A DNA stretch of 64,000 bases from an uncultured Ruminiclostridium sp. (lineage in GTDB: Bacteria > Bacillota > Clostridia > Oscillospirales > Ruminococcaceae): assembly GCA_947624435.1 (NCBI GenBank), contig CANQKE010000011.1, forward strand, positions 1 through 64,000. The letters run 5' to 3'. Both the position numbers and the translations under genes were made by a program. Positions 1-64,000 of the stretch are shown here, piece after piece (position 1 is the stretch's first letter; each line of letters opens with the position of its first letter). The notes beneath the pieces are model-generated. The model saw nothing but the letters and a program-made list of their open reading frames with translations, did no database searches and was not told where the DNA came from.

Positions 1-419
1 ATCCAAACGTTACTACAAATCCTTATCGGCGAGTAGTGATTTTTGCGCTTCTGCTTTGGGTCAAGGTCGTGATTTATGGTCGCCAGCACAACATTGTGAC
101 CAATAAGAACGTCGTTCCCGATATAAATTCCGCCTTGGTCTTGAAAGTGACAGCAGGAATTTATAAACACATTTTTCCCGATGTGGATATTCCGTCCAAA
201 ATCCGCGTAGAACGGCAAAAACATTCTGAGACCATCGCCGACCGTTTCTCCGATAAGCGAGGACATAAGCGCGGGGATTTCCGTATCTGTATGATAGATG
301 TTGTTTAACTCCGCAAGTGCCTTTTGCGTTTCCTGACAAACCGCCCAAATTCGGCGGTTTATTTCGTCCTCATCGGGAACAGATTTCCCTGAAAAATACG
401 CAAGAATATCGTCGATCAT
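1..419 (-). CDS. Hexapeptide-repeat sugar O-acetyltransferase (3' end cut by window edge)
   Basis: Reading leftward from ATG at 419 gives an uninterrupted frame to the window edge, beginning MIDDILAYFSGKSVP and continuing through INRRIWAVCQ. It then enters left-handed beta-helix hexapeptide repeats (IHIGKNVFINSCC, GIYIGNDVLIGHNVVLATINHD). The conserved H in NHD near residue 130 is the usual catalytic region of maltose/galactoside acetyltransferases (LacA/Maa family), which move acetyl from acetyl-CoA to a sugar hydroxyl. The start is supported by AAAGGGGAG just upstream. The C-terminus is outside the window. The gene is divergent from a LysR regulator and may be its target. The exact substrate cannot be told. 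Confidence 0.85.
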   Translation of the reverse strand, partial: MIDDILAYFSGKSVPDEDEINRRIWAVCQETQKALAELNNIYHTDTEIPALMSSLIGETVGDGLRMFLPFYADFGRNIHIGKNVFINSCCHFQDQGGIYIGNDVLIGHNVVLATINHDLDPKQKRKNHYSPIRICSNVW

Positions 420-487
420 TTGTTTCTCCCCTTTCTGATTTCATAATAGCATATTATTTTTGAAATATCAAATACATATTTTATTTG

Positions 488-516
488 TTTTGTTATACTT
501 GAAAAGTATAACAAAA
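488..516. promoter_or_regulatory. Perfect 13-bp inverted repeat, likely LysR operator
   Basis: TTTTGTTATACTT (488-500) and its exact reverse complement AAGTATAACAAAA (504-516) are separated by GAA. The site lies between the divergent acetyltransferase and LysR genes and contains a T-N11-A core, the usual form of a LysR-family binding site. Autoregulation plus control of the acetyltransferase is inferred. Confidence 0.75.
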
Positions 517-546
517 TGTGCTATGATATTATCAGGAGGGATATTT

Positions 547-1440
547 ATGAATATCAGAGTGCTAAAATATTTTCTTGCCGCAGCTCAGGAGGAAAACATC
601 ACAAAAGCCGCGGAAATTCTGCATATGTCACAGCCGCCGCTTTCTCGTCAGCTCCACGATTTAGAGGAGGAACTAGGCGTAAAGCTGTTTGAGCGCACCA
701 ACAGAAAGGTTATTTTGACAAACGAGGGCGCATTGCTCCGACAGCGGGCGGAGGAAATTCTGGAGCTTGTTGAAAAAACAAAAGCCGACGTTTCACAAAC
801 AGGCAACATCAGCGGTGAAATTTATATCGGCAGCGGCGAAACCGAGGGAATCCGCACGCTTGCAAGGGCAATTTTTTACACAAGGCAGAAATATCCCGAT
901 ATTCGTTTTCATTTTTACAGCGGCCATGCGGAAGACGTTGCGGACAGGCTTGACAGGGGGCTTTTAGATTTCGGTATCTGCATTGAGCCCGCGAATATGT
1001 CAAAATATGATTTGATTAAATTGCCTACGACCGACCGCTGGGGTGTTCTCATGCGTAAAGATGATCCGCTTGCACAAAAGAAAGCTATCACCCCGAAAGA
1101 TCTTTTGCCGCGGCAGATAATCGCCACAAATCAGGCAATGGCAGAGGGCGAATTTTCGGGTTGGTCGGGCGGATTGTATCAAAAATACGACATTGCCGCA
1201 ACATATAATCTGCTGTACAATGCCGCAATTCTCGTTGAGGAGGGCGTGGGAATTGCATTGTGCATTGAAAATGTTATCCGTGATTATGCCGAAAATCCGC
1301 TCTGCTTTCGCCCGCTTGACCCGTCGATGAATGTTGGACTTGACATCATCTGGAAAAAGCATTATGTGTTTTCCAAGGCAGCAGAAGTGTTTTTAGAGGA
1401 ACTCAGAAATTATATACCAAAGGATTTGCACTCAAAATAA
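547..1440 (+). CDS. LysR-family transcriptional regulator
   Basis: This 298-residue protein has an N-terminal winged helix-turn-helix (residues 1-60, with ITKAAEILHMSQPPLSRQL as the recognition region). A periplasmic-binding-like effector domain follows (about 90-295, e.g. YIGSGETEG and DFGICIEP). The ATG at 547 is chosen because AGGAGGG sits 7-8 bases before it and because it matches the family N-terminus; an upstream in-frame ATG at 460 would run through the operator. LysR proteins bind as tetramers and respond to a small ligand, here unknown. It faces away from the acetyltransferase gene with the palindromic operator between them. Confidence 0.9.
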   Translation: MNIRVLKYFLAAAQEENITKAAEILHMSQPPLSRQLHDLEEELGVKLFERTNRKVILTNEGALLRQRAEEILELVEKTKADVSQTGNISGEIYIGSGETEGIRTLARAIFYTRQKYPDIRFHFYSGHAEDVADRLDRGLLDFGICIEPANMSKYDLIKLPTTDRWGVLMRKDDPLAQKKAITPKDLLPRQIIATNQAMAEGEFSGWSGGLYQKYDIAATYNLLYNAAILVEEGVGIALCIENVIRDYAENPLCFRPLDPSMNVGLDIIWKKHYVFSKAAEVFLEELRNYIPKDLHSK

Positions 1441-1495
1441 AGATATCATATTATTGTTTTAATTGTTATTAGGCAGTTTTCTTACCCTTGAACAC

Positions 1496-1720
1496 CTACG
1501 CTTTTATTTCCGTCCCGTCCTTGAAAGTAAAGCGAATATCGTCCTTTTTGTAAACGGTCAGATAATCGAGCAGGCCGCCCCACAAGGCATCGTCAAATGC
1601 GGTCACCGCACCGCCTTGCTTTTTCAAAGTTTTTACGACCACATTACCGACCTTTCCACCGCTATTTTTTATCTTCTGTAACGTTTCTATTGTGATCCTA
1701 TACCGTTCAGCCAAAAACAA
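1496..1720 (-). pseudogene. C-terminal remnant of a large serine recombinase
   Basis: About 75 codons with no ATG start and no ribosome site are open on the minus strand. The end (FDDALWGGLLDYLTVYK, then FTFKDGTEIK) resembles the extreme C-terminus of large serine site-specific recombinases of conjugative elements, which typically finish with a 'LVEKVTVY...F.DG.EI' strand. Catalytic and DNA-binding domains are absent. It fills part of the 366-base gap between the LysR gene and the galactoside operon, so it probably marks where a mobile element once sat. The family call rests on a short motif and is moderate. Confidence 0.5.
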
Positions 1721-1732
1721 ATATTCTGACGA

Positions 1733-1761
1733 TTGACAAACGCAAGAAAATATGGTAAATT
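1733..1761 (+). promoter_or_regulatory. Promoter of the galactoside operon with a direct repeat downstream
   Basis: TTGACA at 1733-1738 and TAAATT at 1756-1761 are 17 bases apart. Downstream, ACTTAA occurs twice (ACTTAAATTAACTTAA, about 1771-1786), before the ribosome site GGGAGGA at 1794-1800. The repeated ACTTAA is a possible operator. Confidence 0.65.
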
Positions 1762-1806
1762 AGTTATATAACTTAAATTAACTTAAGAACGATGGGAGGA
1801 AATATA

Positions 1807-4155
1807 TTGATAAGACTGAACAACGACTGGGAATTTTCCCAAAGCTGGAACGACGGCTTTCTGTCAGGCGGCGGAAAAGCAAAGCCTGTGCGTCTTCCGC
1901 ACACCGTAAAAGAATCTCCTCTGCACTATGCCGACCGCTCGGATTATGAGATGATATGCGGCTACCGCAGAAAGCTGAACATTCCTGCCGAAATGCAGGG
2001 AAAGCGGCTGTTTTTACAGTTTGACGGCGCCGCACATATCGCCGCGGTATATCTTAACGGCAAGGAAATTTGCACCCACAAATGCGGATATACCGCCTTT
2101 CGCACCGAGATAACCGACAAAGTCCGCTACGGGGAGGAAAATCTCCTGGCGGTAAGGCTGGACTGCACCGAAAACCCCGAAATACCGCCGTTCGGCTTTG
2201 TTATTGATTATCTTACATACGGAGGGCTTTACCGTGACGTATGGCTTGACGTCCGCCCGCAAAAGCTGATAACCGACGTTTTCATTCAGACGCCGACCTT
2301 AACTTCCGCTGAAATAAGTTATACCGCCGAGCCGAAAGACTGCCGGGTACGTTTCGACATAATTTCCCACGACGGAAAAACGATGGTTTCGGCAGTTTCA
2401 GAAAACGGAGAAGCTCTGACCGTTGAAGTCCCGGATGCAAAGCCATGGTCCACCGACGAGCCGAACCTTTACACCTGCAAGGCGACAGTCCTTGAAAACG
2501 GTAAAGACGGTGACAGCACCGAAACCGTTTTCGGCTTTCGCACTGCTCAGTTCCGTGCGGACGGATTTTATCTTAACGGCAAAAAATTTTTCCTGCGAGG
2601 GATAAACCGGCACCAGTCCTATCCCTATTTAGGCTACGCCGTGCCTGAACATCTTCAGCGTGAGGACGCACGGATAGTAAAACACGAACTTCAGTGCAAC
2701 ACAGTCCGCACCAGCCATTATCCGCAAAGCAGATATTTTTTGGATGAATGTGACCGTGAGGGACTGCTCGTGTTCACCGAGCTTCCCGGCTGGCAGCATA
2801 TCGGCGACGAAAAATGGAAAGAGCAGGCGTGTGAAAACCTGCGTGAAATGATCCTTCAGAACCGAAACCACCCAAGCATTATCCTATGGGGCGTGCGGAT
2901 AAACGAAAGCCTTGACGACGACGAATTTTACACAAAGACAAATGCAATAGCCCATCAGCTTGACCCAAGCCGAGCCACCACAGGCGTGCGTTATCTTGAA
3001 AAGAGCAGCCTGTTAGAGGATGTTTATGCGTTCAACGACTTTTCACACACAGGAAATAACGGTGGAGCAAGGGCGAAAAAGGACGTCTGCCCCGCCACCG
3101 ACAAGCCATTGTTGATTTCTGAATGTAACGGTCATATGTACCCCACAAAAGCATTTGACACATGGTCTAGCCGCCAGGAGCAAGCTTTGCGCCACGCCCG
3201 CGTTCTTGACGCGGCTATGTCCGACGGCGGACACGTTGGCTTTTACAGCTGGTGTATGTTTGATTATCCCACCCACAAGGATTTCGGCTCAGGTGACAGG
3301 ATATGCTATCACGGCGTAATGGACGCTTTTCGCAATCCCAAGCTCGCTGCCTCATTTTATGCATCTCAGGGGGAAGAATTTCCCGTTCTGGAGATAGGTG
3401 CATCTATGGATATAGGCGATTACCCCGGAGGACAGATAGGAAAGGTATATGCGTTTACAAATGCAGACGAGATAGCATTATACAAAAACGACGACTTTGT
3501 TACCAAGCTCCGTCCCAGTGGTTGGAAAGCGCTTGAACATGGTCCGATAGCTGTAGAGGACACTATCGGCGTTCTGCTTGAAACAAAAGAGGGCTTTCCG
3601 AAAGCCAAAGCCGACGCTCTGCGCAAATGTCTTCTTTCCGCGGGAAAATACGGTCTTGCCAATATGCCGCTTAAAGACAAGCTGAGAATGTTATGGTGCA
3701 TGATGAGATACAAAATGACCTTTCAGGACGGCTACGACCTTTACGGCAAATATGTGGGCAACTGGGGCGGCGAATCGACGGTATGGCGCTTTGACGCGCT
3801 GAAAAACGGCAAAACGGTGGCGTCAGTCACAAAGTCACCCGGCACAAAGCTCCATATTGAGGCTAAACCGAGCCATACCGAGCTTTCAGAGGGCGAGGTC
3901 TACGATCTTGCGGCAGTGAGGATCCGCCTGCTTGACGAATACGGCAACCTTGCGCCCTACGCACAATTGCCCGTAACTCTTACATTAAGCGGAAACGCAG
4001 AGCTTGTCGGTCCTTCTGCAGTAACTCTTGAGGGCGGCAGCTGCGGCACATATATCCGCACGACAGGCGGTCTCGGGGATGCCGTTCTTACCGTTTCCAC
4101 CCCGCAGACAGAACCCGTATCAATCAAATTCAACATAAAAAAGGAGAGAGATTAA
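1807..4155 (+). CDS. Glycoside hydrolase family 2 (beta-galactosidase/glucuronidase type)
   Basis: A cytoplasmic glycosidase of about 782 residues that would release a beta-linked galactose or glucuronate. The order is an N-terminal jelly roll (1-165), an Ig-like domain, a TIM barrel (about 255-540) and a C-terminal extension with a second beta-sandwich. The acid/base Glu lies in the RINES motif (E367) and the nucleophile in ISECNG (E439). I use TTG at 1807 because GGGAGGA lies 6 bases before it; an upstream ATG at 1792 overlaps that ribosome site. No signal peptide is seen. It is first in an operon with a sugar symporter (1-base gap) and a GH36 enzyme, which favours galactosides. The exact specificity is unproven. 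Confidence 0.85.
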   Translation: MIRLNNDWEFSQSWNDGFLSGGGKAKPVRLPHTVKESPLHYADRSDYEMICGYRRKLNIPAEMQGKRLFLQFDGAAHIAAVYLNGKEICTHKCGYTAFRTEITDKVRYGEENLLAVRLDCTENPEIPPFGFVIDYLTYGGLYRDVWLDVRPQKLITDVFIQTPTLTSAEISYTAEPKDCRVRFDIISHDGKTMVSAVSENGEALTVEVPDAKPWSTDEPNLYTCKATVLENGKDGDSTETVFGFRTAQFRADGFYLNGKKFFLRGINRHQSYPYLGYAVPEHLQREDARIVKHELQCNTVRTSHYPQSRYFLDECDREGLLVFTELPGWQHIGDEKWKEQACENLREMILQNRNHPSIILWGVRINESLDDDEFYTKTNAIAHQLDPSRATTGVRYLEKSSLLEDVYAFNDFSHTGNNGGARAKKDVCPATDKPLLISECNGHMYPTKAFDTWSSRQEQALRHARVLDAAMSDGGHVGFYSWCMFDYPTHKDFGSGDRICYHGVMDAFRNPKLAASFYASQGEEFPVLEIGASMDIGDYPGGQIGKVYAFTNADEIALYKNDDFVTKLRPSGWKALEHGPIAVEDTIGVLLETKEGFPKAKADALRKCLLSAGKYGLANMPLKDKLRMLWCMMRYKMTFQDGYDLYGKYVGNWGGESTVWRFDALKNGKTVASVTKSPGTKLHIEAKPSHTELSEGEVYDLAAVRIRLLDEYGNLAPYAQLPVTLTLSGNAELVGPSAVTLEGGSCGTYIRTTGGLGDAVLTVSTPQTEPVSIKFNIKKERD

Positions 4156-4156
4156 G

Positions 4157-5575
4157 ATGAAACTTACCCGTTCGCAAACCGTTGCCTTCGGTATAGGCGC
4201 AGTCGGAAAGGATATGGTATACGCCCTTTCCGCAACTTATGTAATGTATTTTTATCAGGATATACTGGGACTTTCCGCCACCTTTGTGGGACTTATCCTG
4301 ATGATAGCAAGAGTTTTTGACGCACTGAACGATCCGTTTATGGGAATACTCGTTGCAAAGACCCGCACCCGTTGAGGACGTTTCAGACCATGGCTGTTCA
4401 GCGGCACGGTGCTGAACGCTGTCGTGCTTTTTGCGCTTTTCTCCGCTCCAGACCTGAATGAAAGCGGAATGATGGTTTACTTTGCGGTCATTTATATTTT
4501 GTGGGGAACTACATACACCATGATGGATATACCCTACTGGTCGATGATACCTGCTGTTACGGAGCTTCCAAAGGACAGGGAAAATCTTTCGGTAGTGGGG
4601 CGTACCTGCGCGGGCGTAGGCTCGGCGCTTATACAGGTCGGCGCTCTCATAACGGTCACAGCGCTTGGCGGAGGAGATGAGCGCAAAGGCTTTTGCCTTA
4701 TCGCGTTGATAGTAGCCGCTATATTTATCGCCGCCGAAGTATTCTGCTGCTTTAAGGTAAAGGAACAACGCCTCGAAAAAGTAGAGACCTCAACGGTGGG
4801 ACAGATGTTCAAAGCACTTTTCCGCAACGACCAGGCACTTATAACCGTACTTGCCATACTTCTTGTGAACAGCGCCCTTTACCTCACCTCAAACCTTATC
4901 ATCTATTTCTTCAAATATGACGTGGGAGCAGTTCTTTCGGCAAACGGAGCAGGCTGGGAGGGTAATTACACCCTTTTCACTATGGTAGGCGGCGTATTCC
5001 AGATCCTCGGTATGATGGCGGTATATCCCCTTCTGCACAAAAAACTCACAAACACCGCTATTTTCAAAACCGCCCTTTCAATGGCTATCGTCGGTTATGT
5101 TCTCATACTTGGTTTTTGCCTTACGGGACTCGGCTCAAATATGGTCATTCTATGCGTATGCGGAGCGCTTGTGTTTATGAGTAACGGCATACTCACCGTC
5201 CTTACCACGGTATTCCTTTCGGGCTCGGTGGATTACGGCGAGCTTAAAACAGGCAGACGTGAGGAAAGCGTTATCTTCTCCATGCAGACCTTTGTTGTAA
5301 AGGCGGCGTCGGGAATTTCCGTTTTTATCACAGGCATAGGACTCGACCTTATCGGTCTTGAGGGAAACACTGACAACACTGGAGAAATAGTTGCTCAAAG
5401 CGCCGATACCATTATGGGGCTGCGTCTGCTGATGACCGTCCTGCCGATAATTCTTCTGGCGGTCGCATTCATCTTTTTTGTGAAGAAATTCACCCTTACC
5501 GATAAAAAGACCGAGGAGATAGCCTTGACTCTTAAAGAGAAAAAAGAACGCAGGACGGAAGAAGAAAATGCTTGA
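4157..5575 (+). pseudogene. GPH-family sugar:cation symporter interrupted by in-frame TGA
   Basis: Two pieces in the same frame, 4157-4372 and 4376-5575, form one 472-codon membrane transporter of the glycoside-pentoside-hexuronide family (MelB/XynP-like). It begins MKLTRSQTVAFGIGAVGKDM and has about 12 hydrophobic segments. Codon 73 (4373-4375) is TGA within KTRTR-*-GRFRPWL, where relatives carry Trp (RWGRFRPW or RWGKFRP). A single G-to-A change of TGG explains it. Everything downstream is intact and ends on a normal TGA overlapping the next gene by 8 bases. It may be a recent nonsense mutation, a sequence error or readthrough. An internal GTG at 4409 has no good ribosome site. Confidence 0.85.
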
Positions 5576-7163
5576 TTGGCGTATAAACATACAGACGAAA
5601 AGCGGCAGCGAGGAGTTTAACGGCAGTATAGCCCTTGCAGAACATCTTCCGCTCATTATAGAATGTGAACTGCCCCGGTGCAGGATAAACAGCGTAACTG
5701 CCGAAACCGATATTATCATCGACGACGATGAAAAGATCTTTATGAACGGCTATCAGACCTGGACGAACTGCCCCGAATACGGAAAGCCTGACAAAATAAG
5801 AGGACTTCACGGAATACCGAAATTCATTGTTGACAAATTCAGCTTTGACCGTTACGGAGATTATCATTTCGTGGATTACCCCAACAAAAAAGGAATAACT
5901 CACGGCTTTTCCTGGTGCTATTTCCGTAAGGGGAAAAAATACAGACTTTTCGCCTCCCTTGACGAGAAAAACGGCTACACTATGTTCACATATGACAGCA
6001 ACAGAGGCAGACTGAAAATAGAGCGTGACTGCAAGGGTCTTAGCTTTTGCGGGGATTTCGCCGCATTCCAGCTTTACTATGCCGAGGGAACGGAGGACGA
6101 AGTGTTTGACGGTTGGTTCAGCGCAATGGGCATACACGCCTCCGCTAAGCCTATAAGCGGTTATTCAAGCTGGTACAACCGCTACGAGGACATAAACGAA
6201 AGCGCCATAAAAGCCGACCTTGAGGGCTGCAAGAATCTGCTGTCGCCCGGCGATCTGTTCCAGATAGACGACGGCTGGGAGCCTGCGGTGGGAGACTGGC
6301 TTGAAACCGACAAGACAAAATTTCCCAATGGTCTTAAGCCTTTGTCGGATGAAATACACAGTGCGGGATTTCTTGCGGGATTATGGCTTGCGCCTTTCGT
6401 ATGCAGGAAGGGCTCCGAGCTTATGAGATCCCATCCCGACTGGCTTTTACAGGTGGACGGAAAGTCCTGGATCTGCGGCAGCAACTGGGGCGGATTTTAC
6501 TCTCTTGATATAGATAATCCGGAAGTTACCGACTATCTACGCAAAGTATTCGACGCCGTGCTGAACGACTGGGGCTTTGACCTTGTTAAGTTGGATTTTC
6601 TTTACGGCGCCGCTCCGTTCGGCACTGATAATGAAACAAGAGCAGGGCGTATGATAAGAGCTATGGACTTTCTCTGTGAGATCTGCGGCGACAAGCTGAT
6701 ACTCGGCTGCGGCGTGCCTGTTATGACAGCCTTTGGCAGAGTAGATTATTGCAGAGTAAGCTGCGATGTCAGTCTTGACTGGGACGACAAGCCGTATATG
6801 TGCTTGTTCCACCGTGAACGTGTTTCCACTAAGCAGGCGATAGAAAACACACTGTTTCGCAGCCAACTGAACGGCAGAGCATATCTCAGCGACCCGGACG
6901 TATTTTTCCTGCGGGATAACAATATCAGATTGTCCAACGACCGCAAGCTGCTGCTCGCAAAGATAAACGCCCTGTTCGGCGGAGTTTTCCTTACCTCAGA
7001 CGACCTTTCCTCTTATAACGAAGAACAGCGAAAGCTGTACCGCAGTCTTCTTCATTTGCGTGAGGCAAATGACGTGACCTTTGACCGCGACGCTTTAACT
7101 GTAACATACACCTTGGACGGAAAAAAGCACAAGCTGAGTCTGCCTAAAAAATGGTTTGGGTAA
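5568..7163 (+). CDS. Alpha-galactosidase, glycoside hydrolase family 36
   Basis: A 531-residue enzyme predicted to cleave terminal alpha-1,6-galactose from raffinose-type sugars. It has an N-terminal beta-sandwich (1-190) and a TIM barrel beginning near SSWYNRYEDI. The nucleophile is D343 in KLDFLYG and the acid/base is D400 in CDVSLDWDD. The motif DDGWEP is also typical of GH36. It is shorter than the ~720-residue classical form, lacking part of the terminal sheets. The ATG at 5568 overlaps the end of the symporter gene by 8 bases, showing translational coupling. No signal peptide is seen, so it acts on imported sugar. It ends before the leftward pPIWI-RE island. Confidence 0.88.
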   Translation: MLDWRINIQTKSGSEEFNGSIALAEHLPLIIECELPRCRINSVTAETDIIIDDDEKIFMNGYQTWTNCPEYGKPDKIRGLHGIPKFIVDKFSFDRYGDYHFVDYPNKKGITHGFSWCYFRKGKKYRLFASLDEKNGYTMFTYDSNRGRLKIERDCKGLSFCGDFAAFQLYYAEGTEDEVFDGWFSAMGIHASAKPISGYSSWYNRYEDINESAIKADLEGCKNLLSPGDLFQIDDGWEPAVGDWLETDKTKFPNGLKPLSDEIHSAGFLAGLWLAPFVCRKGSELMRSHPDWLLQVDGKSWICGSNWGGFYSLDIDNPEVTDYLRKVFDAVLNDWGFDLVKLDFLYGAAPFGTDNETRAGRMIRAMDFLCEICGDKLILGCGVPVMTAFGRVDYCRVSCDVSLDWDDKPYMCLFHRERVSTKQAIENTLFRSQLNGRAYLSDPDVFFLRDNNIRLSNDRKLLLAKINALFGGVFLTSDDLSSYNEEQRKLYRSLLHLREANDVTFDRDALTVTYTLDGKKHKLSLPKKWFG

Positions 7164-7307
7164 GCCTTGACTGTTATGATACAATAGATATGTTAAAAAA
7201 ACAGAGGTTTTCAGATAGGTATTTCTTTGTCTACAGCACCTCAGATTTTGAGCAAGCGCCTTTTGATAATTTGTTTCAAAATGACGCTTGCTTAATATTT
7301 TATCTGC

Positions 7308-9779
7308 TCACGCATCAAAAAGATACTCTTCAAGAGCTTTTGCCAAATGCAAAGGCAATGGCAGAACTGTCGACTGATTATATTGAATAAATATATGTCT
7401 CAAGGAATTTGTATAAAAAATCCAATTATCGGCATTATCGCCTGATTGTAGTTGCAGAGGATATAACTCTACCATGTCCTTTTCAGCAAATCTATGCTGC
7501 GGATGATTTATTCTTGACTCTTTGAAACTGCTTGTATAACGGGTATCATTTGGTCTTGCATTTATCCCCCAATATACATCGTCATATCTAAAGACGCCGG
7601 AAGAAGAGGAATACTGCAAATGAGTATCATCAGAGCGTTTGCTTTTATCCGTATAATAGTCTGGAACCTCCTGGTTACTTCTGATACGAATGATTCTGAC
7701 GCCGGTGTCCTCCAAAGAAATCGAATAAGGGTTTTGAGATGTACCCGCGTTGATCTGAACCGGACAATATTCGTCTGTCGTTGTATATCCGCTAATCTCC
7801 TTGTCTGAAATACCGCCCCATAAAGCCCGAGTGTTTCCGTCCGATTGGATCATAAATAATACGCCGTCGTCTTTTTTATAGTAGAGGTTTTTTAATTCTA
7901 TCAGCTTTTGTTTCGCCGGTGAACGAACGGCATTTACACAGCGTTGTTCTAAATCGGTTTTCCAAAAGAGTTGCGCCATTTCGAGACAAGCTTCCCGATA
8001 AGAAACTGTTCGTTTGTCAAACGCATCACAATGAACCTGAGTCTTCCCTTCCAAAAGATCAACTGTTACATAAATAGGAAGAAAACGAGCCTTATTTGCA
8101 ATTCCATGGATCTGTGTACATATATGCATACCAACACAAGGAGTGTTTGCCAAAGCAGGCATTTTCTTTTGGAAATTTAATAAAGTTACAACGCCTAATT
8201 GTCTGTAAAGGTCATATACGGCATTATCAACCGCATTTTGGTCTTTCCCACTCTCCGGAGCGATAAACTGTACCACCCGACCACTTCTAGCGAACGCATT
8301 CCGAAGCACCTGTTTCGGATCACCCTTTTCATAATGCTCGTGACCTGGTATAACGAAAATACAGGAAGTTACAGTATCAGCTTGTCCCAGCTCTTTGACA
8401 ATTTCTTCACACCTATTTATTTTAACTTCTAAAGAATCATCACGCATATCGTCGGCAAGCCCGCCTATCTCTTTGTGTATGCAACGGATATTCAAGCAAG
8501 ATGCTTCAGAGTTTTCTCCGAAATCCTGTTCGATTTTTTCCTGAACTTGCTTCAAAAGTTCTTGCTGATCGTGATCTTTCCATAATCCGTAAAGTTCAAA
8601 AACGATTTGATCAGTTTCGGCGCATTTATGCACCCATTTCCTAAATTCTTCACGGTCGGCATATTCCTGCGGAGAGTTAAAGGTCTGAAATTTTTGACCC
8701 TTCACTGTAACTCTGTTTGCTTCCGGTCGTTCCACTATAATGTCTCCCAGCAAATCAGCAAAAGACCGGTACAGGGACGCTTTATCAACCACAGAAACGC
8801 CTGTTCCGATTTTTGAGGCAATAAATCCTCCCATACCGTTTTTATAAGGGAGCAAAATTTGCTCCGAGTATGCCGCCGGATCTCTCAAAATATTTTCGGA
8901 CGGAGGTAATTGTTCGTACCCCCAGATATTATAACATTCCTTATCTTGTTCTTTCCAATCGATTTGCTTATCTGTACGATCATATATGATCGGAACTTGG
9001 CAGTACTTATGATCTGAAACTTTAATATGAGCATTAATACTCTCGGAAAGAAACGGCGTGCGATCTTTGTTATAATTGTCCGGTATCCATCTGCGAGTGC
9101 TTATTTGGCAAAGCAGCAAAGCTTTTCTTTGAGGAGGAGTCGTCTGTACCGAAAAATCAAACACCAAAGAATACTTATGAGAACTTTTTAGGTCTGTTAT
9201 AGGTTGACTGATCAACTGGTTCTTTGCCGAATAACAAAGATATAACGGTTGTCCGGATAAGATGATTTCCTGTTTTAATAAACGGTTGATCGCTAACAGC
9301 GGGATAGCTTGGTATGCTTCCTCACAAACAGTTCCGTTTGGAAGTGTAAGGCAAACATCCGCCTTGTCTTGAAGCTTTTCAATATCTTCGGCTTTTATAG
9401 TATTGCAAAAATCATTTGCAAGTTGTTTGACCGGATAGGATACCCGTTGAGGTACAATATATGTGGCCTTTACCCAAGCCTTAATAATTTTGCATAGAGC
9501 TTCAACATCTTCATACTTGCAAAAGGATGTCAGCCAATGCTTATCGCAGCTGTCCTTTTTCAAAGGCGACAGCGCTATGATGCCTTCCATCCAACCGTCC
9601 ATCAGTTTTTTTAGCGCATTGGTAGGAAGACCGTACTCATCTTTGAAACGGGGATTTTTTTTACGCTCGATATCCAGTAACGATTCTTTCCATGCTTTAG
9701 GAAAACCCAAATAATAGAGCGTATGGGTTTGTCCGGGAGAAAGTTTATATGCCATTGGGTAAATTTTATCGTTTTTCAT
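7308..9779 (-). CDS. pPIWI-RE protein (PIWI/RNase H-like domain)
   Basis: This 823-residue protein matches the prokaryotic PIWI family pPIWI-RE. A long N-terminal region (1-470) precedes a MID-like part (FVIPGHEH at 475-482, GDPKQVLRNAFARSGRVVQF at 486-505). The RNase H/PIWI fold covers about 548-823, with VGMHICTQ, LPIYVTVDLLEG, FMIQSDGNTRALWGG and HLAKALEEYL. The family-naming Arg and Glu are likely in VRIIRIRSNQEVP (694-706). The first beta-strand has His551 or Cys554 where a catalytic Asp would be expected, so nuclease activity is uncertain. It is last in a three-gene operon, with a 4-base overlap to the helicase. Family knowledge predicts nucleic-acid-guided defence against plasmids or phages; that role here is inferred. 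Confidence 0.85.
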   Translation of the reverse strand: MKNDKIYPMAYKLSPGQTHTLYYLGFPKAWKESLLDIERKKNPRFKDEYGLPTNALKKLMDGWMEGIIALSPLKKDSCDKHWLTSFCKYEDVEALCKIIKAWVKATYIVPQRVSYPVKQLANDFCNTIKAEDIEKLQDKADVCLTLPNGTVCEEAYQAIPLLAINRLLKQEIILSGQPLYLCYSAKNQLISQPITDLKSSHKYSLVFDFSVQTTPPQRKALLLCQISTRRWIPDNYNKDRTPFLSESINAHIKVSDHKYCQVPIIYDRTDKQIDWKEQDKECYNIWGYEQLPPSENILRDPAAYSEQILLPYKNGMGGFIASKIGTGVSVVDKASLYRSFADLLGDIIVERPEANRVTVKGQKFQTFNSPQEYADREEFRKWVHKCAETDQIVFELYGLWKDHDQQELLKQVQEKIEQDFGENSEASCLNIRCIHKEIGGLADDMRDDSLEVKINRCEEIVKELGQADTVTSCIFVIPGHEHYEKGDPKQVLRNAFARSGRVVQFIAPESGKDQNAVDNAVYDLYRQLGVVTLLNFQKKMPALANTPCVGMHICTQIHGIANKARFLPIYVTVDLLEGKTQVHCDAFDKRTVSYREACLEMAQLFWKTDLEQRCVNAVRSPAKQKLIELKNLYYKKDDGVLFMIQSDGNTRALWGGISDKEISGYTTTDEYCPVQINAGTSQNPYSISLEDTGVRIIRIRSNQEVPDYYTDKSKRSDDTHLQYSSSSGVFRYDDVYWGINARPNDTRYTSSFKESRINHPQHRFAEKDMVELYPLQLQSGDNADNWIFYTNSLRHIFIQYNQSTVLPLPLHLAKALEEYLFDA

Positions 9780-12700
9780 ATTAAAATATCCCTTCTATAA
9801 GCTATATAAAATGGTTCATACAGTGTTTTTGCAATTTCTGCGCTTTCTTCCTGTGTCATAAGAGCATCTAAATATCTTCTCAGTTCAGAAAGGCAGTTGA
9901 AATCTCCTTGCTTATCTTCGCGACCTCGGAACGCCCCGTCAATAAAATAGACATGCGGTTCAGGCTTTTTAACGTCTGTAACGCGCGCCAAGCGGCCGAA
10001 AATCTGTAAAATTAAAACAAACAGAGTGGCAACAACATCCTTGCGTTCATTATCATCCAGTTCCGCTAAACCGAACGATCTGCTTTTGCTCATTTTGCTC
10101 CACTGCCGAGTTGCAAACTGACGAACGCGTGCACTGTATGCAAACAACGATTCATTAGAATTTCGCTTGCAATTAGCCTCCACATATCCGTTAAGTTTAC
10201 TCCCTTTTTGCTGAATATCATCCGGGACCGCCATAGGGCGTACCATAAAAAACACAGCGCAAAGTGCGGAATGTCCGTATTCATCTACTATATTGTGACC
10301 GCGCTCGATTGCCATTGCGGGCGCGATTAAGATATCTTCATCCATTTCAGCGAATCGGTTGACTTCGCCGCGCCGTATCGTTCCCTCGGCGTTCTGAACG
10401 CCCTTTGCGTCAGGAATCATCCTGCAAACACGGGCAGGACAATTTGCTGTTCGTAACGCTATATCCAGTTCTTCCTTAACTGCTTGAGCCTGTATATAGC
10501 TGTTTACAACTAATAATATCTTTCCGGCCTTTCGCTCATATTCCCGAACTATAAATACGACGGTCTTTTTCGTTACGATACGCAATTGCTCCATACGTTG
10601 ATCATCTGCGGCACCTGAAACTCGCTCGGGAAAACCGGACTCAAAGAATCGTATTTTCGTCAGGAACAAACGCTTTTCTTTTTCTACTTCTAAAGTGTAA
10701 TTTACAGGACGGTTCACATGATACTCGTATGAACCTTCTGCCCAGCTTGAACCGGATAACAAAATAACATGCGGACCGGCGGGGTTTCCTTTCGCATCTG
10801 TTCTAAGGTACGGCAAATCTTTCATCAGGCTTCTGCCGAAAGCGAATTGACGGAACAAGATTATATCCTCATCTTCCGTCTTTTTTAGACCGAACAAATT
10901 ACCGCACAGGGCAGACGGGAGGAAGTACTGCTGTCGGCGAAAGCGAGTCTGTAAAAAGCCAAAAAGCTCATTTTCCCCATAATATGTCTCATGGCTAGCT
11001 TCATACGCATCACTGAGTCCTCGAATAAAGTGATCGAAATAAATCAACCTCAAGATAAGTTTTATGTGGGCATCCTGAATTCTCTTTGCGCGATCTTTTT
11101 TCGGACGTAAAAAGTCAGCGCCGAGTTCATTCAGCCATATATGATACATCTGATTGAAAAAAGAGCCATCCGTGCTTTTGCAAGAGCTCTCCAGTACTGC
11201 CCATAACGTGCTTTGCCGAATACGCTCCTCGTCTTGGACATCGATCAAGTTGTAAATAGCTTCATAAACCGACTTAGGGATCTTGTAGTCGGTTTCCTCC
11301 CGATATAGATCGTCCAATAAAGTGAGAGCTGAGAAAGGATCGCCATTTGTGATCTTTTTCCAGGAGCCCAAATCATAGTGCAAAGATTTTACAATGCAGC
11401 TCAAGACGGTCACGCTTTGGCGCTGCATCTCATCGTATCTCTGTGCAGCAGGATTTTCCTCTCTCTGCTTACTGTTCAACCTCATATATGCGCTGCAATC
11501 TTCCGCACATTCGTTGATGTAGCGATTAAAGCTTGTTTTCGGCATAAAAAGAGAGTCAAGCGTCTTCTGCGCTCTATCACACTCATCAAAGACGATCAAA
11601 TCAAATTCGCGCATTGCTAATTCTAAGAAAGTTTCCCGCACTTGACCTATACGAGATGCTGCAAAACCCGCGACCGTTGTGATCACAACGGATGAAGAAT
11701 AGCATTCCCTTAGCATCTTTGTACCGGGGCAATCATCAAAGTAAGGACATAAATGATTTTTACCGCCTTTTCTTAAAGAATAACAAGGTTCTTTCCCAAA
11801 AGGCATTGCGTCTTTGTGCTGCGCGTCCATGCCATCAATTAAACACGCCGGCGTTAAATACTTAGAAAACACTTCAGGCAAGCAGGTCTCATTGGGCTGC
11901 GCAACTTGATCGATGTATTTTAACCTTTCATTTCGTCCGATCAAAGGACTGCATGAAATACCAAATACAGACAGATATTTTTGAAAATTCAACACTTCTG
12001 CTACAGTATCAACAACAATAGCAATTCTATAATCGTTTTTATGGCACCAGAAAGAGAGGACCTTTATCAGCGTTGATTTACCGGAGCCAACCATACCTAT
12101 AATGTTGACTACTTCGCGAATAGTAAGTTCTGTACATGGTTCGACCGAGGACCCGACAATTTTCTTAAGAGTGTTTGTTTTCAAAATCTTGTAACATGGG
12201 TCATCGGGACAAATTTCAGACATTTCCTTTGCGGCGGCTAGAATTTCATCTATTGAAATTGAAATCGGCGCTCGGCAGCCTTTGTCTGAAATCGGCGGCT
12301 GTACATACTGGTCATGCTCATGGACAAAATCAACATAGACAGTTTCCGCTTCGCCGTTTTCAAGATTTGGGTATATGTATCTATATGTTCCGGTTCCCGC
12401 ATAAACGGGAGAATTTGAATCTTCAATATGCTCCGGCCAAAATTTCTCCCACTCTTTTTTACGTTTCTCGTAAGGATAAGGATATTTTTCTTCCGTTCTG
12501 AAGAAGGATAGAGCTACGTCGTTCTCTTTGAAGGAAAAAGCGCGAAACGCGTCATATCGAGAATTTCGATACTTGCAAAGATCGTCTTGCCAGTATTTTT
12601 GAGAACGATAGCATCCGAGAATATACCGTGCGCGTTGCAAAGTATGCTCCATAGCAGTACACTTTTCTGTACTGATAAGCTGATATTGAGTGAACAAAAG

Positions 12701-12853
12701 ATAAGCTTTTTTCGGATCAGCGTCGGGTGCATTCAGCGAGAGCAGGTATAAGACCGCTTCGACCGCCGCAAAACGATAAAGAGACATCGTCCCTTCCGCT
12801 TTAGGAAATTGAGCAGAAAGAGGAGCATACCACAAATTTTGATTATTTTTCAT
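9776..12853 (-). CDS. pPIWI-RE-associated DinG/XPD-type Fe-S helicase
   Basis: A 1025-residue superfamily 2 helicase. Residues 1-240 form an uncharacterised N-terminal domain, as in pPIWI-RE partners. Walker A is GMVGSGKST (253-261) and the Walker B box is DECD (423-426). Between them four cysteines, C357, C369, C375 and C384, have the spacing expected of the 4Fe-4S domain of XPD/DinG helicases. The C-terminal RecA domain includes EDILIAPAMAIERGHNI (about residue 850) and an arginine-finger-like region ILQIFGRLARV near 965. Such helicases unwind DNA or R-loops 5' to 3'. It overlaps the nuclease gene by 11 bases and the PIWI gene by 4, so all three are co-translated. Confidence 0.85.
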   Translation of the reverse strand: MKNNQNLWYAPLSAQFPKAEGTMSLYRFAAVEAVLYLLSLNAPDADPKKAYLLFTQYQLISTEKCTAMEHTLQRARYILGCYRSQKYWQDDLCKYRNSRYDAFRAFSFKENDVALSFFRTEEKYPYPYEKRKKEWEKFWPEHIEDSNSPVYAGTGTYRYIYPNLENGEAETVYVDFVHEHDQYVQPPISDKGCRAPISISIDEILAAAKEMSEICPDDPCYKILKTNTLKKIVGSSVEPCTELTIREVVNIIGMVGSGKSTLIKVLSFWCHKNDYRIAIVVDTVAEVLNFQKYLSVFGISCSPLIGRNERLKYIDQVAQPNETCLPEVFSKYLTPACLIDGMDAQHKDAMPFGKEPCYSLRKGGKNHLCPYFDDCPGTKMLRECYSSSVVITTVAGFAASRIGQVRETFLELAMREFDLIVFDECDRAQKTLDSLFMPKTSFNRYINECAEDCSAYMRLNSKQREENPAAQRYDEMQRQSVTVLSCIVKSLHYDLGSWKKITNGDPFSALTLLDDLYREETDYKIPKSVYEAIYNLIDVQDEERIRQSTLWAVLESSCKSTDGSFFNQMYHIWLNELGADFLRPKKDRAKRIQDAHIKLILRLIYFDHFIRGLSDAYEASHETYYGENELFGFLQTRFRRQQYFLPSALCGNLFGLKKTEDEDIILFRQFAFGRSLMKDLPYLRTDAKGNPAGPHVILLSGSSWAEGSYEYHVNRPVNYTLEVEKEKRLFLTKIRFFESGFPERVSGAADDQRMEQLRIVTKKTVVFIVREYERKAGKILLVVNSYIQAQAVKEELDIALRTANCPARVCRMIPDAKGVQNAEGTIRRGEVNRFAEMDEDILIAPAMAIERGHNIVDEYGHSALCAVFFMVRPMAVPDDIQQKGSKLNGYVEANCKRNSNESLFAYSARVRQFATRQWSKMSKSRSFGLAELDDNERKDVVATLFVLILQIFGRLARVTDVKKPEPHVYFIDGAFRGREDKQGDFNCLSELRRYLDALMTQEESAEIAKTLYEPFYIAYRRDILI

Positions 12854-13955
12854 GGCAAGTTCTCTCCTTTCGTGCTATTTCGGTTTTCAAGGTTTTTAAT
12901 GTCACGCATTTTACATTCTTCTGATTTGTCAACGCTCGATTAACTATCGACGTATAATTTTGTTGGTTCGCTGTATATTCGCTTGGTACAACAAAGTATC
13001 CCCTTGTATACTCGCCCTTTGGAAATCCGTTATCATTCTGAATTTTTGCGCGCAGTGTAATGGGATTACGATATGCCTTGGCGTCTATTTCCCATATTTC
13101 TCCATCGGAAAACCGAATTTCCGCATCATATTTATCCTTATACGGCCATAATACCCATTGAATATTTTTCTTTTCGCAGAAATTGACTATATCAAGTTCT
13201 AATTTTCCGGGAGCAGAAAAGTACCGCATAACTCCTTTTTTTAAGCGATAAAGTTTTTTATCGGATACATTTAATCTCATTTCATCTGTAAGAACAGGCG
13301 TAGTATCCGTACAATGCGACGAATGGCAATTGTATCCGTACTTTCCTTTTGTCATAGTCCAACCGCAGCGCGGACAGCGATAGCATTCCTCCTTTATTTC
13401 TTCATAAGCAGACCGGAGCGCCTCTGCAGCTGCCGGGTTAGACAATTTCAGAAACATTTCCCTCATATCTTCAATAGAAATAATCGGGTGCTCAATAATA
13501 TATCTTCTGAGCCTACAATATACATCCTGATCTAAAACAATCATTTTCTCATAAAGGGCGCGTTCATCCAGCCCTTCTACGATGTCGCTGTCCTGCGTTT
13601 CTAAAAATTCATAGCATTCAGAACTGGGTATATAAACATTTTCATCTCTTCGATAAGCAAAAGCGCCATAACCGTAAAAGGGTTCTTCGGCAAGATTTAG
13701 CTTTTCGATAACATCTTGATCCCATCCGGAAAACCAATCGGAGATCGGCTTAGTTATAAATTGCGCAAGAAAATGCGATTCGTCAAAGTATTGCGCGTTC
13801 CCGGCCTGATAGCTTGCAGCTAAGAACATATTCATGCCGTGTTGGAATATTTTGCTGTAGGGATACCGCGTAGGAGCGCTTTGCGATCGTTGTTCTTTTT
13901 CTATCACCCCTTTTGCGATAAAAGCAAATGCTTTCCTCAAAAATACTGCCGTCAT
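12843..13955 (-). CDS. pPIWI-RE-associated zinc-ribbon restriction-type endonuclease
   Basis: A 370-residue protein, first gene of the island. Residues 1-185 are helical without a clear motif. A zinc ribbon follows (CYRCPRC at 191-197 with C210 and C215). The C-terminal PD-(D/E)xK nuclease fold shows D277 in KYDAEIRF and D291-A-K293 in WEIDAKAY, the expected metal-binding acid and lysine. The three-gene arrangement of nuclease, Fe-S helicase and PIWI is that of pPIWI-RE modules. The ATG at 13955 has AAGGAGGATCTAAT before it, a strong ribosome site. It probably cuts the invader DNA located by its partners; this is inference from family work. Confidence 0.8.
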   Translation of the reverse strand: MTAVFLRKAFAFIAKGVIEKEQRSQSAPTRYPYSKIFQHGMNMFLAASYQAGNAQYFDESHFLAQFITKPISDWFSGWDQDVIEKLNLAEEPFYGYGAFAYRRDENVYIPSSECYEFLETQDSDIVEGLDERALYEKMIVLDQDVYCRLRRYIIEHPIISIEDMREMFLKLSNPAAAEALRSAYEEIKEECYRCPRCGWTMTKGKYGYNCHSSHCTDTTPVLTDEMRLNVSDKKLYRLKKGVMRYFSAPGKLELDIVNFCEKKNIQWVLWPYKDKYDAEIRFSDGEIWEIDAKAYRNPITLRAKIQNDNGFPKGEYTRGYFVVPSEYTANQQNYTSIVNRALTNQKNVKCVTLKTLKTEIARKERTCHEK

Positions 13956-13980
13956 ATTAGATCCTCCTTGTGCGTAAAGA

Positions 13981-14090
13981 AAATATAAAAACGGCTCTCC
14001 AAAATGTACAGGAGAGCCGTTAAGCTACAATACGATCAATTATATTCACCGTAATACAGTGAAATCAATATCTTTACTTTTCTCGTGTAC
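13981..14090 (-). ncRNA. Terminated leader or ~110-nt small RNA upstream of the pPIWI-RE operon
   Basis: A consensus promoter predicts a leftward start near 14090. Only ~70 bases later a perfect 11-bp stem (AACGGCTCTCC at 13990-14000, GGAGAGCCGTT at 14011-14021, 10-base loop) is followed on the minus strand by TTTTTATATTTT, a textbook intrinsic terminator. The nuclease ATG lies 34 bases beyond it. The product would be an RNA of about 110 nt, with full-length mRNA made only on read-through. A second small hairpin (TTCAC/GTGAA, about 14048-14066) precedes the terminator. No reading frame is evident. It could be an attenuator or an RNA used by the system. Confidence 0.6.
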
Positions 14091-14096
14091 AAGTAT

Positions 14097-14125
14097 ATTA
14101 TAATCCGATATCCGCGAATTGTCAA
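14097..14125 (-). promoter_or_regulatory. Consensus sigma-70 promoter of the pPIWI-RE operon
   Basis: On the minus strand TTGACA (14125-14120) and TATAAT (14102-14097) are both perfect and exactly 17 bases apart. The promoter lies between the terminator of the ABC operon (14186-14237) and the leader terminator (13990-14021). Confidence 0.85.
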
Positions 14126-14185
14126 TAGCAAATGTTAAATTTTTCTGTTTGTGAAAGTTGACTCTGCAAATCAAAAAATTACAAC

Positions 14186-14237
14186 AAAAACGCTCCCGAG
14201 CAATCGTCGAAAGCGTCGATTTCGTAGGAGCGTTTTT
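14186..14237 (-). terminator. Intrinsic terminator of the sigma/ABC operon
   Basis: AAAAACGCTCC (14186-14196) pairs with GGAGCGTTTTT (14227-14237). The loop contains a smaller self-complementary stretch. On the minus strand a T-run follows, just past the last permease gene. Confidence 0.75.
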
Positions 14238-14265
14238 ATTATCCGTTTCCCTATCGCCGCACAGC

Positions 14266-15564
14266 TTAATTTTTCACCTGCCAGCGGCGGAAAACGACAA
14301 ACGACAGCGTCGACGTTATCAAAAATATCACCGCCGCGATAAGGATGATTGCAAGGCTGTCGGTCATGATAAAGCCGAAAACATCATACAGATCAGCAAA
14401 TTCTCCGCTGCCGGCGTTACCGGTAAGCATTCCACCCGGCATCAGAACGGAGATGACCCTTATCGGCTCGACCTCGCTAAGCAGCATGATAAACGGCTGT
14501 ATCAGCAGCACCGCGCCTATTACAAAGGCGGCTATGCGGCTTTTGGAAAGCGTGGAGATAAGCATCACTATCCCGCAAAGATAAAACGCCGCCAGCAATG
14601 ATATTCCCAGAGTGCAAAGCGTTGCTTGCAGATTTGTCATATAATAAGGCAATGACAGCATGCCGTAAGCGCTGTTTGCCCCGTAAAACCCGTACACCGA
14701 AAAGATCATCACCGCGTTTACCAGCTCGAACAGCAGCCACATTACCGCCGTATAGGTAAAACCGGCAAGCACCTTTGCGGTCACCGCGCGGCTCTTTCCG
14801 TACCGCGACGACAGTATCAGCGAATCGGTATGCCTTATCCTTTCTATCGCAAACAGTGAGGAAATGCCGATGATTATCACCATTCCCAAAAGCGGAGCAA
14901 GCGTGTCGTGCGCAGTCGACAGAAAATATTCCCATCCCTTATCATAATCCGTTACATAGTCGTGGGCGAGAAAATCGGCATACAGCTTTTCCCACCGAGC
15001 TTTTACCGCGCCGTCGGTATCGGCTGTTTTTTCATTAAAGGTATCAATAACCGTTTTACGTTCCGAAAGCGCGGTAACGACGGCGTTTCGCTGTTCTATC
15101 ATGGACTGCCATTCATAGCTTTCTCTTGCCGCGGCGGTCATGCGCTCGTAAGGGTCGTTGTATCTTTCGATAAAAAAGGAAATATCGGCGCGCTCGCTGT
15201 ACTCCTCCTCGGTCATATCCGGATAAAAGCCCCGCTTGTAATTGTCGATAAATTCATCCAGCTCCGTTTGCGCCGCCTGCTTTACCTGCTCATCGGTAAG
15301 CATATTTTCGGGGCGCAGCGAAAATTCCTCCATCTGCTTATCTATATTCTCTACCGTTTCATCGCTGACAGCTCCCGCTATCGCGTGGACGCTGTCCCTT
15401 TCCAATAAGTGGTCGTCTTTATATGACAGCCACGAGCTTATTCCCCCGTAGCCGAAAAGTATCATGAATATATCGGTCATCAATGCCAGAACAAGCACTC
15501 CGAGGGTAAGCCGCGACAAAAACAGCTTTTTAAGTTCGTATTTATATATTCTCATAACTATCAA
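14266..15564 (-). CDS. ABC-2 type transporter permease
   Basis: A 432-residue membrane protein. One N-terminal helix (FLSRLTLGVLVLALMTDIFM) is followed by a large extracytoplasmic domain (about 40-215) and then five or so hydrophobic segments, the layout of ABC-2 permeases that export peptides or resist antimicrobials. AAAGGAG lies 6 bases before the TTG at 15564; ATG at 15555 is an alternative start. It is the last gene of the sigma - membrane protein - ATPase - permease - permease operon, and its N-terminus (YELKKLFLSRLTL) resembles that of the preceding permease, so the two probably form a heterodimer. The substrate is unknown. Confidence 0.8.
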   Translation of the reverse strand: MIVMRIYKYELKKLFLSRLTLGVLVLALMTDIFMILFGYGGISSWLSYKDDHLLERDSVHAIAGAVSDETVENIDKQMEEFSLRPENMLTDEQVKQAAQTELDEFIDNYKRGFYPDMTEEEYSERADISFFIERYNDPYERMTAAARESYEWQSMIEQRNAVVTALSERKTVIDTFNEKTADTDGAVKARWEKLYADFLAHDYVTDYDKGWEYFLSTAHDTLAPLLGMVIIIGISSLFAIERIRHTDSLILSSRYGKSRAVTAKVLAGFTYTAVMWLLFELVNAVMIFSVYGFYGANSAYGMLSLPYYMTNLQATLCTLGISLLAAFYLCGIVMLISTLSKSRIAAFVIGAVLLIQPFIMLLSEVEPIRVISVLMPGGMLTGNAGSGEFADLYDVFGFIMTDSLAIILIAAVIFLITSTLSFVVFRRWQVKN

Positions 15565-15589
15565 ACATCACTCCTTTCGGGTTTTAACC

Positions 15590-16900
15590 TCACGCCGCGG
15601 GACGTCTGTTCTTATGGGAAATATAGCAGCCGACGGTCATTATAACGCCTGCCGCCAGCGCGACGGGTATCAAAAGATACTGCATAGGCAGCGCATTCCC
15701 GAAGATATACACAAGGTCGAATCTTTCCCATTCCGTAACGGACGCCAGCATTCTCGGCGGGAAAAAGTCAAGCACTCTCTCCATAAAGCTGTCCTCACCG
15801 AACAGGTAGATATACACCAGTCCCACCGACGGTATCAGGGTAAGCACGCCGGAAATTATCAGCGTTACATACTGCCCCTTGCACAAAGCGCCCACAAGCA
15901 TTATCATAGCCGCCGACATCATCGCTCCGACAAAGGACGTCAAAACGACAAGTCCGGTCGCCTGCAATTGATTTAACATATACGGCACCCTCGGCAGATC
16001 AAGTTGTATCATCGTTTCCGCTCCGTCAAGGCCGAACACCGCGGCGGTATAAATAAACGCGATAAGCTCCATTAACGCCCAAATCCCCGCCGCAAAGATA
16101 AATCCGGCGCAAATTTTATGACGGGTCAGCTTTCCTCTGCCGTGACGCGAGCAGGCTATCACGCTTTCGGTGCCGCGCGCACGGTCAAGGGTAAACAGCG
16201 GCGACAACGCTATCACCAGCATTAGTCCCACAAACATCGGGAACAGGCGGTGTATCCCTCTGTAATTCCACCATCCGGTATCGTAATCATAGTACCATGT
16301 GACGTTCTCTGAAAGATCGGTATACATATCCCCGACCAGCTTTGCGAACGCCTCTCCCTTTTCACCGGGATAATCCTCGCGGTAGCTGTCGGCAAGCTCT
16401 GCGTATTTCGCCATTCGCTCGGAATAAGGGATAAATTCATCGGAATCGGTCTGCATCAAGCCGAACATCATATTTACTTCTACTAAAACTCTCTCTTCGG
16501 GAAAGGTGTAAAAATCCTTACTGATATAATACCGGTCTTTTTGCATAGCTTCTATCTCGTCTTCGCTGTAACCGTCGGCACGCCACTTTTCCTTGAGCCG
16601 CTCTATCTCCTCATCGGTCTTGAGATTGGCGGGATCGTTGATATACGCGTTATATTCCGCAAGAACATTGTCGTACCATTCCTGCGTCATTTCGCCCGCG
16701 TATTGTTTTGTTTCCTTAAGCGTTCTTAAATATCTGAAATTATCGTCCTTGCCGTACGGGTCGCCGATTATGCTGCAAGGCTCATGCCCTACGTTTCCCA
16801 GCAGCAGCATGTATATCTCCAGCAATATAAGTATCGCGCCGGAAATAAGCGTCAGCTTTGATTTTAGCAGCTTTTTAAGTTCAAACTTCAGTATAGTCAT
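15590..16900 (-). CDS. ABC-2 type transporter permease
   Basis: A 436-residue membrane protein with the same layout as its downstream neighbour: N-terminal helix, large soluble loop (about 40-235), then several hydrophobic segments. It begins MTILKFELKKLLKSKLTL. The ATG at 16900 is chosen because GAGGAAAGCGCAG precedes it; the gene then overlaps the end of the ATPase gene by 20 bases, implying translational coupling. It would form the membrane channel of the ATPase encoded just upstream. The substrate is not identifiable from sequence. Confidence 0.8.
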   Translation of the reverse strand: MTILKFELKKLLKSKLTLISGAILILLEIYMLLLGNVGHEPCSIIGDPYGKDDNFRYLRTLKETKQYAGEMTQEWYDNVLAEYNAYINDPANLKTDEEIERLKEKWRADGYSEDEIEAMQKDRYYISKDFYTFPEERVLVEVNMMFGLMQTDSDEFIPYSERMAKYAELADSYREDYPGEKGEAFAKLVGDMYTDLSENVTWYYDYDTGWWNYRGIHRLFPMFVGLMLVIALSPLFTLDRARGTESVIACSRHGRGKLTRHKICAGFIFAAGIWALMELIAFIYTAAVFGLDGAETMIQLDLPRVPYMLNQLQATGLVVLTSFVGAMMSAAMIMLVGALCKGQYVTLIISGVLTLIPSVGLVYIYLFGEDSFMERVLDFFPPRMLASVTEWERFDLVYIFGNALPMQYLLIPVALAAGVIMTVGCYISHKNRRPAA

Positions 16901-17768
16901 CTGCGCTTTCCTCCTTGAAATAGTAAAGAAAAAGGTCCTCAAGGCAGGGCTCGGCCAAAACGGCGCTGTCGCACGGCATGGTATCGCTTACCACTCTCAG
17001 CCGCGCCATTCCGTCCTCATGACGAATATTGCTGACTATATATTTACCGCTCATAACGTCCGCCTCTTTGGGAGTAACAACGCAGTCCCACACCATTCCG
17101 TCGATGCGGTGGCAGATGTCCTCCGCGTTGTCGTTAAGCGCAAGCTCGCCGTTTTTCATCACCAGTATATCGCCGGCAATGTATTCAATATCCGACACTA
17201 TATGAGTAGAAAGCAGCACAGTCTTGCTTTCGCCGAGGTCGCTGATTATATTGCGGAATTTTGTGCGTTCTTTCGGGTCGAGCCCGACGGTGGGTTCGTC
17301 CAATACCAAAAGATCGGGATCGTTTATCAGCGCCTGAGCTATGCCGATACGCTGTTTCATGCCGCCGGAATAAGTCTTTATCTTCTTTTTGCGAACATCG
17401 TACAAGCCTACCAGCTTAAGCAGTTCCTCGCAGCGCTCCTGCGCCTTTAGCTTAGGCAAGCCTTTAAGCGCCGAAAGATACAGCATGAATTCCATTCCGG
17501 TAAAGCCGGGATAAAACCCGAAATGCTGCGGCAGGTAGCCCAGTCGGTCGCGGTACTGCTCGCCGAGTACCGAAATATCCGTGCCGTCAACTAAGATACT
17601 TCCGGCGGTGGGGCGCAGCACGTCGCAGAGCATTCTCATAAGCGTGGTCTTGCCGGAGCCGTTGGGCCCGAGTAATGCGTACACGCCCGAACCGAGCGTA
17701 ACGCTGAAATTGTTCACGGCGTATTTTTCCTTGTATTTTTTAGTAAGATCACTTATCTCAATTCTCAT
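16881..17768 (-). CDS. ABC transporter ATP-binding protein
   Basis: A 295-residue ATPase with Walker A GPNGSGKTT (about 34-42), ABC signature YSGGMKQR (about 136), Walker B LLVLDEPTVGLDP and an H-loop in STHIVSD. The C-terminal 80 residues are typical of drug/antimicrobial-peptide or multicopper-type exporters. It powers the two ABC-2 permeases downstream, which it overlaps. It overlaps the upstream membrane-protein gene by 11 bases. Linkage to an ECF-type sigma factor suggests induction by envelope stress or a peptide antibiotic, an inference from similar operons. Confidence 0.9.
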   Translation of the reverse strand: MRIEISDLTKKYKEKYAVNNFSVTLGSGVYALLGPNGSGKTTLMRMLCDVLRPTAGSILVDGTDISVLGEQYRDRLGYLPQHFGFYPGFTGMEFMLYLSALKGLPKLKAQERCEELLKLVGLYDVRKKKIKTYSGGMKQRIGIAQALINDPDLLVLDEPTVGLDPKERTKFRNIISDLGESKTVLLSTHIVSDIEYIAGDILVMKNGELALNDNAEDICHRIDGMVWDCVVTPKEADVMSGKYIVSNIRHEDGMARLRVVSDTMPCDSAVLAEPCLEDLFLYYFKEESADDYTEV

Positions 17769-18504
17769 TTGAAAGACCTCCGAAATATGTTTTCTTTGTC
17801 ATGAATATTATCTGCGCGGCAAAAGCAAGAGCGGTCACGACTGCCGCTAACGCCAGCAAAAGCATATTTTCCGAAACTGCGGAGAAACTGTCGTTGTTTA
17901 CGATGGCGGCAAGCATTATCGTCATTAAAGACACCGCCGCGCAAAGGCACACCACGGAATTTCTGCTGCGCATGCCGAACAGCCGCACAATGCCCAGGCA
18001 CACCGCGTTTTCGGCGTTGTACACTGTCAAGGTGAAAAGCAATATCGGAAAAAACTCCTTTCCCAGCATACCGGACGCCATCAGCGCGGCAAAGGACAAC
18101 ACGAAAATATCCGTTATGCTTATTATCAAAAGCCGCATAAGCATTACCGTGCCGGAGCCGATACGGGTGCTGCGCTCAAGCTCGGACATATCAAAAAGCA
18201 TATCCTTGACAAGCTCCGGTACATTCACTATCGAAATTATGGGTATGACCGCCAGCATCATCCTAAAGCCGTTGTTTACATTGAGCTGTCCGCAAAAATA
18301 ATTTGCCGCGGCAAGCGCTGTGAGCTGGAGTATCCATATCGCCGGAGAAAGGTACTTTAACTGATCTAAAAATATACGCGAAAGCGGCGTTTTTCTCGGT
18401 CGGTGGGAGGAAATATACCGTTTGCCGATATCCACGGTCTTTTCTATCTCCGACGGTTTTACGGCCGGTATATACTCGTCGGGGAAAATATTGCTGTTTT
18501 TCAT
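17758..18504 (-). CDS. Membrane protein, possible anti-sigma or sensor partner
   Basis: A 248-residue protein with a soluble N-terminal part (1-60) and about six hydrophobic segments from residue 52 onward. It overlaps the sigma-factor gene by 4 bases (ATGA) and the ATPase gene by 11. I do not recognise the family by sequence. The position directly after a sigma factor is where membrane anti-sigma factors usually lie, and the cytoplasmic N-terminus could hold the sigma factor, but no zinc-finger anti-sigma motif (HxxxCxxC) is seen. An alternative is a structural subunit of the ABC transporter. Confidence 0.65.
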   Translation of the reverse strand: MKNSNIFPDEYIPAVKPSEIEKTVDIGKRYISSHRPRKTPLSRIFLDQLKYLSPAIWILQLTALAAANYFCGQLNVNNGFRMMLAVIPIISIVNVPELVKDMLFDMSELERSTRIGSGTVMLMRLLIISITDIFVLSFAALMASGMLGKEFFPILLFTLTVYNAENAVCLGIVRLFGMRSRNSVVCLCAAVSLMTIMLAAIVNNDSFSAVSENMLLLALAAVVTALAFAAQIIFMTKKTYFGGLSNEN

Positions 18505-19001
18505 TCTGTCCGCTCCTTTTCGTAGATTTTTCTGAGCTTCTCCACGCCCTGCCGCAGGCGGGATTTCACGGTCGGTACTCCGACCCCGGTAAGCGCCGCT
18601 ATCTCCCTTGCCTTAAACCCGTGGAAATAGTGCAGGATTATCGCCTCGCGCTGCTTGTCCGGCAGGCAGAGCAGCCGCTGATACAGTGTATCGTCGCGTT
18701 CTTTCTTTACCGCCGCCTGCTCGGGGGTATCGTCATGCGACGGTAATTCGTCGGGGTATTCCTCATAAGAACGGTTTTTGCGGAAATGATCGTTTGTAAC
18801 GTTCACCGCGACGGTAAACAGATAGTTTGAAAATTTCCCGCTGAAACGGTAGCTGTAAATGCTTTTTACCAGCCTTAAAAAGACCTCCTGCGTAAGATCG
18901 GCGGCTGTCTGCTCGTTGCCGGTGCGGCGGTAGCAGTAAGCGTATATGTTGTTGTAATGCTTTCTGACAAGCGTATCGAACGCGCTTTTATCGCCGCTCA
19001 A
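18501..19001 (-). CDS. RNA polymerase sigma factor, ECF type
   Basis: About 166 residues with sigma region 2 (YAYCYRRTGNEQTAADLTQEVF, near residue 22) and region 4 (LPDKQREAIILHYFHGFKAREIAALTGV, then VPTVKSRLRQGVEKL). This is the small two-domain sigma type that directs polymerase to stress promoters. The start is odd. TTG at 19001 lacks a ribosome site, while conserved N-terminal residues (EDHKLIRRILSGDKSAF) are encoded upstream of it. That upstream frame has no ATG, GTG or TTG before a stop; ACG at 19031-19029 lies 8 bases after AAGGGGG. It heads the operon with the membrane protein and ABC transporter and probably controls it. Confidence 0.85.
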   Translation of the reverse strand: MSGDKSAFDTLVRKHYNNIYAYCYRRTGNEQTAADLTQEVFLRLVKSIYSYRFSGKFSNYLFTVAVNVTNDHFRKNRSYEEYPDELPSHDDTPEQAAVKKERDDTLYQRLLCLPDKQREAIILHYFHGFKAREIAALTGVGVPTVKSRLRQGVEKLRKIYEKERTE

Positions 19002-19124
19002 TATGCGGCGGATAAGCTTGTGATCCTCCGTTGCTGCCGCCCCCTTTTTATCTGAAGTGTCGACCCTTCACTTATATTAACGTTAAAATCACAAAAAGGA
19101 TCTAATTTTCTTAAAAAAATTAAA

Positions 19125-19148
19125 CCGCCCGAAAATATAATCGGGCGG
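19125..19148 (-). terminator. Intrinsic terminator after the AGCS symporter gene
   Basis: CCGCCCGA (19125-19132) pairs with TCGGGCGG (19141-19148), loop of 8. On the minus strand it is followed by TTTAATTTTTTT. Confidence 0.85.
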
Positions 19149-19154
19149 GTAGTG

Positions 19155-20720
19155 CTATACCGATACCGGCTGTTGCTTTTCCGTTTCACCGTATTCTTCT
19201 ATCAAAGCTGCCTTTGCCTCTTCCTGTATCTTCGGGTCAAAGGACAGCATAGGCTCTTCGTTTTTGCCTTTTATCCTGCGGTCAACGTAATTTTTGGTGA
19301 TTTTTGCGACCAAAGGCGACAGCGTAAGCACTCCGATAAGGTTCGGTACCATCATGAAGCCGTTAAAGGTATCGGATATATCCCACGCAAGGGTGGAGGT
19401 CATCACCGCGCCGGACAGTATCATCAATACGAATATCACCTTATATACCTTTATAGCGCGGTCGCCGAAAAGATATTCCACCGCCTTTGAGCCGTAATGC
19501 GACCAGCCAAGCACGGTAGTAAATGCGAACATCAGCATAGCCAGCGCTATGAATATCTCACCCGGCGCGCCGAATACATTGCCGAACGCCTGGGATACCA
19601 AAGTAGCGTCGTTTGCTCCCTCGGCAGCCATTCCTGTCTGAAGGTCGATATAACCGGAGGAAAGCACAACTATCGCGGTCATGGTGCATACTACGATAGT
19701 GTCCATGAACACCTCGAATATACCCCACATGCCCTGCTTTACCGGTTCTTTTACGTTTGAGGAGGAATGTACCATTACCGACGAGCCAAGACCCGCCTCG
19801 TTAGAGAACACTCCGCGCTTAAATCCCTCGGTTATCACCTTTCTTATAATAACGCCCGCCGCTCCGCCTGCCGCCGCGTCAACGCTGAACGCAAAGCGGA
19901 ATATCGCGGCGAACATATCGCCCACCGAGCCGATATGTACAAAAAACACTATCAGCGAGCCTACTATGTAGGTTACCGCCATGAACGGCACTATCTTTTC
20001 GGCAAACGACGCGATACGCTGCAATCCGCCGAGGATGATAAGCCCGGCAAGTATCATAAGCACTACGCCTATTATAAGGCTCAGCACCGAGATGCCGCCT
20101 ATCTCGCCGAGGTCTATGCCGGAGAAAAATGCCGATTCAAGATTCAGCGTTATCTTGTTTATCTGACCCATGTTCCCTATGCCGAATGAGGCAAGGATAA
20201 CAAACACGGAAAACATCACCGCAAGAATACGCCCGAACAGTCGGCAGTGCTTTTTGCCGCCCAATCCGTCAGCGAGGTAGTACATCGCGCCGCCCGACCA
20301 TTCTCCGTCCTTATTTTTTCGGCGGTAATATATGCCGAGCACATTTTCGGAAAAGTTCGTCATCATTCCGAAAAATGCCGCTACCCACATCCAGAATACC
20401 GCGCCGGGTCCGCCTATCATAACGGCGGCGGCAACTCCGGCGATATTTCCTGTTCCCATAGTCGCGGCAAGCGCGGTACACAGCGCCTGAAACTGCGATA
20501 TCGTCTTTTTGTCCGTCTTTTTAGTAGCCGAGCCGTTTCGGCTGAACACGCTGCCTATCGTTTGCTTTAGCCAGTGGCCTAAATGCGAAAGCTGGAAAAA
20601 TTTCGTGCAGCAGGTCATTATAATGCCGGTACACAGCAGTAATATTATCCCTATCTTAGACCATATAAAATCCTGAAGTACACTGTTTATATCTGTAAGC
20701 CAATCAAAAAATGCGTCCAT
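19155..20720 (-). CDS. Sodium:alanine symporter, AGCS family
   Basis: A 521-residue membrane protein with about 10-11 helices that imports alanine or glycine with Na+. Family motifs include ATMGTGNIAGVAAAV (about 85-100), GGPGAVFWMWVAAFFGM and VFSNEAGLGSS (about 298). The ending is hydrophilic (EEYGETEKQQ). The gene stands alone leftward between the Rrf2 regulator and the sigma operon, with its own terminator. The 20-base gap after the Rrf2 gene suggests co-transcription with it. It would act at the cytoplasmic membrane. Confidence 0.92.
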   Translation of the reverse strand: MDAFFDWLTDINSVLQDFIWSKIGIILLLCTGIIMTCCTKFFQLSHLGHWLKQTIGSVFSRNGSATKKTDKKTISQFQALCTALAATMGTGNIAGVAAAVMIGGPGAVFWMWVAAFFGMMTNFSENVLGIYYRRKNKDGEWSGGAMYYLADGLGGKKHCRLFGRILAVMFSVFVILASFGIGNMGQINKITLNLESAFFSGIDLGEIGGISVLSLIIGVVLMILAGLIILGGLQRIASFAEKIVPFMAVTYIVGSLIVFFVHIGSVGDMFAAIFRFAFSVDAAAGGAAGVIIRKVITEGFKRGVFSNEAGLGSSVMVHSSSNVKEPVKQGMWGIFEVFMDTIVVCTMTAIVVLSSGYIDLQTGMAAEGANDATLVSQAFGNVFGAPGEIFIALAMLMFAFTTVLGWSHYGSKAVEYLFGDRAIKVYKVIFVLMILSGAVMTSTLAWDISDTFNGFMMVPNLIGVLTLSPLVAKITKNYVDRRIKGKNEEPMLSFDPKIQEEAKAALIEEYGETEKQQPVSV

Positions 20721-20740
20721 ATATCTCCCCGTTAAAATTT

Positions 20741-21151
20741 TTATTTGCTGTGCATTTCACGGAATTTGAGCTTTTTAAGCTCCTCACAAACGTTTTGTGA
20801 GATACGCGCAAACGCCCTTTGGTAAGAACAAGGCAATTCGTTTGCGCTGCGGGTGCAGTTGTAATGCTCGTCAAGGCAGCGGCTGAATTTATATGTACCC
20901 TCTATAGCGGTAACTATGTCGTAGACTGAAAGCTGCTCGGTGCCTTTTGCGAGCTCATAGCCGCCTTTCATTCCCTTGTAGGAATTGACTATCCCTTTTT
21001 CCGCAAGTATACGCAGTATTTTAAGCGCGAAATTCTGCGGCACATCCGTTCGCTCGGAAATGGTTTTCGCGTCGAACCGCGCGCCCTCTCCGCCGGAAAA
21101 CAGCAGGTCGGTTATCCTTATCGCGTAATCGGTCTGTAAAGTAATGTGCAT
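20741..21151 (-). CDS. Rrf2-family regulator with three cysteines
   Basis: A 136-residue protein with an N-terminal winged helix (LQTDYAIRITDLLFSGG, SERTDVPQNFALKILRILAEKGIV) and three cysteines in the sensing region, C92, C99 and C108. IscR/NsrR-type members bind an Fe-S cluster through three such cysteines, so this one could sense iron-sulfur status, oxygen or NO. It lies between rpoD and the alanine symporter, in the same direction, with short gaps (11 and 20 bases). Its target is not evident; the symporter is the nearest candidate. Confidence 0.85.
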   Translation of the reverse strand: MHITLQTDYAIRITDLLFSGGEGARFDAKTISERTDVPQNFALKILRILAEKGIVNSYKGMKGGYELAKGTEQLSVYDIVTAIEGTYKFSRCLDEHYNCTRSANELPCSYQRAFARISQNVCEELKKLKFREMHSK

Positions 21152-21162
21152 AAGCTCACCCG

Positions 21163-22239
21163 TCAGTCAAGGAAATCCTTGAGCTTTTTACTTCTTGAAG
21201 GATGTCTGAGCTTTCTCAGCGCCTTTGCTTCTATCTGACGTATACGCTCACGGGTGACGTTGAATTCCCTGCCCACCTCTTCAAGCGTGCGGGGACGTCC
21301 GTCCTCTAAGCCAAAGCGCAGGCGCAGCACCTTTTCCTCTCTGTCGGTGAGAGTGCCTAATATCTCGCCGAGCTGCTCTTTAAGCAAGGTTCGGCTGGCG
21401 ACCTCCGCGGGTGCGGGCGCGTTCTCGTCCGGGATAAAATCGCCGAGGTGACTGTCCTCCTCCTCGCCTATAGGAGTTTCAAACGAAACAGGGTCCTGCG
21501 ATATCCTTATTATCTCGCGTACCCTGTCCACCGAAATGCCCAGCCTGTCGGCTATCTCTTTAGCGGTAGGCTCATGACCGTTTTCGTGCAGCAGCTGACT
21601 TGATACCTTTTTCACTTTTGTAATAGTTTCCACCATGTGGACAGGTATTCTTATCGTCCTTGCCTGATCCGCGATGGAACGAGTTATCGCCTGTCTTATC
21701 CACCATGTGGCATAGGTAGAAAATTTATATCCCTTGGTATAATCGAATTTTTCCACCGCCTTGATAAGTCCGAGGTTTCCCTCCTGGATAAGGTCAAGAA
21801 ACTGCATGCCCCTGCCGACGTATCTTTTTGCGATGCTTACTACCAGTCTGAGGTTCGCCTCGCTGAGGCGCTTTCTCGCGTACTTGTCGCCCTGAGCCAT
21901 ACGGGTGGCGAGCTCTATTTCCTCCTCGGTAGTGAGCAGCGGCACTCTGCCTATCTCCTTAAGATATATCTTGACCGGATCGTCTATCGCTATCCCCTCT
22001 GCGGACAAAGAGGCGTCGAGGTCCTCCGCGTCGGTAAAGTCCAGCGCGTTGTCAAGATCTTCATCGGCGGAAAAATCGTCCACTATCTCTATGTTGCTGC
22101 TTTCAAAGTCATCATAGAGCTTGTTTATTTCTTCCGCGTCAAAATCCAGCTCTTCAAGCACGTCGGTTATCTCTTTGGTGGTGAGCTTACCGCTCTGCTT
22201 GCCGTGGTTTATCAGCTCGTTTATCTTGCTGTCAGCCAT
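21163..22239 (-). CDS. rpoD: Primary sigma factor of RNA polymerase
   Basis: About 358 residues. An acidic N-terminal region 1.1 is followed by region 2 ([20 protein letters not shown], then [20 protein letters not shown] and [15 protein letters not shown]), region 3 and region 4 with the -35-binding helix ([20 protein letters not shown]). It directs polymerase to the TTGACA/TATAAT promoters seen in this window. I choose ATG at 22239 because GAAAGGAT lies 9 bases before it; ATG at 22263 overlaps the dnaG stop as ATGA but has no spaced ribosome site. It follows dnaG, the classic macromolecular-synthesis arrangement in Firmicutes. Confidence 0.96.
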
Positions 22240-22259
22240 TTTACTCATCCTTTCTTTAT

Positions 22260-24020
22260 TCATTCCTTTATAGTCTTTATCCTGTCGGCTAAATTCCGCA
22301 GCTCATCGTCTGTCATACTTCCCGCGCTTTTGCGGTTTTTCTTATCTCTGAACTCGATAAGCTTATTTATATGATCGTTCAGCCTTTCGACGCTGTACGG
22401 AAGCTCGTTGTTCTCTCTTATCAGACTTGCCAGCGCCGATATCTCCTCGCCGCTGTGCGATAAGCCGAGCGTGGTAAGATTTACCTCTCTGCCGCTGCCT
22501 ATCGCGGCGACTATCTCAAGGTACAGCCTGCGGTTGTACTCGGTGGGAAAATCCTCCGGCGACAGCTTTTCGCATATTCTGGAAAGATAATCCGGCGAAT
22601 GTATCAAAAACGCGATTATCCCGCGCTCCGCCGATACCTCGGTAGGATACTTCTTAGCCTCGGGATTTATCCTGTCGCGCTGTGACGCACCGGAGATGAT
22701 CTCGCTGCGTTCTTTCTTTTCGTCGCGGTTTTGCTGACGCTTTCGCTCCTGCTGCACCGCAAGCTCCACGTTCTGCCTTGCCACTCCGGTGGTCTGAGCC
22801 GCGGCGGCTATATATACCGCGCGGTCTATCGGGTTTGGCGTTCCGGCGATGAGCGTCACCGCGCGGCGCAGATATTCAGACTTGCCGCCGGTGGAATCAA
22901 GGTCGAGTCCCCTGCCTATCCGCTCCAGCTCGAAATCCATGCCGGATTCGGATTTATTGAGCAGTATCCGGTACGCCTCGCTGCCGAATTTTTTTATATA
23001 CTCGTCCGGGTCTTTAGCGCCCTGCATTTTCAGTATCCGCGTTTGTATCCCGACGTTTGAAAGTATATTCATCGCCTTAGCGGTAGCTTTCTGACCCGCC
23101 TCGTCGCTGTCCAGCGAAACGACAACCTCTTTGAAGCCTAAATTCGCTATTTTTCTCGCGTGGACGTCGGTCAGCGCCGTACCACAGGTCGCAACCGCAT
23201 TTTTGAAGCCCGCCTGATACAGCGTTATCACGTCCAGATTTCCCTCGCAGAGGATAAGGCTGCTTTCTTTGGTGTTTTTCGCATGATTCATGCTGTAAAG
23301 AAAGCTGCTTTTATTATATACAAGTGTGCCTCTGGTATTTAAGTATTTTCTGGTATCATCGCCGCCTATCACTCTGCCGCTGAAACCGACGACGTTTCCT
23401 CTTACGTCAAAAAACGGAAACATTACCCTATAACGGAAAAAATCGTAATATCGCTTTCCGTTTTTAGCCTTTGACAGCAGCGACGCCGCCTCCAGCTCCT
23501 CGTCGTTATAGCCGAGACTGTTCATGTGCCGCTTAAGTCTGTCCCAGTCCTCGGTGGCATAACCCAGCCCGTAGGTCTTTATAGTGCGCTCGGTAAGGCC
23601 GCGCCCGATAAGATAATCCAGTCCCTTTTTCCCCTCCGGAGAAAACAGCGTCCTGTGGAAAAACTTACCCGCCTCGCGGTTCATCTCAAGCATTCTGGTA
23701 CGCGCCCGCGCTCCGTCGTCGCCGCCGTCCTCCGGCATGGGTATTCCGGCGCGCTGCGCTAAAAACCGCACGGTTTCCATATAATCGAGGTTTTCATACA
23801 GCCGCACGAAATTTATAACGTCTCCCGCCGCCCCGCAGCCGAAGCAGTAAAAGCTCTGCGTCGCCATGTAAATATGGCAGGAGGGCGTTTTCTCCGAATG
23901 GAACGGACAACAGCAAACGTAATCCGAGCCGGTCTTTTTCAGCGGCACATACGAAGAAACAACGTCATAAATATCGTTGCTTTCTTTGACCTGCATAAGA
24001 AAGTCGTCGGACAATCTCAA
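22260..24020 (-). CDS. dnaG: DNA primase
   Basis: About 586 residues. A CHC2 zinc finger ([14 protein letters not shown], then [11 protein letters not shown], about 38-65) is followed by the TOPRIM catalytic core ([18 protein letters not shown], then [13 protein letters not shown], about 250-310). A C-terminal helicase-binding part comes last. It makes the RNA primers for replication. The TTG at 24020 is chosen because AAAGGGGGTG lies just before it and the protein then starts [17 protein letters not shown], as in relatives. It is 13 bases after dgt and directly before rpoD. Confidence 0.95.
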
Positions 24021-24033
24021 CGCGCCACCCCCT

Positions 24034-25032
24034 TTATAACGACCAACTCTTAGGTATGGACAATTCCATAAAATAATCCACCGCAAAATCATCGGTCATG
24101 CCGCTGATAAAATCGCAGACGGCAAGCTCGGTATCATATTTTTTTGCAAAATCCTGATAAAGCTGCGGCATCTTGTCGGGATTATCCTTGAAAAATTTAT
24201 ACAGATATTCCACGATACGACAGGCCTTACCCTTTTCCGCATTGGTGGAGGGCGCGTAATAAACGTTGTCGAACATGAATTTTCTAAGCTCGTCATGCGC
24301 CTGCTTTGTTTCTTCGTCGTATTTTATAGTGTCGGTGCTGTTTTCGACTATCGACTTTATCAGCGTGGTTATACGCTGACTCTTTGTCGCTCCCAACACC
24401 TTTACCGTTCGTTCGGGAAGGTCCTCCTGCCGCAAAATTCCGGCGCGTATCGCGTCCTCGATATCGTGATTTATATATGCTATCTTATCGGAAAATTTTA
24501 CCATCTGACCCTCCAGCGTTTTCGCAACGCCGTTCGTATGGCAGACTATACCGTCCCTTACCTCGGCGGTAAGGTTCAGTCCCTCTCCGTTTTTTTCGAT
24601 ATGCTCCACCACGCGCAGGCTTTGCAGATAATGCTTGAACCCCTTTGAATAAAGGCTGTCAAGCGTTCTTTCCCCGTCGTGACCGAACGGCGTATGCCCA
24701 AGATCGTGTCCCAGCGCGATAGCCTCGGTCAGATCCTCGTTCAGCCTCAGCGCTCTCGCGGCCGTCCTAGCTATCTGCGCCACCTCAAGGGTGTGCGTCA
24801 GGCGGGTGCGGTAGTGGTCGGATTTCGGTATCAGAAACACCTGCGTCTTATGCTTCAGCCTGCGAAAAGAGTTGCAGTGTATTATTCTGTCGCGGTCCCG
24901 CTGAAACTCGGTGCGTATATCGCAGGGCGTTTCGTACACGTCGCGGCCTATAGTATCGGAGCTTTTGCAGGCGTATTTTGACAATGTCATATTTTCGATG
25001 TCCATCGTGATTTCACGCGGTGTTTTGCTCAT
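24034..25032 (-). CDS. dgt: Deoxyguanosinetriphosphate triphosphohydrolase (HD domain)
   Basis: A 332-residue metal-dependent hydrolase that would split dGTP (or other dNTPs) to the nucleoside and triphosphate. Motifs: RDRDRIIHCNSFRRLKHKTQVF (about 46-67), the first His of the HD domain in RLTHTLEV, the HD pair in ALGHDLGHTPFGHDGE (about 107-121) and a distal D in YINHDIEDAI. It lies 13 bases before dnaG in the replication/transcription block. The ATG at 25032 is used; ATG at 25005 is an alternative, as neither has a strong ribosome site. Confidence 0.92.
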   Translation of the reverse strand: MSKTPREITMDIENMTLSKYACKSSDTIGRDVYETPCDIRTEFQRDRDRIIHCNSFRRLKHKTQVFLIPKSDHYRTRLTHTLEVAQIARTAARALRLNEDLTEAIALGHDLGHTPFGHDGERTLDSLYSKGFKHYLQSLRVVEHIEKNGEGLNLTAEVRDGIVCHTNGVAKTLEGQMVKFSDKIAYINHDIEDAIRAGILRQEDLPERTVKVLGATKSQRITTLIKSIVENSTDTIKYDEETKQAHDELRKFMFDNVYYAPSTNAEKGKACRIVEYLYKFFKDNPDKMPQLYQDFAKKYDTELAVCDFISGMTDDFAVDYFMELSIPKSWSL

Positions 25033-25107
25033 TTTATATGTATCATTCCCTTTTTTGATGTTTTCGCTGTATAATATTATATACTGTTAAACGCGGAAAA
25101 ATCCTTT

Positions 25108-25728
25108 TTACTTAAACTCACGGTATCCCGATGACAGTATCTCAAACGAGATACCGCCGGAACATATATCCGTCAGCTTTTTAAGCAATGCGTCGGTATC
25201 CTCCTTGCGGATATCCGCATATATCTCCACTTCGTCGGCGTATCGCGTATCGCGTATCATCGCTCCCGCCGCAGTCATCGCCGCGCTGACGCTTCCGTAA
25301 AAGCTGTACGAAAACTTCGCGCGTATGCTGTCCGACAGCTCCATATATACAAGCTGTGCGGCATCCAATGCCAGCGACGCGCTTTTTGAGTAGGCGCGCA
25401 CCAATCCGCCCGCGCCGAGCAGTATTCCTCCAAAATAGCGGGTCACGACGCATACCGTATCGGTAACACCGGCCTTTTGCAATACCTCGAGAATAGGCGC
25501 GCCGGCGGTGCCGCCCGGCTCTCCGTCGTCGCTGTGGCGGGATATGTTGTTATCTCTCAGCACATAGGCATAACAATTATGCGTCGCCTTGCGGTTTTGA
25601 GAGCGTATCTTGTTTATGAACGCGACGGCGCTTTCCTCGTCGGTGACGTGGCATACCCGCCCGATAAACTCCGAGCGCTTTTCGGTAAACGACGCCTCGG
25701 CGTGCTCCTGTACGGTCTTATAGCCCAC
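25108..25728 (-). CDS. yigZ: YigZ/IMPACT family protein
   Basis: A 206-residue protein of the UPF0029/IMPACT family. The N-terminal domain carries SFTEKRSEFIGRVCHV and the conserved block KATHNCYAYVLRD...SDDGEPGGTAGAPILE (about 45-85). A C-terminal ferredoxin-like domain follows. The family is linked to translation control and ribosome-associated functions, but the bacterial role is not settled. The start is GTG at 25728, 2 bases past the stop of the preceding coiled-coil gene, so the two are coupled. Confidence 0.88.
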   Translation of the reverse strand: MGYKTVQEHAEASFTEKRSEFIGRVCHVTDEESAVAFINKIRSQNRKATHNCYAYVLRDNNISRHSDDGEPGGTAGAPILEVLQKAGVTDTVCVVTRYFGGILLGAGGLVRAYSKSASLALDAAQLVYMELSDSIRAKFSYSFYGSVSAAMTAAGAMIRDTRYADEVEIYADIRKEDTDALLKKLTDICSGGISFEILSSGYREFK

Positions 25729-25730
25729 GC

Positions 25731-26186
25731 TTACGCCTTGCCGCTTTTGTTAAGCGACGCTCTGGTCTTTCTTACGTCGGACAGATTGTCCGCGAGCAGC
25801 TCGTCCACCCGGCTGAGCATGCTTTCTACATAGTCGTTTGTGGCGGTGCGTATCTCTTTAGCCTTAGTCTGCGCGGAGGTGAGTATATCATGAGCGCGCT
25901 GCTGCGCCTGTTTGGTTATCACCTCTTCGCTTACCATCTGCTTTGCCTTTTCCTCCGCCTTGCGGATTATGCTGTCCGCCTCGGCGCGCGCGTCATTGAT
26001 TATGACCTTGCGGTCGTTTACCAATGCCTGCGCCTGTCTTATCTCGCCGGGGAGATTCAGTCTTACCTGGCTGATGTAGTCCCTGAATTCGTTCACGTCT
26101 ACCGTGGATTTTCCTCCGGTAAACGGTATCTGCTTGGCATTGTCAAGCACTTCGTCCATTGCGTCTAAAATTTCGTCGATGCTCAT
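25731..26186 (-). CDS. Coiled-coil protein, DivIVA/ATP-synthase-b-like
   Basis: A 151-residue protein with a long charged helix from about residue 45 to 130 (EIRQAQALVNDRKVIINDARAEADSIIRKAEEKAKQM), the kind of continuous coiled coil found in DivIVA-like or F-type ATPase b-subunit-like proteins. There is no membrane segment or signal. It starts MSIDEILDAMDEVLDNAKQ. It lies between coaD and yigZ, an order often found in Clostridia, where it is annotated as a hypothetical or ATPase-like protein. A role in cell division or membrane organisation is possible but not shown. Confidence 0.75.
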   Translation of the reverse strand: MSIDEILDAMDEVLDNAKQIPFTGGKSTVDVNEFRDYISQVRLNLPGEIRQAQALVNDRKVIINDARAEADSIIRKAEEKAKQMVSEEVITKQAQQRAHDILTSAQTKAKEIRTATNDYVESMLSRVDELLADNLSDVRKTRASLNKSGKA

Positions 26187-26204
26187 TTTTGACCACCCTT
26201 TCTT

Positions 26205-26690
26205 TTACTTTTTAAGCCTTTTAACTATCCGGTCGAGTATATACTCCGGCACAAAATCGCTTATATCCCCTCCGAATGTCGCTATCTGCTTTACCATACT
26301 TGATGACAGATAGGTGTATTCGGTCTTTGACGCGAGAAAGATAGTTTCCGCCTTATAGCACAGCCGACGGTTGGTCTGCGCCATCTGAAATTCATATTCA
26401 AAATCGGTTATCGCGCGCAGTCCTCTGACTATCACGTCCGCCTTGCGCCGATTGAAATAATCTATCAGCAGTCCGTCGAAGCTGTCCACCTCCACGTTGG
26501 TAAATCCCTCGTGCGCCACCGTTTCCTCCAGCAGTTCCTTACGCTCCTCTATAGTAAAGCTGGCGGGCTTGAACATATTCACGGACACCAGCACTATCAG
26601 CTTGTCAAACAATTTGGACGCACGTGAGATTATCTCTATATGTCCGTTAGTCACCGGATCAAAGCTGCCCGGATATATAGCAAGTTTCAT
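26205..26690 (-). CDS. coaD: Phosphopantetheine adenylyltransferase
   Basis: A 161-residue enzyme for the fourth step of coenzyme A synthesis, joining 4'-phosphopantetheine and ATP to dephospho-CoA. The nucleotidyltransferase signature TNGHIEII (His at about 18, the (T/H)xGH motif), the start YPGSFDPVTNGH and the C-terminal SSSMVKQIATFGGDI are all present. Length is normal. It follows rsmD at a short gap, as in most Firmicutes. Confidence 0.97.
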   Translation of the reverse strand: MKLAIYPGSFDPVTNGHIEIISRASKLFDKLIVLVSVNMFKPASFTIEERKELLEETVAHEGFTNVEVDSFDGLLIDYFNRRKADVIVRGLRAITDFEYEFQMAQTNRRLCYKAETIFLASKTEYTYLSSSMVKQIATFGGDISDFVPEYILDRIVKRLKK

Positions 26691-26701
26691 ATCTTTCCCC
26701 T

Positions 26702-27253
26702 TTATCGATCGTCGTTTTCCGGCCTGCGGTATATGGTAACGCCTATTTTGCCGTGCCGCTTTGTTTTGGTAATAACAAAATCCCCCACCTGCTCCGGCAG
26801 CTTTAACCCCGCCTCATGCTCGCAGATTATCACGCCTCGCTCCGTCATCATTTCGACCAGCGCGGGAAGGGATTTCTGCACCAATCGCCGTTCATACGGA
26901 GGATCCAGCAGCGCTATATCGAATTTTTCGGCGCTGCTGCGCAAAAACGCGGTATTCGGCATGTTTATCACCTCCGCTTTATCGCTAAATCCGACATGTT
27001 CGAGGTTTTGCCGTATATATGCGACGGATTCCCTGCTGCTGTCTACAAACACCGCCTTTTTCGCGCCGCGGCTCAACGCCTCTATCCCGAGCTGTCCGGT
27101 ACCGGCAAACATGTCCAGCACCACGCTGCCCTCTATCTCAAACTGTATCGCGCTGAACATTGCCTCTTTTATCCCGTCGGCGGTAGGCCGCACGTCCAGT
27201 CCCTCCGGAGCTTTCAGCCGTCTGCCCTTGGCAAGTCCGGTAATAACTCTCAT
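26702..27253 (-). CDS. rsmD: 16S rRNA (guanine966-N2)-methyltransferase
   Basis: A methyltransferase of about 183 residues that modifies G966 of 16S rRNA with S-adenosylmethionine. It begins MRVITGLAKGRRLKAPEG, then VRPTADGIKEAMFSAI; the SAM motif is VLDMFAGTGQLGIEALSRGA and the catalytic motif DPPYE. The ATG at 27253 matches the family N-terminus, but the nearest ribosome site (AAAGGAG) is over 30 bases upstream, with a perfect 7-bp hairpin between them (see findings). ATG at 27265 is the other candidate. Confidence 0.93.
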   Translation of the reverse strand: MRVITGLAKGRRLKAPEGLDVRPTADGIKEAMFSAIQFEIEGSVVLDMFAGTGQLGIEALSRGAKKAVFVDSSRESVAYIRQNLEHVGFSDKAEVINMPNTAFLRSSAEKFDIALLDPPYERRLVQKSLPALVEMMTERGVIICEHEAGLKLPEQVGDFVITKTKRHGKIGVTIYRRPENDDR

Positions 27254-27266
27254 CTTTATTATCATG

Positions 27267-27283
27267 CTTGCAAAGCAAGCATT
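27267..27283. repeat. Small perfect hairpin between ribosome site and rsmD start
   Basis: Near 27265-27282 the minus strand reads TGCTTGCTTTGCAAGCA, a 7-bp stem with a 3-base loop, immediately after AAAGGAGAAA and immediately before the ATG candidates of rsmD. About 60 bases upstream a related string (AAAAGGAGAAATTTGCGCTTTGC) occurs, so the unit may be duplicated. Exact borders are approximate. Confidence 0.55.
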
Positions 27284-27461
27284 TCTCCTTTCGAGTTTTT
27301 GTAAGGTTTTGCGAAACAAAATTGCCGACCGTACTCGGCAAAGCGCAAATTTCTCCTTTTATCCGTTCTGTATATTATATACTTCTTCGGCTTTCGATCT
27401 TCCTTTATAAAATCCTGCATTTTTATATATATTTCGTATTTTTTACACCGAAACCACCATC

Positions 27462-29285
27462 TCAGAAATTCTCCTGTATAAAATCGTAGACCTCCTGCGC
27501 CTTTGCCGCATTGATCTTTGCGGCCTCGGAAAGCTCTTCCGGCGACGCGCTTTTAAGTCTGCTCTTTGTCTTAAAGCGCTTTATCAGCGCTAAAGCCTTT
27601 GCGTCGCCTATACCGGGTATTTTGGTAAGCTCAAGCTGATAAGTGCGTTTATTATGCTTTTTGCGCTGGAAAGTGATGGAGAACCTGTGTACCTCGTCCT
27701 GTATGCCGGTGAGCAGCGAGAACAGCTTTTTATTCGCTTTTATCTCTATCTCCCCGCCCTCGGCGGCTATCGCACGGGTGCGGTGCTTGTCGTCCTTTAC
27801 CAGCCCGAACAGCGGTATATCCAGTTCAAGCTCGGTAAGCACCTGCTTTACCGCGCTGACGTGTCCTTTTCCTCCGTCCAGTAATATAAGGTCCGGCAGC
27901 GGCTTAAACGCCTCGTCCCCGTCAAGGTAGCGGCGCAGCCTGCGCTCCAATACCTCCTGCATACAAGCATAGTCGTTTTGTCCCTGCACATATTTTATCG
28001 CAAATTTGCGGTAGCCCGCCTTATACGGTCTGCCGTTGCGGTACACCACCATTCCGCCGACGCGTGCGTCCTCGCCGATGTTGGAAATATCATAGCTTTC
28101 GATTATCATCGGCGTTTTAGGAAGTCCGAGCAATTTTGCCAGATCCTCCAGCGCGTTTATCTCCTTTACCGTCCTGCCTACCCTCAGCGCAAGATATTCC
28201 GCGGCGTTCTGCTTCGCCATTAAAACACGGGATACGCCCTCTCCGCGTTTAGGTACGGAAAGGACGACCTTGTGACCCCTGAGATTTGAAAAATACTCGC
28301 CCAGCAGCTCGGCGTCCTCTATCTCCTCGTCGATATATATCCGGCGCGGTATCTCGTCCTGACGCTTGGAATAATACTCTACGCAAAAGTCTGAGCGCAT
28401 CTGACCCGCGTCATATTCATCACCGAGAAAGAAATTCTCCTTATCGACTATCCTGCCGCCGCGGTATTTTATCACGGCGACGCTGACAAGTTCGGCGTTT
28501 TGAGCCAGTCCTATAACGTCAAAGTCGTACTCCTTGTCCGAGATTATCCCCTGCCCGTCTTTCATTCGCTCTATAGCATGGATACGGTCGCGCAGCCGCG
28601 CTGCCTTTTCAAATTCCAGCTGCTCAGCGGCGGCGTTCATCTCCTCGGTCATCTGCTCGACGCTTACCTTGCTGCCGTTGCGCATATAGTCCATCGCGGC
28701 GGCGATTATGCTTGCGTATTCCTCTTTGCTTATCTTTCCGCGGCAGACGCCCATACAGCGCTTGATATGATAATTAAGGCAGGGGCGTTCCTTATTGAAA
28801 TCGCGCGGAAAGCTCTTATGGCAGGAGGGCAGCATGAATATCCGATTTGCCTCCTCTACCGCCTGCTTTGCGGTATAGCCGCTGGTATACGGGCCGAGAT
28901 AGTCCGCCTCGTCCTTGCAGTTGAGCGCGTAGGTTATTCTGGGATAATCCTCGCGGGTTATCTTTATATAATTGTAGCCCTTATCGTCTTTGAGCAGAAT
29001 GTTGTATTTCGGATTGTACTGCTTTATAAGGCTGCATTCCAATACCAAAGCGTCAAGCTCGCTCGCGGTAACGATAAAATCGAAATCATAGATATTGTCC
29101 ACCAGCTTGAGCGTTTTTGCGTTGTGGCTCTCCAGCGCGTGAAAATAGGTGGTAACGCGATTTTTCAGCGCCTTTGCCTTTCCGACATAGATGACCTTGC
29201 CGGTCTTGTCCTTCATCAGATACACTCCGGGAGAGCGGGACAGCTTATTCGATTTTTCTCTGAGGTAATCCAGTCTGGGATTCAT
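27462..29285 (-). CDS. uvrC: Excinuclease ABC subunit C
   Basis: A 607-residue nucleotide-excision-repair nuclease that makes both cuts around a DNA lesion with UvrAB. Domains: GIY-YIG nuclease (SPGVYLMKDKTGKVIYVGKA, about 18-37), the UvrB-binding UVR region (about 205-240), the RNase H-like C-terminal nuclease (ESYDISN, then LILLDGGKGHVSAV) and a helix-hairpin-helix end (KIPGIGDAKALALIKRF). Full length. It has its own promoter and is followed by rsmD and coaD. Confidence 0.97.
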   Translation of the reverse strand: MNPRLDYLREKSNKLSRSPGVYLMKDKTGKVIYVGKAKALKNRVTTYFHALESHNAKTLKLVDNIYDFDFIVTASELDALVLECSLIKQYNPKYNILLKDDKGYNYIKITREDYPRITYALNCKDEADYLGPYTSGYTAKQAVEEANRIFMLPSCHKSFPRDFNKERPCLNYHIKRCMGVCRGKISKEEYASIIAAAMDYMRNGSKVSVEQMTEEMNAAAEQLEFEKAARLRDRIHAIERMKDGQGIISDKEYDFDVIGLAQNAELVSVAVIKYRGGRIVDKENFFLGDEYDAGQMRSDFCVEYYSKRQDEIPRRIYIDEEIEDAELLGEYFSNLRGHKVVLSVPKRGEGVSRVLMAKQNAAEYLALRVGRTVKEINALEDLAKLLGLPKTPMIIESYDISNIGEDARVGGMVVYRNGRPYKAGYRKFAIKYVQGQNDYACMQEVLERRLRRYLDGDEAFKPLPDLILLDGGKGHVSAVKQVLTELELDIPLFGLVKDDKHRTRAIAAEGGEIEIKANKKLFSLLTGIQDEVHRFSITFQRKKHNKRTYQLELTKIPGIGDAKALALIKRFKTKSRLKSASPEELSEAAKINAAKAQEVYDFIQENF

Positions 29286-29323
29286 ATAATCACTCTCCGA
29301 AAACGCAGTTTATTTCCCGTACT

Positions 29324-29352
29324 ATTTTACCATTTTTTCGATCGGATTACAA
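29324..29352 (-). promoter_or_regulatory. Promoter of uvrC
   Basis: On the minus strand TTGTAA (29352-29347) and TAAAAT (29329-29324) lie 17 bases apart, about 40 bases before the uvrC ATG. Confidence 0.65.
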
Positions 29353-29376
29353 GTGTTTCACGATTTTTACGATAAA

Positions 29377-29402
29377 AAAACGGGAGTATTTGCTCCCGTT
29401 TT
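29377..29402 (-). terminator. Intrinsic terminator of feoA
   Basis: AAAACGGGAG (29377-29386) pairs with CTCCCGTTTT (29393-29402) around a 6-base loop. On the minus strand a T-run follows, directly after the feoA stop. Confidence 0.85.
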
Positions 29403-29403
29403 A

Positions 29404-29643
29404 TTAAAGCCACTCCGACTTTGACACCTCTATCTTTTCGGCGTCCTCCTGTCTTATAGCGATAAGCGCGCCGCGTATAAGATACGCCGACATTCCGCCG
29501 CCTATAAGCGCGCAGCTTACTTTCGTGCCGTCTATCAGTCCCAGATCGCGAAATCTCCGCCGCAGACCGGCGCTTGCCGATATGCTGCATACCCGCGCGC
29601 TTTCTCCTATGTTAAGCTGTGAAAGCGGCTTTGTATTTTCCAT
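29404..29643 (-). CDS. feoA: FeoA-type SH3-like protein
   Basis: A 79-residue single-domain protein of the FeoA family: LSQLNIGESARVCSISASAGLRRRF, then DLGLIDGTKV and GALIAIRQEDAEKIEV. FeoA is a small cytoplasmic partner of the ferrous iron transporter FeoB. No feoB is adjacent in this window, so this is an orphan copy; orphan FeoA domains also occur as regulators. It ends at its own terminator and is divergent from the GH16 gene. Confidence 0.85.
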   Translation of the reverse strand: MENTKPLSQLNIGESARVCSISASAGLRRRFRDLGLIDGTKVSCALIGGGMSAYLIRGALIAIRQEDAEKIEVSKSEWL

Positions 29644-29715
29644 AAGCTCACCCCGTTATAATAATATGAATGCCGCTGCGAAAGGGTGATTTTTTATTAA
29701 CACAAAAATAATATA

Positions 29716-29763
29716 ATAAAAATTAAAAATACGATATACCCCCGCCTATAACGATAGTATAAT
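29716..29763 (+). promoter_or_regulatory. Promoter block of the GH16 gene, matched to that of the surface-protein gene
   Basis: ATAAAAATTAAAA (29716-29728), then 4 bases, GATATA (29733-29738), then 19 bases and TATAAT (29758-29763). The same 13-mer, the same GATATA and the same spacings occur before the surface-protein gene at 34518-34565. Confidence 0.65.
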
Positions 29764-29816
29764 AAAAGCAGAGAACAGGGCTTGTACCCTGCGGCATTAA
29801 TACAGGAGGTAACACA

Positions 29817-30677
29817 ATGAAAATGAAAAAATACAGCGGCGCGCTGCTCAGCGCGATATGCTGTGCGCTGATACTCTGCTCCTGCTCGGCAAATGAAACT
29901 TCCGCGCCCGCGCAGACTGAAAGCACCGCTTCCGAGGCACAAAGCACCGCTTCCGAAGCACAAAACACCGCTTCCGAGGCACAAAGCACCGCTTCCGAAG
30001 CACAAAGCACCGATCCCGAAGAGCAAAGCGTTGCAGACGACGGTAACGTGAACGCGGATTTTACCAACGGGGAATCCCCTCTGTTTGAAAAATCCAACGG
30101 CTGGACAAACGGCGGAATGTTCAACTGCACCTGGCGCGACAGCAACGTGACCTTCGAAAACGGCGCAATGCAGCTCAGCATAAACGCCGACCTTGACCCG
30201 GACACTTATTCCGGCGCGGAATACCGCAGCAAAGGCTTTTACGGCTACGGTATGTACGAGGTATCGATGAAACCTATCAAGAACGACGGCGTGGTATCGT
30301 CCTTCTTCACCTACACCGGACCGTCCGACAATAACCCGTGGGACGAGATAGACATCGAGTTCCTCGGCAAGGATACCACGATAGTTCAGTTCAACTACTT
30401 CACCGACGGCGTGGGAAATCATGAAAAGATATACGACCTGGGCTTTGATGCGACGGAAGATTTCCACACCTACGGCTTCAAGTGGGCAAAGGACAGCATA
30501 ACATGGTACGTTGACGGCGAGGCGGTATACACCGCTGAGGAAAGCATTCCGGTGACCGAAAGCAAGATAATGATGAACACCTGGAACGGCATAGACGTTG
30601 ACGAGTGGCTGAACAAGTACGACGGCAAAACTCCCTTGACCGCCGAATATCAATGGGTGAAGTTCACTAAAGAGTAA
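29817..30677 (+). CDS. Lichenase-type endo-beta-1,3-1,4-glucanase, GH16 lipoprotein
   Basis: A 286-residue secreted enzyme predicted to cut mixed-linkage beta-glucan. A lipoprotein signal (residues 1-24, lipobox LILCSC) anchors it outside the membrane. A Ser/Thr/Glu-rich linker of five 7-residue repeats (about 36-70) follows, then the GH16 jelly roll. Catalytic residues are E177, D179 and E181 in [10 protein letters not shown]. The end (MMNTWNGID...[10 protein letters not shown]) is typical of lichenases. GGAGG precedes the ATG. A terminator follows. Its promoter matches that of the wall-tailed gene at 34641, and a solute-binding protein and AraC regulator lie nearby, so it probably belongs to a glucan-use regulon. 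Confidence 0.92.
29922..30026 (+). repeat. 21-bp coding tandem repeat, five units
   Basis: Units begin at 29922, 29943, 29964, 29985 and 30006. The first four differ by only one or two bases and encode STASEAQ or NTASEAQ; the fifth is degenerate (STDPEEQ). They form the linker between lipid anchor and glucanase domain. Copy number could change by slippage without shifting the frame. Confidence 0.9.
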
Positions 30678-30703
30678 ACAAAAGAAAAGATAACTATATA
30701 AAG

Positions 30704-30729
30704 AGAGCCGGATATATACGTCCGGCTCT
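30704..30729 (+). terminator. Hairpin terminator after the GH16 gene
   Basis: AGAGCCGGA (30704-30712) pairs with TCCGGCTCT (30721-30729), loop of 8. The following T-run is weak (TAGTTTG), so termination may be partial. Confidence 0.65.
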
Positions 30730-30732
30730 TAG

Positions 30733-30870
30733 TTTGCGAGCACCGAAAATGCAGCAATAAAAAGCAACAACGAGATTATTAAGAAGAAGCAAGAAAAAAT
30801 CGATCAGCTTGAAGAAAAACTGAAAAACGTGCAGAGTTTAGGCAATACAATACAGGAGAAAGAGAAATAA
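30733..30870 (+). pseudogene. Open remnant encoding a coiled-coil C-terminus, no start
   Basis: Between the GH16 terminator and the Panacea promoter a frame of 45 codons is open from a TAG to TAA at 30870. It encodes a charged coiled coil (IIKKKQEKIDQLEEKLKNVQ near its middle) but has no start codon or ribosome site. It looks like the surviving tail of a deleted gene. The family is not recognised. Confidence 0.4.
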
Positions 30871-30880
30871 TTTTTTACTG

Positions 30881-30909
30881 TTGACAGGATAGAAAGCCGG
30901 TGATATAAT
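30881..30909 (+). promoter_or_regulatory. Consensus promoter of the Panacea toxin-antitoxin pair
   Basis: TTGACA (30881-30886) and TATAAT (30904-30909) are both perfect and 17 bases apart, with TG just before the -10 box (30901-30902). Such strength fits steady antitoxin supply. Confidence 0.85.
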
Positions 30910-30949
30910 TAAAGAAAGAGGCAAAATTTAAGAAAGGATGGTTGCCGCG

Positions 30950-31606
30950 ATGAGAGATGTGTATGATTTTGCAAAGTGGTTCATAAAAAACGGAGCAGAT
31001 TCCGTTCCTAACACTTATGACGGAAACATGAAACTTCAAAAGCTGCTGGCACTTGCTAATTTAGCTAGTATAGCTGAATATGGTGAGCCATTGTTTGATG
31101 AACCGATTTTAGCGTTTGAAAACGGCTGTGTAGTTGAAAAAGTACGGTTGAGATACAAAAACGACTATAAAAATTTTAAGAATGATAGCGAAAAATTCGA
31201 GCCGGACTTCTCCGAGCGAGAATACAGCATTCTAAATTTTGCTATGAATGTTTTTGGAAAAGCATCAGCGCGGGAACTGTCAGAAATCAATCACGAGTTT
31301 TCGTTTTGGAAACAGGCATATAAAAACGGAATGCGGAATGATGGTTATCACGTCAAAACAGATTCGGTGGTAAATATGACGGTTTACGCCGAAGATATAA
31401 AGCGTATGCGCGAGATCATAAACGCATATAAAATCGGAGAAAACAAAGCTGTACATTCCGAAACGATAAACGGCATAACCTTTTTTTATGACGATTTGGA
31501 ATTAACGGACGAAATTATGAACGAACTTATTGCGTTTTCACAAGCTGGGCCGGAAGATGATTCTTACAGTATTTATATGGACAACGGGAAGTTGGTGATT
31601 TTTTGA
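30950..31606 (+). CDS. Panacea-domain (DUF4065/SocA-like) antitoxin
   Basis: A 218-residue protein whose first ~150 residues fit the Panacea (formerly DUF4065) fold: MRDVYDFAKWFIKNGAD, then MKLQKLLALANLASIAEYGEPLFDE and AFENGCVVEKVRLRY. Panacea proteins neutralise many unrelated toxins encoded beside them. The last ~60 residues (from about NGITFFYDD) are acidic and may bind the partner. I choose ATG at 30950 because GAAAGG lies 12 bases before it; an ATG at 30938 abuts that site. Its stop overlaps the next ATG by one base (TGATG), so the pair is coupled. Low GC sets it apart from its neighbours. Confidence 0.82.
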   Translation: MRDVYDFAKWFIKNGADSVPNTYDGNMKLQKLLALANLASIAEYGEPLFDEPILAFENGCVVEKVRLRYKNDYKNFKNDSEKFEPDFSEREYSILNFAMNVFGKASARELSEINHEFSFWKQAYKNGMRNDGYHVKTDSVVNMTVYAEDIKRMREIINAYKIGENKAVHSETINGITFFYDDLELTDEIMNELIAFSQAGPEDDSYSIYMDNGKLVIF

Positions 31607-31983
31607 TGGATTTTATCGAAGGTCACGGCGTATTAGGAATGATTCGCTTTCCGGATGGCGAAACTCCGAAATACAACAGAACATATCTTGTTGTAACGGT
31701 TACAGAAAAATATATCGAAGTTTTGAACGTTTCATCAATAGAAGGAAAAGAAAGAAAACTAGCCTATGCTGCTAATATGGTTATACATAAATATAACCCA
31801 CCGTTTTTGAAACCGTCTTTTGTGAAACTGGATTCGCTTACTCGTGTCGATAAATCAAATTGGAGTAATCTGCGAATACTAAATAATGGCAGGACGCTAA
31901 ACAGCGAAGAGCTTGCACAAATAAAAAAGGAACTCAACGATAGAAATAATCAAAATGCAGATAATTACAAACTTAAGTTGTGA
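31606..31983 (+). CDS. Putative toxin partner of the Panacea antitoxin
   Basis: A 125-residue basic protein (MDFIEGHGVLGMIRFPDG, then YNRTYLVVTVTEKYIEVLNVSSIEGKE and PPFLKPSFVKLDSLTRVDKSNWSNLRIL). The strand-rich layout, with an early R...YLVV strand and a KPSFVKLD segment, recalls PemK/MazF/ToxN-type barrel toxins that cut RNA, but no definite family is recognised. It starts inside the stop of the antitoxin gene. No signal peptide. By position it is the toxin; the activity is inferred. Confidence 0.6.
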   Translation: MDFIEGHGVLGMIRFPDGETPKYNRTYLVVTVTEKYIEVLNVSSIEGKERKLAYAANMVIHKYNPPFLKPSFVKLDSLTRVDKSNWSNLRILNNGRTLNSEELAQIKKELNDRNNQNADNYKLKL

Positions 31984-32087
31984 TTTCCTTTTTCAATTTA
32001 TTAAAAATAAATAGAGCTTTTTCAATAAAAATGAAAAGGCTTTTTTCTTTTGCCTATCTTCATTTACTTTTTCCTCCCAAACAAGCT

Positions 32088-32113
32088 TAAAGCCGCGCTG
32101 ACGCGCGGCTTTA
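32088..32113. terminator. Strong hairpin between the toxin gene and the binding-protein gene
   Basis: TAAAGCCGCGC (32088-32098) pairs perfectly with GCGCGGCTTTA (32103-32113), loop TGAC. It lies between convergent genes and probably ends transcription from one or both, though neither side has a long T-run. A weaker AT-rich stem lies at about 32013-32045. Confidence 0.6.
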
Positions 32114-32142
32114 GGTTTATATATTTGAGGTAACAATGAAGA

Positions 32143-33570
32143 TTATTGCTTCTTTATCTTTTCGAGATCGGCATTTACCTTGTCAATCTCACCCTGTACA
32201 GCGGCCTTCATGGATTCCTTGGTCTGTGTCCAGGAAACGCCGTTGTTGAAGGTCTCCTTCATGGGGTTGTTTATAAGGTCGTGGAGCTTAGCGGATACCG
32301 CGGTGTAGAACTCGAACATAGGATGCTCTGCGGTCATTTCTACGACCTTCTGCTGCATGTCGTACATATCCTGATTCCAGTGATAATCCTCAAACAGCTG
32401 TTTCTTGCTTATTTCCTTAGCCGTCTCGTCGTCTCTTGCCAGCATAGCGCACTTCAGATAAGCGCCGACGCCCTCGGGGTTCTTAGCGCCTGCGCAAAGC
32501 GAGAATCCGGTGATAGCCGCGGGAAGATAATAATCGTCAACATAGGGGCATTTCGGCATGGGTACAAACATGATATCCTCATACTCGCCGTAATCCTCGT
32601 TGAAATTGGAGGTGTACAATGCCCAGATGCCTACCGGGTAGAACAAAGTCTTGCCGGCCTTTACCGCCTGCGGATTTACCTGCCAGCCGTTTGCCGCCTT
32701 ATCTACAGGAAGCTTTTCGGTCTTGAGCTTGAGCATGTAGTTCTGCGCCTTTTCTATCAGCGCGTTGTCAAGGTTCTGTACGATAGTACCGTCTACCACG
32801 TCTATATAAGGTACGCCGGTAGTAAGGGATATAGCGCTTTCAAACCACCAACCGTCAAGAGCGCCGTTCTCCTCGTCGTTATCGCAGAATTTTACCATCA
32901 TGGAGTACAGGCTGTCCCAGTCCCATTTGCCCTCTTCCAGAAGGTCTGCGGGATCGTCAAGGTTATTTTCCTCTACTCTCTTGCGGTTGTAGATCATTAC
33001 CACGCCACAGTCTGCCGAAACAGCCGCAACATAGTGTCCGTCGTTGAATACGAACTTGTCGTTTATCGACTTCATGGGAGCCCACAGATCGCTGTCATAT
33101 TCAACTATATCGTCCATAGGCTGGAAGATATTGGTGTATACGCCCTTGGGGAACACGTCGAGGTCGCCCGCACTGAACATATCCGGCGCGTCGTCCGACG
33201 CAACAAGGGTAGCGAGCCTGGAAAAACGCTCGTCAAAGGTGCAGTTGATGTTTTCGATCTTACCGCCGTAAACGTTCTCGAACATTTCCAGCTCGACCGA
33301 TTTCGGCTTGCCCTTTTCGGGATTGAGGTCCCAGCCTGCCAGCAGGGTAGTTACTAACGGATTCTCCAGCTTTTCGGCTCCGTCTACCTCTATCTCATTT
33401 ATCTGTGACTGCTCCTGCTCGTTAAAGGTAGCGGGAGGCTCGGTCGTTGCCGGTGCGGTAGTGCTGCCGCCGCCCGAAGTCGTCGTGCTCTGAGAGCTGC
33501 ACGCGGTAACGCTTACAAGACATGCGCCGGCTAAAGTCAAAGCTGTGATTTTTTTGATTAACGATGTCAT
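32143..33570 (-). CDS. Extracellular sugar-binding lipoprotein (ABC solute-binding family 1)
   Basis: A 475-residue lipoprotein. The signal ends at lipobox VSVTAC (about residue 23), followed by an STTT/PATTEPPA linker and a family 1 solute-binding fold (e.g. NPEKGKPKSVELEMFENVYGG, then DAPDMFSAGDLDVF). The start is ATG at 33570 with GGAAAGGAAAAAA just upstream; codons before it are leader. It would capture a sugar or oligosaccharide outside the membrane. No permease or ATPase genes lie beside it, so it must use partners encoded elsewhere. It is divergent from an AraC regulator, its likely controller. Confidence 0.88.
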   Translation of the reverse strand: MTSLIKKITALTLAGACLVSVTACSSQSTTTSGGGSTTAPATTEPPATFNEQEQSQINEIEVDGAEKLENPLVTTLLAGWDLNPEKGKPKSVELEMFENVYGGKIENINCTFDERFSRLATLVASDDAPDMFSAGDLDVFPKGVYTNIFQPMDDIVEYDSDLWAPMKSINDKFVFNDGHYVAAVSADCGVVMIYNRKRVEENNLDDPADLLEEGKWDWDSLYSMMVKFCDNDEENGALDGWWFESAISLTTGVPYIDVVDGTIVQNLDNALIEKAQNYMLKLKTEKLPVDKAANGWQVNPQAVKAGKTLFYPVGIWALYTSNFNEDYGEYEDIMFVPMPKCPYVDDYYLPAAITGFSLCAGAKNPEGVGAYLKCAMLARDDETAKEISKKQLFEDYHWNQDMYDMQQKVVEMTAEHPMFEFYTAVSAKLHDLINNPMKETFNNGVSWTQTKESMKAAVQGEIDKVNADLEKIKKQ

Positions 33571-33756
33571 GATTTTTTTCCTTTCCAACGTGATTTCGGT
33601 CTTTCGACCGTCTTTAGTTATATTGTAGCGTGTTTTTGCTTCTCTTCGTATCAAATTTTTGCGTTAAATATCAAAAGTTTATTGCTTTTTTCTGAAATTT
33701 ATGATATATTTACATCATAGGGAGTTTAACCGCCGTTGCCCGGGAGAGAAAATGAT

Positions 33757-34494
33757 ATGAAGATAAATGATAAACTCAGCCAAAGCATGTTTGAAAGCAG
33801 AGAAAATCAGGAGAGCCATCTTGCATACGATAGGGAAATGAAATTTTTCCAGGCGATAAAGGACGGCGACGCCGAGGAGGCAAAGCGTCTGTTCAAGCCG
33901 CTTTCGGGAGAGGGTTTCGGCAAGCTGAGCCGCGATCCGCTTACCAATCACAAGTACCATCTTATAATAACCGTGGCGTTCATCACAAGATATGTCATAG
34001 AGGGCGGTATGGATATGGAGACCGCCTACAGCATTAGCGACATATATATAAATAGGATAGACCGCTGTTCCTCTATCGAAGAGGTAAACAACATACACCG
34101 CAATCTTATAGAGGATTATATAGAACGCATGCGTATCATTTCCAAAAAGGGAATGAATTCCAAACCGATAACGCTTTGTCTTGACCATATCACAAAGCAT
34201 TTGCACAGCAGGATAACGCTGGAGGAGCTGGCGCAGGTGTGCGGGCTCAGCGCGCCGTACCTGTCAAAGCTGTTCCACAGTGAAATGGGCATGACTATCT
34301 CTCAGTACATCGCGCAAAAGCGGACCGAGGCGGCGGAAAATCTGCTGAAATTTTCCGAATATACTAATATAGAGATATCGAATTATCTCGGATTCAGCTC
34401 GGAAAGTCATTTCATACAGACCTTTAAGAAAAACACCGGCTATACCCCAAAAGAGTACCGCAAGAAATTTTTCCGCGTTCACTGGGGAGAATAA
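33757..34494 (+). CDS. AraC-family transcriptional regulator
   Basis: A 245-residue regulator. The N-terminal ~140 residues form a helical sensing domain (FFQAIKDGDAEEAKRLFKPL, IDRCSSIEEVNNIH). The C-terminal ~100 residues carry two helix-turn-helix motifs (ITLEELAQVCGLSAPYLSKLFHSEMG and IEISNYLGFSSESHFIQTFKKNTGYTPKEYR). The ATG at 33757 lies 8 bases after GGGAGAG. ATGATATATTT occurs in its own upstream region (33701-33711) and again upstream of the surface-protein gene (34533-34543), a possible binding site. It probably controls the neighbouring glucan genes. Confidence 0.9.
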   Translation: MKINDKLSQSMFESRENQESHLAYDREMKFFQAIKDGDAEEAKRLFKPLSGEGFGKLSRDPLTNHKYHLIITVAFITRYVIEGGMDMETAYSISDIYINRIDRCSSIEEVNNIHRNLIEDYIERMRIISKKGMNSKPITLCLDHITKHLHSRITLEELAQVCGLSAPYLSKLFHSEMGMTISQYIAQKRTEAAENLLKFSEYTNIEISNYLGFSSESHFIQTFKKNTGYTPKEYRKKFFRVHWGE

Positions 34495-34517
34495 TAAAAA
34501 CATGCCGAATTTTTAAT

Positions 34518-34565
34518 ATAAAAATTAAAATCATGATATATTTGCCCTCGGCACGGTGGTAAGAT
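34518..34565 (+). promoter_or_regulatory. Promoter block of the surface-protein gene
   Basis: ATAAAAATTAAAA (34518-34530), 4 bases, GATATA (34535-34540), 19 bases, then TAAGAT (34560-34565). Sequence and spacing match the block before the GH16 gene at 29716-29763. Confidence 0.6.
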
Positions 34566-34640
34566 ATAGTCAAAGGGAAAGCTCTCAAAGCTAAAGCGCG
34601 GGAGATTTCCGAAAACCACATACACGAAAGGAAAAATATC

Positions 34641-35276
34641 ATGAAAAAGATGAAGATCCTCGCAGCTGTTACCGCAGCCGCAGCCGCTGTTTCCGCTATG
34701 GCGGTAAGCTCGTTTGCTTATGACCTGAATACCGACCTTATGACCGGCTGGAGCGCAAGCATTACCGTTCCCGGAAGTGAATTTGAAAGCGTTGACGCTG
34801 ATACCGTCATCACTATCACCTACACCGCAGACAAGACTCTTGCCGACGGTCCGGAAAGTGAAGCATACTGGTGCGTAAAGCCGATGGTAAACGACACCGG
34901 CTGGCCGCTTATCGAAGGCATCACCGACCTTGAGCTTTCCGAAAGCAAGGACACCTACACTCTTGACCCCGATAAGACCGAGATAAACTTCCGTCTGCCG
35001 GAAGCGTCTATCGAAACCATCAAGACCGCAGGTATCGCGTTCATGGGTCACGGCGTTACTCTTAACGCTCTTGAAATAGGCGTAGGTACTATCGACGAAG
35101 CTCCCGCTGAGGCTGAAACTCCCGCAGAGAGCGAGACTCCCGCAGAGAGCGAAGCCCCTACCACCGGCGATTCAAGCAAGCCTAATGTTGAGACCGGCGC
35201 TGAGGGTATCGCAGCTGCGGCAGGTATCGCAGTTATCGCGGCAGGCGCGGCTGTTATAGCAAGAAAAAGAAAGTAA
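34641..35276 (+). CDS. Secreted, wall-tailed surface protein with carbohydrate-binding-like domain
   Basis: A 211-residue exported protein. The signal peptide ends at SSFA/YD (about 27). Residues 28-150 form a beta-rich domain with aromatic patches (YWCVKPMVNDTGWPLIEG) that recall carbohydrate-binding modules, though no family is certain. A Pro/Glu/Thr-rich repeat (ETPAESETPAESEAP) follows. The C-terminus has PNVETGAEG, a hydrophobic stretch and RKRK, the order of a sortase-type sorting signal (TG with a positive tail). GAAAGG precedes the ATG. A terminator follows directly. It may present bound beta-glucan to the GH16 enzyme. Confidence 0.8.
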   Translation: MKKMKILAAVTAAAAAVSAMAVSSFAYDLNTDLMTGWSASITVPGSEFESVDADTVITITYTADKTLADGPESEAYWCVKPMVNDTGWPLIEGITDLELSESKDTYTLDPDKTEINFRLPEASIETIKTAGIAFMGHGVTLNALEIGVGTIDEAPAEAETPAESETPAESEAPTTGDSSKPNVETGAEGIAAAAGIAVIAAGAAVIARKRK

Positions 35277-35307
35277 TAATTTCTTAAAAAACTGACGGAA
35301 AGAATTT

Positions 35308-35339
35308 CGGTAGAGGTCAAAAGCCTCTACCGTTTTTTT
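35308..35339 (+). terminator. Intrinsic terminator after the surface-protein gene
   Basis: CGGTAGAGG (35308-35316) pairs with CCTCTACCG (35324-35332), followed by seven Ts. Confidence 0.92.
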
Positions 35340-35354
35340 GTTCAAAATAAAAAT

Positions 35355-35385
35355 CTCCCCGTTGTTGATATGATACAACGGGGAG
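35355..35385 (-). terminator. Intrinsic terminator of the carboxylase operon
   Basis: CTCCCCGTTGT (35355-35365) pairs perfectly with ACAACGGGGAG (35375-35385). On the minus strand ATTTTTATTTT follows, just past the last gene. Confidence 0.9.
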
Positions 35386-35391
35386 AGTAAT

Positions 35392-36789
35392 TTATACAGG
35401 CATTACTTTATTTTCTTTATCGGCGTGTTCTGCGTCGATGGCAAGCTGTTTATCTAATCGCTTTTCAAAGAATTTCTCCGCTACCTGACCGAACATCGCG
35501 TAGCTTAAAACGTCCTCGTCCTGTTGAGCCCAGCGTGCGGCCTCTGCTTTCAGCTTTTCAAGCTCCGGTTCGATAAGGTCGGCGGGACGGCAGTCTATAG
35601 GCTCCTCGTCGCCGAGTATCTTCTTTCTGAATTCTGGGTCGATAGGTACGGGCGTTCTGCCGTAATTGCCCTTTACCATTTCCTTAAACTCTTTAGTCAC
35701 CATCTTATAACGCTCGCCGGTGATGATATTGAACACCGCCTGAGTTCCCACTATCTGGGAGGAGGGCGTTACCAGCGGAGGAGAACCCGCGTCGGCTCTT
35801 ACGCGCGGCACTTCCTTGAGCACCTCGTCGAATTTATCCTCCTTGCCCGCCTGTTTAAGCTGTGACAGCAGATTTGACAGCATTCCGCCCGGCACCTGAT
35901 ATATAAGCGCGTTTGCGTCCGCCGCAAGCATCTTCGGGTCGAGCAGACCGTTGTCGATGTATTTTTGTCTTACCTTCATGAAGTACGGGCGCAGCTCCTG
36001 CAATTGCACAAGGTCTATTCCGGTGTCGTACTCGGAACCCTGCAAAGCCGCTACCATCGATTCAGTGGGGGTGTGCGACGTACCCAGCGCCAGCGGAGAA
36101 AGCGCGGTGTCTATCATATCCACGCCCGCCTCGATAGCCTTTAACAGGCACATTGAGGAAAGTCCGGAGGTGCTGTGCGTATGCAGCTGTATCGGGATAT
36201 TTACCGCAGCTTTCAGCGCCTTGACTAAGCTTTCGGCATGATACGGGGTAAGCAGCGCCGCCATGTCCTTTATACAAATGGAATCCGCGCCGACAGCCTC
36301 GATACGCTTAGCGTAATCCACATAATAATCCTCGGTGAACACGTCGCCGGTGGTATATGAAATGGCTATCTGAGCGTGCGCGCCCTCTTTCTTCGCCGCT
36401 TTGACCGCGGTCTCAAGGTTTCTTATATCGTTGAGCGCGTCGAATATCCTGATAATGTCTATACCGTTTGCCACCGACTTCTGAACGAAATATTCCAGCA
36501 CGTCGTCGGCATAATGACGGTAGCCGAGCATATTCTGTCCTCTGAACAGCATTTGCAGCTTGGTATTGGGCATTTCGCGTCTTAATATGCGCAGTCTTTC
36601 CCAAGGGTCTTCATTAAGAAAACGCAGGCACGCGTCAAAGGTAGCACCGCCCCAGCATTCCACCGAGTAAAATCCTATCTTGTCGATAAGCGGCAAAGCG
36701 GGCAGCATATCCTCCATCGCCATTCTGGTAGCAAACAGCGACTGGTGCGCGTCACGCAGCACCGTTTCGGTTATTTTTACTTTAGCCAT
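35392..36789 (-). CDS. Carboxyltransferase alpha subunit (oxaloacetate decarboxylase alpha / 5S transcarboxylase type)
   Basis: A 465-residue protein with the pyruvate/oxaloacetate carboxyltransferase TIM barrel: VLRDAHQSLFATRM (about 8-21), the metal-binding HTHSTSG, and QVPGGMLSNL. It moves CO2 between biotin and pyruvate/oxaloacetate. The usual C-terminal biotin domain of OadA is absent; a separate biotin carrier is encoded upstream. Third gene of the operon acyl-CoA carboxyltransferase - biotin carrier - this protein, which matches the 12S, 1.3S and 5S subunits of Propionibacterium transcarboxylase. No membrane Na+-pump subunit (OadB) is nearby. Confidence 0.88.
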   Translation of the reverse strand: MAKVKITETVLRDAHQSLFATRMAMEDMLPALPLIDKIGFYSVECWGGATFDACLRFLNEDPWERLRILRREMPNTKLQMLFRGQNMLGYRHYADDVLEYFVQKSVANGIDIIRIFDALNDIRNLETAVKAAKKEGAHAQIAISYTTGDVFTEDYYVDYAKRIEAVGADSICIKDMAALLTPYHAESLVKALKAAVNIPIQLHTHSTSGLSSMCLLKAIEAGVDMIDTALSPLALGTSHTPTESMVAALQGSEYDTGIDLVQLQELRPYFMKVRQKYIDNGLLDPKMLAADANALIYQVPGGMLSNLLSQLKQAGKEDKFDEVLKEVPRVRADAGSPPLVTPSSQIVGTQAVFNIITGERYKMVTKEFKEMVKGNYGRTPVPIDPEFRKKILGDEEPIDCRPADLIEPELEKLKAEAARWAQQDEDVLSYAMFGQVAEKFFEKRLDKQLAIDAEHADKENKVMPV

Positions 36790-36807
36790 CAGTCGTATCC
36801 TTTCGTC

Positions 36808-37173
36808 TTACGCGTTTATCGTTGCGATAAGCGCGCCGGTCTCGACCGACTGACCCTTAGTTACGTTGACGGTGGCAAGCGTGCCGTCACAGCTTGCAAC
36901 GATGTCGTTTTCCATTTTCATAGCTTCAAGTATCGCAATAACAGTACCGTTCTTTACCTGTGCGCCGGGCTGGAGCTTTACGTCTACTATCGTTCCGGGC
37001 ATAGGAGCGGTCACCTTTACTCCGCCCTGCGCTCCTGTGGAAACAGGTTTAGCGGCGGGCTTTGCGACGGGTGCAGACGTTGCTGCCGGTGCGGGAGCGG
37101 CGGATACCTCTCCGGCTTCTTCTACGGTAACATCGTATGAAGTACCGTTTACGGTGATGTTATACTTCTTCAT
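36808..37173 (-). CDS. Biotin carboxyl carrier protein
   Basis: A 121-residue protein: a short N-terminal strand (MKKYNITVNGTSYDVTVEE), an Ala/Pro-rich swinging linker (about 24-55), and a biotinyl domain with the attachment site EAMKMEND near residue 90. The lysine carries biotin. The ATG at 37173 has GAGAGGATGG before it. It would shuttle carboxyl groups between the acyl-CoA carboxyltransferase encoded upstream and the pyruvate/oxaloacetate carboxyltransferase downstream. Confidence 0.93.
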   Translation of the reverse strand: MKKYNITVNGTSYDVTVEEAGEVSAAPAPAATSAPVAKPAAKPVSTGAQGGVKVTAPMPGTIVDVKLQPGAQVKNGTVIAILEAMKMENDIVASCDGTLATVNVTKGQSVETGALIATINA

Positions 37174-37191
37174 ATCTATCCATCCTCTCAA

Positions 37192-38556
37192 TTAATATAC
37201 AAAGTTGATATGCTTTCTCGCGGGGGAGGAAACTCTCTTAGCCGAGAGCATCTCCACTGCTTTTATAAGCTCGGCTTTGGTGTCCTCCGGAGCGATAACG
37301 TTATCGACGTAACCGTATGCCGCGGCGGTAAACGGGCTTGCCTCGCTTTCTTCATATTCTGCGACGCGCCGTGCGGTCTCGGTCGGATCGGCCGCGCCCT
37401 GTAAAAACGTTACCGCGGCTTCGGGGCTGGATGGCGCTATCACGGCGTCCTCCCACGCAAGCGTTATATCGCTTCCAGCAAACGCCACATAAGCGCTGCC
37501 GTATGCCTTTCCGGTTATTACCGCTATCTTAACGCTCGTAGCGGAAGAATACAGCTGCGCAAGCTTTGCGTTGTCGCGTATAGCTCCGGCAAGCTCGTCC
37601 TTGCTGGACAGAGCAAAGCCCTCGGTATCGATAAAGGTTATTATCGGAATGGAGAATGCGTCGCAAAAGCCGATGAATCTCGCCGCCTTTGCGCTGTCGT
37701 CCTTTGAAAGGCGCTTACCGCTGTCCGCCATTACAAATCCCACGGTATGGCAGTTAAGGCTTGCAAGCATGGTAACTATGTTCTCACCGAAGCCCTTATA
37801 AAGCTCGACTGCGCTTTCGGTATCGGCAAGCGCGTTAATAAGCTCCGCGCCTTTTTGCTGTCCGGTGACCTCCGCGGTATTTTCCGGCGTTTCGTAGTCA
37901 AAATACGCGGGTTCAAGATTGTTGGACGGGAGCAGAGCGATAAGCTGCTTGACCGTTTTTATCGCGTCAGCCGTGTCCTTTACGGTAACGGACGCCGCGC
38001 CGGAGCGCATAGCCGCCTGCGCGCTGCCCGCACCGTCTGCCTTATCCTCTGAAACGAACGGAGCGGTCATAAACATTTCCGATTTTTCCGTCATTATCAC
38101 AACGTCGGCCATGCAAGCCGTCATAGCGGCGGTACCCGCGCATATCCCGTCTATCACCGCTATCTGCGGCACAACGCCGGAAAGCGCAGCGCCCGCCGAC
38201 GCTATCTTTGCGTAAGCGTTCAGCACCTGCATGCCCTCGTTTATATCCGCGCCTTTGGAATCAAATATCCCGACTATAGGCGCTCCGTTTTTTGCGGCAA
38301 GCTCATAGACCTTGTCTATCTTGACAGCCGCGCTGACGCTCATCGCGCCGCTGTTTATCCCGCTGTCCTGAGCGTAAGCGTAGACCTCTTTTCCGTCAAC
38401 GGTGCCGTACCCGCAGACCACTGCGGCGTCTTTCCCGTCTTTGGAAACGTATTTGCCCAGTTCAACAAAGCTATTTTCGTCAAAAAGCGACAGCAGCTTT
38501 TCTCTCGCGGCAGTGCCGGAAAGCAGCTGCTGCGCCTCGGCAACGGTTTTCTTCAT
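37192..38556 (-). CDS. Acyl-CoA carboxyltransferase subunit (MmdA/PccB type)
   Basis: About 454 residues with crotonase-like carboxyltransferase folds (e.g. DAAVVCGYGTVDGKEVYAYAQD, then GAPIVGIFDSKGADINEGM and GKAYGSAYVAFAGSDITLAW). It moves CO2 between biotin and an acyl-CoA, probably propionyl-/methylmalonyl-CoA. It is ~50 residues shorter than classic 12S subunits, mainly at the N-terminus. The ATG at 38556 has AGGAAGGA upstream. First in the operon with the biotin carrier and the alpha subunit. The exact acyl-CoA is not shown by sequence. Confidence 0.85.
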   Translation of the reverse strand: MKKTVAEAQQLLSGTAAREKLLSLFDENSFVELGKYVSKDGKDAAVVCGYGTVDGKEVYAYAQDSGINSGAMSVSAAVKIDKVYELAAKNGAPIVGIFDSKGADINEGMQVLNAYAKIASAGAALSGVVPQIAVIDGICAGTAAMTACMADVVIMTEKSEMFMTAPFVSEDKADGAGSAQAAMRSGAASVTVKDTADAIKTVKQLIALLPSNNLEPAYFDYETPENTAEVTGQQKGAELINALADTESAVELYKGFGENIVTMLASLNCHTVGFVMADSGKRLSKDDSAKAARFIGFCDAFSIPIITFIDTEGFALSSKDELAGAIRDNAKLAQLYSSATSVKIAVITGKAYGSAYVAFAGSDITLAWEDAVIAPSSPEAAVTFLQGAADPTETARRVAEYEESEASPFTAAAYGYVDNVIAPEDTKAELIKAVEMLSAKRVSSPARKHINFVY

Positions 38557-38650
38557 GTATGGTTCATTCCTTCCTATATGTAAATGCTTTAACATATTTA
38601 TCCGATTAATATTATAACTCAAATTCCCGTCAATAACAAGGTGCAATCTG

Positions 38651-38980
38651 CTATTTTTTGCAAGATTTATGAGAATTGAAAAAATTATCTATATCGGAAA
38701 TAAAATTATCGTCTATTTTAACAAAACCCAACCGAACAAGCTCCGCTAAAACCGACTCGTCCTTTATATCGAAACGGCAGGCGTTTATAAGCCGGTTGTA
38801 GGCGTAATTCATCGCGGTACGGCAAAGTCCGTCTATCAAAAACATTTCCGAGGAAATATCGGTAATTACAAGCGTATCTTCCTTTATACAAGCGTTCAGC
38901 CTGCCCAGCTCCTCTTCCCCGCTTTTCGCCGAAAATACAAGATCGCCGCTGTCATCGGATACATTGGTAATAGTTATCAT
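38651..38980 (-). CDS. Small acetyltransferase-like protein, unassigned
   Basis: A 109-residue soluble protein (MITITNVSDDSGDLVFSAK...LVITDISSEMFLIDGLCRTAMNYA). The strand-strand-helix order and the IDGLCRTAMNYAYNRL helix recall a trimmed GNAT acetyltransferase fold, but no clear acetyl-CoA-binding motif is seen. It overlaps the rluB stop by 4 bases (ATGA), so it is the last gene of that operon. I do not assign a function. Confidence 0.65.
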   Translation of the reverse strand: MITITNVSDDSGDLVFSAKSGEEELGRLNACIKEDTLVITDISSEMFLIDGLCRTAMNYAYNRLINACRFDIKDESVLAELVRLGFVKIDDNFISDIDNFFNSHKSCKK

Positions 38981-39720
38981 TTTCGTTTTCCCCCGCCGGA
39001 GATATCAAGCTGCGCAAACAGGCCTTTAAGCTCCTCCTGCGTCAAGTCACGCCATTCGCCGGGCTTTAGCATACCGAGCTTGATATTTGCGGTGCTGACG
39101 CGTTTTAACCGCACCACCTCAAGCTTTACCGCCTCGCACATTTTGCGTATCTGACGGTTTTTCCCCTCGCTGATGATAAACTCCAGCACGGTGCGTTTTT
39201 CCTCCTCGGTCAGTATGCTGACAGTGCAAGGTGAGGTGATACCGCTGTCTATCTTAACTCCCGACGCTAAGGTGAGCAGCTTGTCCTCTCCCACGCTGCC
39301 GCGCACAGTCACTCTGTAGCGCTTTTTTACGCGGTGAGATGGGTGCATAAGCGCGTTTGCCAGCCTGCCGTCGTTTGTAAGTATCAGCAGTCCCTCGGAA
39401 TTTTTATCCAGTCTGCCCACGGGATATACTCTTTCCTCTATCCCGGTCAGCAGGTCGGTAACTAATTTATCCGCGTGCTCGTCCGACATGGTGGTGACGT
39501 AGCCGCGCGGCTTATATAATTTTATATAACGCATAGGCTCAGCGGCGGATATCCTTTCGCCGTATATCGTGACTATATCCGCCTGCGGGTCGGCGCTGTC
39601 GCCGAGAGTTACCGGACGGCCGTTTACCTTTACCGCCCCCTCGGCGATAAGCTGCTCCGCCTTTCTGCGGGAACAGTAACCGCTGTCCGCGATTATTTTC
39701 TGTAATCTGAGCTTAGCCAT
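38977..39720 (-). CDS. rluB: Ribosomal large-subunit pseudouridine synthase B
   Basis: A 247-residue RNA-modifying enzyme of the RsuA/RluB family. An S4 RNA-binding domain (LRLQKIIADSGYCSRRKAEQLI, about 4-45) is followed by the synthase domain with catalytic Asp in PVGRLDKNSEGLLILTNDG (about 98-116). It converts a uridine of 23S rRNA (U2605 in E. coli) to pseudouridine. It follows dacF and overlaps the small gene downstream. The RluB rather than RsuA label follows its context in Clostridia. Confidence 0.9.
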   Translation of the reverse strand: MAKLRLQKIIADSGYCSRRKAEQLIAEGAVKVNGRPVTLGDSADPQADIVTIYGERISAAEPMRYIKLYKPRGYVTTMSDEHADKLVTDLLTGIEERVYPVGRLDKNSEGLLILTNDGRLANALMHPSHRVKKRYRVTVRGSVGEDKLLTLASGVKIDSGITSPCTVSILTEEEKRTVLEFIISEGKNRQIRKMCEAVKLEVVRLKRVSTANIKLGMLKPGEWRDLTQEELKGLFAQLDISGGGKRK

Positions 39721-39736
39721 TTATACTTCCTCTTTA

Positions 39737-40891
39737 TCAAAAATTAAAAAGACTCCTTAAAAATTTGACGCACTGCGCGATAACAGACAGCTCCTGGGGC
39801 TTTGCCGCGCAGCTTTCCGAAGCCAAAAGCGGGACGCTGCATATCTCGCTGCCGTACAGTTCGTATCTCAGCTCGCCTACCGTTTCCCCGGCGGTAACTC
39901 CCGCATAGATAAATTTCGGCAGATACACAGTAACCTGCACCTGTTCTTTCTGTTCGGCGGTCAGCGGCAGAGCGGCGCTGCTTGTCGTCTTTACGCCTAT
40001 ATAATCCTGCTCTCCCCCTATTACCGGAACGCTCAGGGACGAACAGTCATACGCCGCGTCGGTGGGTCTCACCTTTTCAAAGCCGTAATCCAGCAGCTTG
40101 GTGTGGTCCTTCCAGTCGTCGGGAGCGTTCAGCGTCACCGCGATAAGCGTAACGCCGTCCCGTTCGGCGGCGGATACCAGCGTGCGCCCGGCGTTATCGG
40201 TAAAGCCGGTCTTTACGCCTATACAGCCGTCGTAGGAATACAGCAGCTTGTTGGAATTTACCAGCGTGCGTTCATACGGCGGGTTTCCGTATTTCTCGTT
40301 CAGCTTTACGCTGCCGCATATCTCGCGGAATACGTTGTTTTTCAGCGCGCAGCGGGCAAGCACCGCAAGATCATACGCGCAGGAATACTGACCGTCTGCG
40401 TCTAATCCGGACGGTGTGACAAAGCGGCTGTCGCTCATGCCGAGCGCCGCCGCTTTATTGTTCATCATTTCGGCAAATGCCGACGAGCTTCCCGCCACGC
40501 TTATCGCGGCGGCATTCGCGGCGTCGTTGCCGGAGGGCAGCAGCATACCCGCGCACAAAGCGCGTCTGGTGACCGTATCGCCCTCTTTGAGCCCCATAGA
40601 GGTACCCTCGACGTTTATCGCTATCGGATCAACGGTAAAGCGCTTGTCAAGGTCGCCCGCCTCGATAGTAAGCAGCGCGGTCATTATCTTGGTGGTGCTG
40701 GCTATCGAACGGTGTTCTTTTTCGTTCTTCGCATACAGCACCGTACCGGTGTCCGCTTCTATAAGTATCGCGGCAGACGCGGACAGCGTAATATCCGTTT
40801 TGGTATCTTTAAGATAAGTTAAACCCTGCGCCGATATCGACAGCGCTATCATCATCGACGCTACCGCAGCGCATATTTTTAATACCGACAT
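39737..40891 (-). CDS. dacF: D-alanyl-D-alanine carboxypeptidase (penicillin-binding protein 5 type)
   Basis: A 384-residue exported serine peptidase that trims the last D-Ala from peptidoglycan stem peptides. Signal peptide at 1-22; the three active-site motifs are STTK (about 63), SGN (about 121) and KTG (about 232). The C-terminal part is the anchoring domain, with a final hydrophobic stretch (FLRSLFNF). The ATG at 40891 has GAAAGGGACTGAC before it. The neighbouring gerW and scpAB genes make the sporulation-linked DacF name likely, though DacA is possible. Confidence 0.9.
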   Translation of the reverse strand: MSVLKICAAVASMMIALSISAQGLTYLKDTKTDITLSASAAILIEADTGTVLYAKNEKEHRSIASTTKIMTALLTIEAGDLDKRFTVDPIAINVEGTSMGLKEGDTVTRRALCAGMLLPSGNDAANAAAISVAGSSSAFAEMMNNKAAALGMSDSRFVTPSGLDADGQYSCAYDLAVLARCALKNNVFREICGSVKLNEKYGNPPYERTLVNSNKLLYSYDGCIGVKTGFTDNAGRTLVSAAERDGVTLIAVTLNAPDDWKDHTKLLDYGFEKVRPTDAAYDCSSLSVPVIGGEQDYIGVKTTSSAALPLTAEQKEQVQVTVYLPKFIYAGVTAGETVGELRYELYGSEICSVPLLASESCAAKPQELSVIAQCVKFLRSLFNF

Positions 40892-41024
40892 GTCAGTCCC
40901 TTTCCGCACGGCGCAAACAAAACGTCGCTAAAGCAACAGAAAAATCTCCGCTTTCGTGTTCCGAAATTATCGCGCACAATGCCGTCTTTTTTTAATATCT
41001 ATGCGTAAAGGGACATGATTATGA

Positions 41025-41414
41025 TTATTCCTCGGCGTCCTTATCCTTTGCAAAAATGGTCTTGACCTTGGAGATAAGCTCCGGTACTCCGGCGATAAGG
41101 CCGTCAAGCGCGCCCGCCTGAGCCGCGCCCATTTCCAGCATCTTGACTTCGCCGTCGCGCTGGACTACTATAAACGCCTGCGGCTTGATGGTTATCCCCG
41201 CGCCGCTGCCGCCCGCGAATACGTCCTTAGGCGCGCTTACCGGCAGGTCTGAACCGCCCGCCACAAAACCGAAGCTGACCTTGGATATCGGGATTATCAC
41301 CGTTCCGTCGGAGGTGGTGATAGGCTCGCCGATAATGGTGTTGACGTCGACCAGCTCCCTTATCTTCTGCATCGCAGTTTCCATAAGTCCGTTGATTGGG
41401 TGTTGTTCTGCCAT
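41025..41414 (-). CDS. gerW: Spore protein GerW/YtfJ family
   Basis: About 129 residues matching the YtfJ (GerW) family: MAEQHPINGLMETAMQKIRELVDVN, then GEPITTSDGTVIIPISKVSFGFVAGGSD and GSGAGITIKPQAFIVV. In Bacillus it is a small forespore-made protein needed for germination with some nutrients. The ATG at 41414 follows the stop of the DUF2953 gene with a 1-base gap; GAAAGGAAATTGAA precedes it. Its presence supports a spore-forming ancestry. Confidence 0.9.
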   Translation of the reverse strand: MAEQHPINGLMETAMQKIRELVDVNTIIGEPITTSDGTVIIPISKVSFGFVAGGSDLPVSAPKDVFAGGSGAGITIKPQAFIVVQRDGEVKMLEMGAAQAGALDGLIAGVPELISKVKTIFAKDKDAEE

Positions 41415-41415
41415 T

Positions 41416-42108
41416 TCAATTTCCTTTCTTGGGGGCAACGCCGCCCTTTGACTTTCTTTGGGCAAGCATTTTCCTTGCCGTCCTGAATAAAAACCACAGT
41501 GCACAGCCTAAAGCCGTGCTTATCCGCAGCTTGACCTTAAAGCCTATATCATATACTGTCTTGCCGCTTTGAAAATCCACGCCAAGCTCAATATTATCCA
41601 CACTAAGCCGCACCGTGCAGTATAACAATGACAGCACAGAGCTTATAAGCAGACTCATTCTTCCGTAATTCAGCGCCGCGGCGGCCGCGTCGTCGCCGGA
41701 CATCGTTATATCCGCCTTGACGTTTGTCACCCTGATATGGCTGAATAACCGCTTAGCCGGCTTGCTGATGCCGTATAACAGCGCTTTTACCAGCTCAAGA
41801 TTTTCTTCGAGCGTCTTTTTCGGCTTTTCCTCGGCTTTTTTCCGAGCCTTTTTCTTTTCCTTTGCCGCCTGTTTTTTCGCCTGCTTAGCCTTTGCCTTTT
41901 CGACCCGTTCGGGGCGTTCGGCTTTCTTTTTTTCTGCGGCGGCTTTTTCCTCCGGAGTTTCCTGCCGTATCGTCAGGATAGTTATTCCGGCGTATTTTAT
42001 CTTTATATCCGCCTCGCTTGTCAGCCTTACCTTTACCGTTACCGACAGGAAAAGGGCTACTATTATGATGAGCAAAATATCTATGAGAACTATCCAAATC
42101 CAGCTCAT
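41416..42108 (-). CDS. DUF2953 membrane-anchored protein
   Basis: A 230-residue protein with one N-terminal membrane helix (WIWIVLIDILLIIIVALFL), a very basic, Ala/Lys-rich segment (about 57-100) and a C-terminal domain with a beta-rich part (VTNVKADITMSGDDAAAAALNYG). It matches DUF2953, a family encoded next to gerW (ytfJ) in spore formers. The function is unknown. It is co-transcribed with gerW. Confidence 0.85.
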   Translation of the reverse strand: MSWIWIVLIDILLIIIVALFLSVTVKVRLTSEADIKIKYAGITILTIRQETPEEKAAAEKKKAERPERVEKAKAKQAKKQAAKEKKKARKKAEEKPKKTLEENLELVKALLYGISKPAKRLFSHIRVTNVKADITMSGDDAAAAALNYGRMSLLISSVLSLLYCTVRLSVDNIELGVDFQSGKTVYDIGFKVKLRISTALGCALWFLFRTARKMLAQRKSKGGVAPKKGN

Positions 42109-42144
42109 ACGCCCTCCGTAAAATTATCTGCCGATATTAAAGTT

Positions 42145-42747
42145 TTATTCCGCGTCGATATCCCCGGATGTTTTTGCCGTATCGTTAAGCTCCGCTTCAG
42201 CCGCCTCCGCGAGCTGTGAAAGGTCCATCTGACCGTCGTTATCCGGCAATGGCGGAAGTTGCTTAAGACTCTCCAGCTTAAAACAGCGCAAAAACGCGTC
42301 CGTCGTTTTATATGTAAGCGGTCTGCCCGGCAGCTCAAGTCTCCCTGCCTCGCACAGCAGTCCGCGTTCGCAAAGCGTGTTTATAACTCCCGAGCTGTCC
42401 GAGCCTCTTACCTGCTCTACAAAAGCCTTGGTAACCGGCTGATTGTACGCTACCACCGCCAGCACCTCCATCGCCGCGGGAGAAAGCTTTGCCTGCCGCT
42501 TGTTCTCCAGCGCTTTTTTGATATAAGGCGCGTACTCCTCGCGGGTAACTATCTGATAAGCGCCGTCCAGCCGTATTATCTTAAGCGCGCTTTCCTGCAC
42601 GTTATATCTGCGTTCAAGCTGGTCTATCAGCTTTGCCACGGTATCGACCTCTATGCCGGACGCCTCGGCTATCTTGTCCGGCGTTATCGGATCGCCCACC
42701 GCGAACAGTATCGCCTCTATAACGCACAGATATTCATTGAACTTCAT
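42145..42747 (-). CDS. scpB: Segregation and condensation protein B
   Basis: A 200-residue kleisin-partner protein with two winged-helix domains: CVIEAILFAVGDPITPDKIAEA (about 8-29) and LSPAAMEVLAVVAYNQPVTKAFVEQVRG (about 92-120). It binds ScpA and SMC to compact and separate the chromosome. Its gene overlaps the end of scpA by 14 bases, as usual for this pair. Confidence 0.94.
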   Translation of the reverse strand: MKFNEYLCVIEAILFAVGDPITPDKIAEASGIEVDTVAKLIDQLERRYNVQESALKIIRLDGAYQIVTREEYAPYIKKALENKRQAKLSPAAMEVLAVVAYNQPVTKAFVEQVRGSDSSGVINTLCERGLLCEAGRLELPGRPLTYKTTDAFLRCFKLESLKQLPPLPDNDGQMDLSQLAEAAEAELNDTAKTSGDIDAE

Positions 42748-43483
42748 CGACAGCCTCCCGCTCAGTATAGGAAAATTCTTTCTCTATATCCTCTTTTGCA
42801 ACAAAGTGCAGATATTTGTTGTCGTCGGTAAATTTTATCCTGCTGTTTTTGGAAAGCTCCAGCAGCGCAAGGAAAACCGCCACCTGCTCCGAGCGGGTCT
42901 GCCCTTTGAACAGCTCGTCCACCGAAACGTCCTTATCTTCCCGCATTATCCTTCTCAGCACATAAAGCACCTTGCTGAAAACGCTGACGTAGGTCTTAGC
43001 GGTCACGGGAGTGACCACCTTTGGCAATTGTCTGACCTCGGTCTTGTAGCTGATGTTGGACATCGCCCACAGCAGCTCTTCCGGCTCGTGTATGTTGGCG
43101 TAGGTCTTGTCCTGCTCTATCTGCATGGGCGGACGCACGAATATATTCTCTCCGCCGTATATTTCTTTTAATCTCAGCGCCATGCGTTTGCACACCGCAT
43201 ACTCTATCAGCGCACCCTCAAGCTCTTTTTTAAGCTCGTCCGCCTCGTATTTCGGCAGCAGCGCGGAGGACTTTATCAGCAGCAGACGCGCCGCGGTCTC
43301 CAGAAATTCTCCCGCTATCTCGATATCCGCCTGTTTCATCTGCTCCAGATACAGCAAAAACTGCTCGCACAGCTTGGATATCTCTATATCGTATATATTC
43401 AGCTTATGCTTTATTATAAGATTCAGCAGAAGATCGAGAGGCCCTTCAAAAACCTCCAGCTTAAAGCTAAGACTATCCGTCAT
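42734..43483 (-). CDS. scpA: Segregation and condensation protein A
   Basis: A 249-residue kleisin that bridges the SMC heads. The N-terminal SMC-binding part reads LEVFEGPLDLLLNLIIKHKLNIYDI (about 8-32), and the C-terminal winged helix includes AVFLALLELSKNSRI (about 207). It overlaps the M50 protease gene by 4 bases and scpB by 14. Confidence 0.95.
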   Translation of the reverse strand: MTDSLSFKLEVFEGPLDLLLNLIIKHKLNIYDIEISKLCEQFLLYLEQMKQADIEIAGEFLETAARLLLIKSSALLPKYEADELKKELEGALIEYAVCKRMALRLKEIYGGENIFVRPPMQIEQDKTYANIHEPEELLWAMSNISYKTEVRQLPKVVTPVTAKTYVSVFSKVLYVLRRIMREDKDVSVDELFKGQTRSEQVAVFLALLELSKNSRIKFTDDNKYLHFVAKEDIEKEFSYTEREAVDEVQ

Positions 43484-44202
43484 GACAGCCCCAGCATCGC
43501 AAGCACCATATCGTTTCCGGGAATAAATCCGGTCGCAAAGGATAAGAATTTCATCACCGCGTTATTCAAAAAGCTGAGCGGTCCGGAAAGTATGCCGGTA
43601 AAGCATATCAGCAATACCGCTATCATGATTATCTGCTCATACTTCATTATCGCAAAATAGTTCTTTTCGCTCAGGAAAACATATACCACCCTCGACCCGT
43701 CAAACGGCGGTATCGGCAAAAGATTGAATATCGCGAGCGAAACGTTTATGCTCGCGGCAAGCATTACCGCATAGCATATATAATATATCGTTTCCATATT
43801 GCCGGTATCGGCAAAAAGCGATACCAACCGCACTATGATCATAAGAACGAACGAGAACAGCACGTTTGACACCGGCCCCGCCGCGGCGGTAAGCGCCATC
43901 GCGGTGCGGGCGGATACCTTTCTCGCTCTGGTGGGATTTACCGGTACCGGCTTTGCCCAGCCTATTCCCACGATAAGAATGCCCAGCGTTCCTATCAAAT
44001 CAAAGTGACTTGCCGGGTTCAGCGTTACACGTCCCGAATAAAACGCCGTATCGTCGCCCAGCAGCTTCGCCACGAAAGCGTGCGCGCATTCATGGATAGG
44101 TGTTGCGAGCAGCAGCACCACGGCATAAGCAAATACCGTTACTACAACGAACTGCATGGTCAGATCGCCGACCCGCGCCTGGGAAATTATATCAAACAGC
44201 AT
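43480..44202 (-). CDS. Site-2 protease family (M50) membrane metalloprotease
   Basis: A 240-residue membrane protein with the zinc motif HECAH (H37-E38-C39-A40-H41) in the second membrane segment, and the second metal-binding region NPASHFDLIGTLGILIVGIGWAKPV (about 62-86). NLLPIPPFDGSRV (about 163) carries the third ligand Asp. It cleaves substrates within the membrane; its target is unknown. It sits at the head of the scpA-scpB operon, which is a conserved Firmicute arrangement. Confidence 0.92.
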   Translation of the reverse strand: MLFDIISQARVGDLTMQFVVVTVFAYAVVLLLATPIHECAHAFVAKLLGDDTAFYSGRVTLNPASHFDLIGTLGILIVGIGWAKPVPVNPTRARKVSARTAMALTAAAGPVSNVLFSFVLMIIVRLVSLFADTGNMETIYYICYAVMLAASINVSLAIFNLLPIPPFDGSRVVYVFLSEKNYFAIMKYEQIIMIAVLLICFTGILSGPLSFLNNAVMKFLSFATGFIPGNDMVLAMLGLS

Positions 44203-44391
44203 ATGTTATTTCCTTTCTGCTTGTGAATAAAAGTCTCCGTAAATGTTCATACATTATTAATTATACACTATTTCCCCGCATATTGCAAGTATTTTTCCTC
44301 AAATATGAAAATTTGCGGATTTTTACTATTGATTTTGCAGACGAAAACCGTTATAATAATTTTAAGCATATTTGAAAGAGAGCTGATAATT

Positions 44392-44898
44392 TTGGAAATC
44401 AGACTGGCCGGTACGGTCTCGGAGTCGATAGTTGACGGCCCCGGTATAAGATACACGATATTCACGCAGGGCTGCCCGCATCACTGCGAGGGCTGCCACA
44501 ATCCCGAAACGCACGATTTCAACGGCGGCAGGCTTGCCGATACCGACAAGATATATGAGCATATCGTTAAAAACCCGCTGCTAAAAGGCGTTACCTATTC
44601 CGGAGGCGACCCGTTCTGTCAGCCGGCACCGCTGTATGATCTAAGTAAAAAGCTGAAAGAAAATACAAATCTCGATATAATGATATATACCGGATATACC
44701 TTTGAGCAGCTGCTGGAGATGGCGAAAAAGGACGAAAACGTGAAAAATCTGTTGTACATAGCCGATATAATCGTGGACGGCAGGTTTGTCCTCAGCAAAA
44801 AAAGCTATGAACTTAAATTCAAGGGCAGCAGCAATCAGCGTACTATTGACGTACAGTCGTCGCTGAAAGAGGGAAAGGTAGTGTTAAAAGAACTGTAA
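44392..44898 (+). CDS. nrdG: Anaerobic ribonucleotide reductase activating protein
   Basis: A 168-residue radical-SAM enzyme with the Fe-S motif CPHHCEGC (C28, C32, C35), the start LEIRLAGTVSESIVDGPGIRY, and GGDPFCQPAPL. It makes the glycyl radical on the class III reductase NrdD under anaerobic conditions. TTG at 44392 is used, with GAAAGAGAG upstream and a family-like N-terminus. Its partner nrdD is not in this window. The stop overlaps the next start by one base. Confidence 0.9.
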   Translation: MEIRLAGTVSESIVDGPGIRYTIFTQGCPHHCEGCHNPETHDFNGGRLADTDKIYEHIVKNPLLKGVTYSGGDPFCQPAPLYDLSKKLKENTNLDIMIYTGYTFEQLLEMAKKDENVKNLLYIADIIVDGRFVLSKKSYELKFKGSSNQRTIDVQSSLKEGKVVLKEL

Positions 44899-46514
44899 TG
44901 AAACGTGCTGTATTTCTTCTCGCAATAATTTTTGTAATATCTTCGCTGTTTTCCGGCTGTACCGAGGACGACGGAAAAGGACACGTCTTTGCATACGACA
45001 TCACCTCAAACCCCGGATCGCTCGACCCTCAGTGCGCCGCGGACGATGAGTCATATCTGCTGATAGGCTGCATTTTTGAGGGATTGGTAAAATGTGACAA
45101 CAAAGGAAATCTTCTCGCTGCCGGAGCCGAAAGCTGGGAGGTATCCGAGGACGGCCTTACATATACCTTCAAGCTGCGCGACGACCGCTATTGGACCGAC
45201 GTAAACGGCTATTCCAAAAAATGCACCGCAAAGGATTATGTATACGGCTTTACCCGGCTGTTCCTGCCGGAAACAAGGGCGCAGGCGGCGGAAAAATTCT
45301 ACTGCATACAAAACGCCGAGGAGCTGCACAAGGGCAAGTCCGACGCGGGAAGGCTGGGGGTCGCGGCAAAGGACGATAATACGCTGATAATAAAGCTTTC
45401 CCGACCGGAGCCGATGTTTTTATATATGCTGACGCTTCCGGCGGCTATGCCCTGCTGTGAGGATTATTTCAATAAGGCGCAGGGAAAATACGGGCTCTCC
45501 GCCGAAGCCACCCCGTCAAACGGCGCGTTTTATCTTGACGACTGGTACTATGACCCCTGGAGCCACGAGGACAATCATCTTGTGCTGAGGGTCAATAAAA
45601 AATACAGCGAAAAGACAGAGGTCTGTCCCTACGGGCTGAATTTCTTCATCGTGCCGGAGGAAGAGGTGGTCACGGATTTTGAAACGGAAACGACAAAGTG
45701 CCTTGCCGTTTCGGGTGAAACGGCGCAGACGCTGTCAAAAGAGGGGCATCAGTACGACGAATTCAAGACCTCCACATATGGGCTGATCATGAATACAAAA
45801 AACGCCGCGCTTAAAAACGACTTTCTGCGGTATGCGCTGATGTTTGCCGCCGAAACGGAAAATATCAACCTGCCGTACGGATATTCAAAGGCTGACGCGG
45901 CGGTAGCTCCGTCCTTCTTCTGCGGCGGAAGAAATTACCGCGAGTACGCCGGAGATGTTCTTACCGCAAAGACAGACTCTGTCAGGGCGCAGGCCGCCTA
46001 TCAGCAGGCGATAAAGCAGATAGACGGCTCGCTGTTGTCAAAGCTTAGCGTGATAGCTGTAGAGGGGCGCGACGACGAGATAATTTCTGCAGTCCAGACC
46101 GTGACCCAAAGCTGGCAGAAAAATCTTGAGCTTTATTGCGGCATTTCTTTCCTTTCGCAGGAGGAATACGATAAGGCGATAAGCACCGGAAACTTTACGA
46201 TAGCACTGACAAAGCTTGACGGTGAGTACAACCGTCCGGATTCGGTGCTGGGCGCGTTTGCAAAGGGCGGAGAATATCCCTATTCCGAAATGGGAGAGGA
46301 ATATACCGGATTGATCTCTCAAAGCCGTCTGGCGGATACCGCCGAGAGCCTTGAATCATCTAAAAAAGCGGAGGAAATGCTGCTCAGCGACGGCAGGTTT
46401 ATCCCGCTGGCTTACTGCTCGAAATATTTCTTCTATTCTAAAGGCTGCGAAAACATTATGTACGACCCGCTGACCGGCGGTATAGATTTCAGCTCCGCAC
46501 TTTTTAAGGACTAA
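44898..46514 (+). CDS. Oligopeptide-binding lipoprotein (ABC solute-binding family 5)
   Basis: A 538-residue lipoprotein (lipobox LFSGC, about residue 20) with the family 5 fold: SNPGSLDPQCAADDESYLLIGCIFEGL, then GAESWEVSEDGLTYTFKLRDD and KDYVYGFTRLFLPET. It would bind peptides outside the membrane for import by an Opp/Dpp transporter. No permeases are adjacent, so it is an orphan binding protein. Its ATG shares one base with the nrdG stop, which may reflect co-transcription rather than function. Confidence 0.88.
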   Translation: MKRAVFLLAIIFVISSLFSGCTEDDGKGHVFAYDITSNPGSLDPQCAADDESYLLIGCIFEGLVKCDNKGNLLAAGAESWEVSEDGLTYTFKLRDDRYWTDVNGYSKKCTAKDYVYGFTRLFLPETRAQAAEKFYCIQNAEELHKGKSDAGRLGVAAKDDNTLIIKLSRPEPMFLYMLTLPAAMPCCEDYFNKAQGKYGLSAEATPSNGAFYLDDWYYDPWSHEDNHLVLRVNKKYSEKTEVCPYGLNFFIVPEEEVVTDFETETTKCLAVSGETAQTLSKEGHQYDEFKTSTYGLIMNTKNAALKNDFLRYALMFAAETENINLPYGYSKADAAVAPSFFCGGRNYREYAGDVLTAKTDSVRAQAAYQQAIKQIDGSLLSKLSVIAVEGRDDEIISAVQTVTQSWQKNLELYCGISFLSQEEYDKAISTGNFTIALTKLDGEYNRPDSVLGAFAKGGEYPYSEMGEEYTGLISQSRLADTAESLESSKKAEEMLLSDGRFIPLAYCSKYFFYSKGCENIMYDPLTGGIDFSSALFKD

Positions 46515-46579
46515 AAATTTGACAATCACGGCATGATATGGTAAAATTTATCCGAGAGGTACGGGAAAGGAGGAGCCTA

Positions 46580-47419
46580 ATGACAGAAAACGGTTTACAG
46601 CCTTACAGCGTGCTTATGTCGTTGTACAGTGGAGATAAAGATGATTTTCTGCGTGAATGTCTGGAAAGTCTGTTGTTGCAGACCGTCCCCGCAGACGAGC
46701 TGGTACTGGTATGCGACGGTCCGCTGAACGATAGTCTGGACAGCGTTTTAGAGGAATACCGCGGCAGATTCGGCGAGAAAATGAAGCTGTTCCGCCTGCC
46801 GGAAAATCACGGCACGGCATACGCGGCAAATTACGGGCTGGAGCGCTGCAAAAACGAGCTTATCATGAAAATGGACCCCGACGATGTATGTCTTCCCGAC
46901 CGCGCGAAAAAGCAGCTGGAGTTTATGCAAGGACACCCCGGCATAGATATGCTGGGCGGCTTTATAGAAGAATTCAAGAGCGATACCAGCGAGCGTATCT
47001 CGGTAAGGGAAACGCCGGCGCAGGATATAGATATCCGCCGCTTTGCCAAAAGGAGAACGCCGTTCAACAATCAGACGCTGCTTTATAAAAAGACTATCGC
47101 GATGAAGATAGGCGGCTACAGCAACGAGCTGCTGCGCTGCGAGGATTACGATTTCATGGTGCGCATGCTGATATACGGCGCAAAAGGTGCAAACCTACAG
47201 GACATACTGGTGCGCTACCGCGTAGACCACGCGAATCTGAACCGCCGCCGCAACCTGAAAAATACCAAGAGCTTTATCGCGGTAAGAAAAAAGATACACA
47301 AATTGGGCTTTTCCGGTTTATGGGATTACCTTATCCCGTGTATGGGACAGGTTCTGCTGTTCATCACACCGGGAGTTTTCACCGGAATATTCTATAAAAC
47401 CATTTTACGCAAGCATTAA
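46580..47419 (+). CDS. Family 2 glycosyltransferase
   Basis: A 279-residue GT-A enzyme that adds a sugar from a nucleotide donor to a surface glycan. Motifs: YSVLMSLYSGDKDDFLRECL, SLLLQTVPADELVLVCDGP, and the metal-binding MKMDPDDVCLP (about 98-108). The region CEDYDFMVRMLIYGAKGANL (about 195) completes the active site. The C-terminus has a hydrophobic end (VLLFITPGVFTGIFY), perhaps membrane-associated. It resembles AmsE-type galactosyl/glucosyltransferases. ATG at 46580 follows AAAGGAGGAGCC. Confidence 0.88.
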   Translation: MTENGLQPYSVLMSLYSGDKDDFLRECLESLLLQTVPADELVLVCDGPLNDSLDSVLEEYRGRFGEKMKLFRLPENHGTAYAANYGLERCKNELIMKMDPDDVCLPDRAKKQLEFMQGHPGIDMLGGFIEEFKSDTSERISVRETPAQDIDIRRFAKRRTPFNNQTLLYKKTIAMKIGGYSNELLRCEDYDFMVRMLIYGAKGANLQDILVRYRVDHANLNRRRNLKNTKSFIAVRKKIHKLGFSGLWDYLIPCMGQVLLFITPGVFTGIFYKTILRKH

Positions 47420-47437
47420 AAATACGTTATAAAATCG

Positions 47438-47462
47438 GACGCTCCTCATAACGGGGAGCGTC
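47438..47462 (+). terminator. Hairpin terminator after the glycosyltransferase gene
   Basis: GACGCTCC (47438-47445) pairs with GGAGCGTC (47455-47462), then TTATTT. It lies between convergent genes and could serve both. Confidence 0.75.
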
Positions 47463-47476
47463 TTATTTGGGTCTAT

Positions 47477-47899
47477 TCACATATTTTTCTTCGTTTCACA
47501 AAGCAGATCGGAAAGCGTTGTTTGCGACATTTCGTTTTCCATCGCCGACTGTATCGTGTCGATCTTACCGTCCATTACCGTATGGATCGTTCTCCCGACA
47601 GGGCATTTCGGATTGGGATTTTCATGGAAATGAAAAAGAGATTCCTCCTTTTCGACCGACTTGAAAATATCTAATAACGTTATCTCATCTGCCGGTTTTG
47701 CGAGATATGCGCCGCCTATCCCCGCTTTTATTTCGACCAGCTTTGCCGACGATAACTGTCCTAATATATTTCTTATGATTACAGGATTGACATTTATACT
47801 GCCGGAAAGAAAATTTGACGTTACCTTGCGATCCTCTTGAAACATAGCGATACATAACAATATGTGGGTCGCTATCGTAAATCTCGACGAAAACTGCAT
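47477..47899 (-). CDS. Rrf2-family regulator (YwnA-like)
   Basis: A 140-residue winged-helix regulator: FSSRFTIATHILLCIAMF, then VNPVIIRNILGQLSSAKLVEIKAGIGGAYLAKP. It lacks the three-cysteine Fe-S pattern; the sensing region has one Cys (C99 in KCPVGRTI), a trait of YwnA/CymR-like members that respond to thiols or small ligands. It is divergent from a cupin gene, with several inverted repeats containing TGTAAC/GTTACA between them, so it likely represses the cupin gene and itself. Confidence 0.88.
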   Translation of the reverse strand: MQFSSRFTIATHILLCIAMFQEDRKVTSNFLSGSINVNPVIIRNILGQLSSAKLVEIKAGIGGAYLAKPADEITLLDIFKSVEKEESLFHFHENPNPKCPVGRTIHTVMDGKIDTIQSAMENEMSQTTLSDLLCETKKNM

Positions 47900-47942
47900 A
47901 AAAGCCCTCCTTTATCTCTGTGTATCCAGTGTATCATATTTT

Positions 47943-48066
47943 CGTTGTAATGTCAACATCTACAACGTAAAGCGGAAAAATTTGTGCAGTTATACAAAAA
48001 TTAGATGTAACTATTGACATTACAGCTAAATCATGTTATTATATCGTTGTAACCAAAACAGTTACA
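47943..48066. promoter_or_regulatory. Operators and cupin promoter in the Rrf2/cupin gap
   Basis: Three inverted repeats are seen: CGTTGTA...TACAACG (47943-47967), TGTAA...TTACA (48006-48024) and TGTAAC...GTTACA (48048-48066). The rightward promoter TTGACA (48014-48019) and TATTAT (48037-48042), 17 bases apart, overlaps the second repeat and precedes the third. This is the arrangement of a repressed promoter. Confidence 0.75.
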
Positions 48067-48091
48067 TCAATATATTTCGGAGGTAATAATT

Positions 48092-48448
48092 ATGAGCAAC
48101 TTCAACAAGATAAGCGTAGGTCAGGACGCAAGGACGGAGCTGCACGACCAGCTCTCTTTGACGGGCGCGGAAATAAGCGTTAACAATCTTCCGGCCGGTG
48201 CAGGCGTTCCTTTTGTACATTCACATAAGCAAAATGAAGAGATCTATGCGATCTTATCGGGTAAAGGAAAGGCTGTTATCGACGGCGAAACCGTAGAATT
48301 GAACGCGGGCGACTGGGTCAGAATTTCTCCAAAAGCAAAAAGACAATTTTTCGCCGCCGAGGACTCCGGTATCAGCTATGTGTGCATTCAGGTCAAGGAA
48401 AATTCTCTTGAAGAATACACGGCGAACGACGCGGAAATTTATCAGTAA
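48092..48448 (+). CDS. Cupin-domain protein
   Basis: A 118-residue single-domain beta-barrel. Cupin motif 1 reads PFVHSHKQNEEIYAILSGKGKAVIDGE (about 40-66), with His and Glu metal ligands, and motif 2 is NAGDWVRISPKAKRQF. Such proteins bind a metal and may act as small isomerases, dioxygenases or sensors. Its induction seems to be set by the divergent Rrf2 regulator. GGAGG lies before the ATG. The exact substrate is unknown. Confidence 0.88.
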   Translation: MSNFNKISVGQDARTELHDQLSLTGAEISVNNLPAGAGVPFVHSHKQNEEIYAILSGKGKAVIDGETVELNAGDWVRISPKAKRQFFAAEDSGISYVCIQVKENSLEEYTANDAEIYQ

Positions 48449-48467
48449 GTTTTGGGTTTTTCTATAC

Positions 48468-48510
48468 AAAAAATTACGTCTCGGAGCATGAGTCCGGGGC
48501 GTAATTTTTT
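48468..48510 (+). terminator. Terminator after the cupin gene
   Basis: AAAAAATTACG (48468-48478) pairs with CGTAATTTTTT (48500-48510). The loop holds a further CGGA/TCCG stem. Confidence 0.85.
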
Positions 48511-48600
48511 ATGAAAAGTTATAGCATGCGGGGGTGTTGATTTGTTATCCGACCTACAAACGGCTTTTTAGCTCAAGTAACAGTAGTTAAAAATCATAAC

Positions 48601-49146
48601 TTAATTTATGTTGGCATTGATCTCTTCCATTACCTCGACCACCGTTATAACTCCGTCTACAAGCATTTCATCGATAGACCTTTCACCGGAGTCGTAAGGT
48701 TTATTTTCCCAATATAATTCGGCAAGCCGTAGGTTTTCGGCTTTATCTATTTGCCCGTCAAAACACTTTGTAGCATCTCCGATAAAACAATTACCTTGTA
48801 TTTCCAGCCTTACAATACTGTATGTAGGTCTTCCGATATCCGAAAAATATTTTCCCCAGTTCTTCGCTTCTTCAAAGGTTTTGGATACATACAAGCAGCC
48901 CATTCTTGACGGGTAATTAGAATACTTCCTTTGGCGCACCTCTTCCAAAGCCAACTCCCGTAAAGCTACCGAAGTGTGATGATCTAACATTGTTTCATCA
49001 TATTTCTCAGGATGAGCATATATATCATTCACGATGTCAAGTTTATCGTATACTCTCTGATACACTCCGCTATGGTGCGAATCATCAAATATTATCTTTT
49101 GTCCGATATACATGGGTCTGTCTGTTACAACATGAAAAGCATACAT
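48601..49146 (-). CDS. DUF2441 protein, ADP-ribosyltransferase-like
   Basis: A 181-residue protein of the DUF2441 type: FHVVTDRPMYIGQKIIFDD, then HTSVALRELALEEVRQRKYSNYPSRMGCLYVSKTFEEAKNW and GDATKCFDG. H5, Y86 and E160 (in IDEMLVDG) sit where an H-Y-E triad of ADP-ribosyltransferases would, so it may modify a target with ADP-ribose; this is an inference. No partner gene is clear. It lies alone among accessory genes and has no signal peptide. Confidence 0.75.
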   Translation of the reverse strand: MYAFHVVTDRPMYIGQKIIFDDSHHSGVYQRVYDKLDIVNDIYAHPEKYDETMLDHHTSVALRELALEEVRQRKYSNYPSRMGCLYVSKTFEEAKNWGKYFSDIGRPTYSIVRLEIQGNCFIGDATKCFDGQIDKAENLRLAELYWENKPYDSGERSIDEMLVDGVITVVEVMEEINANIN

Positions 49147-49214
49147 TTTATCTGCCTCCTTTTATCTTAATTTTCCTCTTAAAGTTTTTAATTTGTACGT
49201 CAATTTCTTAAAAA

Positions 49215-49826
49215 CTACAGCAAGTTCTTCCTGCGCTGTAATTTTTTGGATAAATTTGTTTTTACCTTTTTCTCCTTTTTTACTGTCCGGTTTCGTTTTT
49301 CCGCGACAAAAACGAAATAATCGTCTATCCTATGGACCTTAACGCCTCCGAATACAGAGATAAGCTTGTTCTTATACCAGTCAAGTCTTTTGGTGACCAT
49401 AATCAATTTCCCACCCAAAACGAGTTTTTCAAATCCAGACTCTATAAAACGTTTCGGAACAGAAAAATCCGCATGGTACGGCGGGTTGGATAATATAAGC
49501 GTAAAATCGTTTTCCTCTACGTTATCGTAACCGTTGCTTAGCCTGACGTCGATATCCGGTACTGAGTTCAGAGCCGCGTTTCTTTTTGCAAGATCTACCG
49601 CCTGTTCGGAAATATCACACATTATTACATTCTCTTCGCCTATCAGTTTTGCGGCAAGTATTCCCACAACGCCGTATCCGCAGCCTAAGTCCAGTACCTT
49701 ATCGTCGGGAAGAAAATCAACAACAGACAGCATGGATAACGTACCGGTATCGATCCCGCGGGGCGAAAAAAGAGCGTCGTCCGTTTGAAATCTCAAATCA
49801 ATATTTTTGATTTTTGTCGAAATCAT
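49215..49826 (-). CDS. SAM-dependent methyltransferase (RsmC/small MTS type)
   Basis: A 203-residue class I methyltransferase. The SAM motif is VLDLGCGYGVVGILAAK (about 43-59) and the catalytic motif is SNPPYH (about 111), which is characteristic of N-methylation of RNA bases or other amines. The C-terminus is Lys/Arg-rich (KKEKKVKTNLSKKLQRRK), fitting RNA binding. RsmC-like rRNA methylation is the best guess. Confidence 0.85.
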   Translation of the reverse strand: MISTKIKNIDLRFQTDDALFSPRGIDTGTLSMLSVVDFLPDDKVLDLGCGYGVVGILAAKLIGEENVIMCDISEQAVDLAKRNAALNSVPDIDVRLSNGYDNVEENDFTLILSNPPYHADFSVPKRFIESGFEKLVLGGKLIMVTKRLDWYKNKLISVFGGVKVHRIDDYFVFVAEKRNRTVKKEKKVKTNLSKKLQRRKNLL

Positions 49827-49887
49827 AAGTATCTCCTTGGTGGGGGGTATATGTCATTGATTTACCATTTGCCTTATCAACGGGAAT

Positions 49888-50412
49888 TTACTTTATACGT
49901 TTTGATAAATATAATACAAGATCGTCGTCATTACAGCAATCACTATACGGCTCGCAGATCTGATCTTTATACCAGACGCCGCTCCCGTCCGGAATGTATC
50001 CACGCCTTACATACATTCTCTGGGCGCTTGCGTATCCGCTGTGCAGTCCCACTCCGAGGTATATCACGTCCGAATAAGAAAATGCTATCTGTTCCGCAAT
50101 ATCCATGAGCTTGCTGCCGATCCCTCTTCGCCTGTATTTTTCCAGAACGCCGAAGTCAACTATTTCCGCGTAACCCCGATTTGCGAACGCACCGCTCTTG
50201 GCGTCGGGATAAACGTTGATATATCCGGCGACGCTGCCATTCCATTCGGCGACTAATGCGACGGCTTTGCCCTCTGTCTGATGACGCAGCCGCATTTCGT
50301 ATTTGTCTATTGTCGCATCCCAGCCCTGCGCGATTTCTTCATCTGTAATTATTTGAGCGTCGCCGTGCTGCAAATCCCGAATTACAATTCCGTTTTTATC
50401 ATAATAGACCAT
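49888..50412 (-). CDS. GNAT-family N-acetyltransferase
   Basis: A 174-residue acetyltransferase with the acetyl-CoA motif VLEKYRRRGIGSKLMDIAEQIA (about 93-114; R/Q-x-x-G-x-G/A) preceded by EIVDFG. The N-terminal strand reads VIRDLQHGDAQII. It would acetylate an amine; the substrate is unknown. Short gaps separate it from neighbours, with no clear operon partner. Confidence 0.88.
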   Translation of the reverse strand: MVYYDKNGIVIRDLQHGDAQIITDEEIAQGWDATIDKYEMRLRHQTEGKAVALVAEWNGSVAGYINVYPDAKSGAFANRGYAEIVDFGVLEKYRRRGIGSKLMDIAEQIAFSYSDVIYLGVGLHSGYASAQRMYVRRGYIPDGSGVWYKDQICEPYSDCCNDDDLVLYLSKRIK

Positions 50413-50573
50413 GTCCGTATCTCCTTAAATCCGGTTTTATCAGCCGGCATTAAATCCTTACTGTTTATCAGTATACCATACATCCCCCCGAAAACGCAAA
50501 TCCAACGGGGAGTTCTTAGGTATAAAAAGCGCCGCTTGGTGAGGGCATTATGTGCTGCCGGATAAACAGGGTT

Positions 50574-51347
50574 TCAATTATGTAAACAGCTTTCCAAATA
50601 AACCGCTATACCGTCCTCATCATTTGAGCCTATCACAATATCGGCGGTCTCTTTAACTTCCTTTATTGCGTTTCCCATAGCGATACCGAGCCCGGACACT
50701 CTTAACATAGCGATATCCGCGTAATCATCTCCAAACGCGATGACGTTCGATAATTCTATCCCGCACTTGTCGCAGATCATCTTAATGGCGCTTTCCTTTG
50801 TCGCTCCCTTTTTCGTTATCTTATACCAGAACCCGTCGGAAAATCTCACCATGTCGCAGTCGGTCAATTCCTTTTCCAAAAGCGCCGCTTTTTCCTCATC
50901 AAAAATCTCCGCGCAAATTTTCAAGGCTTCTTGAGAAAAACTCTTGTAATCCGTCCAAACGCTGCCGCCCCAGCTGGGGTCCGCCTGCAGAGGGTCGATC
51001 TTGTAATTCCAATAATGCTTATCTATTGTGTCAACGGTTATTTCTACGTCGTCCGTGCATATCGTTCTGATCATATCTATCAGCCGGTTTGTCCTTTGAG
51101 CGGAAAAAAGATTTTTGTAAATATATTCATTATCGTATTTAATTAACGCTCCTCCGCTTGAAATTAAAATATCCGGCTTTATTTTCTGTAGAAAAGAATA
51201 ACAGTTTTGTTCACTTCTTGAGGTAGATATTCCTATGATACAGCCCATGCTTTTACATTTGTTAAGCGCCTCAGCGGTTCTTTCGGATATTGTTTTATCT
51301 GTTCGCAGCAAGGTGCCGTCCAAATCAAACAACAACAGTTTTTTCAT
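50574..51347 (-). CDS. Cof-type HAD phosphatase
   Basis: A 257-residue hydrolase of the HAD IIB subgroup. Motif I is LFDLDGTLLRTDK (nucleophile D8), motif II is ISTSR, and motif III/IV are in KGATKESAI and IAFGDDYADIAML (about 205). It probably removes phosphate from sugar phosphates or riboflavin precursors. The cap domain (about 85-190) decides specificity and is not diagnostic here. Confidence 0.9.
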   Translation of the reverse strand: MKKLLLFDLDGTLLRTDKTISERTAEALNKCKSMGCIIGISTSRSEQNCYSFLQKIKPDILISSGGALIKYDNEYIYKNLFSAQRTNRLIDMIRTICTDDVEITVDTIDKHYWNYKIDPLQADPSWGGSVWTDYKSFSQEALKICAEIFDEEKAALLEKELTDCDMVRFSDGFWYKITKKGATKESAIKMICDKCGIELSNVIAFGDDYADIAMLRVSGLGIAMGNAIKEVKETADIVIGSNDEDGIAVYLESCLHN

Positions 51348-51499
51348 GATGTCACCCCTTTATCAACGGCTGATTTTAAGGTAGATATAAGCCCGCCTCC
51401 GTTTTTAATATTTCCATAATTGTACCATAAAACAAACCGCAGGTCAATAAGAAAAATCAAGAGGTCAAGCGACCTGCATAGGATTTTGCTTAAAACAAA

Positions 51500-51528
51500 A
51501 CCGGCTTCGCTTTAATTGCAAAGCCGGT
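51500..51528 (-). terminator. Intrinsic terminator of the BspA-like gene
   Basis: ACCGGCTT (51500-51507) pairs with AAGCCGGT (51521-51528). On the minus strand TTTTGTTTT follows. Confidence 0.85.
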
Positions 51529-51546
51529 CGTGTTCGATCAGATTTT

Positions 51547-52953
51547 TCAATAGCCGTTTATAGTGTCATACAACTCATTTATGTTATCACGGCTGTAGGT
51601 TTCGCCTTTGTAGGTGGCGCTTGTAAGACTTTCGCAGTCGGAGAAGGCAGTATAGTCGATAGAGGTCACACTGTCGGAAATAGTTACGTTTGTAAGGCTT
51701 GTGCAGTAGTAGAAAGCCTGAACGCCGATTTTGGTCACACCGTCGGGAACGGTTATACTTGTAAGGCTTTGACAGTACTCAAAAGCATAATCGCCGATTT
51801 CGGTCACACCGTCAGGAATATTTATGCTTGTAAGGCTTGCACAGTTAAAGAAAGCACCATCACCGATAGAGGTCACGCTGTCGGGAATATTTATACTTGT
51901 AAGGCTTGAACAGTCACTGAAAGCACTATTGCCGATAGAAGTCACGCTGTCGGGAATATTTATGCTTGTAAGGCTTGTACCGTTAAAGAAAGCATCATTA
52001 CCGATAGAGGTCACACCGTCGGGAATGGAATATGTTGACTCTGTTCTGCCTTCGGGGTATATATCAAGACATGATAGTTCTTTACTGAACAGAACACCGT
52101 CAACCGAGAAATATTCAGAGTTTTCCTCCGCAACATCTATATTTGTAAGACTTTCGCAGCCATAAAAAGCATCACTGCAAATTTCGGCCACACTGTCGGG
52201 AATATTTATGCCTGTAAGACTCGCGCAGTGCGCGAAAGCAAGACTGTCGATAGAGGTCACACTGTCGGGAATATTTATACTTGTAAGGCTTGAACAGCCA
52301 CTGAAAGCACTATTGCCGATAGAAGTCACACTGCCGGGAATATTTATGCTTGTAAGGCTTATACAGCTCGCGAAAGCAAAACTGTCGATAGAGGTCACAC
52401 CGTCGGGAATATTTATGCTTGTAAGGCTTGTGCATTCGGAGAAAGCATCATCGCCGATCTCGGTCACACTGTCGGGAATATTTATATATTCAATGCTTTC
52501 TTTGATCGTATCACTTAAAGAATAATCTTTAACAGTATTCGGCATGACAAGTTCAGTAAGCTCTTTCTTAACCTCAAGGAAATCGACCTTAACGACGGGC
52601 TTACCCTCAATGGTGTCGGGTATACGCACCTTTGGCGACTCTTTAAGATAGTCGGTAACCACCATGCCGCCTAACTCGCTGTCGTACTTATACTCAAACG
52701 CGCTCTCGTCCGTCACGGGAATTTCGGGTATGACGTCCCACATTGTTTCCTCTTCAGACGGTTCGGAAACGGCAGGTTCGTCTTCATTAGCTGTGACGTC
52801 ACTATACGATTCGGAAACGGAAGATTTATCGCTGTTATCTAAAATATCCCCGCCCGAATTTGACGGCGTGGTGATGCTCGGCTCGCCGCATGCCGTCATT
52901 GTAAGCGCTGTTACTGCGGCTATCAGAGCCGCCGCTGTTTTCTTGATACTCAT
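51547..52953 (-). CDS. BspA-type leucine-rich repeat lipoprotein
   Basis: A 468-residue surface lipoprotein (lipobox LTMTAC, about residue 22). A Ser/Glu-rich stalk reaches to about residue 90. Then roughly a dozen 23-residue BspA (LRR_5) repeats follow, of the form LTSINIPDSVTSIGNSAFSGCSS, interrupted at about 275-320 by a non-repeat insert (EENSEYFSVDGVLFSKELS). Such repeats bind host or other bacterial surfaces. At DNA level neighbouring 69-base units are nearly identical, so the number may vary by recombination. A terminator follows. Confidence 0.9.
   Translation of the reverse strand: MSIKKTAAALIAAVTALTMTACGEPSITTPSNSGGDILDNSDKSSVSESYSDVTANEDEPAVSEPSEEETMWDVIPEIPVTDESAFEYKYDSELGGMVVTDYLKESPKVRIPDTIEGKPVVKVDFLEVKKELTELVMPNTVKDYSLSDTIKESIEYINIPDSVTEIGDDAFSECTSLTSINIPDGVTSIDSFAFASCISLTSINIPGSVTSIGNSAFSGCSSLTSINIPDSVTSIDSLAFAHCASLTGINIPDSVAEICSDAFYGCESLTNIDVAEENSEYFSVDGVLFSKELSCLDIYPEGRTESTYSIPDGVTSIGNDAFFNGTSLTSINIPDSVTSIGNSAFSDCSSLTSINIPDSVTSIGDGAFFNCASLTSINIPDGVTEIGDYAFEYCQSLTSITVPDGVTKIGVQAFYYCTSLTNVTISDSVTSIDYTAFSDCESLTSATYKGETYSRDNINELYDTINGY
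51650..52490 (-). repeat. 69-bp coding repeats of the LRR protein
   Basis: Blocks such as GTCACACTGTCGGGAATATT (plus strand) recur every ~69 bases across the LRR part of the gene, most strongly at about 51860-52030 and 52190-52460. Borders are approximate. Confidence 0.8.
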
Positions 52954-53106
52954 TTTTTCCTGCCTTTCACATATGAATTAAAAATGCGCATTTGCTGCAT
53001 ACAATTGTGTAGCAATTACATTATAGCATATCCCGCGGCTTTTATCAAGTGTTTTTGATTTTTGTCAAAAAATATTTTCAGCGCCGCGATCGCAATAAAA
53101 ATATAC

Positions 53107-53135
53107 TTGCTATTTTTTGGCATATGTTATATAAT
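53107..53135 (+). promoter_or_regulatory. Promoter of the small lipoprotein gene
   Basis: TTGCTA (53107-53112) and TATAAT (53130-53135) are 17 bases apart, 20 bases before the TTG start at 53155. Confidence 0.7.
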
Positions 53136-53154
53136 TAGAAAAGAGGTGAAAGGC

Positions 53155-53694
53155 TTGAAAAAGATATCGTTTTTGCCGGCGGCATTAATGCTGGCATTAA
53201 TGCTTTGCTCCTGTGAAAATTCCGATAAAACGATAAGCGCGGATACCGGCGGCGGTTCGCTTAGTTCTGCCGGGATAAGCGATAACGCGGGATCGAAAGA
53301 ACCGTTCTCCGACAGCATACAAGCGGATATCACCGACAAGGAGGAAGCCATGCAGTTAAAGATATCGGATACCGAAGTTTCGGTACAATGGGAAGAAAAC
53401 GAATCGGTGCGGGCGTTAAAAGCGCTGTGCGATGAAAACCCTCTCACCGTTCAAATGTCCATGTACGGCGGTTTTGAGCAGGTCGGCTCGCTCGGTCAAA
53501 GCCTGCCGTCAAATGACAGTCGGACGACAACTCAAGCGGGAGATATCGTGCTGTACTCGTCAGATCAGATAGTGATATTTTACGGTTCTAACTCATGGAG
53601 CTACACAAGGCTCGGCAGGATCACCGACAAGACAGCCGACGAGCTGAAAGAGCTGCTGGGCAAAAAAGACGCGGTAGTGACGATCACCGCCTGA
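53155..53694 (+). CDS. Small lipoprotein with cyclophilin-like fold, unassigned
   Basis: A 179-residue lipoprotein: LKKISFLPAALMLALMLCSC signal, then a Ser/Asp-rich linker and a compact domain (about 70-179) with MQLKISDTEVSVQWEENESV, PLTVQMSMYGGFEQVGSLGQSLP, DIVLYSSDQIVIFYGSNSWSYTRLGRI. This order resembles DUF4198/cyclophilin-like domains of the 'MSMYGGFEQVG' type found in flavin-related proteins, which bind a small ligand; that call is tentative. TTG at 53155 is chosen, as AGAGGTG lies just before it. The aldo/keto reductase gene follows 19 bases on. Confidence 0.75.
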   Translation: MKKISFLPAALMLALMLCSCENSDKTISADTGGGSLSSAGISDNAGSKEPFSDSIQADITDKEEAMQLKISDTEVSVQWEENESVRALKALCDENPLTVQMSMYGGFEQVGSLGQSLPSNDSRTTTQAGDIVLYSSDQIVIFYGSNSWSYTRLGRITDKTADELKELLGKKDAVVTITA

Positions 53695-53713
53695 TAGCAG
53701 AAAGGAAAAACAG

Positions 53714-54835
53714 ATGAAAAAATTAGGTTTTGGATTAATGCGGCTGCCGCTGACGGATAAAAGCGACGCGGCAAAAATAGACATGAAGCAGCTCGAACAA
53801 ATGGTAGACCTGTTTATTGAAAAGGGCTTTACTTACTTTGACACGGCATGGATGTATAACGCTTTTGCGAGCGAGAGCGCCGCTAAGGAAGCGTTGGTAA
53901 AGCGCCACCCGAGGGATAGCTTTACGCTTGCGACAAAACTGCACGCGGGATTTTTCAATTCGTTCGAGGACAGGGACAAGGTGTTTAATTCGCAGCTTGA
54001 AAAGACCGGCGCGGAGTATTTCGATTATTATCTGCTGCACGGTATCGAAGAGTCGATGTATCCTAAGTACGAAAAGTTCGACTGCTTTAACTGGCTGCTG
54101 GACAAAAAGGCAAAGGGGCTTGTAAAGCACGCGGGCTTTTCTTTCCACGACACGCCGGAGCTGCTGGACGAAATTTTGACCAAATATCCGGAGATGGAAT
54201 TTGTACAGCTGCAAATAAATTATCTCGACTGGGAAAGTCAATGGGTGCGTTCCCGCGCGGTATATGAAATGGCGAGAAAGCACAACAAGCCGATAATAGT
54301 AATGGAGCCTGTCAAGGGCGGAACGCTTGCGAATATCCCCGAAGAGGCGCAGCGGCTTTTTAAGGAGCATGATCCTAATATGAGCATATCGAGCTGGGCG
54401 ATACGTTTCGCGGCAAGTCTGCCGGGCGTTATGGTGGTTTTGTCCGGAATGTCCGATATTTCGCAGATGGAGGACAATCTCGGCTATATGGATAATTTCA
54501 AGCCGCTTACCGAGGAGGAAAAAGCGCTTTGCTTTAAGGCGGCCGAGATAATAAACTCCAACATCGCGATCCCCTGCACAGGCTGCTCTTACTGTACCGA
54601 GGGCTGCCCGCAGCATATCGCCATTCCGCAGTATTTCTCGCTTTATAATGAAGACATGCGGGAAAATCTCGCCGAAAAGGGCTGGACGGTCAATTTCACA
54701 AACTATGACATTTTGAATGAAAAATTCGGCAAAGCGTCCGACTGCATAGCCTGCGGACAATGCGAAAGCGTCTGCCCTCAGCACCTGCCGATAATAGATA
54801 ATCTAAAGAAGATATCCGAGCATTACGGGAAATAA
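53714..54835 (+). CDS. Aldo/keto reductase with C-terminal 4Fe-4S ferredoxin domain
   Basis: A 373-residue oxidoreductase. The (beta/alpha)8 barrel shows GFGLMRLPL, FTYFDTAWMYN (catalytic D and Y near residues 43-48), KLHAGF and ESQWVRSR. The C-terminal part carries two ferredoxin motifs, CTGCSYCTEGCP (about 285-296) and CIACGQCESVCP (about 337-348), for two 4Fe-4S clusters. It would reduce a carbonyl with NAD(P)H or pass electrons to a cluster-dependent partner, and fits an anaerobe. It is co-directional with the small lipoprotein gene and ends at a terminator. Confidence 0.93.
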   Translation: MKKLGFGLMRLPLTDKSDAAKIDMKQLEQMVDLFIEKGFTYFDTAWMYNAFASESAAKEALVKRHPRDSFTLATKLHAGFFNSFEDRDKVFNSQLEKTGAEYFDYYLLHGIEESMYPKYEKFDCFNWLLDKKAKGLVKHAGFSFHDTPELLDEILTKYPEMEFVQLQINYLDWESQWVRSRAVYEMARKHNKPIIVMEPVKGGTLANIPEEAQRLFKEHDPNMSISSWAIRFAASLPGVMVVLSGMSDISQMEDNLGYMDNFKPLTEEEKALCFKAAEIINSNIAIPCTGCSYCTEGCPQHIAIPQYFSLYNEDMRENLAEKGWTVNFTNYDILNEKFGKASDCIACGQCESVCPQHLPIIDNLKKISEHYGK

Positions 54836-54879
54836 AAGCTTGCTCTGTAAAGGAATTTTGCCAATATACATAAAATCGA

Positions 54880-54905
54880 CGTGCCTTGATCGGCACGCCG
54901 GTTTT
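54880..54905 (+). terminator. Terminator after the aldo/keto reductase gene
   Basis: CGTGCC (54880-54885) pairs with GGCACG (54892-54897), then CCGGTTTTTT. Confidence 0.82.
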
Positions 54906-55784
54906 TTATTCTATGTTCTGTATCTGTTCTCTTATCTTTTCTATCTCGCTTTTCATATCAACGACCAATTCGGTTATACGGATATCTGCGGATTTTGAGC
55001 CTATCGTATTTGTTTCGCGGTTCATTTCCTGTACCAGAAAATCCAGCTTTCTGCCGATCTCGCCATCAGAATCCATCATACGGCGAAGCTGCGCTATGTG
55101 AGAATGCAGCCGCACGGTCTCCTCATCGACCGCTACCTTTTCGGCGAAGATAGCCGCCTCGGTCAATATGCGCTGTTCGTCGATATTATTGTCCGAGAGT
55201 ATCTCTTTGAGCTTTTCGTAAAGGCGGGTACGGTAGGCAGTCACGCTTTCGGGGGAATATTGCTCTACCAAAGTGGTCATGCGCTCTATATTCTGTGCCT
55301 TTTCCAAAACGTCGGCTTTCAGGCTCTCGCCCTCAGCGGTGCGCATTTCGATGAATTTATCCACCGCCTCGCGTACTACCGCAAAAATATCCTCTTTGAG
55401 CTGCTCCTCGCCGGACTCCGATTTTATCACGGTAAACGCGTCGGGTATGCGGAACAGGTCGGTCAGCGCAAGGTCGTCCTCAAGCCCCAGACCGGCTGCC
55501 GCCTCGCGCGCGGCGTTTATGTAATTTCTCGCGGCGGAAAGGTTTACCGTGACCTCCGCGTCGGGAGTATCAAGATTGTAGACCGTCAGCGACAATTCTA
55601 TCTTGCCGCGGCTTATCTTCTCTTTGAGCATCTGCTTAAGCTCCGGCTCAAGAAAAGTATACGCCCTGCCCAGCTTTATGCTCGATTCAAAAAACTTGTG
55701 ATTTACGCTTCTTATCTCGGCGATTATCTCTCTGCCGTTTATCACGGCTCTTGCTCTGCCGTAGCCGGTCATGCTCTTTATCAT
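54906..55784 (-). CDS. yicC: YicC-family endoribonuclease
   Basis: A 292-residue protein: MIKSMTGYGRARAVINGREIIAEIRSVNHKFFE at the start (family signature), and the C-terminal DUF1732 block reading REMNRETNTIGSKSADIRITELVVDMKSEIEKIREQIQNIE. YicC proteins are ring-forming RNA nucleases. It is last of a leftward run that starts at 59784. Confidence 0.93.
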   Translation of the reverse strand: MIKSMTGYGRARAVINGREIIAEIRSVNHKFFESSIKLGRAYTFLEPELKQMLKEKISRGKIELSLTVYNLDTPDAEVTVNLSAARNYINAAREAAAGLGLEDDLALTDLFRIPDAFTVIKSESGEEQLKEDIFAVVREAVDKFIEMRTAEGESLKADVLEKAQNIERMTTLVEQYSPESVTAYRTRLYEKLKEILSDNNIDEQRILTEAAIFAEKVAVDEETVRLHSHIAQLRRMMDSDGEIGRKLDFLVQEMNRETNTIGSKSADIRITELVVDMKSEIEKIREQIQNIE

Positions 55785-55799
55785 GATTTTTTCTTCCTT

Positions 55800-57056
55800 T
55801 CATATCTTCAGCAAACCGCTGTCCAGCATAGACTGTGCGGCAAGCAGTATTCCTGTTTTTCCGGTGGGATAGGTAAGTCCGCCCTGAAGCCAGACCGCGT
55901 ACGGCTCTCTGAGCGGCGCGTCTGCGGAAAGCTCTATGCTCGCCCCCATAGTGAACGCGCCCGCCGCCATAATTACCTTGCTGTCATAGCCCGGCATATC
56001 CCACGGTTCGGGAGCGGCCATGCTGTCCACGGGAGAACCTTTCTGTATCCCTTTGCAGAACGCACAAAGCGCCTGCTCATTCCCGAGCTTTAATGCGGCG
56101 ATTATATCGCTGCGCTTTTCGTCGTATCTCGGAAATACTTCGTACCCCAGCTTTTCAAAGAACGCGCAGGCGAACACCGAGGTCTTTACCGCGCTTTCCA
56201 CCGTCTGAGGACTTAAGAAAAGCCCTAAAAGCAATTCCCTGTTCATATCCAGCGAGCAGCCGACCTCCGAGCCTGTGCCTACCGTCGTGAGCCTGTTAGC
56301 GCAAAGCTCCACATACTCCCTTTTCCCCGCGATATAACCGCCGGTGCGGGCGATACCGCCGCCGGGATTTTTTATAAGGCTGCCTATTATAAGGTCTGCG
56401 CCGACCTCGGTAGGTTCTTTGGTATCGACAAACTCGCCGTAACAATTATCCACCATGATAACGGCGCTGTCGTTTACCTCCCGAACCGCCGAAACTATCT
56501 TTCCGATAGTATCTACAGTAAGAGACGGACGTAATGAATACCCGCGCGAGCGCTGGATATATACCGCTTTTGCATTAGGCACGGCCGCCTTTATCGCGGG
56601 TATGTCCGGTGCGCCGTTTTGTAAAAGCTCCACCTGTGCGTAATTTACGCCGAACTCTTTAAGAGAACCGCCGCGGTCGGAAAATATCACCTCGCTCAGC
56701 GTATCGTAAGGCCGTCCGGTCACGCAAAGCAGCGTGTCTTTCGGCCTTAATATCCCGAACAGAGCGGTAGACAGCGCATGAGTGCCGTTTACAAAGCCGT
56801 GTCTTACCAACGCGGCCTCGCTGCCGGTCGCCGCCGCGAACACCTCGTCCAGCTTGTCCCGCCCGATGTCGTTATAGCCGTAGCCGGTAGTGCCTTTCAG
56901 GTGCATCTCCGCCACCCCGCAGTTTATGAATGCGGACAGCACCTTTTCCCCGTTATACGCGGCAGTCCTGCCTATCTCTGAAAACTGCCCGGCGCATAGC
57001 TTTTCCGCCTCGTCGGCAAGCTCTTTCAGCCTTTTATCGATATTAAAAAAGCTCAT
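55800..57056 (-). CDS. Methionine gamma-lyase family PLP enzyme (aluminium-resistance type)
   Basis: A 418-residue PLP-dependent enzyme of the Met_gamma_lyase/YnbB family: TTGYGYNDIGRDKLDEVFA, GFVNGTHALSTALFGIL, then SAVIMVDNCYGEFVDTKEP and the PLP-lysine loop DLIIGSLIKNPGGGIARTGGY. It probably eliminates sulfur or amino groups from an amino acid, but the true substrate of this branch is unclear. It overlaps the acetyltransferase gene by 4 bases. Confidence 0.85.
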   Translation of the reverse strand: MSFFNIDKRLKELADEAEKLCAGQFSEIGRTAAYNGEKVLSAFINCGVAEMHLKGTTGYGYNDIGRDKLDEVFAAATGSEAALVRHGFVNGTHALSTALFGILRPKDTLLCVTGRPYDTLSEVIFSDRGGSLKEFGVNYAQVELLQNGAPDIPAIKAAVPNAKAVYIQRSRGYSLRPSLTVDTIGKIVSAVREVNDSAVIMVDNCYGEFVDTKEPTEVGADLIIGSLIKNPGGGIARTGGYIAGKREYVELCANRLTTVGTGSEVGCSLDMNRELLLGLFLSPQTVESAVKTSVFACAFFEKLGYEVFPRYDEKRSDIIAALKLGNEQALCAFCKGIQKGSPVDSMAAPEPWDMPGYDSKVIMAAGAFTMGASIELSADAPLREPYAVWLQGGLTYPTGKTGILLAAQSMLDSGLLKI

Positions 57057-57766
57057 TCTTTATCTCCATTTCTGATATATGAATACGCCGTGCCGCAATG
57101 GGCAAGTCCGCAGCTGCGGTAAAATCCGGCGACGTTTTCATGGCACAGCAGCGAAATATCGCCGTACATTTCCCCTGCGGCGGATATTATCTTTCTGCCT
57201 AAGCCTTTACCCTGCAAGGAACATATCACTCCGACATGCGACAAAAACGCGCCGCCGTCCCGATATACTGCCGTCGCGGTCGCGGCTGGTATATTATCCC
57301 GATATAGCAGCAGCATACTGCTTATCCCATGGCGCACTCTGTGGCAGATATCTGTGTACCAGCGGTCGTGATCCTCTTTGCCGCTTAATGAAAACGCGTC
57401 CGCCAGCACGGAATACACCGCCTTATAATCCTCGGTGAGAATATCCAGGTGCGGCTTTCTTTCAAAGCTGCCCGCCATGTACATAAGCGGTTCTCCGCCC
57501 TGCTCTAACCGTATATCGCTGACCAGTGAAAAATGCGGCACGGCTTTTATAAACATAAGAACGTTATCTTTATTTATATGCTCCGACGCGGATATGAACA
57601 ATTCCCCGCCGTACAGCATAGCAACGATGCCGTCGCCGCAGTAAAAGCCGCAAAAATCATATCCCGCTCCGTAAGCTTTATAATAAGCCTTTATCCTGCC
57701 GTAAACCGGAGAGCCTTCTCTTACCGGAGGGAAAAGCCGTTCATTCGGCGATAATCTTTTTATCAC
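57053..57766 (-). CDS. GNAT-family N-acetyltransferase (237 aa)
   Basis: The C-terminal half (about 130-237) has the acetyl-CoA loop VICSLQGKGLGRKIISAAGE. The N-terminal ~100 residues form a second, divergent GNAT-like domain (GYDFCGFYCGDGIVAMLYGGELFIS). It overlaps the neighbouring peptidase gene and the lyase gene by 4 bases each, so it is translationally coupled. The substrate is unknown. Confidence 0.8.
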   Translation of the reverse strand: MIKRLSPNERLFPPVREGSPVYGRIKAYYKAYGAGYDFCGFYCGDGIVAMLYGGELFISASEHINKDNVLMFIKAVPHFSLVSDIRLEQGGEPLMYMAGSFERKPHLDILTEDYKAVYSVLADAFSLSGKEDHDRWYTDICHRVRHGISSMLLLYRDNIPAATATAVYRDGGAFLSHVGVICSLQGKGLGRKIISAAGEMYGDISLLCHENVAGFYRSCGLAHCGTAYSYIRNGDKE

Positions 57767-58779
57767 TTTTCACACAGCTCACAGAACATAGCCGCCGTAA
57801 GCGACGCCGCGGCGAGCGCGTCGTTTTTATTTATCATGCAGGACGGCGAATGAAGATACCTGCACGGCACCGACAGCGCGAGCGTGGGTATTCCCCCTGC
57901 GCTTACCGAAATGGACTGGCTGTCGTTTCCGCCCGCTATCATAGTCTTGGTCTGAGCTTTGAGCCCCAGCTCTTTCGCCTTTGCCATCGCGGCGGAATAA
58001 AGCTCTTTGGGATATATCGTGCCTTTATCCATATAGCTTACCACAACGCCGCTGCCGAGACTGCAAACGCGCTTTTCGTCGCTTACTCCGGCAAAATCGC
58101 AGGCGGTGGTAGTTTCCACAACGATGGAATAATCTGGCTTTACGGAATACGCCGCCGTTTTCGCTCCGCGCGCGCCTATTTCCTCCTGCACGGTAAACAC
58201 GCAGGTAAGGTCGTAAGGCAGCCGCTTTTTCAGCAGCAGCAGCAATATCGCACAGCCCATGCGGTCGTCTATCGCCTTGGCTTTTATCTTGCCGTTGCCA
58301 AGCTCGGTATATCCGCATTCAAAATACGCGCAGTCGCCGGGTCTTACTTTTTGCTCCGCTTCCTCGCGGGAGGACGCGCCGATATCTATCATAAGCTCCT
58401 CAAATTCAACCGGCTTTTCGCGTTCTTCCTTATCCATCTGGTGCATGGCGCGGGTGCCTATCACGCCGACCGTGCCGTTTTTGAAATGCAATTGTCTGCC
58501 GATGACTACCGAGGCGTTCACTCCTCCGACAGGCGAAAATCTTAAATACCCGTCCTCCGTGATATATGTCACGATAAAGCCGACCTCGTCCATATGAGCG
58601 GCGAGCAGCACTTTATTTTTAGGGGTGGCTATCCCCTTTTTGCTTACTATAAGATTTCCCAGGCCGTCGGAATAAGATATGCAATCGTCCGGCAAAAGCG
58701 ATATTATATGAGCCGCGACCGCGCTCTCGTCACCGGAGCAGCCGTCCTTTGCGCAAAGTGTTTTAAGCATGTCAAACAT
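57763..58779 (-). CDS. M42-family metallopeptidase
   Basis: A 338-residue cytoplasmic aminopeptidase/endoglucanase-like protein with the two-metal motif VLLAAHMDEVGFIVTYI (H67 and D69), GNGKIKAKAIDDRMGCAILLLL, and the catalytic pair in TVQEEIGARGA (E213-E214). The end has VPCRYLHSPSCMINKNDALAAASL. It trims peptides. It lies 12 bases after a second M42 gene, so the two form a tandem pair. Confidence 0.9.
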   Translation of the reverse strand: MFDMLKTLCAKDGCSGDESAVAAHIISLLPDDCISYSDGLGNLIVSKKGIATPKNKVLLAAHMDEVGFIVTYITEDGYLRFSPVGGVNASVVIGRQLHFKNGTVGVIGTRAMHQMDKEEREKPVEFEELMIDIGASSREEAEQKVRPGDCAYFECGYTELGNGKIKAKAIDDRMGCAILLLLLKKRLPYDLTCVFTVQEEIGARGAKTAAYSVKPDYSIVVETTTACDFAGVSDEKRVCSLGSGVVVSYMDKGTIYPKELYSAAMAKAKELGLKAQTKTMIAGGNDSQSISVSAGGIPTLALSVPCRYLHSPSCMINKNDALAAASLTAAMFCELCEK

Positions 58780-58791
58780 GGTTATTCCCCC

Positions 58792-59784
58792 TTATTCCGC
58801 CGCAAATTCCGCTATCAGCCGGGCAGTGGCTTCGATGTCCCGTATATCTACCGCCTCCGTCGGGGTGTGCATATATTTAAGAGGTATAGACAATGTGCAG
58901 GAGGGTATGCCGCCCTTTGTCACCGAAATGCTGTCGGCGTTCGTGCCGGTCCTGCCGTTCATCACCTCAAGCTGATACGGTATCTGTTTTTCTTTGGCGA
59001 TATTAATAAGCGTATCGGACATTTTTCTGTCAAGAGAGGGTGCGACGCCTATCATTACGCCCTTGCCCATCTCGCCGCACTGAAAGCGTTTCGCGTCGGG
59101 AGTATAGGCAAAGCTGACGTCCATCTCCAAAGCAAGATCAGCGCCGGAATTGTACGCGGCTATCTCCGCCCCTGCTTCTCCTGTTTCCTCCTGAGAGGAA
59201 AATGTGACCGCAATATCGTATTTTAATTTTCTGCCGCCGAGCAATTCCAACGCGTAAAGTATCGAGATGACCCCCGCGCGGTCATCTAACGCGCAGGCGG
59301 TTATTATATCGTCCGTAAGTGACGATACGGGAGCGTCGACGGTTATCCTGTCACCGAGCGACACCGCGCCGTCAAGCTGAGCTTTGCCGTATCCGGTATC
59401 TATGATAATATCTTTCGTTCCCTCTTTTTTTACATGAGGAGGAAAGGTGCTTATAACGCCCTTTATCTTTTTTGTGCCGTGTATAGTCACCGTCTGGGCT
59501 GCGAGTATACGCTCGTCTATCCCGCAGGGAGAAGCCTTGATAAAGCCGTCGTCGTCTATATAGCTGACTATTAATCCTACCCTGTCTATATGCGCGTCTA
59601 AAAGCAGCACCGGCTTATTGTCGCTGAAATTTCCTATCTTTCCGAAAACGTTGTAAAATTTATCTATCCCGCAGTCGTCCGTGTATCTGCTGAGCAATGA
59701 CAGTGCCGCCGCCGCTGCCGACGATTCATCGCCGGAAACACCGTCAGCCGAGCAAAGCTGCGCCGCAAGCTTTTTTATATCCAC
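58792..59784 (-). CDS. M42-family metallopeptidase (paralogue)
   Basis: About 330 residues, with VLLLDAHIDRVGLIVSYIDDDGF, DRAGVISILYALELL, SSQEETGEAGAEIAAY and SIPLKYMHTPTEAVDIRD motifs. GTG at 59784 is chosen: GGAGGG precedes it and the N-terminus then matches its neighbour. Differences from the downstream copy (HID rather than HMD, EETGEAG rather than EEIGARG) suggest a different substrate. Confidence 0.88.
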   Translation of the reverse strand: MDIKKLAAQLCSADGVSGDESSAAAAALSLLSRYTDDCGIDKFYNVFGKIGNFSDNKPVLLLDAHIDRVGLIVSYIDDDGFIKASPCGIDERILAAQTVTIHGTKKIKGVISTFPPHVKKEGTKDIIIDTGYGKAQLDGAVSLGDRITVDAPVSSLTDDIITACALDDRAGVISILYALELLGGRKLKYDIAVTFSSQEETGEAGAEIAAYNSGADLALEMDVSFAYTPDAKRFQCGEMGKGVMIGVAPSLDRKMSDTLINIAKEKQIPYQLEVMNGRTGTNADSISVTKGGIPSCTLSIPLKYMHTPTEAVDIRDIEATARLIAEFAAE

Positions 59785-59865
59785 AAATATCCCTCCGTCC
59801 GTTATTATGCCCGTATTCGGTATATCCGTATATATTATATAAAAAAATTCCTTTGTTGTCAACAA

Positions 59866-59901
59866 AAAACAGCCTCCCGAATAAAAACGAAAGGCTGTTT
59901 T
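59866..59901 (-). terminator. Terminator of pgsA
   Basis: AAAACAGCCT (59866-59875) pairs with AGGCTGTTTT (59892-59901). A T-rich run (TTTTTTGTT) follows on the minus strand. Confidence 0.88.
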
Positions 59902-59918
59902 ATCTTGGTTTAAGTTTT

Positions 59919-60527
59919 TCAGTCGTTAAAAGCGGCGTCCTTGGCATTTTTCTTTTTTACCGTTTCACTGTGTATCCACATTTTGATAAGCACGGTAGCG
60001 TACAGTACTCCGGACAGCGCTAATGCTCCGGCGCAGACAAGTATAAGGACGTTCGACTGTATCTCTCCCGGCTTGAAGAACGCGGGAAAGAACAGTATCA
60101 ATATTACCGCCACATATATTATCGCGGTGCAGACCTTACCATACCAGTTAGCGCCTTGCAGCTTGGTATTCTTCTTTTTCAGCAGGATAAGCCCCATTAT
60201 TCCCATAAAGCCGTCCTTAACAGCCCACAGCGCCACTAACAGCCACATAAGCGGGTGACGTATCGCAAGGCACACGAACAATGTACCCTGCGTCAGCTTA
60301 TCCGCCAACGGGTCAAGGAACTTTCCGAGCTCTGTTATCATATTGAATTTTCTTGCGATAGTGCCGTCGAGAAAATCCGTAATGCCGGATATGACGACGA
60401 TTATCGCGGCAAAGTAATATTCGCCGTTTGTACCCGCCGTAAGATACACCCACGCAAATACCGGTATGAGTGCCAAACGGATAAGGCTAAGTATATTAGG
60501 TATGGAGAATATCTCTTTCTTGTTCAA
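59919..60527 (-). CDS. pgsA: CDP-diacylglycerol-glycerol-3-phosphate 3-phosphatidyltransferase
   Basis: A 202-residue membrane enzyme making phosphatidylglycerol phosphate from CDP-diacylglycerol. The CDP-alcohol phosphotransferase motif is in DFLDGTIARKFNMITELGKFLDPLADK (about 46-72), with all conserved Asp, Gly, Ala-Arg, Gly, Asp and Asp positions. Membrane helices are spread across the length. It starts MNKKEIFSIPNILSLIRL, typical of the family. Confidence 0.95.
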   Translation of the reverse strand: MNKKEIFSIPNILSLIRLALIPVFAWVYLTAGTNGEYYFAAIIVVISGITDFLDGTIARKFNMITELGKFLDPLADKLTQGTLFVCLAIRHPLMWLLVALWAVKDGFMGIMGLILLKKKNTKLQGANWYGKVCTAIIYVAVILILFFPAFFKPGEIQSNVLILVCAGALALSGVLYATVLIKMWIHSETVKKKNAKDAAFND

Positions 60528-60689
60528 GCACCCGCCCCCATTCCTTTTAGCTTTTTTGCATATAAGAGTATTATACTATATTCTTTCCGAAAAATCTATG
60601 CCAAAAGTTGATTTTCGTCAAAAATCACTAAATAAAACTCAATTGGGTATATAAAGTGTAGTTTTTGCTGAAAATCGGACATTCTTGGC

Positions 60690-61052
60690 TTATTTTTTGC
60701 GCTTCGCCTGTAACTCGCGGTCAAAATCCGTCTGCGTATCTGTAATACGATAGTAGACAGTATAAAGATCCTGCACGGAGTTTTCCAGATAATAGTAATG
60801 CCCTATGTACGGGATAAGCAGGCAGAGCAGCAATGCGGACAGCGCCAGAAAGGAAATATTTATCTTCGTCAGCAGCAGCGAAATAAGAAACATTAAAGCA
60901 AAGCCTATTGTCACTATCAGATGTATAAGTCGCTCATGCTGGTAAAATCCTATTCGTATCAGCAGCTGCTGCGCAAGCTCGTTCTTGTCGGCGTCCGGCT
61001 GCTCGGCTTTTTTGAGTATATATGAGCGATATTCCTTTATCTCCTGTTTCAT
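60690..61052 (-). CDS. Small membrane protein, unassigned
   Basis: A 120-residue protein with two adjacent membrane helices (LIHLIVTIGFALMFLISLLL and FLALSALLLCLLIPYIGHYY, about 40-85) and charged ends. ATG at 61052 has AGGAGG before it. I do not recognise a family. The 160-base gap to pgsA holds nothing notable. Confidence 0.75.
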   Translation of the reverse strand: MKQEIKEYRSYILKKAEQPDADKNELAQQLLIRIGFYQHERLIHLIVTIGFALMFLISLLLTKINISFLALSALLLCLLIPYIGHYYYLENSVQDLYTVYYRITDTQTDFDRELQAKRKK

Positions 61053-61233
61053 GGCTGCGCCTCCTGTCTTTATAGGATATTCTACCACAGTTTTCTTAAA
61101 ATTTCAAGAAAAAAATCACCCGCGCCGTCAAATCGTTTCAAACGGGATTTTACCGGAGCAGATGATTTTTGAAGAGGACTGATATCTCCTCATATCATCG
61201 CTTTGAAAGGCGGTATATACCAAGACTTTTTGT

Positions 61234-61824
61234 TTATCTGTCGCCGAGCGTTTTCATCGGCTCGCCCCATCTGCCAAGGTACTTGCCGTCAATGGCGGAG
61301 TAGGTTTCCTCGCCCGCGACCAGCACCGGCGCGGCAAGCCGCAATCTTTCGGAGAAAGCGACGGTTTTATCAAGTAGCCGCTCGTCCCGCGTGACATTTC
61401 GGATAATACAAAGAAAAATATCCGACCCGCCGCCCATCGGTATCTCCTTTTTCACTTCAAGCTCATAGCTGACCGGACTTTCGGCGATAGTCGGCACGTC
61501 CAGAACCTCGCCCCGCTCGACCGTCGGCAGACGTTTCATTTTATCAGCCGCTGTCCTGCCATAGGTACACCCGTAATAATCAGCCAGCGGCAGCAATTTC
61601 TCGGTCACAAGATTTGCCGAAAAAACGCCGTTTTTGCGTATCAGATCCTTGGTAAGCTTCTCTTCGCCGATACAAGCCATCACGCCAAAACCGTCGGCGG
61701 AATGAAAATAACTGAACCAATTGAACAGACCGAAGTGCGGACTGCCGTCCTCCTGTTTTGTGCCGTAAAGAAACAGCGACTGCGGGCAAAAATCATTGCC
61801 TATCTCGGTCCTCACTTTTGACAT
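61234..61824 (-). CDS. Flavin reductase family protein
   Basis: A protein of about 196 residues with the split-barrel flavin-binding fold: CPQSLFLYGTKQEDGSPHFGLFNWFSYFHS, then GVFSANLVTEKLLPLADYYG and GGGSDIFLCIIRNVTRDERLLD. Members bind FMN and act as flavin reductases or pterin/nitroreductase-like enzymes. ATG at 61824 is favoured by GAAAGGAAATG spacing. Confidence 0.85.
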   Translation of the reverse strand: MSKVRTEIGNDFCPQSLFLYGTKQEDGSPHFGLFNWFSYFHSADGFGVMACIGEEKLTKDLIRKNGVFSANLVTEKLLPLADYYGCTYGRTAADKMKRLPTVERGEVLDVPTIAESPVSYELEVKKEIPMGGGSDIFLCIIRNVTRDERLLDKTVAFSERLRLAAPVLVAGEETYSAIDGKYLGRWGEPMKTLGDR

Positions 61825-61934
61825 TTTATACATTTCCTTTCTTCAAAGCCGCGGAAATAAAGACGGTTCGCGGCGTGTTCTCGTTTGATAATGCGGAAAA
61901 TTACAGGTGCAAACGCTTTGCTTCGGCCGTGTTT

Positions 61935-62387
61935 TCATCCTTTATTTTTCTCTTTCATCCATTTTATTACGGCCCTGATATTTTCATAGTATTCTTTTCC
62001 GGCCATTTCCTTTTTTCTGTCCAATATCAAGGCAAGGCGGGTATTCATTACGCCCATATCAAGATAGCCGTGCGCGAGCGCGTAAACCGTTTGTTTGTCA
62101 TATATTCCCGTATTTACGCCGACGCAGAAATGCTCTATCCGCGCGACATAGCCGCTGACGTCTTTATAACGGGAGGATCTAGGTTCTTTAAGTATCTCCT
62201 TTAATTCGGCAATGCCGATATGATTAAGACTATCTAACGCGCTGTCCTGAAGCAGCAGATACGCGTCCAGCGTCGCCTGTTTGCGGTCGTGTATCAACGC
62301 CTTACTGTAAGTGTAGATCGAAAAGATTATCGATACCAGAGATAGTACCGCCGCAACGGCAGCAACGATAATATTAGCCAGTTCCAT
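61935..62387 (-). CDS. DUF4760-like membrane protein
   Basis: A 150-residue protein with one N-terminal membrane helix (IIVAAVAAVLSLVSIIFSIYTY, about 5-27) and a helical cytoplasmic domain (about 35-150). The pattern fits DUF4760, a family without a known role. GAGGTGATGG precedes the ATG. Confidence 0.65.
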   Translation of the reverse strand: MELANIIVAAVAAVLSLVSIIFSIYTYSKALIHDRKQATLDAYLLLQDSALDSLNHIGIAELKEILKEPRSSRYKDVSGYVARIEHFCVGVNTGIYDKQTVYALAHGYLDMGVMNTRLALILDRKKEMAGKEYYENIRAVIKWMKEKNKG

Positions 62388-62557
62388 TTTGCCATCACCT
62401 CAAAACGATTTTATCACAAATTGTTGTAAGATGTCAAGTGATTCAGAGAGGGTAGAATCACTTACATTATGATTTTAAGATTTACAAAAAGTGCATATTT
62501 TTTATTATAGAATTAAACATCATTAAAAAAATCTTATTAAATTTCAAATCATTGCAT

Positions 62558-63541
62558 TCATAAATCTAGAGAAAAATGTATTTTTTCTTGATATGGAAAC
62601 CTGTCCAATATAATGCCGATTAATTTATTTGTTTCGTCGTAACTGCATCCAATGATGTTACCATCGTATTTGTAGGCTGAATGAACACACATATCATTGA
62701 GATTAAAAACAATAACAGAATTTAACAGGCGTGAAACCAAAACTAAATATCTATTATTGATTTCGTATAGTGTACTACATAAATCGTTCTTTTCGTGAAT
62801 GTACATTCGTATCGGCTTTGACTCACGCAGCAACTCATATTCGAGACATCTCTGAAAATCATAAAATTCATGTTCAAACTCATATTCGGTATCTCCGTTA
62901 AGGAAAAAAGTGCCGTTTTTGAAATATAGCCAATACTTATTTCCTCTATAGACCCGCTGATGTCTAAACCATCTGTTGGGCAACGCCTCTAGGTCAAACC
63001 CGGATAAATCAAGCAAAAGGAAAGACTTGTATTCCTCTTTCCGGTAATAATTATATGGTCCTGCGTATTCATTTGAATGTTGGAACTCAACCAGTTTCTT
63101 AGGCAATTGATCAGGTGAAAATGAGTTAAGGTCGATTGTGTACATTTGCCCGTTGCAAAGCAAAATATTTACTTGAGAATCATTACAGAATACAACATCT
63201 AATGCGGGGCGCCATCTCAAATCTATATTGGTCTTTCGTTTTCCTGTGTTAATATTTATTATTTGAATACTGTCATTTCTCCAAATCAACAAATAATTTG
63301 AGTCAGGCGAAAAGACAAGTTTTAAAATGTTGTCAAACAAAGATAACTTCAATTTGTCAATATGGATAATCGGCCTTTGCAGATGGTCAAAGACTATAAT
63401 AACCTCGTCTTCTTCATATAAAAACGCTTGTTTGCCATCAGGCGCAGAGACGATCATAGATGCTGTTGACGTGTCTTTCGGCACGCTTACTAAATCGACA
63501 TAATCATTTGATAATAACTGAAACAGCTGACTGTAATCCAT
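62558..63541 (-). CDS. Beta-propeller-like protein, unassigned
   Basis: A 327-residue soluble protein made of repeated short strands with WD40/PD40-like turns: VSAPDGKQAFLYEEDEVIIVFD, LVFSPDSNYLLIWRNDSIQIININTGK, VFCNDSQVNILLCNG and SAYKYDGNIIGCSYDETNKL. There is no signal peptide. It starts 4 bases past the stop of the SpaA gene and is much AT-richer than its neighbours, suggesting transfer. Function unknown; a role tied to the SpaA gene (for example cassette exchange) is only a guess. Confidence 0.65.
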   Translation of the reverse strand: MDYSQLFQLLSNDYVDLVSVPKDTSTASMIVSAPDGKQAFLYEEDEVIIVFDHLQRPIIHIDKLKLSLFDNILKLVFSPDSNYLLIWRNDSIQIININTGKRKTNIDLRWRPALDVVFCNDSQVNILLCNGQMYTIDLNSFSPDQLPKKLVEFQHSNEYAGPYNYYRKEEYKSFLLLDLSGFDLEALPNRWFRHQRVYRGNKYWLYFKNGTFFLNGDTEYEFEHEFYDFQRCLEYELLRESKPIRMYIHEKNDLCSTLYEINNRYLVLVSRLLNSVIVFNLNDMCVHSAYKYDGNIIGCSYDETNKLIGIILDRFPYQEKIHFSLDL

Positions 63542-63545
63542 AGCA

Positions 63546-64000
63546 TTATGCCGTTTTCGCTGCCGAAATAGTGAAAGTCTGCTCCTCAGATACAGCTACA
63601 TTAAATCCGTCCGCGCCGTTCACTTCTCTTATAGTATAAGTGCCGACGGGGAGTTGCTCGGCAAGCAGTTTCTTTGTAGCGGTGGCAAGCGTCAGCACCG
63701 TTCCTGTGCCGTCTGTCGTGCCGCTGTAGGTGTAGCTGCCGTTAGTGCCGTCGAACATTACGTCTTGTGTGCCTTTAGATACGATAAAGCCTACGGAATT
63801 AACTTGCTCGTCGGTGACTTCAACATCAGCGCTGTTTTCCTTAAACGACTTGATAACTTCAAGATTGCCGTTCACGGGCTTGTTTTTGAATGTTACTTCC
63901 TGCAAAGGCATTTTGAAAACGCCGCTGCCATAATTAGCGGTTATTGATTTTTTCCCGTCGCCGTCGGCGGGCGTGTAGTCCGTTCCGTTGTATTTTTCCT
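63546..64000 (-). CDS. SpaA/Cna-B repeat surface protein (5' part outside window)
   Basis: The frame is open from the window edge (EKYNGTDYTPADGDGKKSIT) to TAA at 63546. One complete SpaA-type isopeptide domain is seen: TFKNKPVNGNLEVIKSFKEN, then QLPVGTYTIREVNGADGF, which is the usual linker and closing strand of pilin or surface proteins. An internal ATG at 63911 is not the start. The protein ends TISAAKTA straight after the domain, with no LPxTG-type signal or membrane tail, which is unusual; it may be truncated by the neighbouring AT-rich gene. Confidence 0.8.
   Translation of the reverse strand, partial: EKYNGTDYTPADGDGKKSITANYGSGVFKMPLQEVTFKNKPVNGNLEVIKSFKENSADVEVTDEQVNSVGFIVSKGTQDVMFDGTNGSYTYSGTTDGTGTVLTLATATKKLLAEQLPVGTYTIREVNGADGFNVAVSEEQTFTISAAKTA

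What the first reader, a model, noticed from the sequence alone, without database searches (positions are those of the whole stretch)
7308..13955. Complete pPIWI-RE three-gene defence island
Nuclease, Fe-S helicase and PIWI/RNase H genes overlap (11 and 4 bases) in an AT-richer block placed between a sugar operon and an ABC operon. Seen directly: zinc ribbon plus D277/D291-K293 nuclease motif, Walker A and DECD with four cysteines, and PIWI-type MID and RNase H motifs. Known: pPIWI-RE modules are prokaryotic Argonaute-like systems predicted to target invading DNA. Inferred: this one works as a guided nuclease. It is a rarely studied family.
Basis: partly seen in the sequence, partly recalled or inferred. 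Interest (0 to 1): 0.85.

Follow-up and report, generated by a model that had tools for sequence, protein, structure and literature searches.

The report
PIWI defence island with RNA switch
A bacterium carries a compact set of three genes (a cutting enzyme, an unwinding enzyme and an Argonaute-like protein) thought to attack foreign DNA, and in front of it lies a short conserved RNA that looks like an on/off switch, which may be how such a risky system is kept quiet until needed.

Summary
In detail: window 7308-13955 (minus strand) holds an intact REase–DinG–PIWI operon of the known pPIWI-RE family. Two corrections, one addition. (1) The PIWI protein is probably no nuclease: the first RNase H aspartate is absent and the third position is Gln; cutting should come from the REase (E253, D277, D291, K293 in 12 of 12 aligned homologues). 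(2) The island is a discrete, rare insert: relative G031 has both flanks without it; 6 of 394 genomes of the order carry the family. (3) New: a leader between a consensus promoter and the REase gene. A nearly invariant 16-nt box at the predicted RNA 5' end can pair with the 5' arm of a downstream terminator, a transcription-attenuator layout. The exact 16-mer had 5 hits in 394 genomes, all at these islands. Of three islands found later, the two closer ones had it, the distant one not. Eight of 8 leaders fold as antiterminator when truncated, as terminator when complete. Compensatory changes support the terminator, not the antiterminator, which hardly varies. Defence, guide use and the switch's signal are inferred.

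The parts
12843..13955 (-). REase gene (370 aa): Y helical region (weak match), zinc ribbon C194/C197/C210/C215, PD-(D/E)xK core E253, D277, D291, K293
9776..12853 (-). DinG-like helicase gene (1025 aa): pPIWI_RE_Z domain, Walker A K259, four FeS-type cysteines 337/357/369/375, DECD 423-426, GRxxR 953-957
7308..9779 (-). pPIWI-RE gene (823 aa): X, MID and RNase H domains; D487, P488, R493, R698, R700, E771 invariant; first catalytic Asp absent
14097..14125 (-). promoter TTGACA-17-TATAAT, 12 of 12 consensus matches
   Evidence: similar layout upstream of the other leaders
14076..14091 (-). box TGTACACGAGAAAAGT at the predicted RNA 5' end; identical in 7 of 8 leaders, one change in the eighth
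13987..14091 (-). leader RNA: box, variable middle stem, terminator hairpin, U run; predicted transcription attenuator
13991..14020 (-). terminator-type hairpin whose 5' arm and loop (CTCTCCTGTACA) are largely complementary to the box; its 10-nt loop kept it off the scan list
7251..7292 (-). inverted repeat AGCAAGCG/CGCTTGCT just 3' of the PIWI gene, probable operon terminator and left edge of the insert (read by eye)
7251..14200 (.). whole insert: absent in relative G031, where about 56 unaligned bases stand in its place; right edge lies between about 14180 and 14217 (read by eye from the junctions)

Best explanation
A horizontally moving three-protein restriction system of the pPIWI-RE family. 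The PIWI protein holds a short guide or an RNA-DNA hybrid but does not cut; the DinG-like helicase opens or moves along the R-loop; the REase cuts the DNA. Expression is gated by a cis-acting RNA switch: transcription starts at a strong promoter, the RNA's first ~16 nt pair with the terminator's 5' arm (antiterminator, read-through), and when this pairing is lost or prevented the terminator forms and transcription stops before the REase start codon. Shown here: gene content, intact REase and helicase motifs, missing PIWI catalytic residue, an empty site, leader conservation and specificity, terminator covariation, mutually exclusive predicted folds. Inferred: guide use, R-loop targeting, anti-invader role, that attenuation happens in cells, and what signal sets it.
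For: Profiles and gene order. REase and helicase residues conserved down to about 20-28% identity. PIWI catalytic residues missing, while D487, P488, R493 (MID) and R698, R700, E771 are invariant in 12 of 12. Patchy distribution: 6 of 394, 2 of 398, 2 of 396, 4 of 240 genomes, own genome in each count. Empty site in G031. Defence-type or mobile neighbours in four of seven other hosts: HsdR-like protein; Fic and a DNA methylase; DEAD/MZB helicase; phage integrase. Leader: exact 16-mer in 5 of 394 genomes, the five PIWI-RE genomes whose island upstream DNA is held (against 36); box identity 0.98 and inner terminator arm plus loop 0.93, against 0.51 in the middle and 0.60 in the outer arm; terminator 97.9% of cells paired, 5 of 12 pairs with changes on both sides, 0 of 500 shuffles as high; antiterminator fold when truncated in 8 of 8, terminator fold when complete in 8 of 8; of three islands found afterwards the two with 51-78% identical proteins carry it.
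Against: Covariation does not support the antiterminator: shuffles reach the observed values in 144 to 313 of 500 (242 of 500 with six sequences), because the paired stretches hardly vary. In the box-shuffle control three of eight leaders are weak (An120 36, L004 59, G1212 22 of 300). With the ribosome-binding region added, the best fold of one of six leaders (G292) keeps the antiterminator instead of the terminator. TGTACA is self-complementary, so a repeated DNA operator would also give pairing. Distant islands (7 of 7) lack the leader, so it is not a family-wide feature. I saw no phage challenge of a pPIWI-RE island in print; the only knock-out seen showed ciprofloxacin sensitivity (PMC10991935). 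PIWI fold not confirmed independently: model pLDDT 32.5, no meaningful PDB profile match. In three of seven other hosts the neighbours looked at are not defence genes (L087).
Confidence: 0.55

Rival explanations
1. The box and its second copy are a DNA operator: an unknown repressor binds TGTACA sites at the start site and in the hairpin, and the hairpin is only an insulating terminator.
For: The box lies at the predicted transcription start, a usual repressor position; TGTACA is palindromic; box bases not needed for pairing (C7, A12-A14) are also invariant; antiterminator covariation not significant.
Against: Beyond TGTACA, the GAG(A) stretch of the box is complementary to the terminator arm while the outer arm changes with compensation. 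The motif (17 nt) occurs once in the genome at up to 2 mismatches, so a host regulon is unlikely; no HTH family appeared among the Pfam matches of the three proteins.
Confidence: 0.25
2. The island is a replication or R-loop stress module rather than a defence system.
For: P. stutzeri wild type survived ciprofloxacin about 15 times better than the piwi-re knock-out, which filaments (PMC10991935, three of four parts read); DinG-type helicases act on R-loops (PMC3702460).
Against: Rare and patchy presence, an empty site, lower GC and defence or integrase neighbours in four of seven other hosts fit an accessory unit better.
Confidence: 0.2
3. Abortive response: guided recognition by PIWI triggers the REase to destroy DNA in the whole cell, which is why expression is held down by the leader.
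For: Catalytically dead PIWI plus a separate effector is the layout of short pAgo systems (recalled); tight expression control would fit a toxic effector (inference).
Against: A helicase partner points to processing of a defined target; nothing here tests cell death.
Confidence: 0.2
4. The leader transcript is itself the guide or a scaffold RNA for the PIWI protein.
For: Discrete predicted RNA of 101-130 nt with a nearly invariant 5' end next to the gene of a predicted 5'-end-binding protein.
Against: No other site in the genome matches the motif at up to 2 mismatches on either strand, and the two exact viral hits lie inside long open frames without promoter or hairpin, one terminase-like by eye; 7 of 7 distant islands lack it.
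Confidence: 0.06

Closest known systems
pPIWI-RE three-gene islands (Burroughs et al. 2013, PMC3702460; abstract and section on the bacterial family read)
   Same: Gene order REase, DinG helicase, PIWI; overlapping ends; X-MID-RNase H, Z-helicase and Y-ZnR-REase architectures; patchy distribution
   Different: No HTH family matched in the REase protein; PIWI lacks catalytic residues (true of many members, as that paper says); a conserved attenuator-like leader that the sections I read do not mention
PsPIWI-RE of Pseudomonas stutzeri (PMC10991935; parts 1-3 of 4 read)
   Same: Same family and gene cluster; PIWI gene starts 4 nt inside the dinG end, as here
   Different: Active RNA-guided DNase with D525 and D610; the window protein has M551/H552 and Q645 at the matching places by motif and spacing (the PsPIWI-RE sequence itself was not in hand)
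Short prokaryotic Argonautes (recalled)
   Same: Catalytically dead PIWI with a separate effector
   Different: Different N-terminal part, DinG helicase partner, REase core
Leader-terminator attenuators such as T-box or trp-type (recalled)
   Same: A leader segment pairs with the terminator 5' arm, mutually exclusive with the terminator
   Different: No Rfam match; no conserved leader peptide or aptamer-like middle seen by eye; gates an Argonaute-like operon

Membership tests
pPIWI-RE three-gene system | REase, DinG helicase, PIWI in this order with overlapping or close ends | tested here: met
   overlaps 11 and 4 nt
pPIWI-RE three-gene system | X, MID and RNase H domains in the PIWI protein | tested here: met
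   all over Pfam cut-off
pPIWI-RE three-gene system | Absolutely conserved R and E | tested here: met
   R698, R700 and E771 invariant in 12 of 12; which R is the defining one is inferred from spacing, as the reference sequence was not in hand
pPIWI-RE three-gene system | DinG-type helicase with Cys-rich FeS region and Z domain | tested here: met
   pPIWI_RE_Z 1.5e-11, PprDinG 1.1e-93, four Cys invariant in 12 of 12
pPIWI-RE three-gene system | Y domain, zinc ribbon and REase fold in the first gene | tested here: met
   Y domain only 0.0015, below cut-off; fold model too poor to add support
pPIWI-RE three-gene system | RNase H catalytic residues (kept only in a subset of the family, so not a membership criterion) | tested here: not met
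   first Asp absent, third position Gln
pPIWI-RE three-gene system | Guide binding and restriction of invading DNA | not testable with these tools
   predicted in PMC3702460; needs experiment
Transcription attenuator | Terminator-type hairpin and U run between promoter and first gene, kept by compensatory change | tested here: met
   5 of 12 pairs changed on both sides, 0 of 500 shuffles as high
Transcription attenuator | Alternative antiterminator pairing that excludes the terminator | tested here: inconclusive
   8 of 8 fold so when truncated; no significant covariation; 3 of 8 weak against shuffles
Transcription attenuator | Termination and read-through in response to a signal | not testable with these tools
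   needs transcription assays
Known Rfam leader families | Match to a covariance model | tested here: not met
   window 6000-16000, no match at E up to 1

The most novel reading that the evidence does not exclude
The PIWI protein regulates its own operon through the leader: its MID domain captures the RNA's nearly invariant 5' end as if it were a guide (the UGUACA stretch standing about where an Argonaute seed would), which keeps the box from forming the antiterminator and shuts the operon; when PIWI is loaded with invader-derived guides the box is free and the operon is read through. This would be an Argonaute-family protein that senses its guide supply by a riboregulator.
Probability: 0.08. 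Interest if true: 0.88.

Novelty: new variant of a known kind. Interest (0 to 1): 0.58.

Why it matters
pPIWI-RE islands were described in 2013, and I saw only one member with biochemistry. How cells keep a cutter, an unwinder and a guide-binding protein from acting on their own DNA is open. A leader that was found only at these islands, is kept where the proteins are only 51-57% identical, and is shaped like a transcription switch gives a cheap, testable handle on when the system is turned on. The missing PIWI catalytic residue separates recognition from cutting in this clade.

Tried and rejected
Phages and plasmids for relatives of the window PIWI protein at E 1e-5: none; IMG/VR by pattern scan: none confirmed. 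The two exact motif hits in viral contigs lie inside long open frames without promoter or hairpin and are taken as chance. A conserved leader peptide was looked for by eye in the leaders and not seen. A tRNA or integrase beside the window island: no tRNA in the window, no integrase among the flanking proteins that I scanned (six of the window's). Structure route: PIWI model pLDDT 32.5 and REase model 49.1, both from 3-row alignments, are too poor, so no fold search was run; the REase model's strand/helix order around D277 and D291 is compatible with an REase core but carries no weight. PDB sequence searches: single proteins none or chance; profiles gave chance hits for PIWI and P-loop matches for the helicase. 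NCBIfam: nothing for PIWI and REase, weak P-loop matches and a weak YoaA match (0.0068) for the helicase. RNAalifold on the six complete leaders predicted the terminator only, neither the middle stem nor the antiterminator. Rows dropped: G122 from leader counts because its 4398-bp contig starts inside the helicase gene; L005 from leader counts because it is a decayed island; L004's PIWI row; G1312 from the residue alignments (found later).
Full report
What is there. Three overlapping genes on the minus strand encode a 370-aa REase-type protein, a 1025-aa DinG-like helicase and an 823-aa PIWI protein; the overlaps are 11 and 4 nt. Pfam and PADLOC assign all three to the pPIWI-RE system. The gene order, the overlapping ends and the domain make-up are those described by Burroughs et al. 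2013 (PMC3702460; abstract and the section on the bacterial family read).

Active sites. In an alignment of 12 REase proteins (window, G018, G209, G292, L004, An120, G511, three Nostoc, Bradyrhizobium, Calothrix) E253, D277, D291, K293 and the four zinc-ribbon cysteines are kept in all. In 12 helicases the Walker A lysine K259, D423-E424 and D426, four cysteines (337, 357, 369, 375) and G953-R954/R957 are invariant. In the PIWI protein the RNase H domain is present but its first aspartate is not: the strand reads C-V-G-M-H-I in the window, and none of 12 aligned members has Asp there. The third position is Q645 in the window, with D647 two residues further on; the six close members have Q or R there, the six distant ones D or E. 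D487, P488, R493, R698, R700, E704 and E771 are invariant in 12 of 12 (a partly different set of 12). Huang et al. 2022 (PMC10991935; parts 1-3 of 4 read) found D525 and D610 needed for cleavage by PsPIWI-RE and R639/E718 not needed; its sequence was not in hand, so the mapping is by motif and spacing. I conclude that this clade's PIWI is probably a binder and not a cutter.

Insert and distribution. The own genome has one copy. Matches over the Pfam cut-off: 2 of 60 relatives (both in the genus), 6 of 394 in the order, 2 of 398 in the phylum, 2 of 396 in the family, 4 of 240 in the class; the own genome is in each count and the draws overlap. A close relative, G018, has the island behind the same alpha-galactosidase gene (90.3% over window 4386-14144) but with another right flank. 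G031, which has no match to the family, has the end of a broken alpha-galactosidase gene followed after about 56 unaligned bases by the ABC operon that flanks the island here (93.9% over 14218-16812), without the island. G005 and G029 have the alpha-galactosidase gene (89-90%) with no island and yet another right flank. Island GC is 41.3% against about 50% around it. One to three neighbouring genes were scanned in seven other hosts: four have an HsdR-like protein (G209), Fic and a DNA methylase (G292), a DEAD/MZB helicase (An120) or a phage integrase (G1212); G1334 has an AAA/DUF4143 protein, L004 a glycosyl hydrolase and G018 a WYL-domain protein. Distant members sit on plasmids, mostly of cyanobacteria: 7 records by PIWI and 20 by helicase; five of these stretches were read.

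The leader. Upstream of the REase gene lies a promoter matching the consensus at 12 of 12 positions, then, 5 nt after the -10 box, TGTACACGAGAAAAGT, then about 50-80 variable bases with an internal stem, then a hairpin with a U run, then the ribosome-binding site. Six islands gave the first alignment. The exact 16-mer was then sought in 394 genomes of the order, a draw that contains all six PIWI-RE genomes: five hits, all at the five islands whose upstream DNA is held; the sixth genome, G122, has a contig that begins inside the helicase gene; the backwards-pattern control gave none. The own genome has a single site for the 17-nt form even with 2 mismatches. Small added draws gave only the known islands (1 of 25 and 1 of 4 genomes). 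A later class search produced three new islands: G1334 (70-78% identical proteins) and G1212 (51-57%) carry the leader, G1312 (21-27%) does not; nor do the G511, three Nostoc, Bradyrhizobium and Calothrix islands, so 7 of 7 distant ones lack it by a search for three partial forms of the box. The box is identical in 7 of 8 leaders; G1212 differs at position 15. A decayed island, L005, has a decayed leader.

Why an attenuator. The box can pair with the terminator's 5' arm and loop: six pairs UGUACA/UGUACA, one mismatch, then GAG(A)/(U)CUC. Nine core pairs are present in 8 of 8 leaders. Folded without the 3' arm, 8 of 8 leaders form this helix; folded to the U run, 8 of 8 form the terminator. Mean pairwise identity is 0.98 in the box, 0.93 in the inner arm plus loop, 0.60 in the outer 5' arm and 0.51 in the middle: the part of the terminator that must match the box is nearly frozen, the rest drifts with compensation (5 of 12 pairs with changes on both sides, 0 of 500 shuffles as high). 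The window leader is more stable than its shuffles, z -4.71.

Against. The antiterminator itself shows no significant covariation, and RNAalifold on complete leaders shows the terminator only. Shuffling the box still gives as many box-arm pairs in 5, 5, 2, 3, 36, 59, 8 and 22 of 300 trials for window, G018, G209, G292, An120, L004, G1334 and G1212; a duplex test on the first six gave box shuffles as good in 0 to 5.2% of trials. With the ribosome-binding region added, G292, one of six, folds best as antiterminator. The terminator scan did not list the window hairpin because its loop is 10 nt (limit 8). Rfam has no match.

How it may work. Best reading: PIWI recognises, DinG opens, REase cuts; the leader limits expression. 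The start site, predicted from the -10 box, lies within the first few bases of the box; if it lay at A4 the TGT would not be transcribed and the helix would be shorter. The signal is unknown. Bases of the box that need not pair (C7, A12-A14) are also invariant, which suggests recognition by a protein or a DNA-level role; the boldest candidate is the PIWI protein itself, a 5'-end binder by family prediction (PMC3702460).

Literature. Searches of the held library listed no paper that I recognised as reporting a leader, attenuator or riboregulator at pPIWI-RE islands; these were capped listings, and subscription papers and preprints are not held. For PMC7641849, PMC11981726 and PMC10573157 I saw passages only; the review PMC10573157 lists PIWI-RE as one of three classes of prokaryotic Argonaute-type proteins.

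Verdict. The added value is the catalytically deficient PIWI, the empty site and above all the island-specific leader.

Noticed in passing
L005:157-3220: A decayed pPIWI-RE island with a broken operon and a decayed box and hairpin, in an uncultured Eubacteriales MAG.
   Followed up: partly
L004:10001-12466: PIWI gene with an in-frame stop at codon 154 in an otherwise complete island with an intact leader.
   Followed up: no
L038 (G031:C148), matching window 6693-7253: The alpha-galactosidase gene next to the empty site is broken in this relative.
   Followed up: partly
L082:7835-12796: Bradyrhizobium elkanii plasmid: the PIWI-RE gene behind REase and helicase is annotated as one very large gene (record 243023-252325, about 3100 codons), far longer than other members.
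   Followed up: no
L080:3670-4938: Nostoc plasmid island whose REase gene is annotated as a MerR-type regulator, suggesting a fused DNA-binding domain where the window clade has the RNA leader instead.
   Followed up: partly
window 14185-14240: The ABC operon's terminator next to the island shares its sequence core with the hairpin at the different right flank of G018, possibly a repeated terminator that helped insertion or rearrangement.
   Followed up: no
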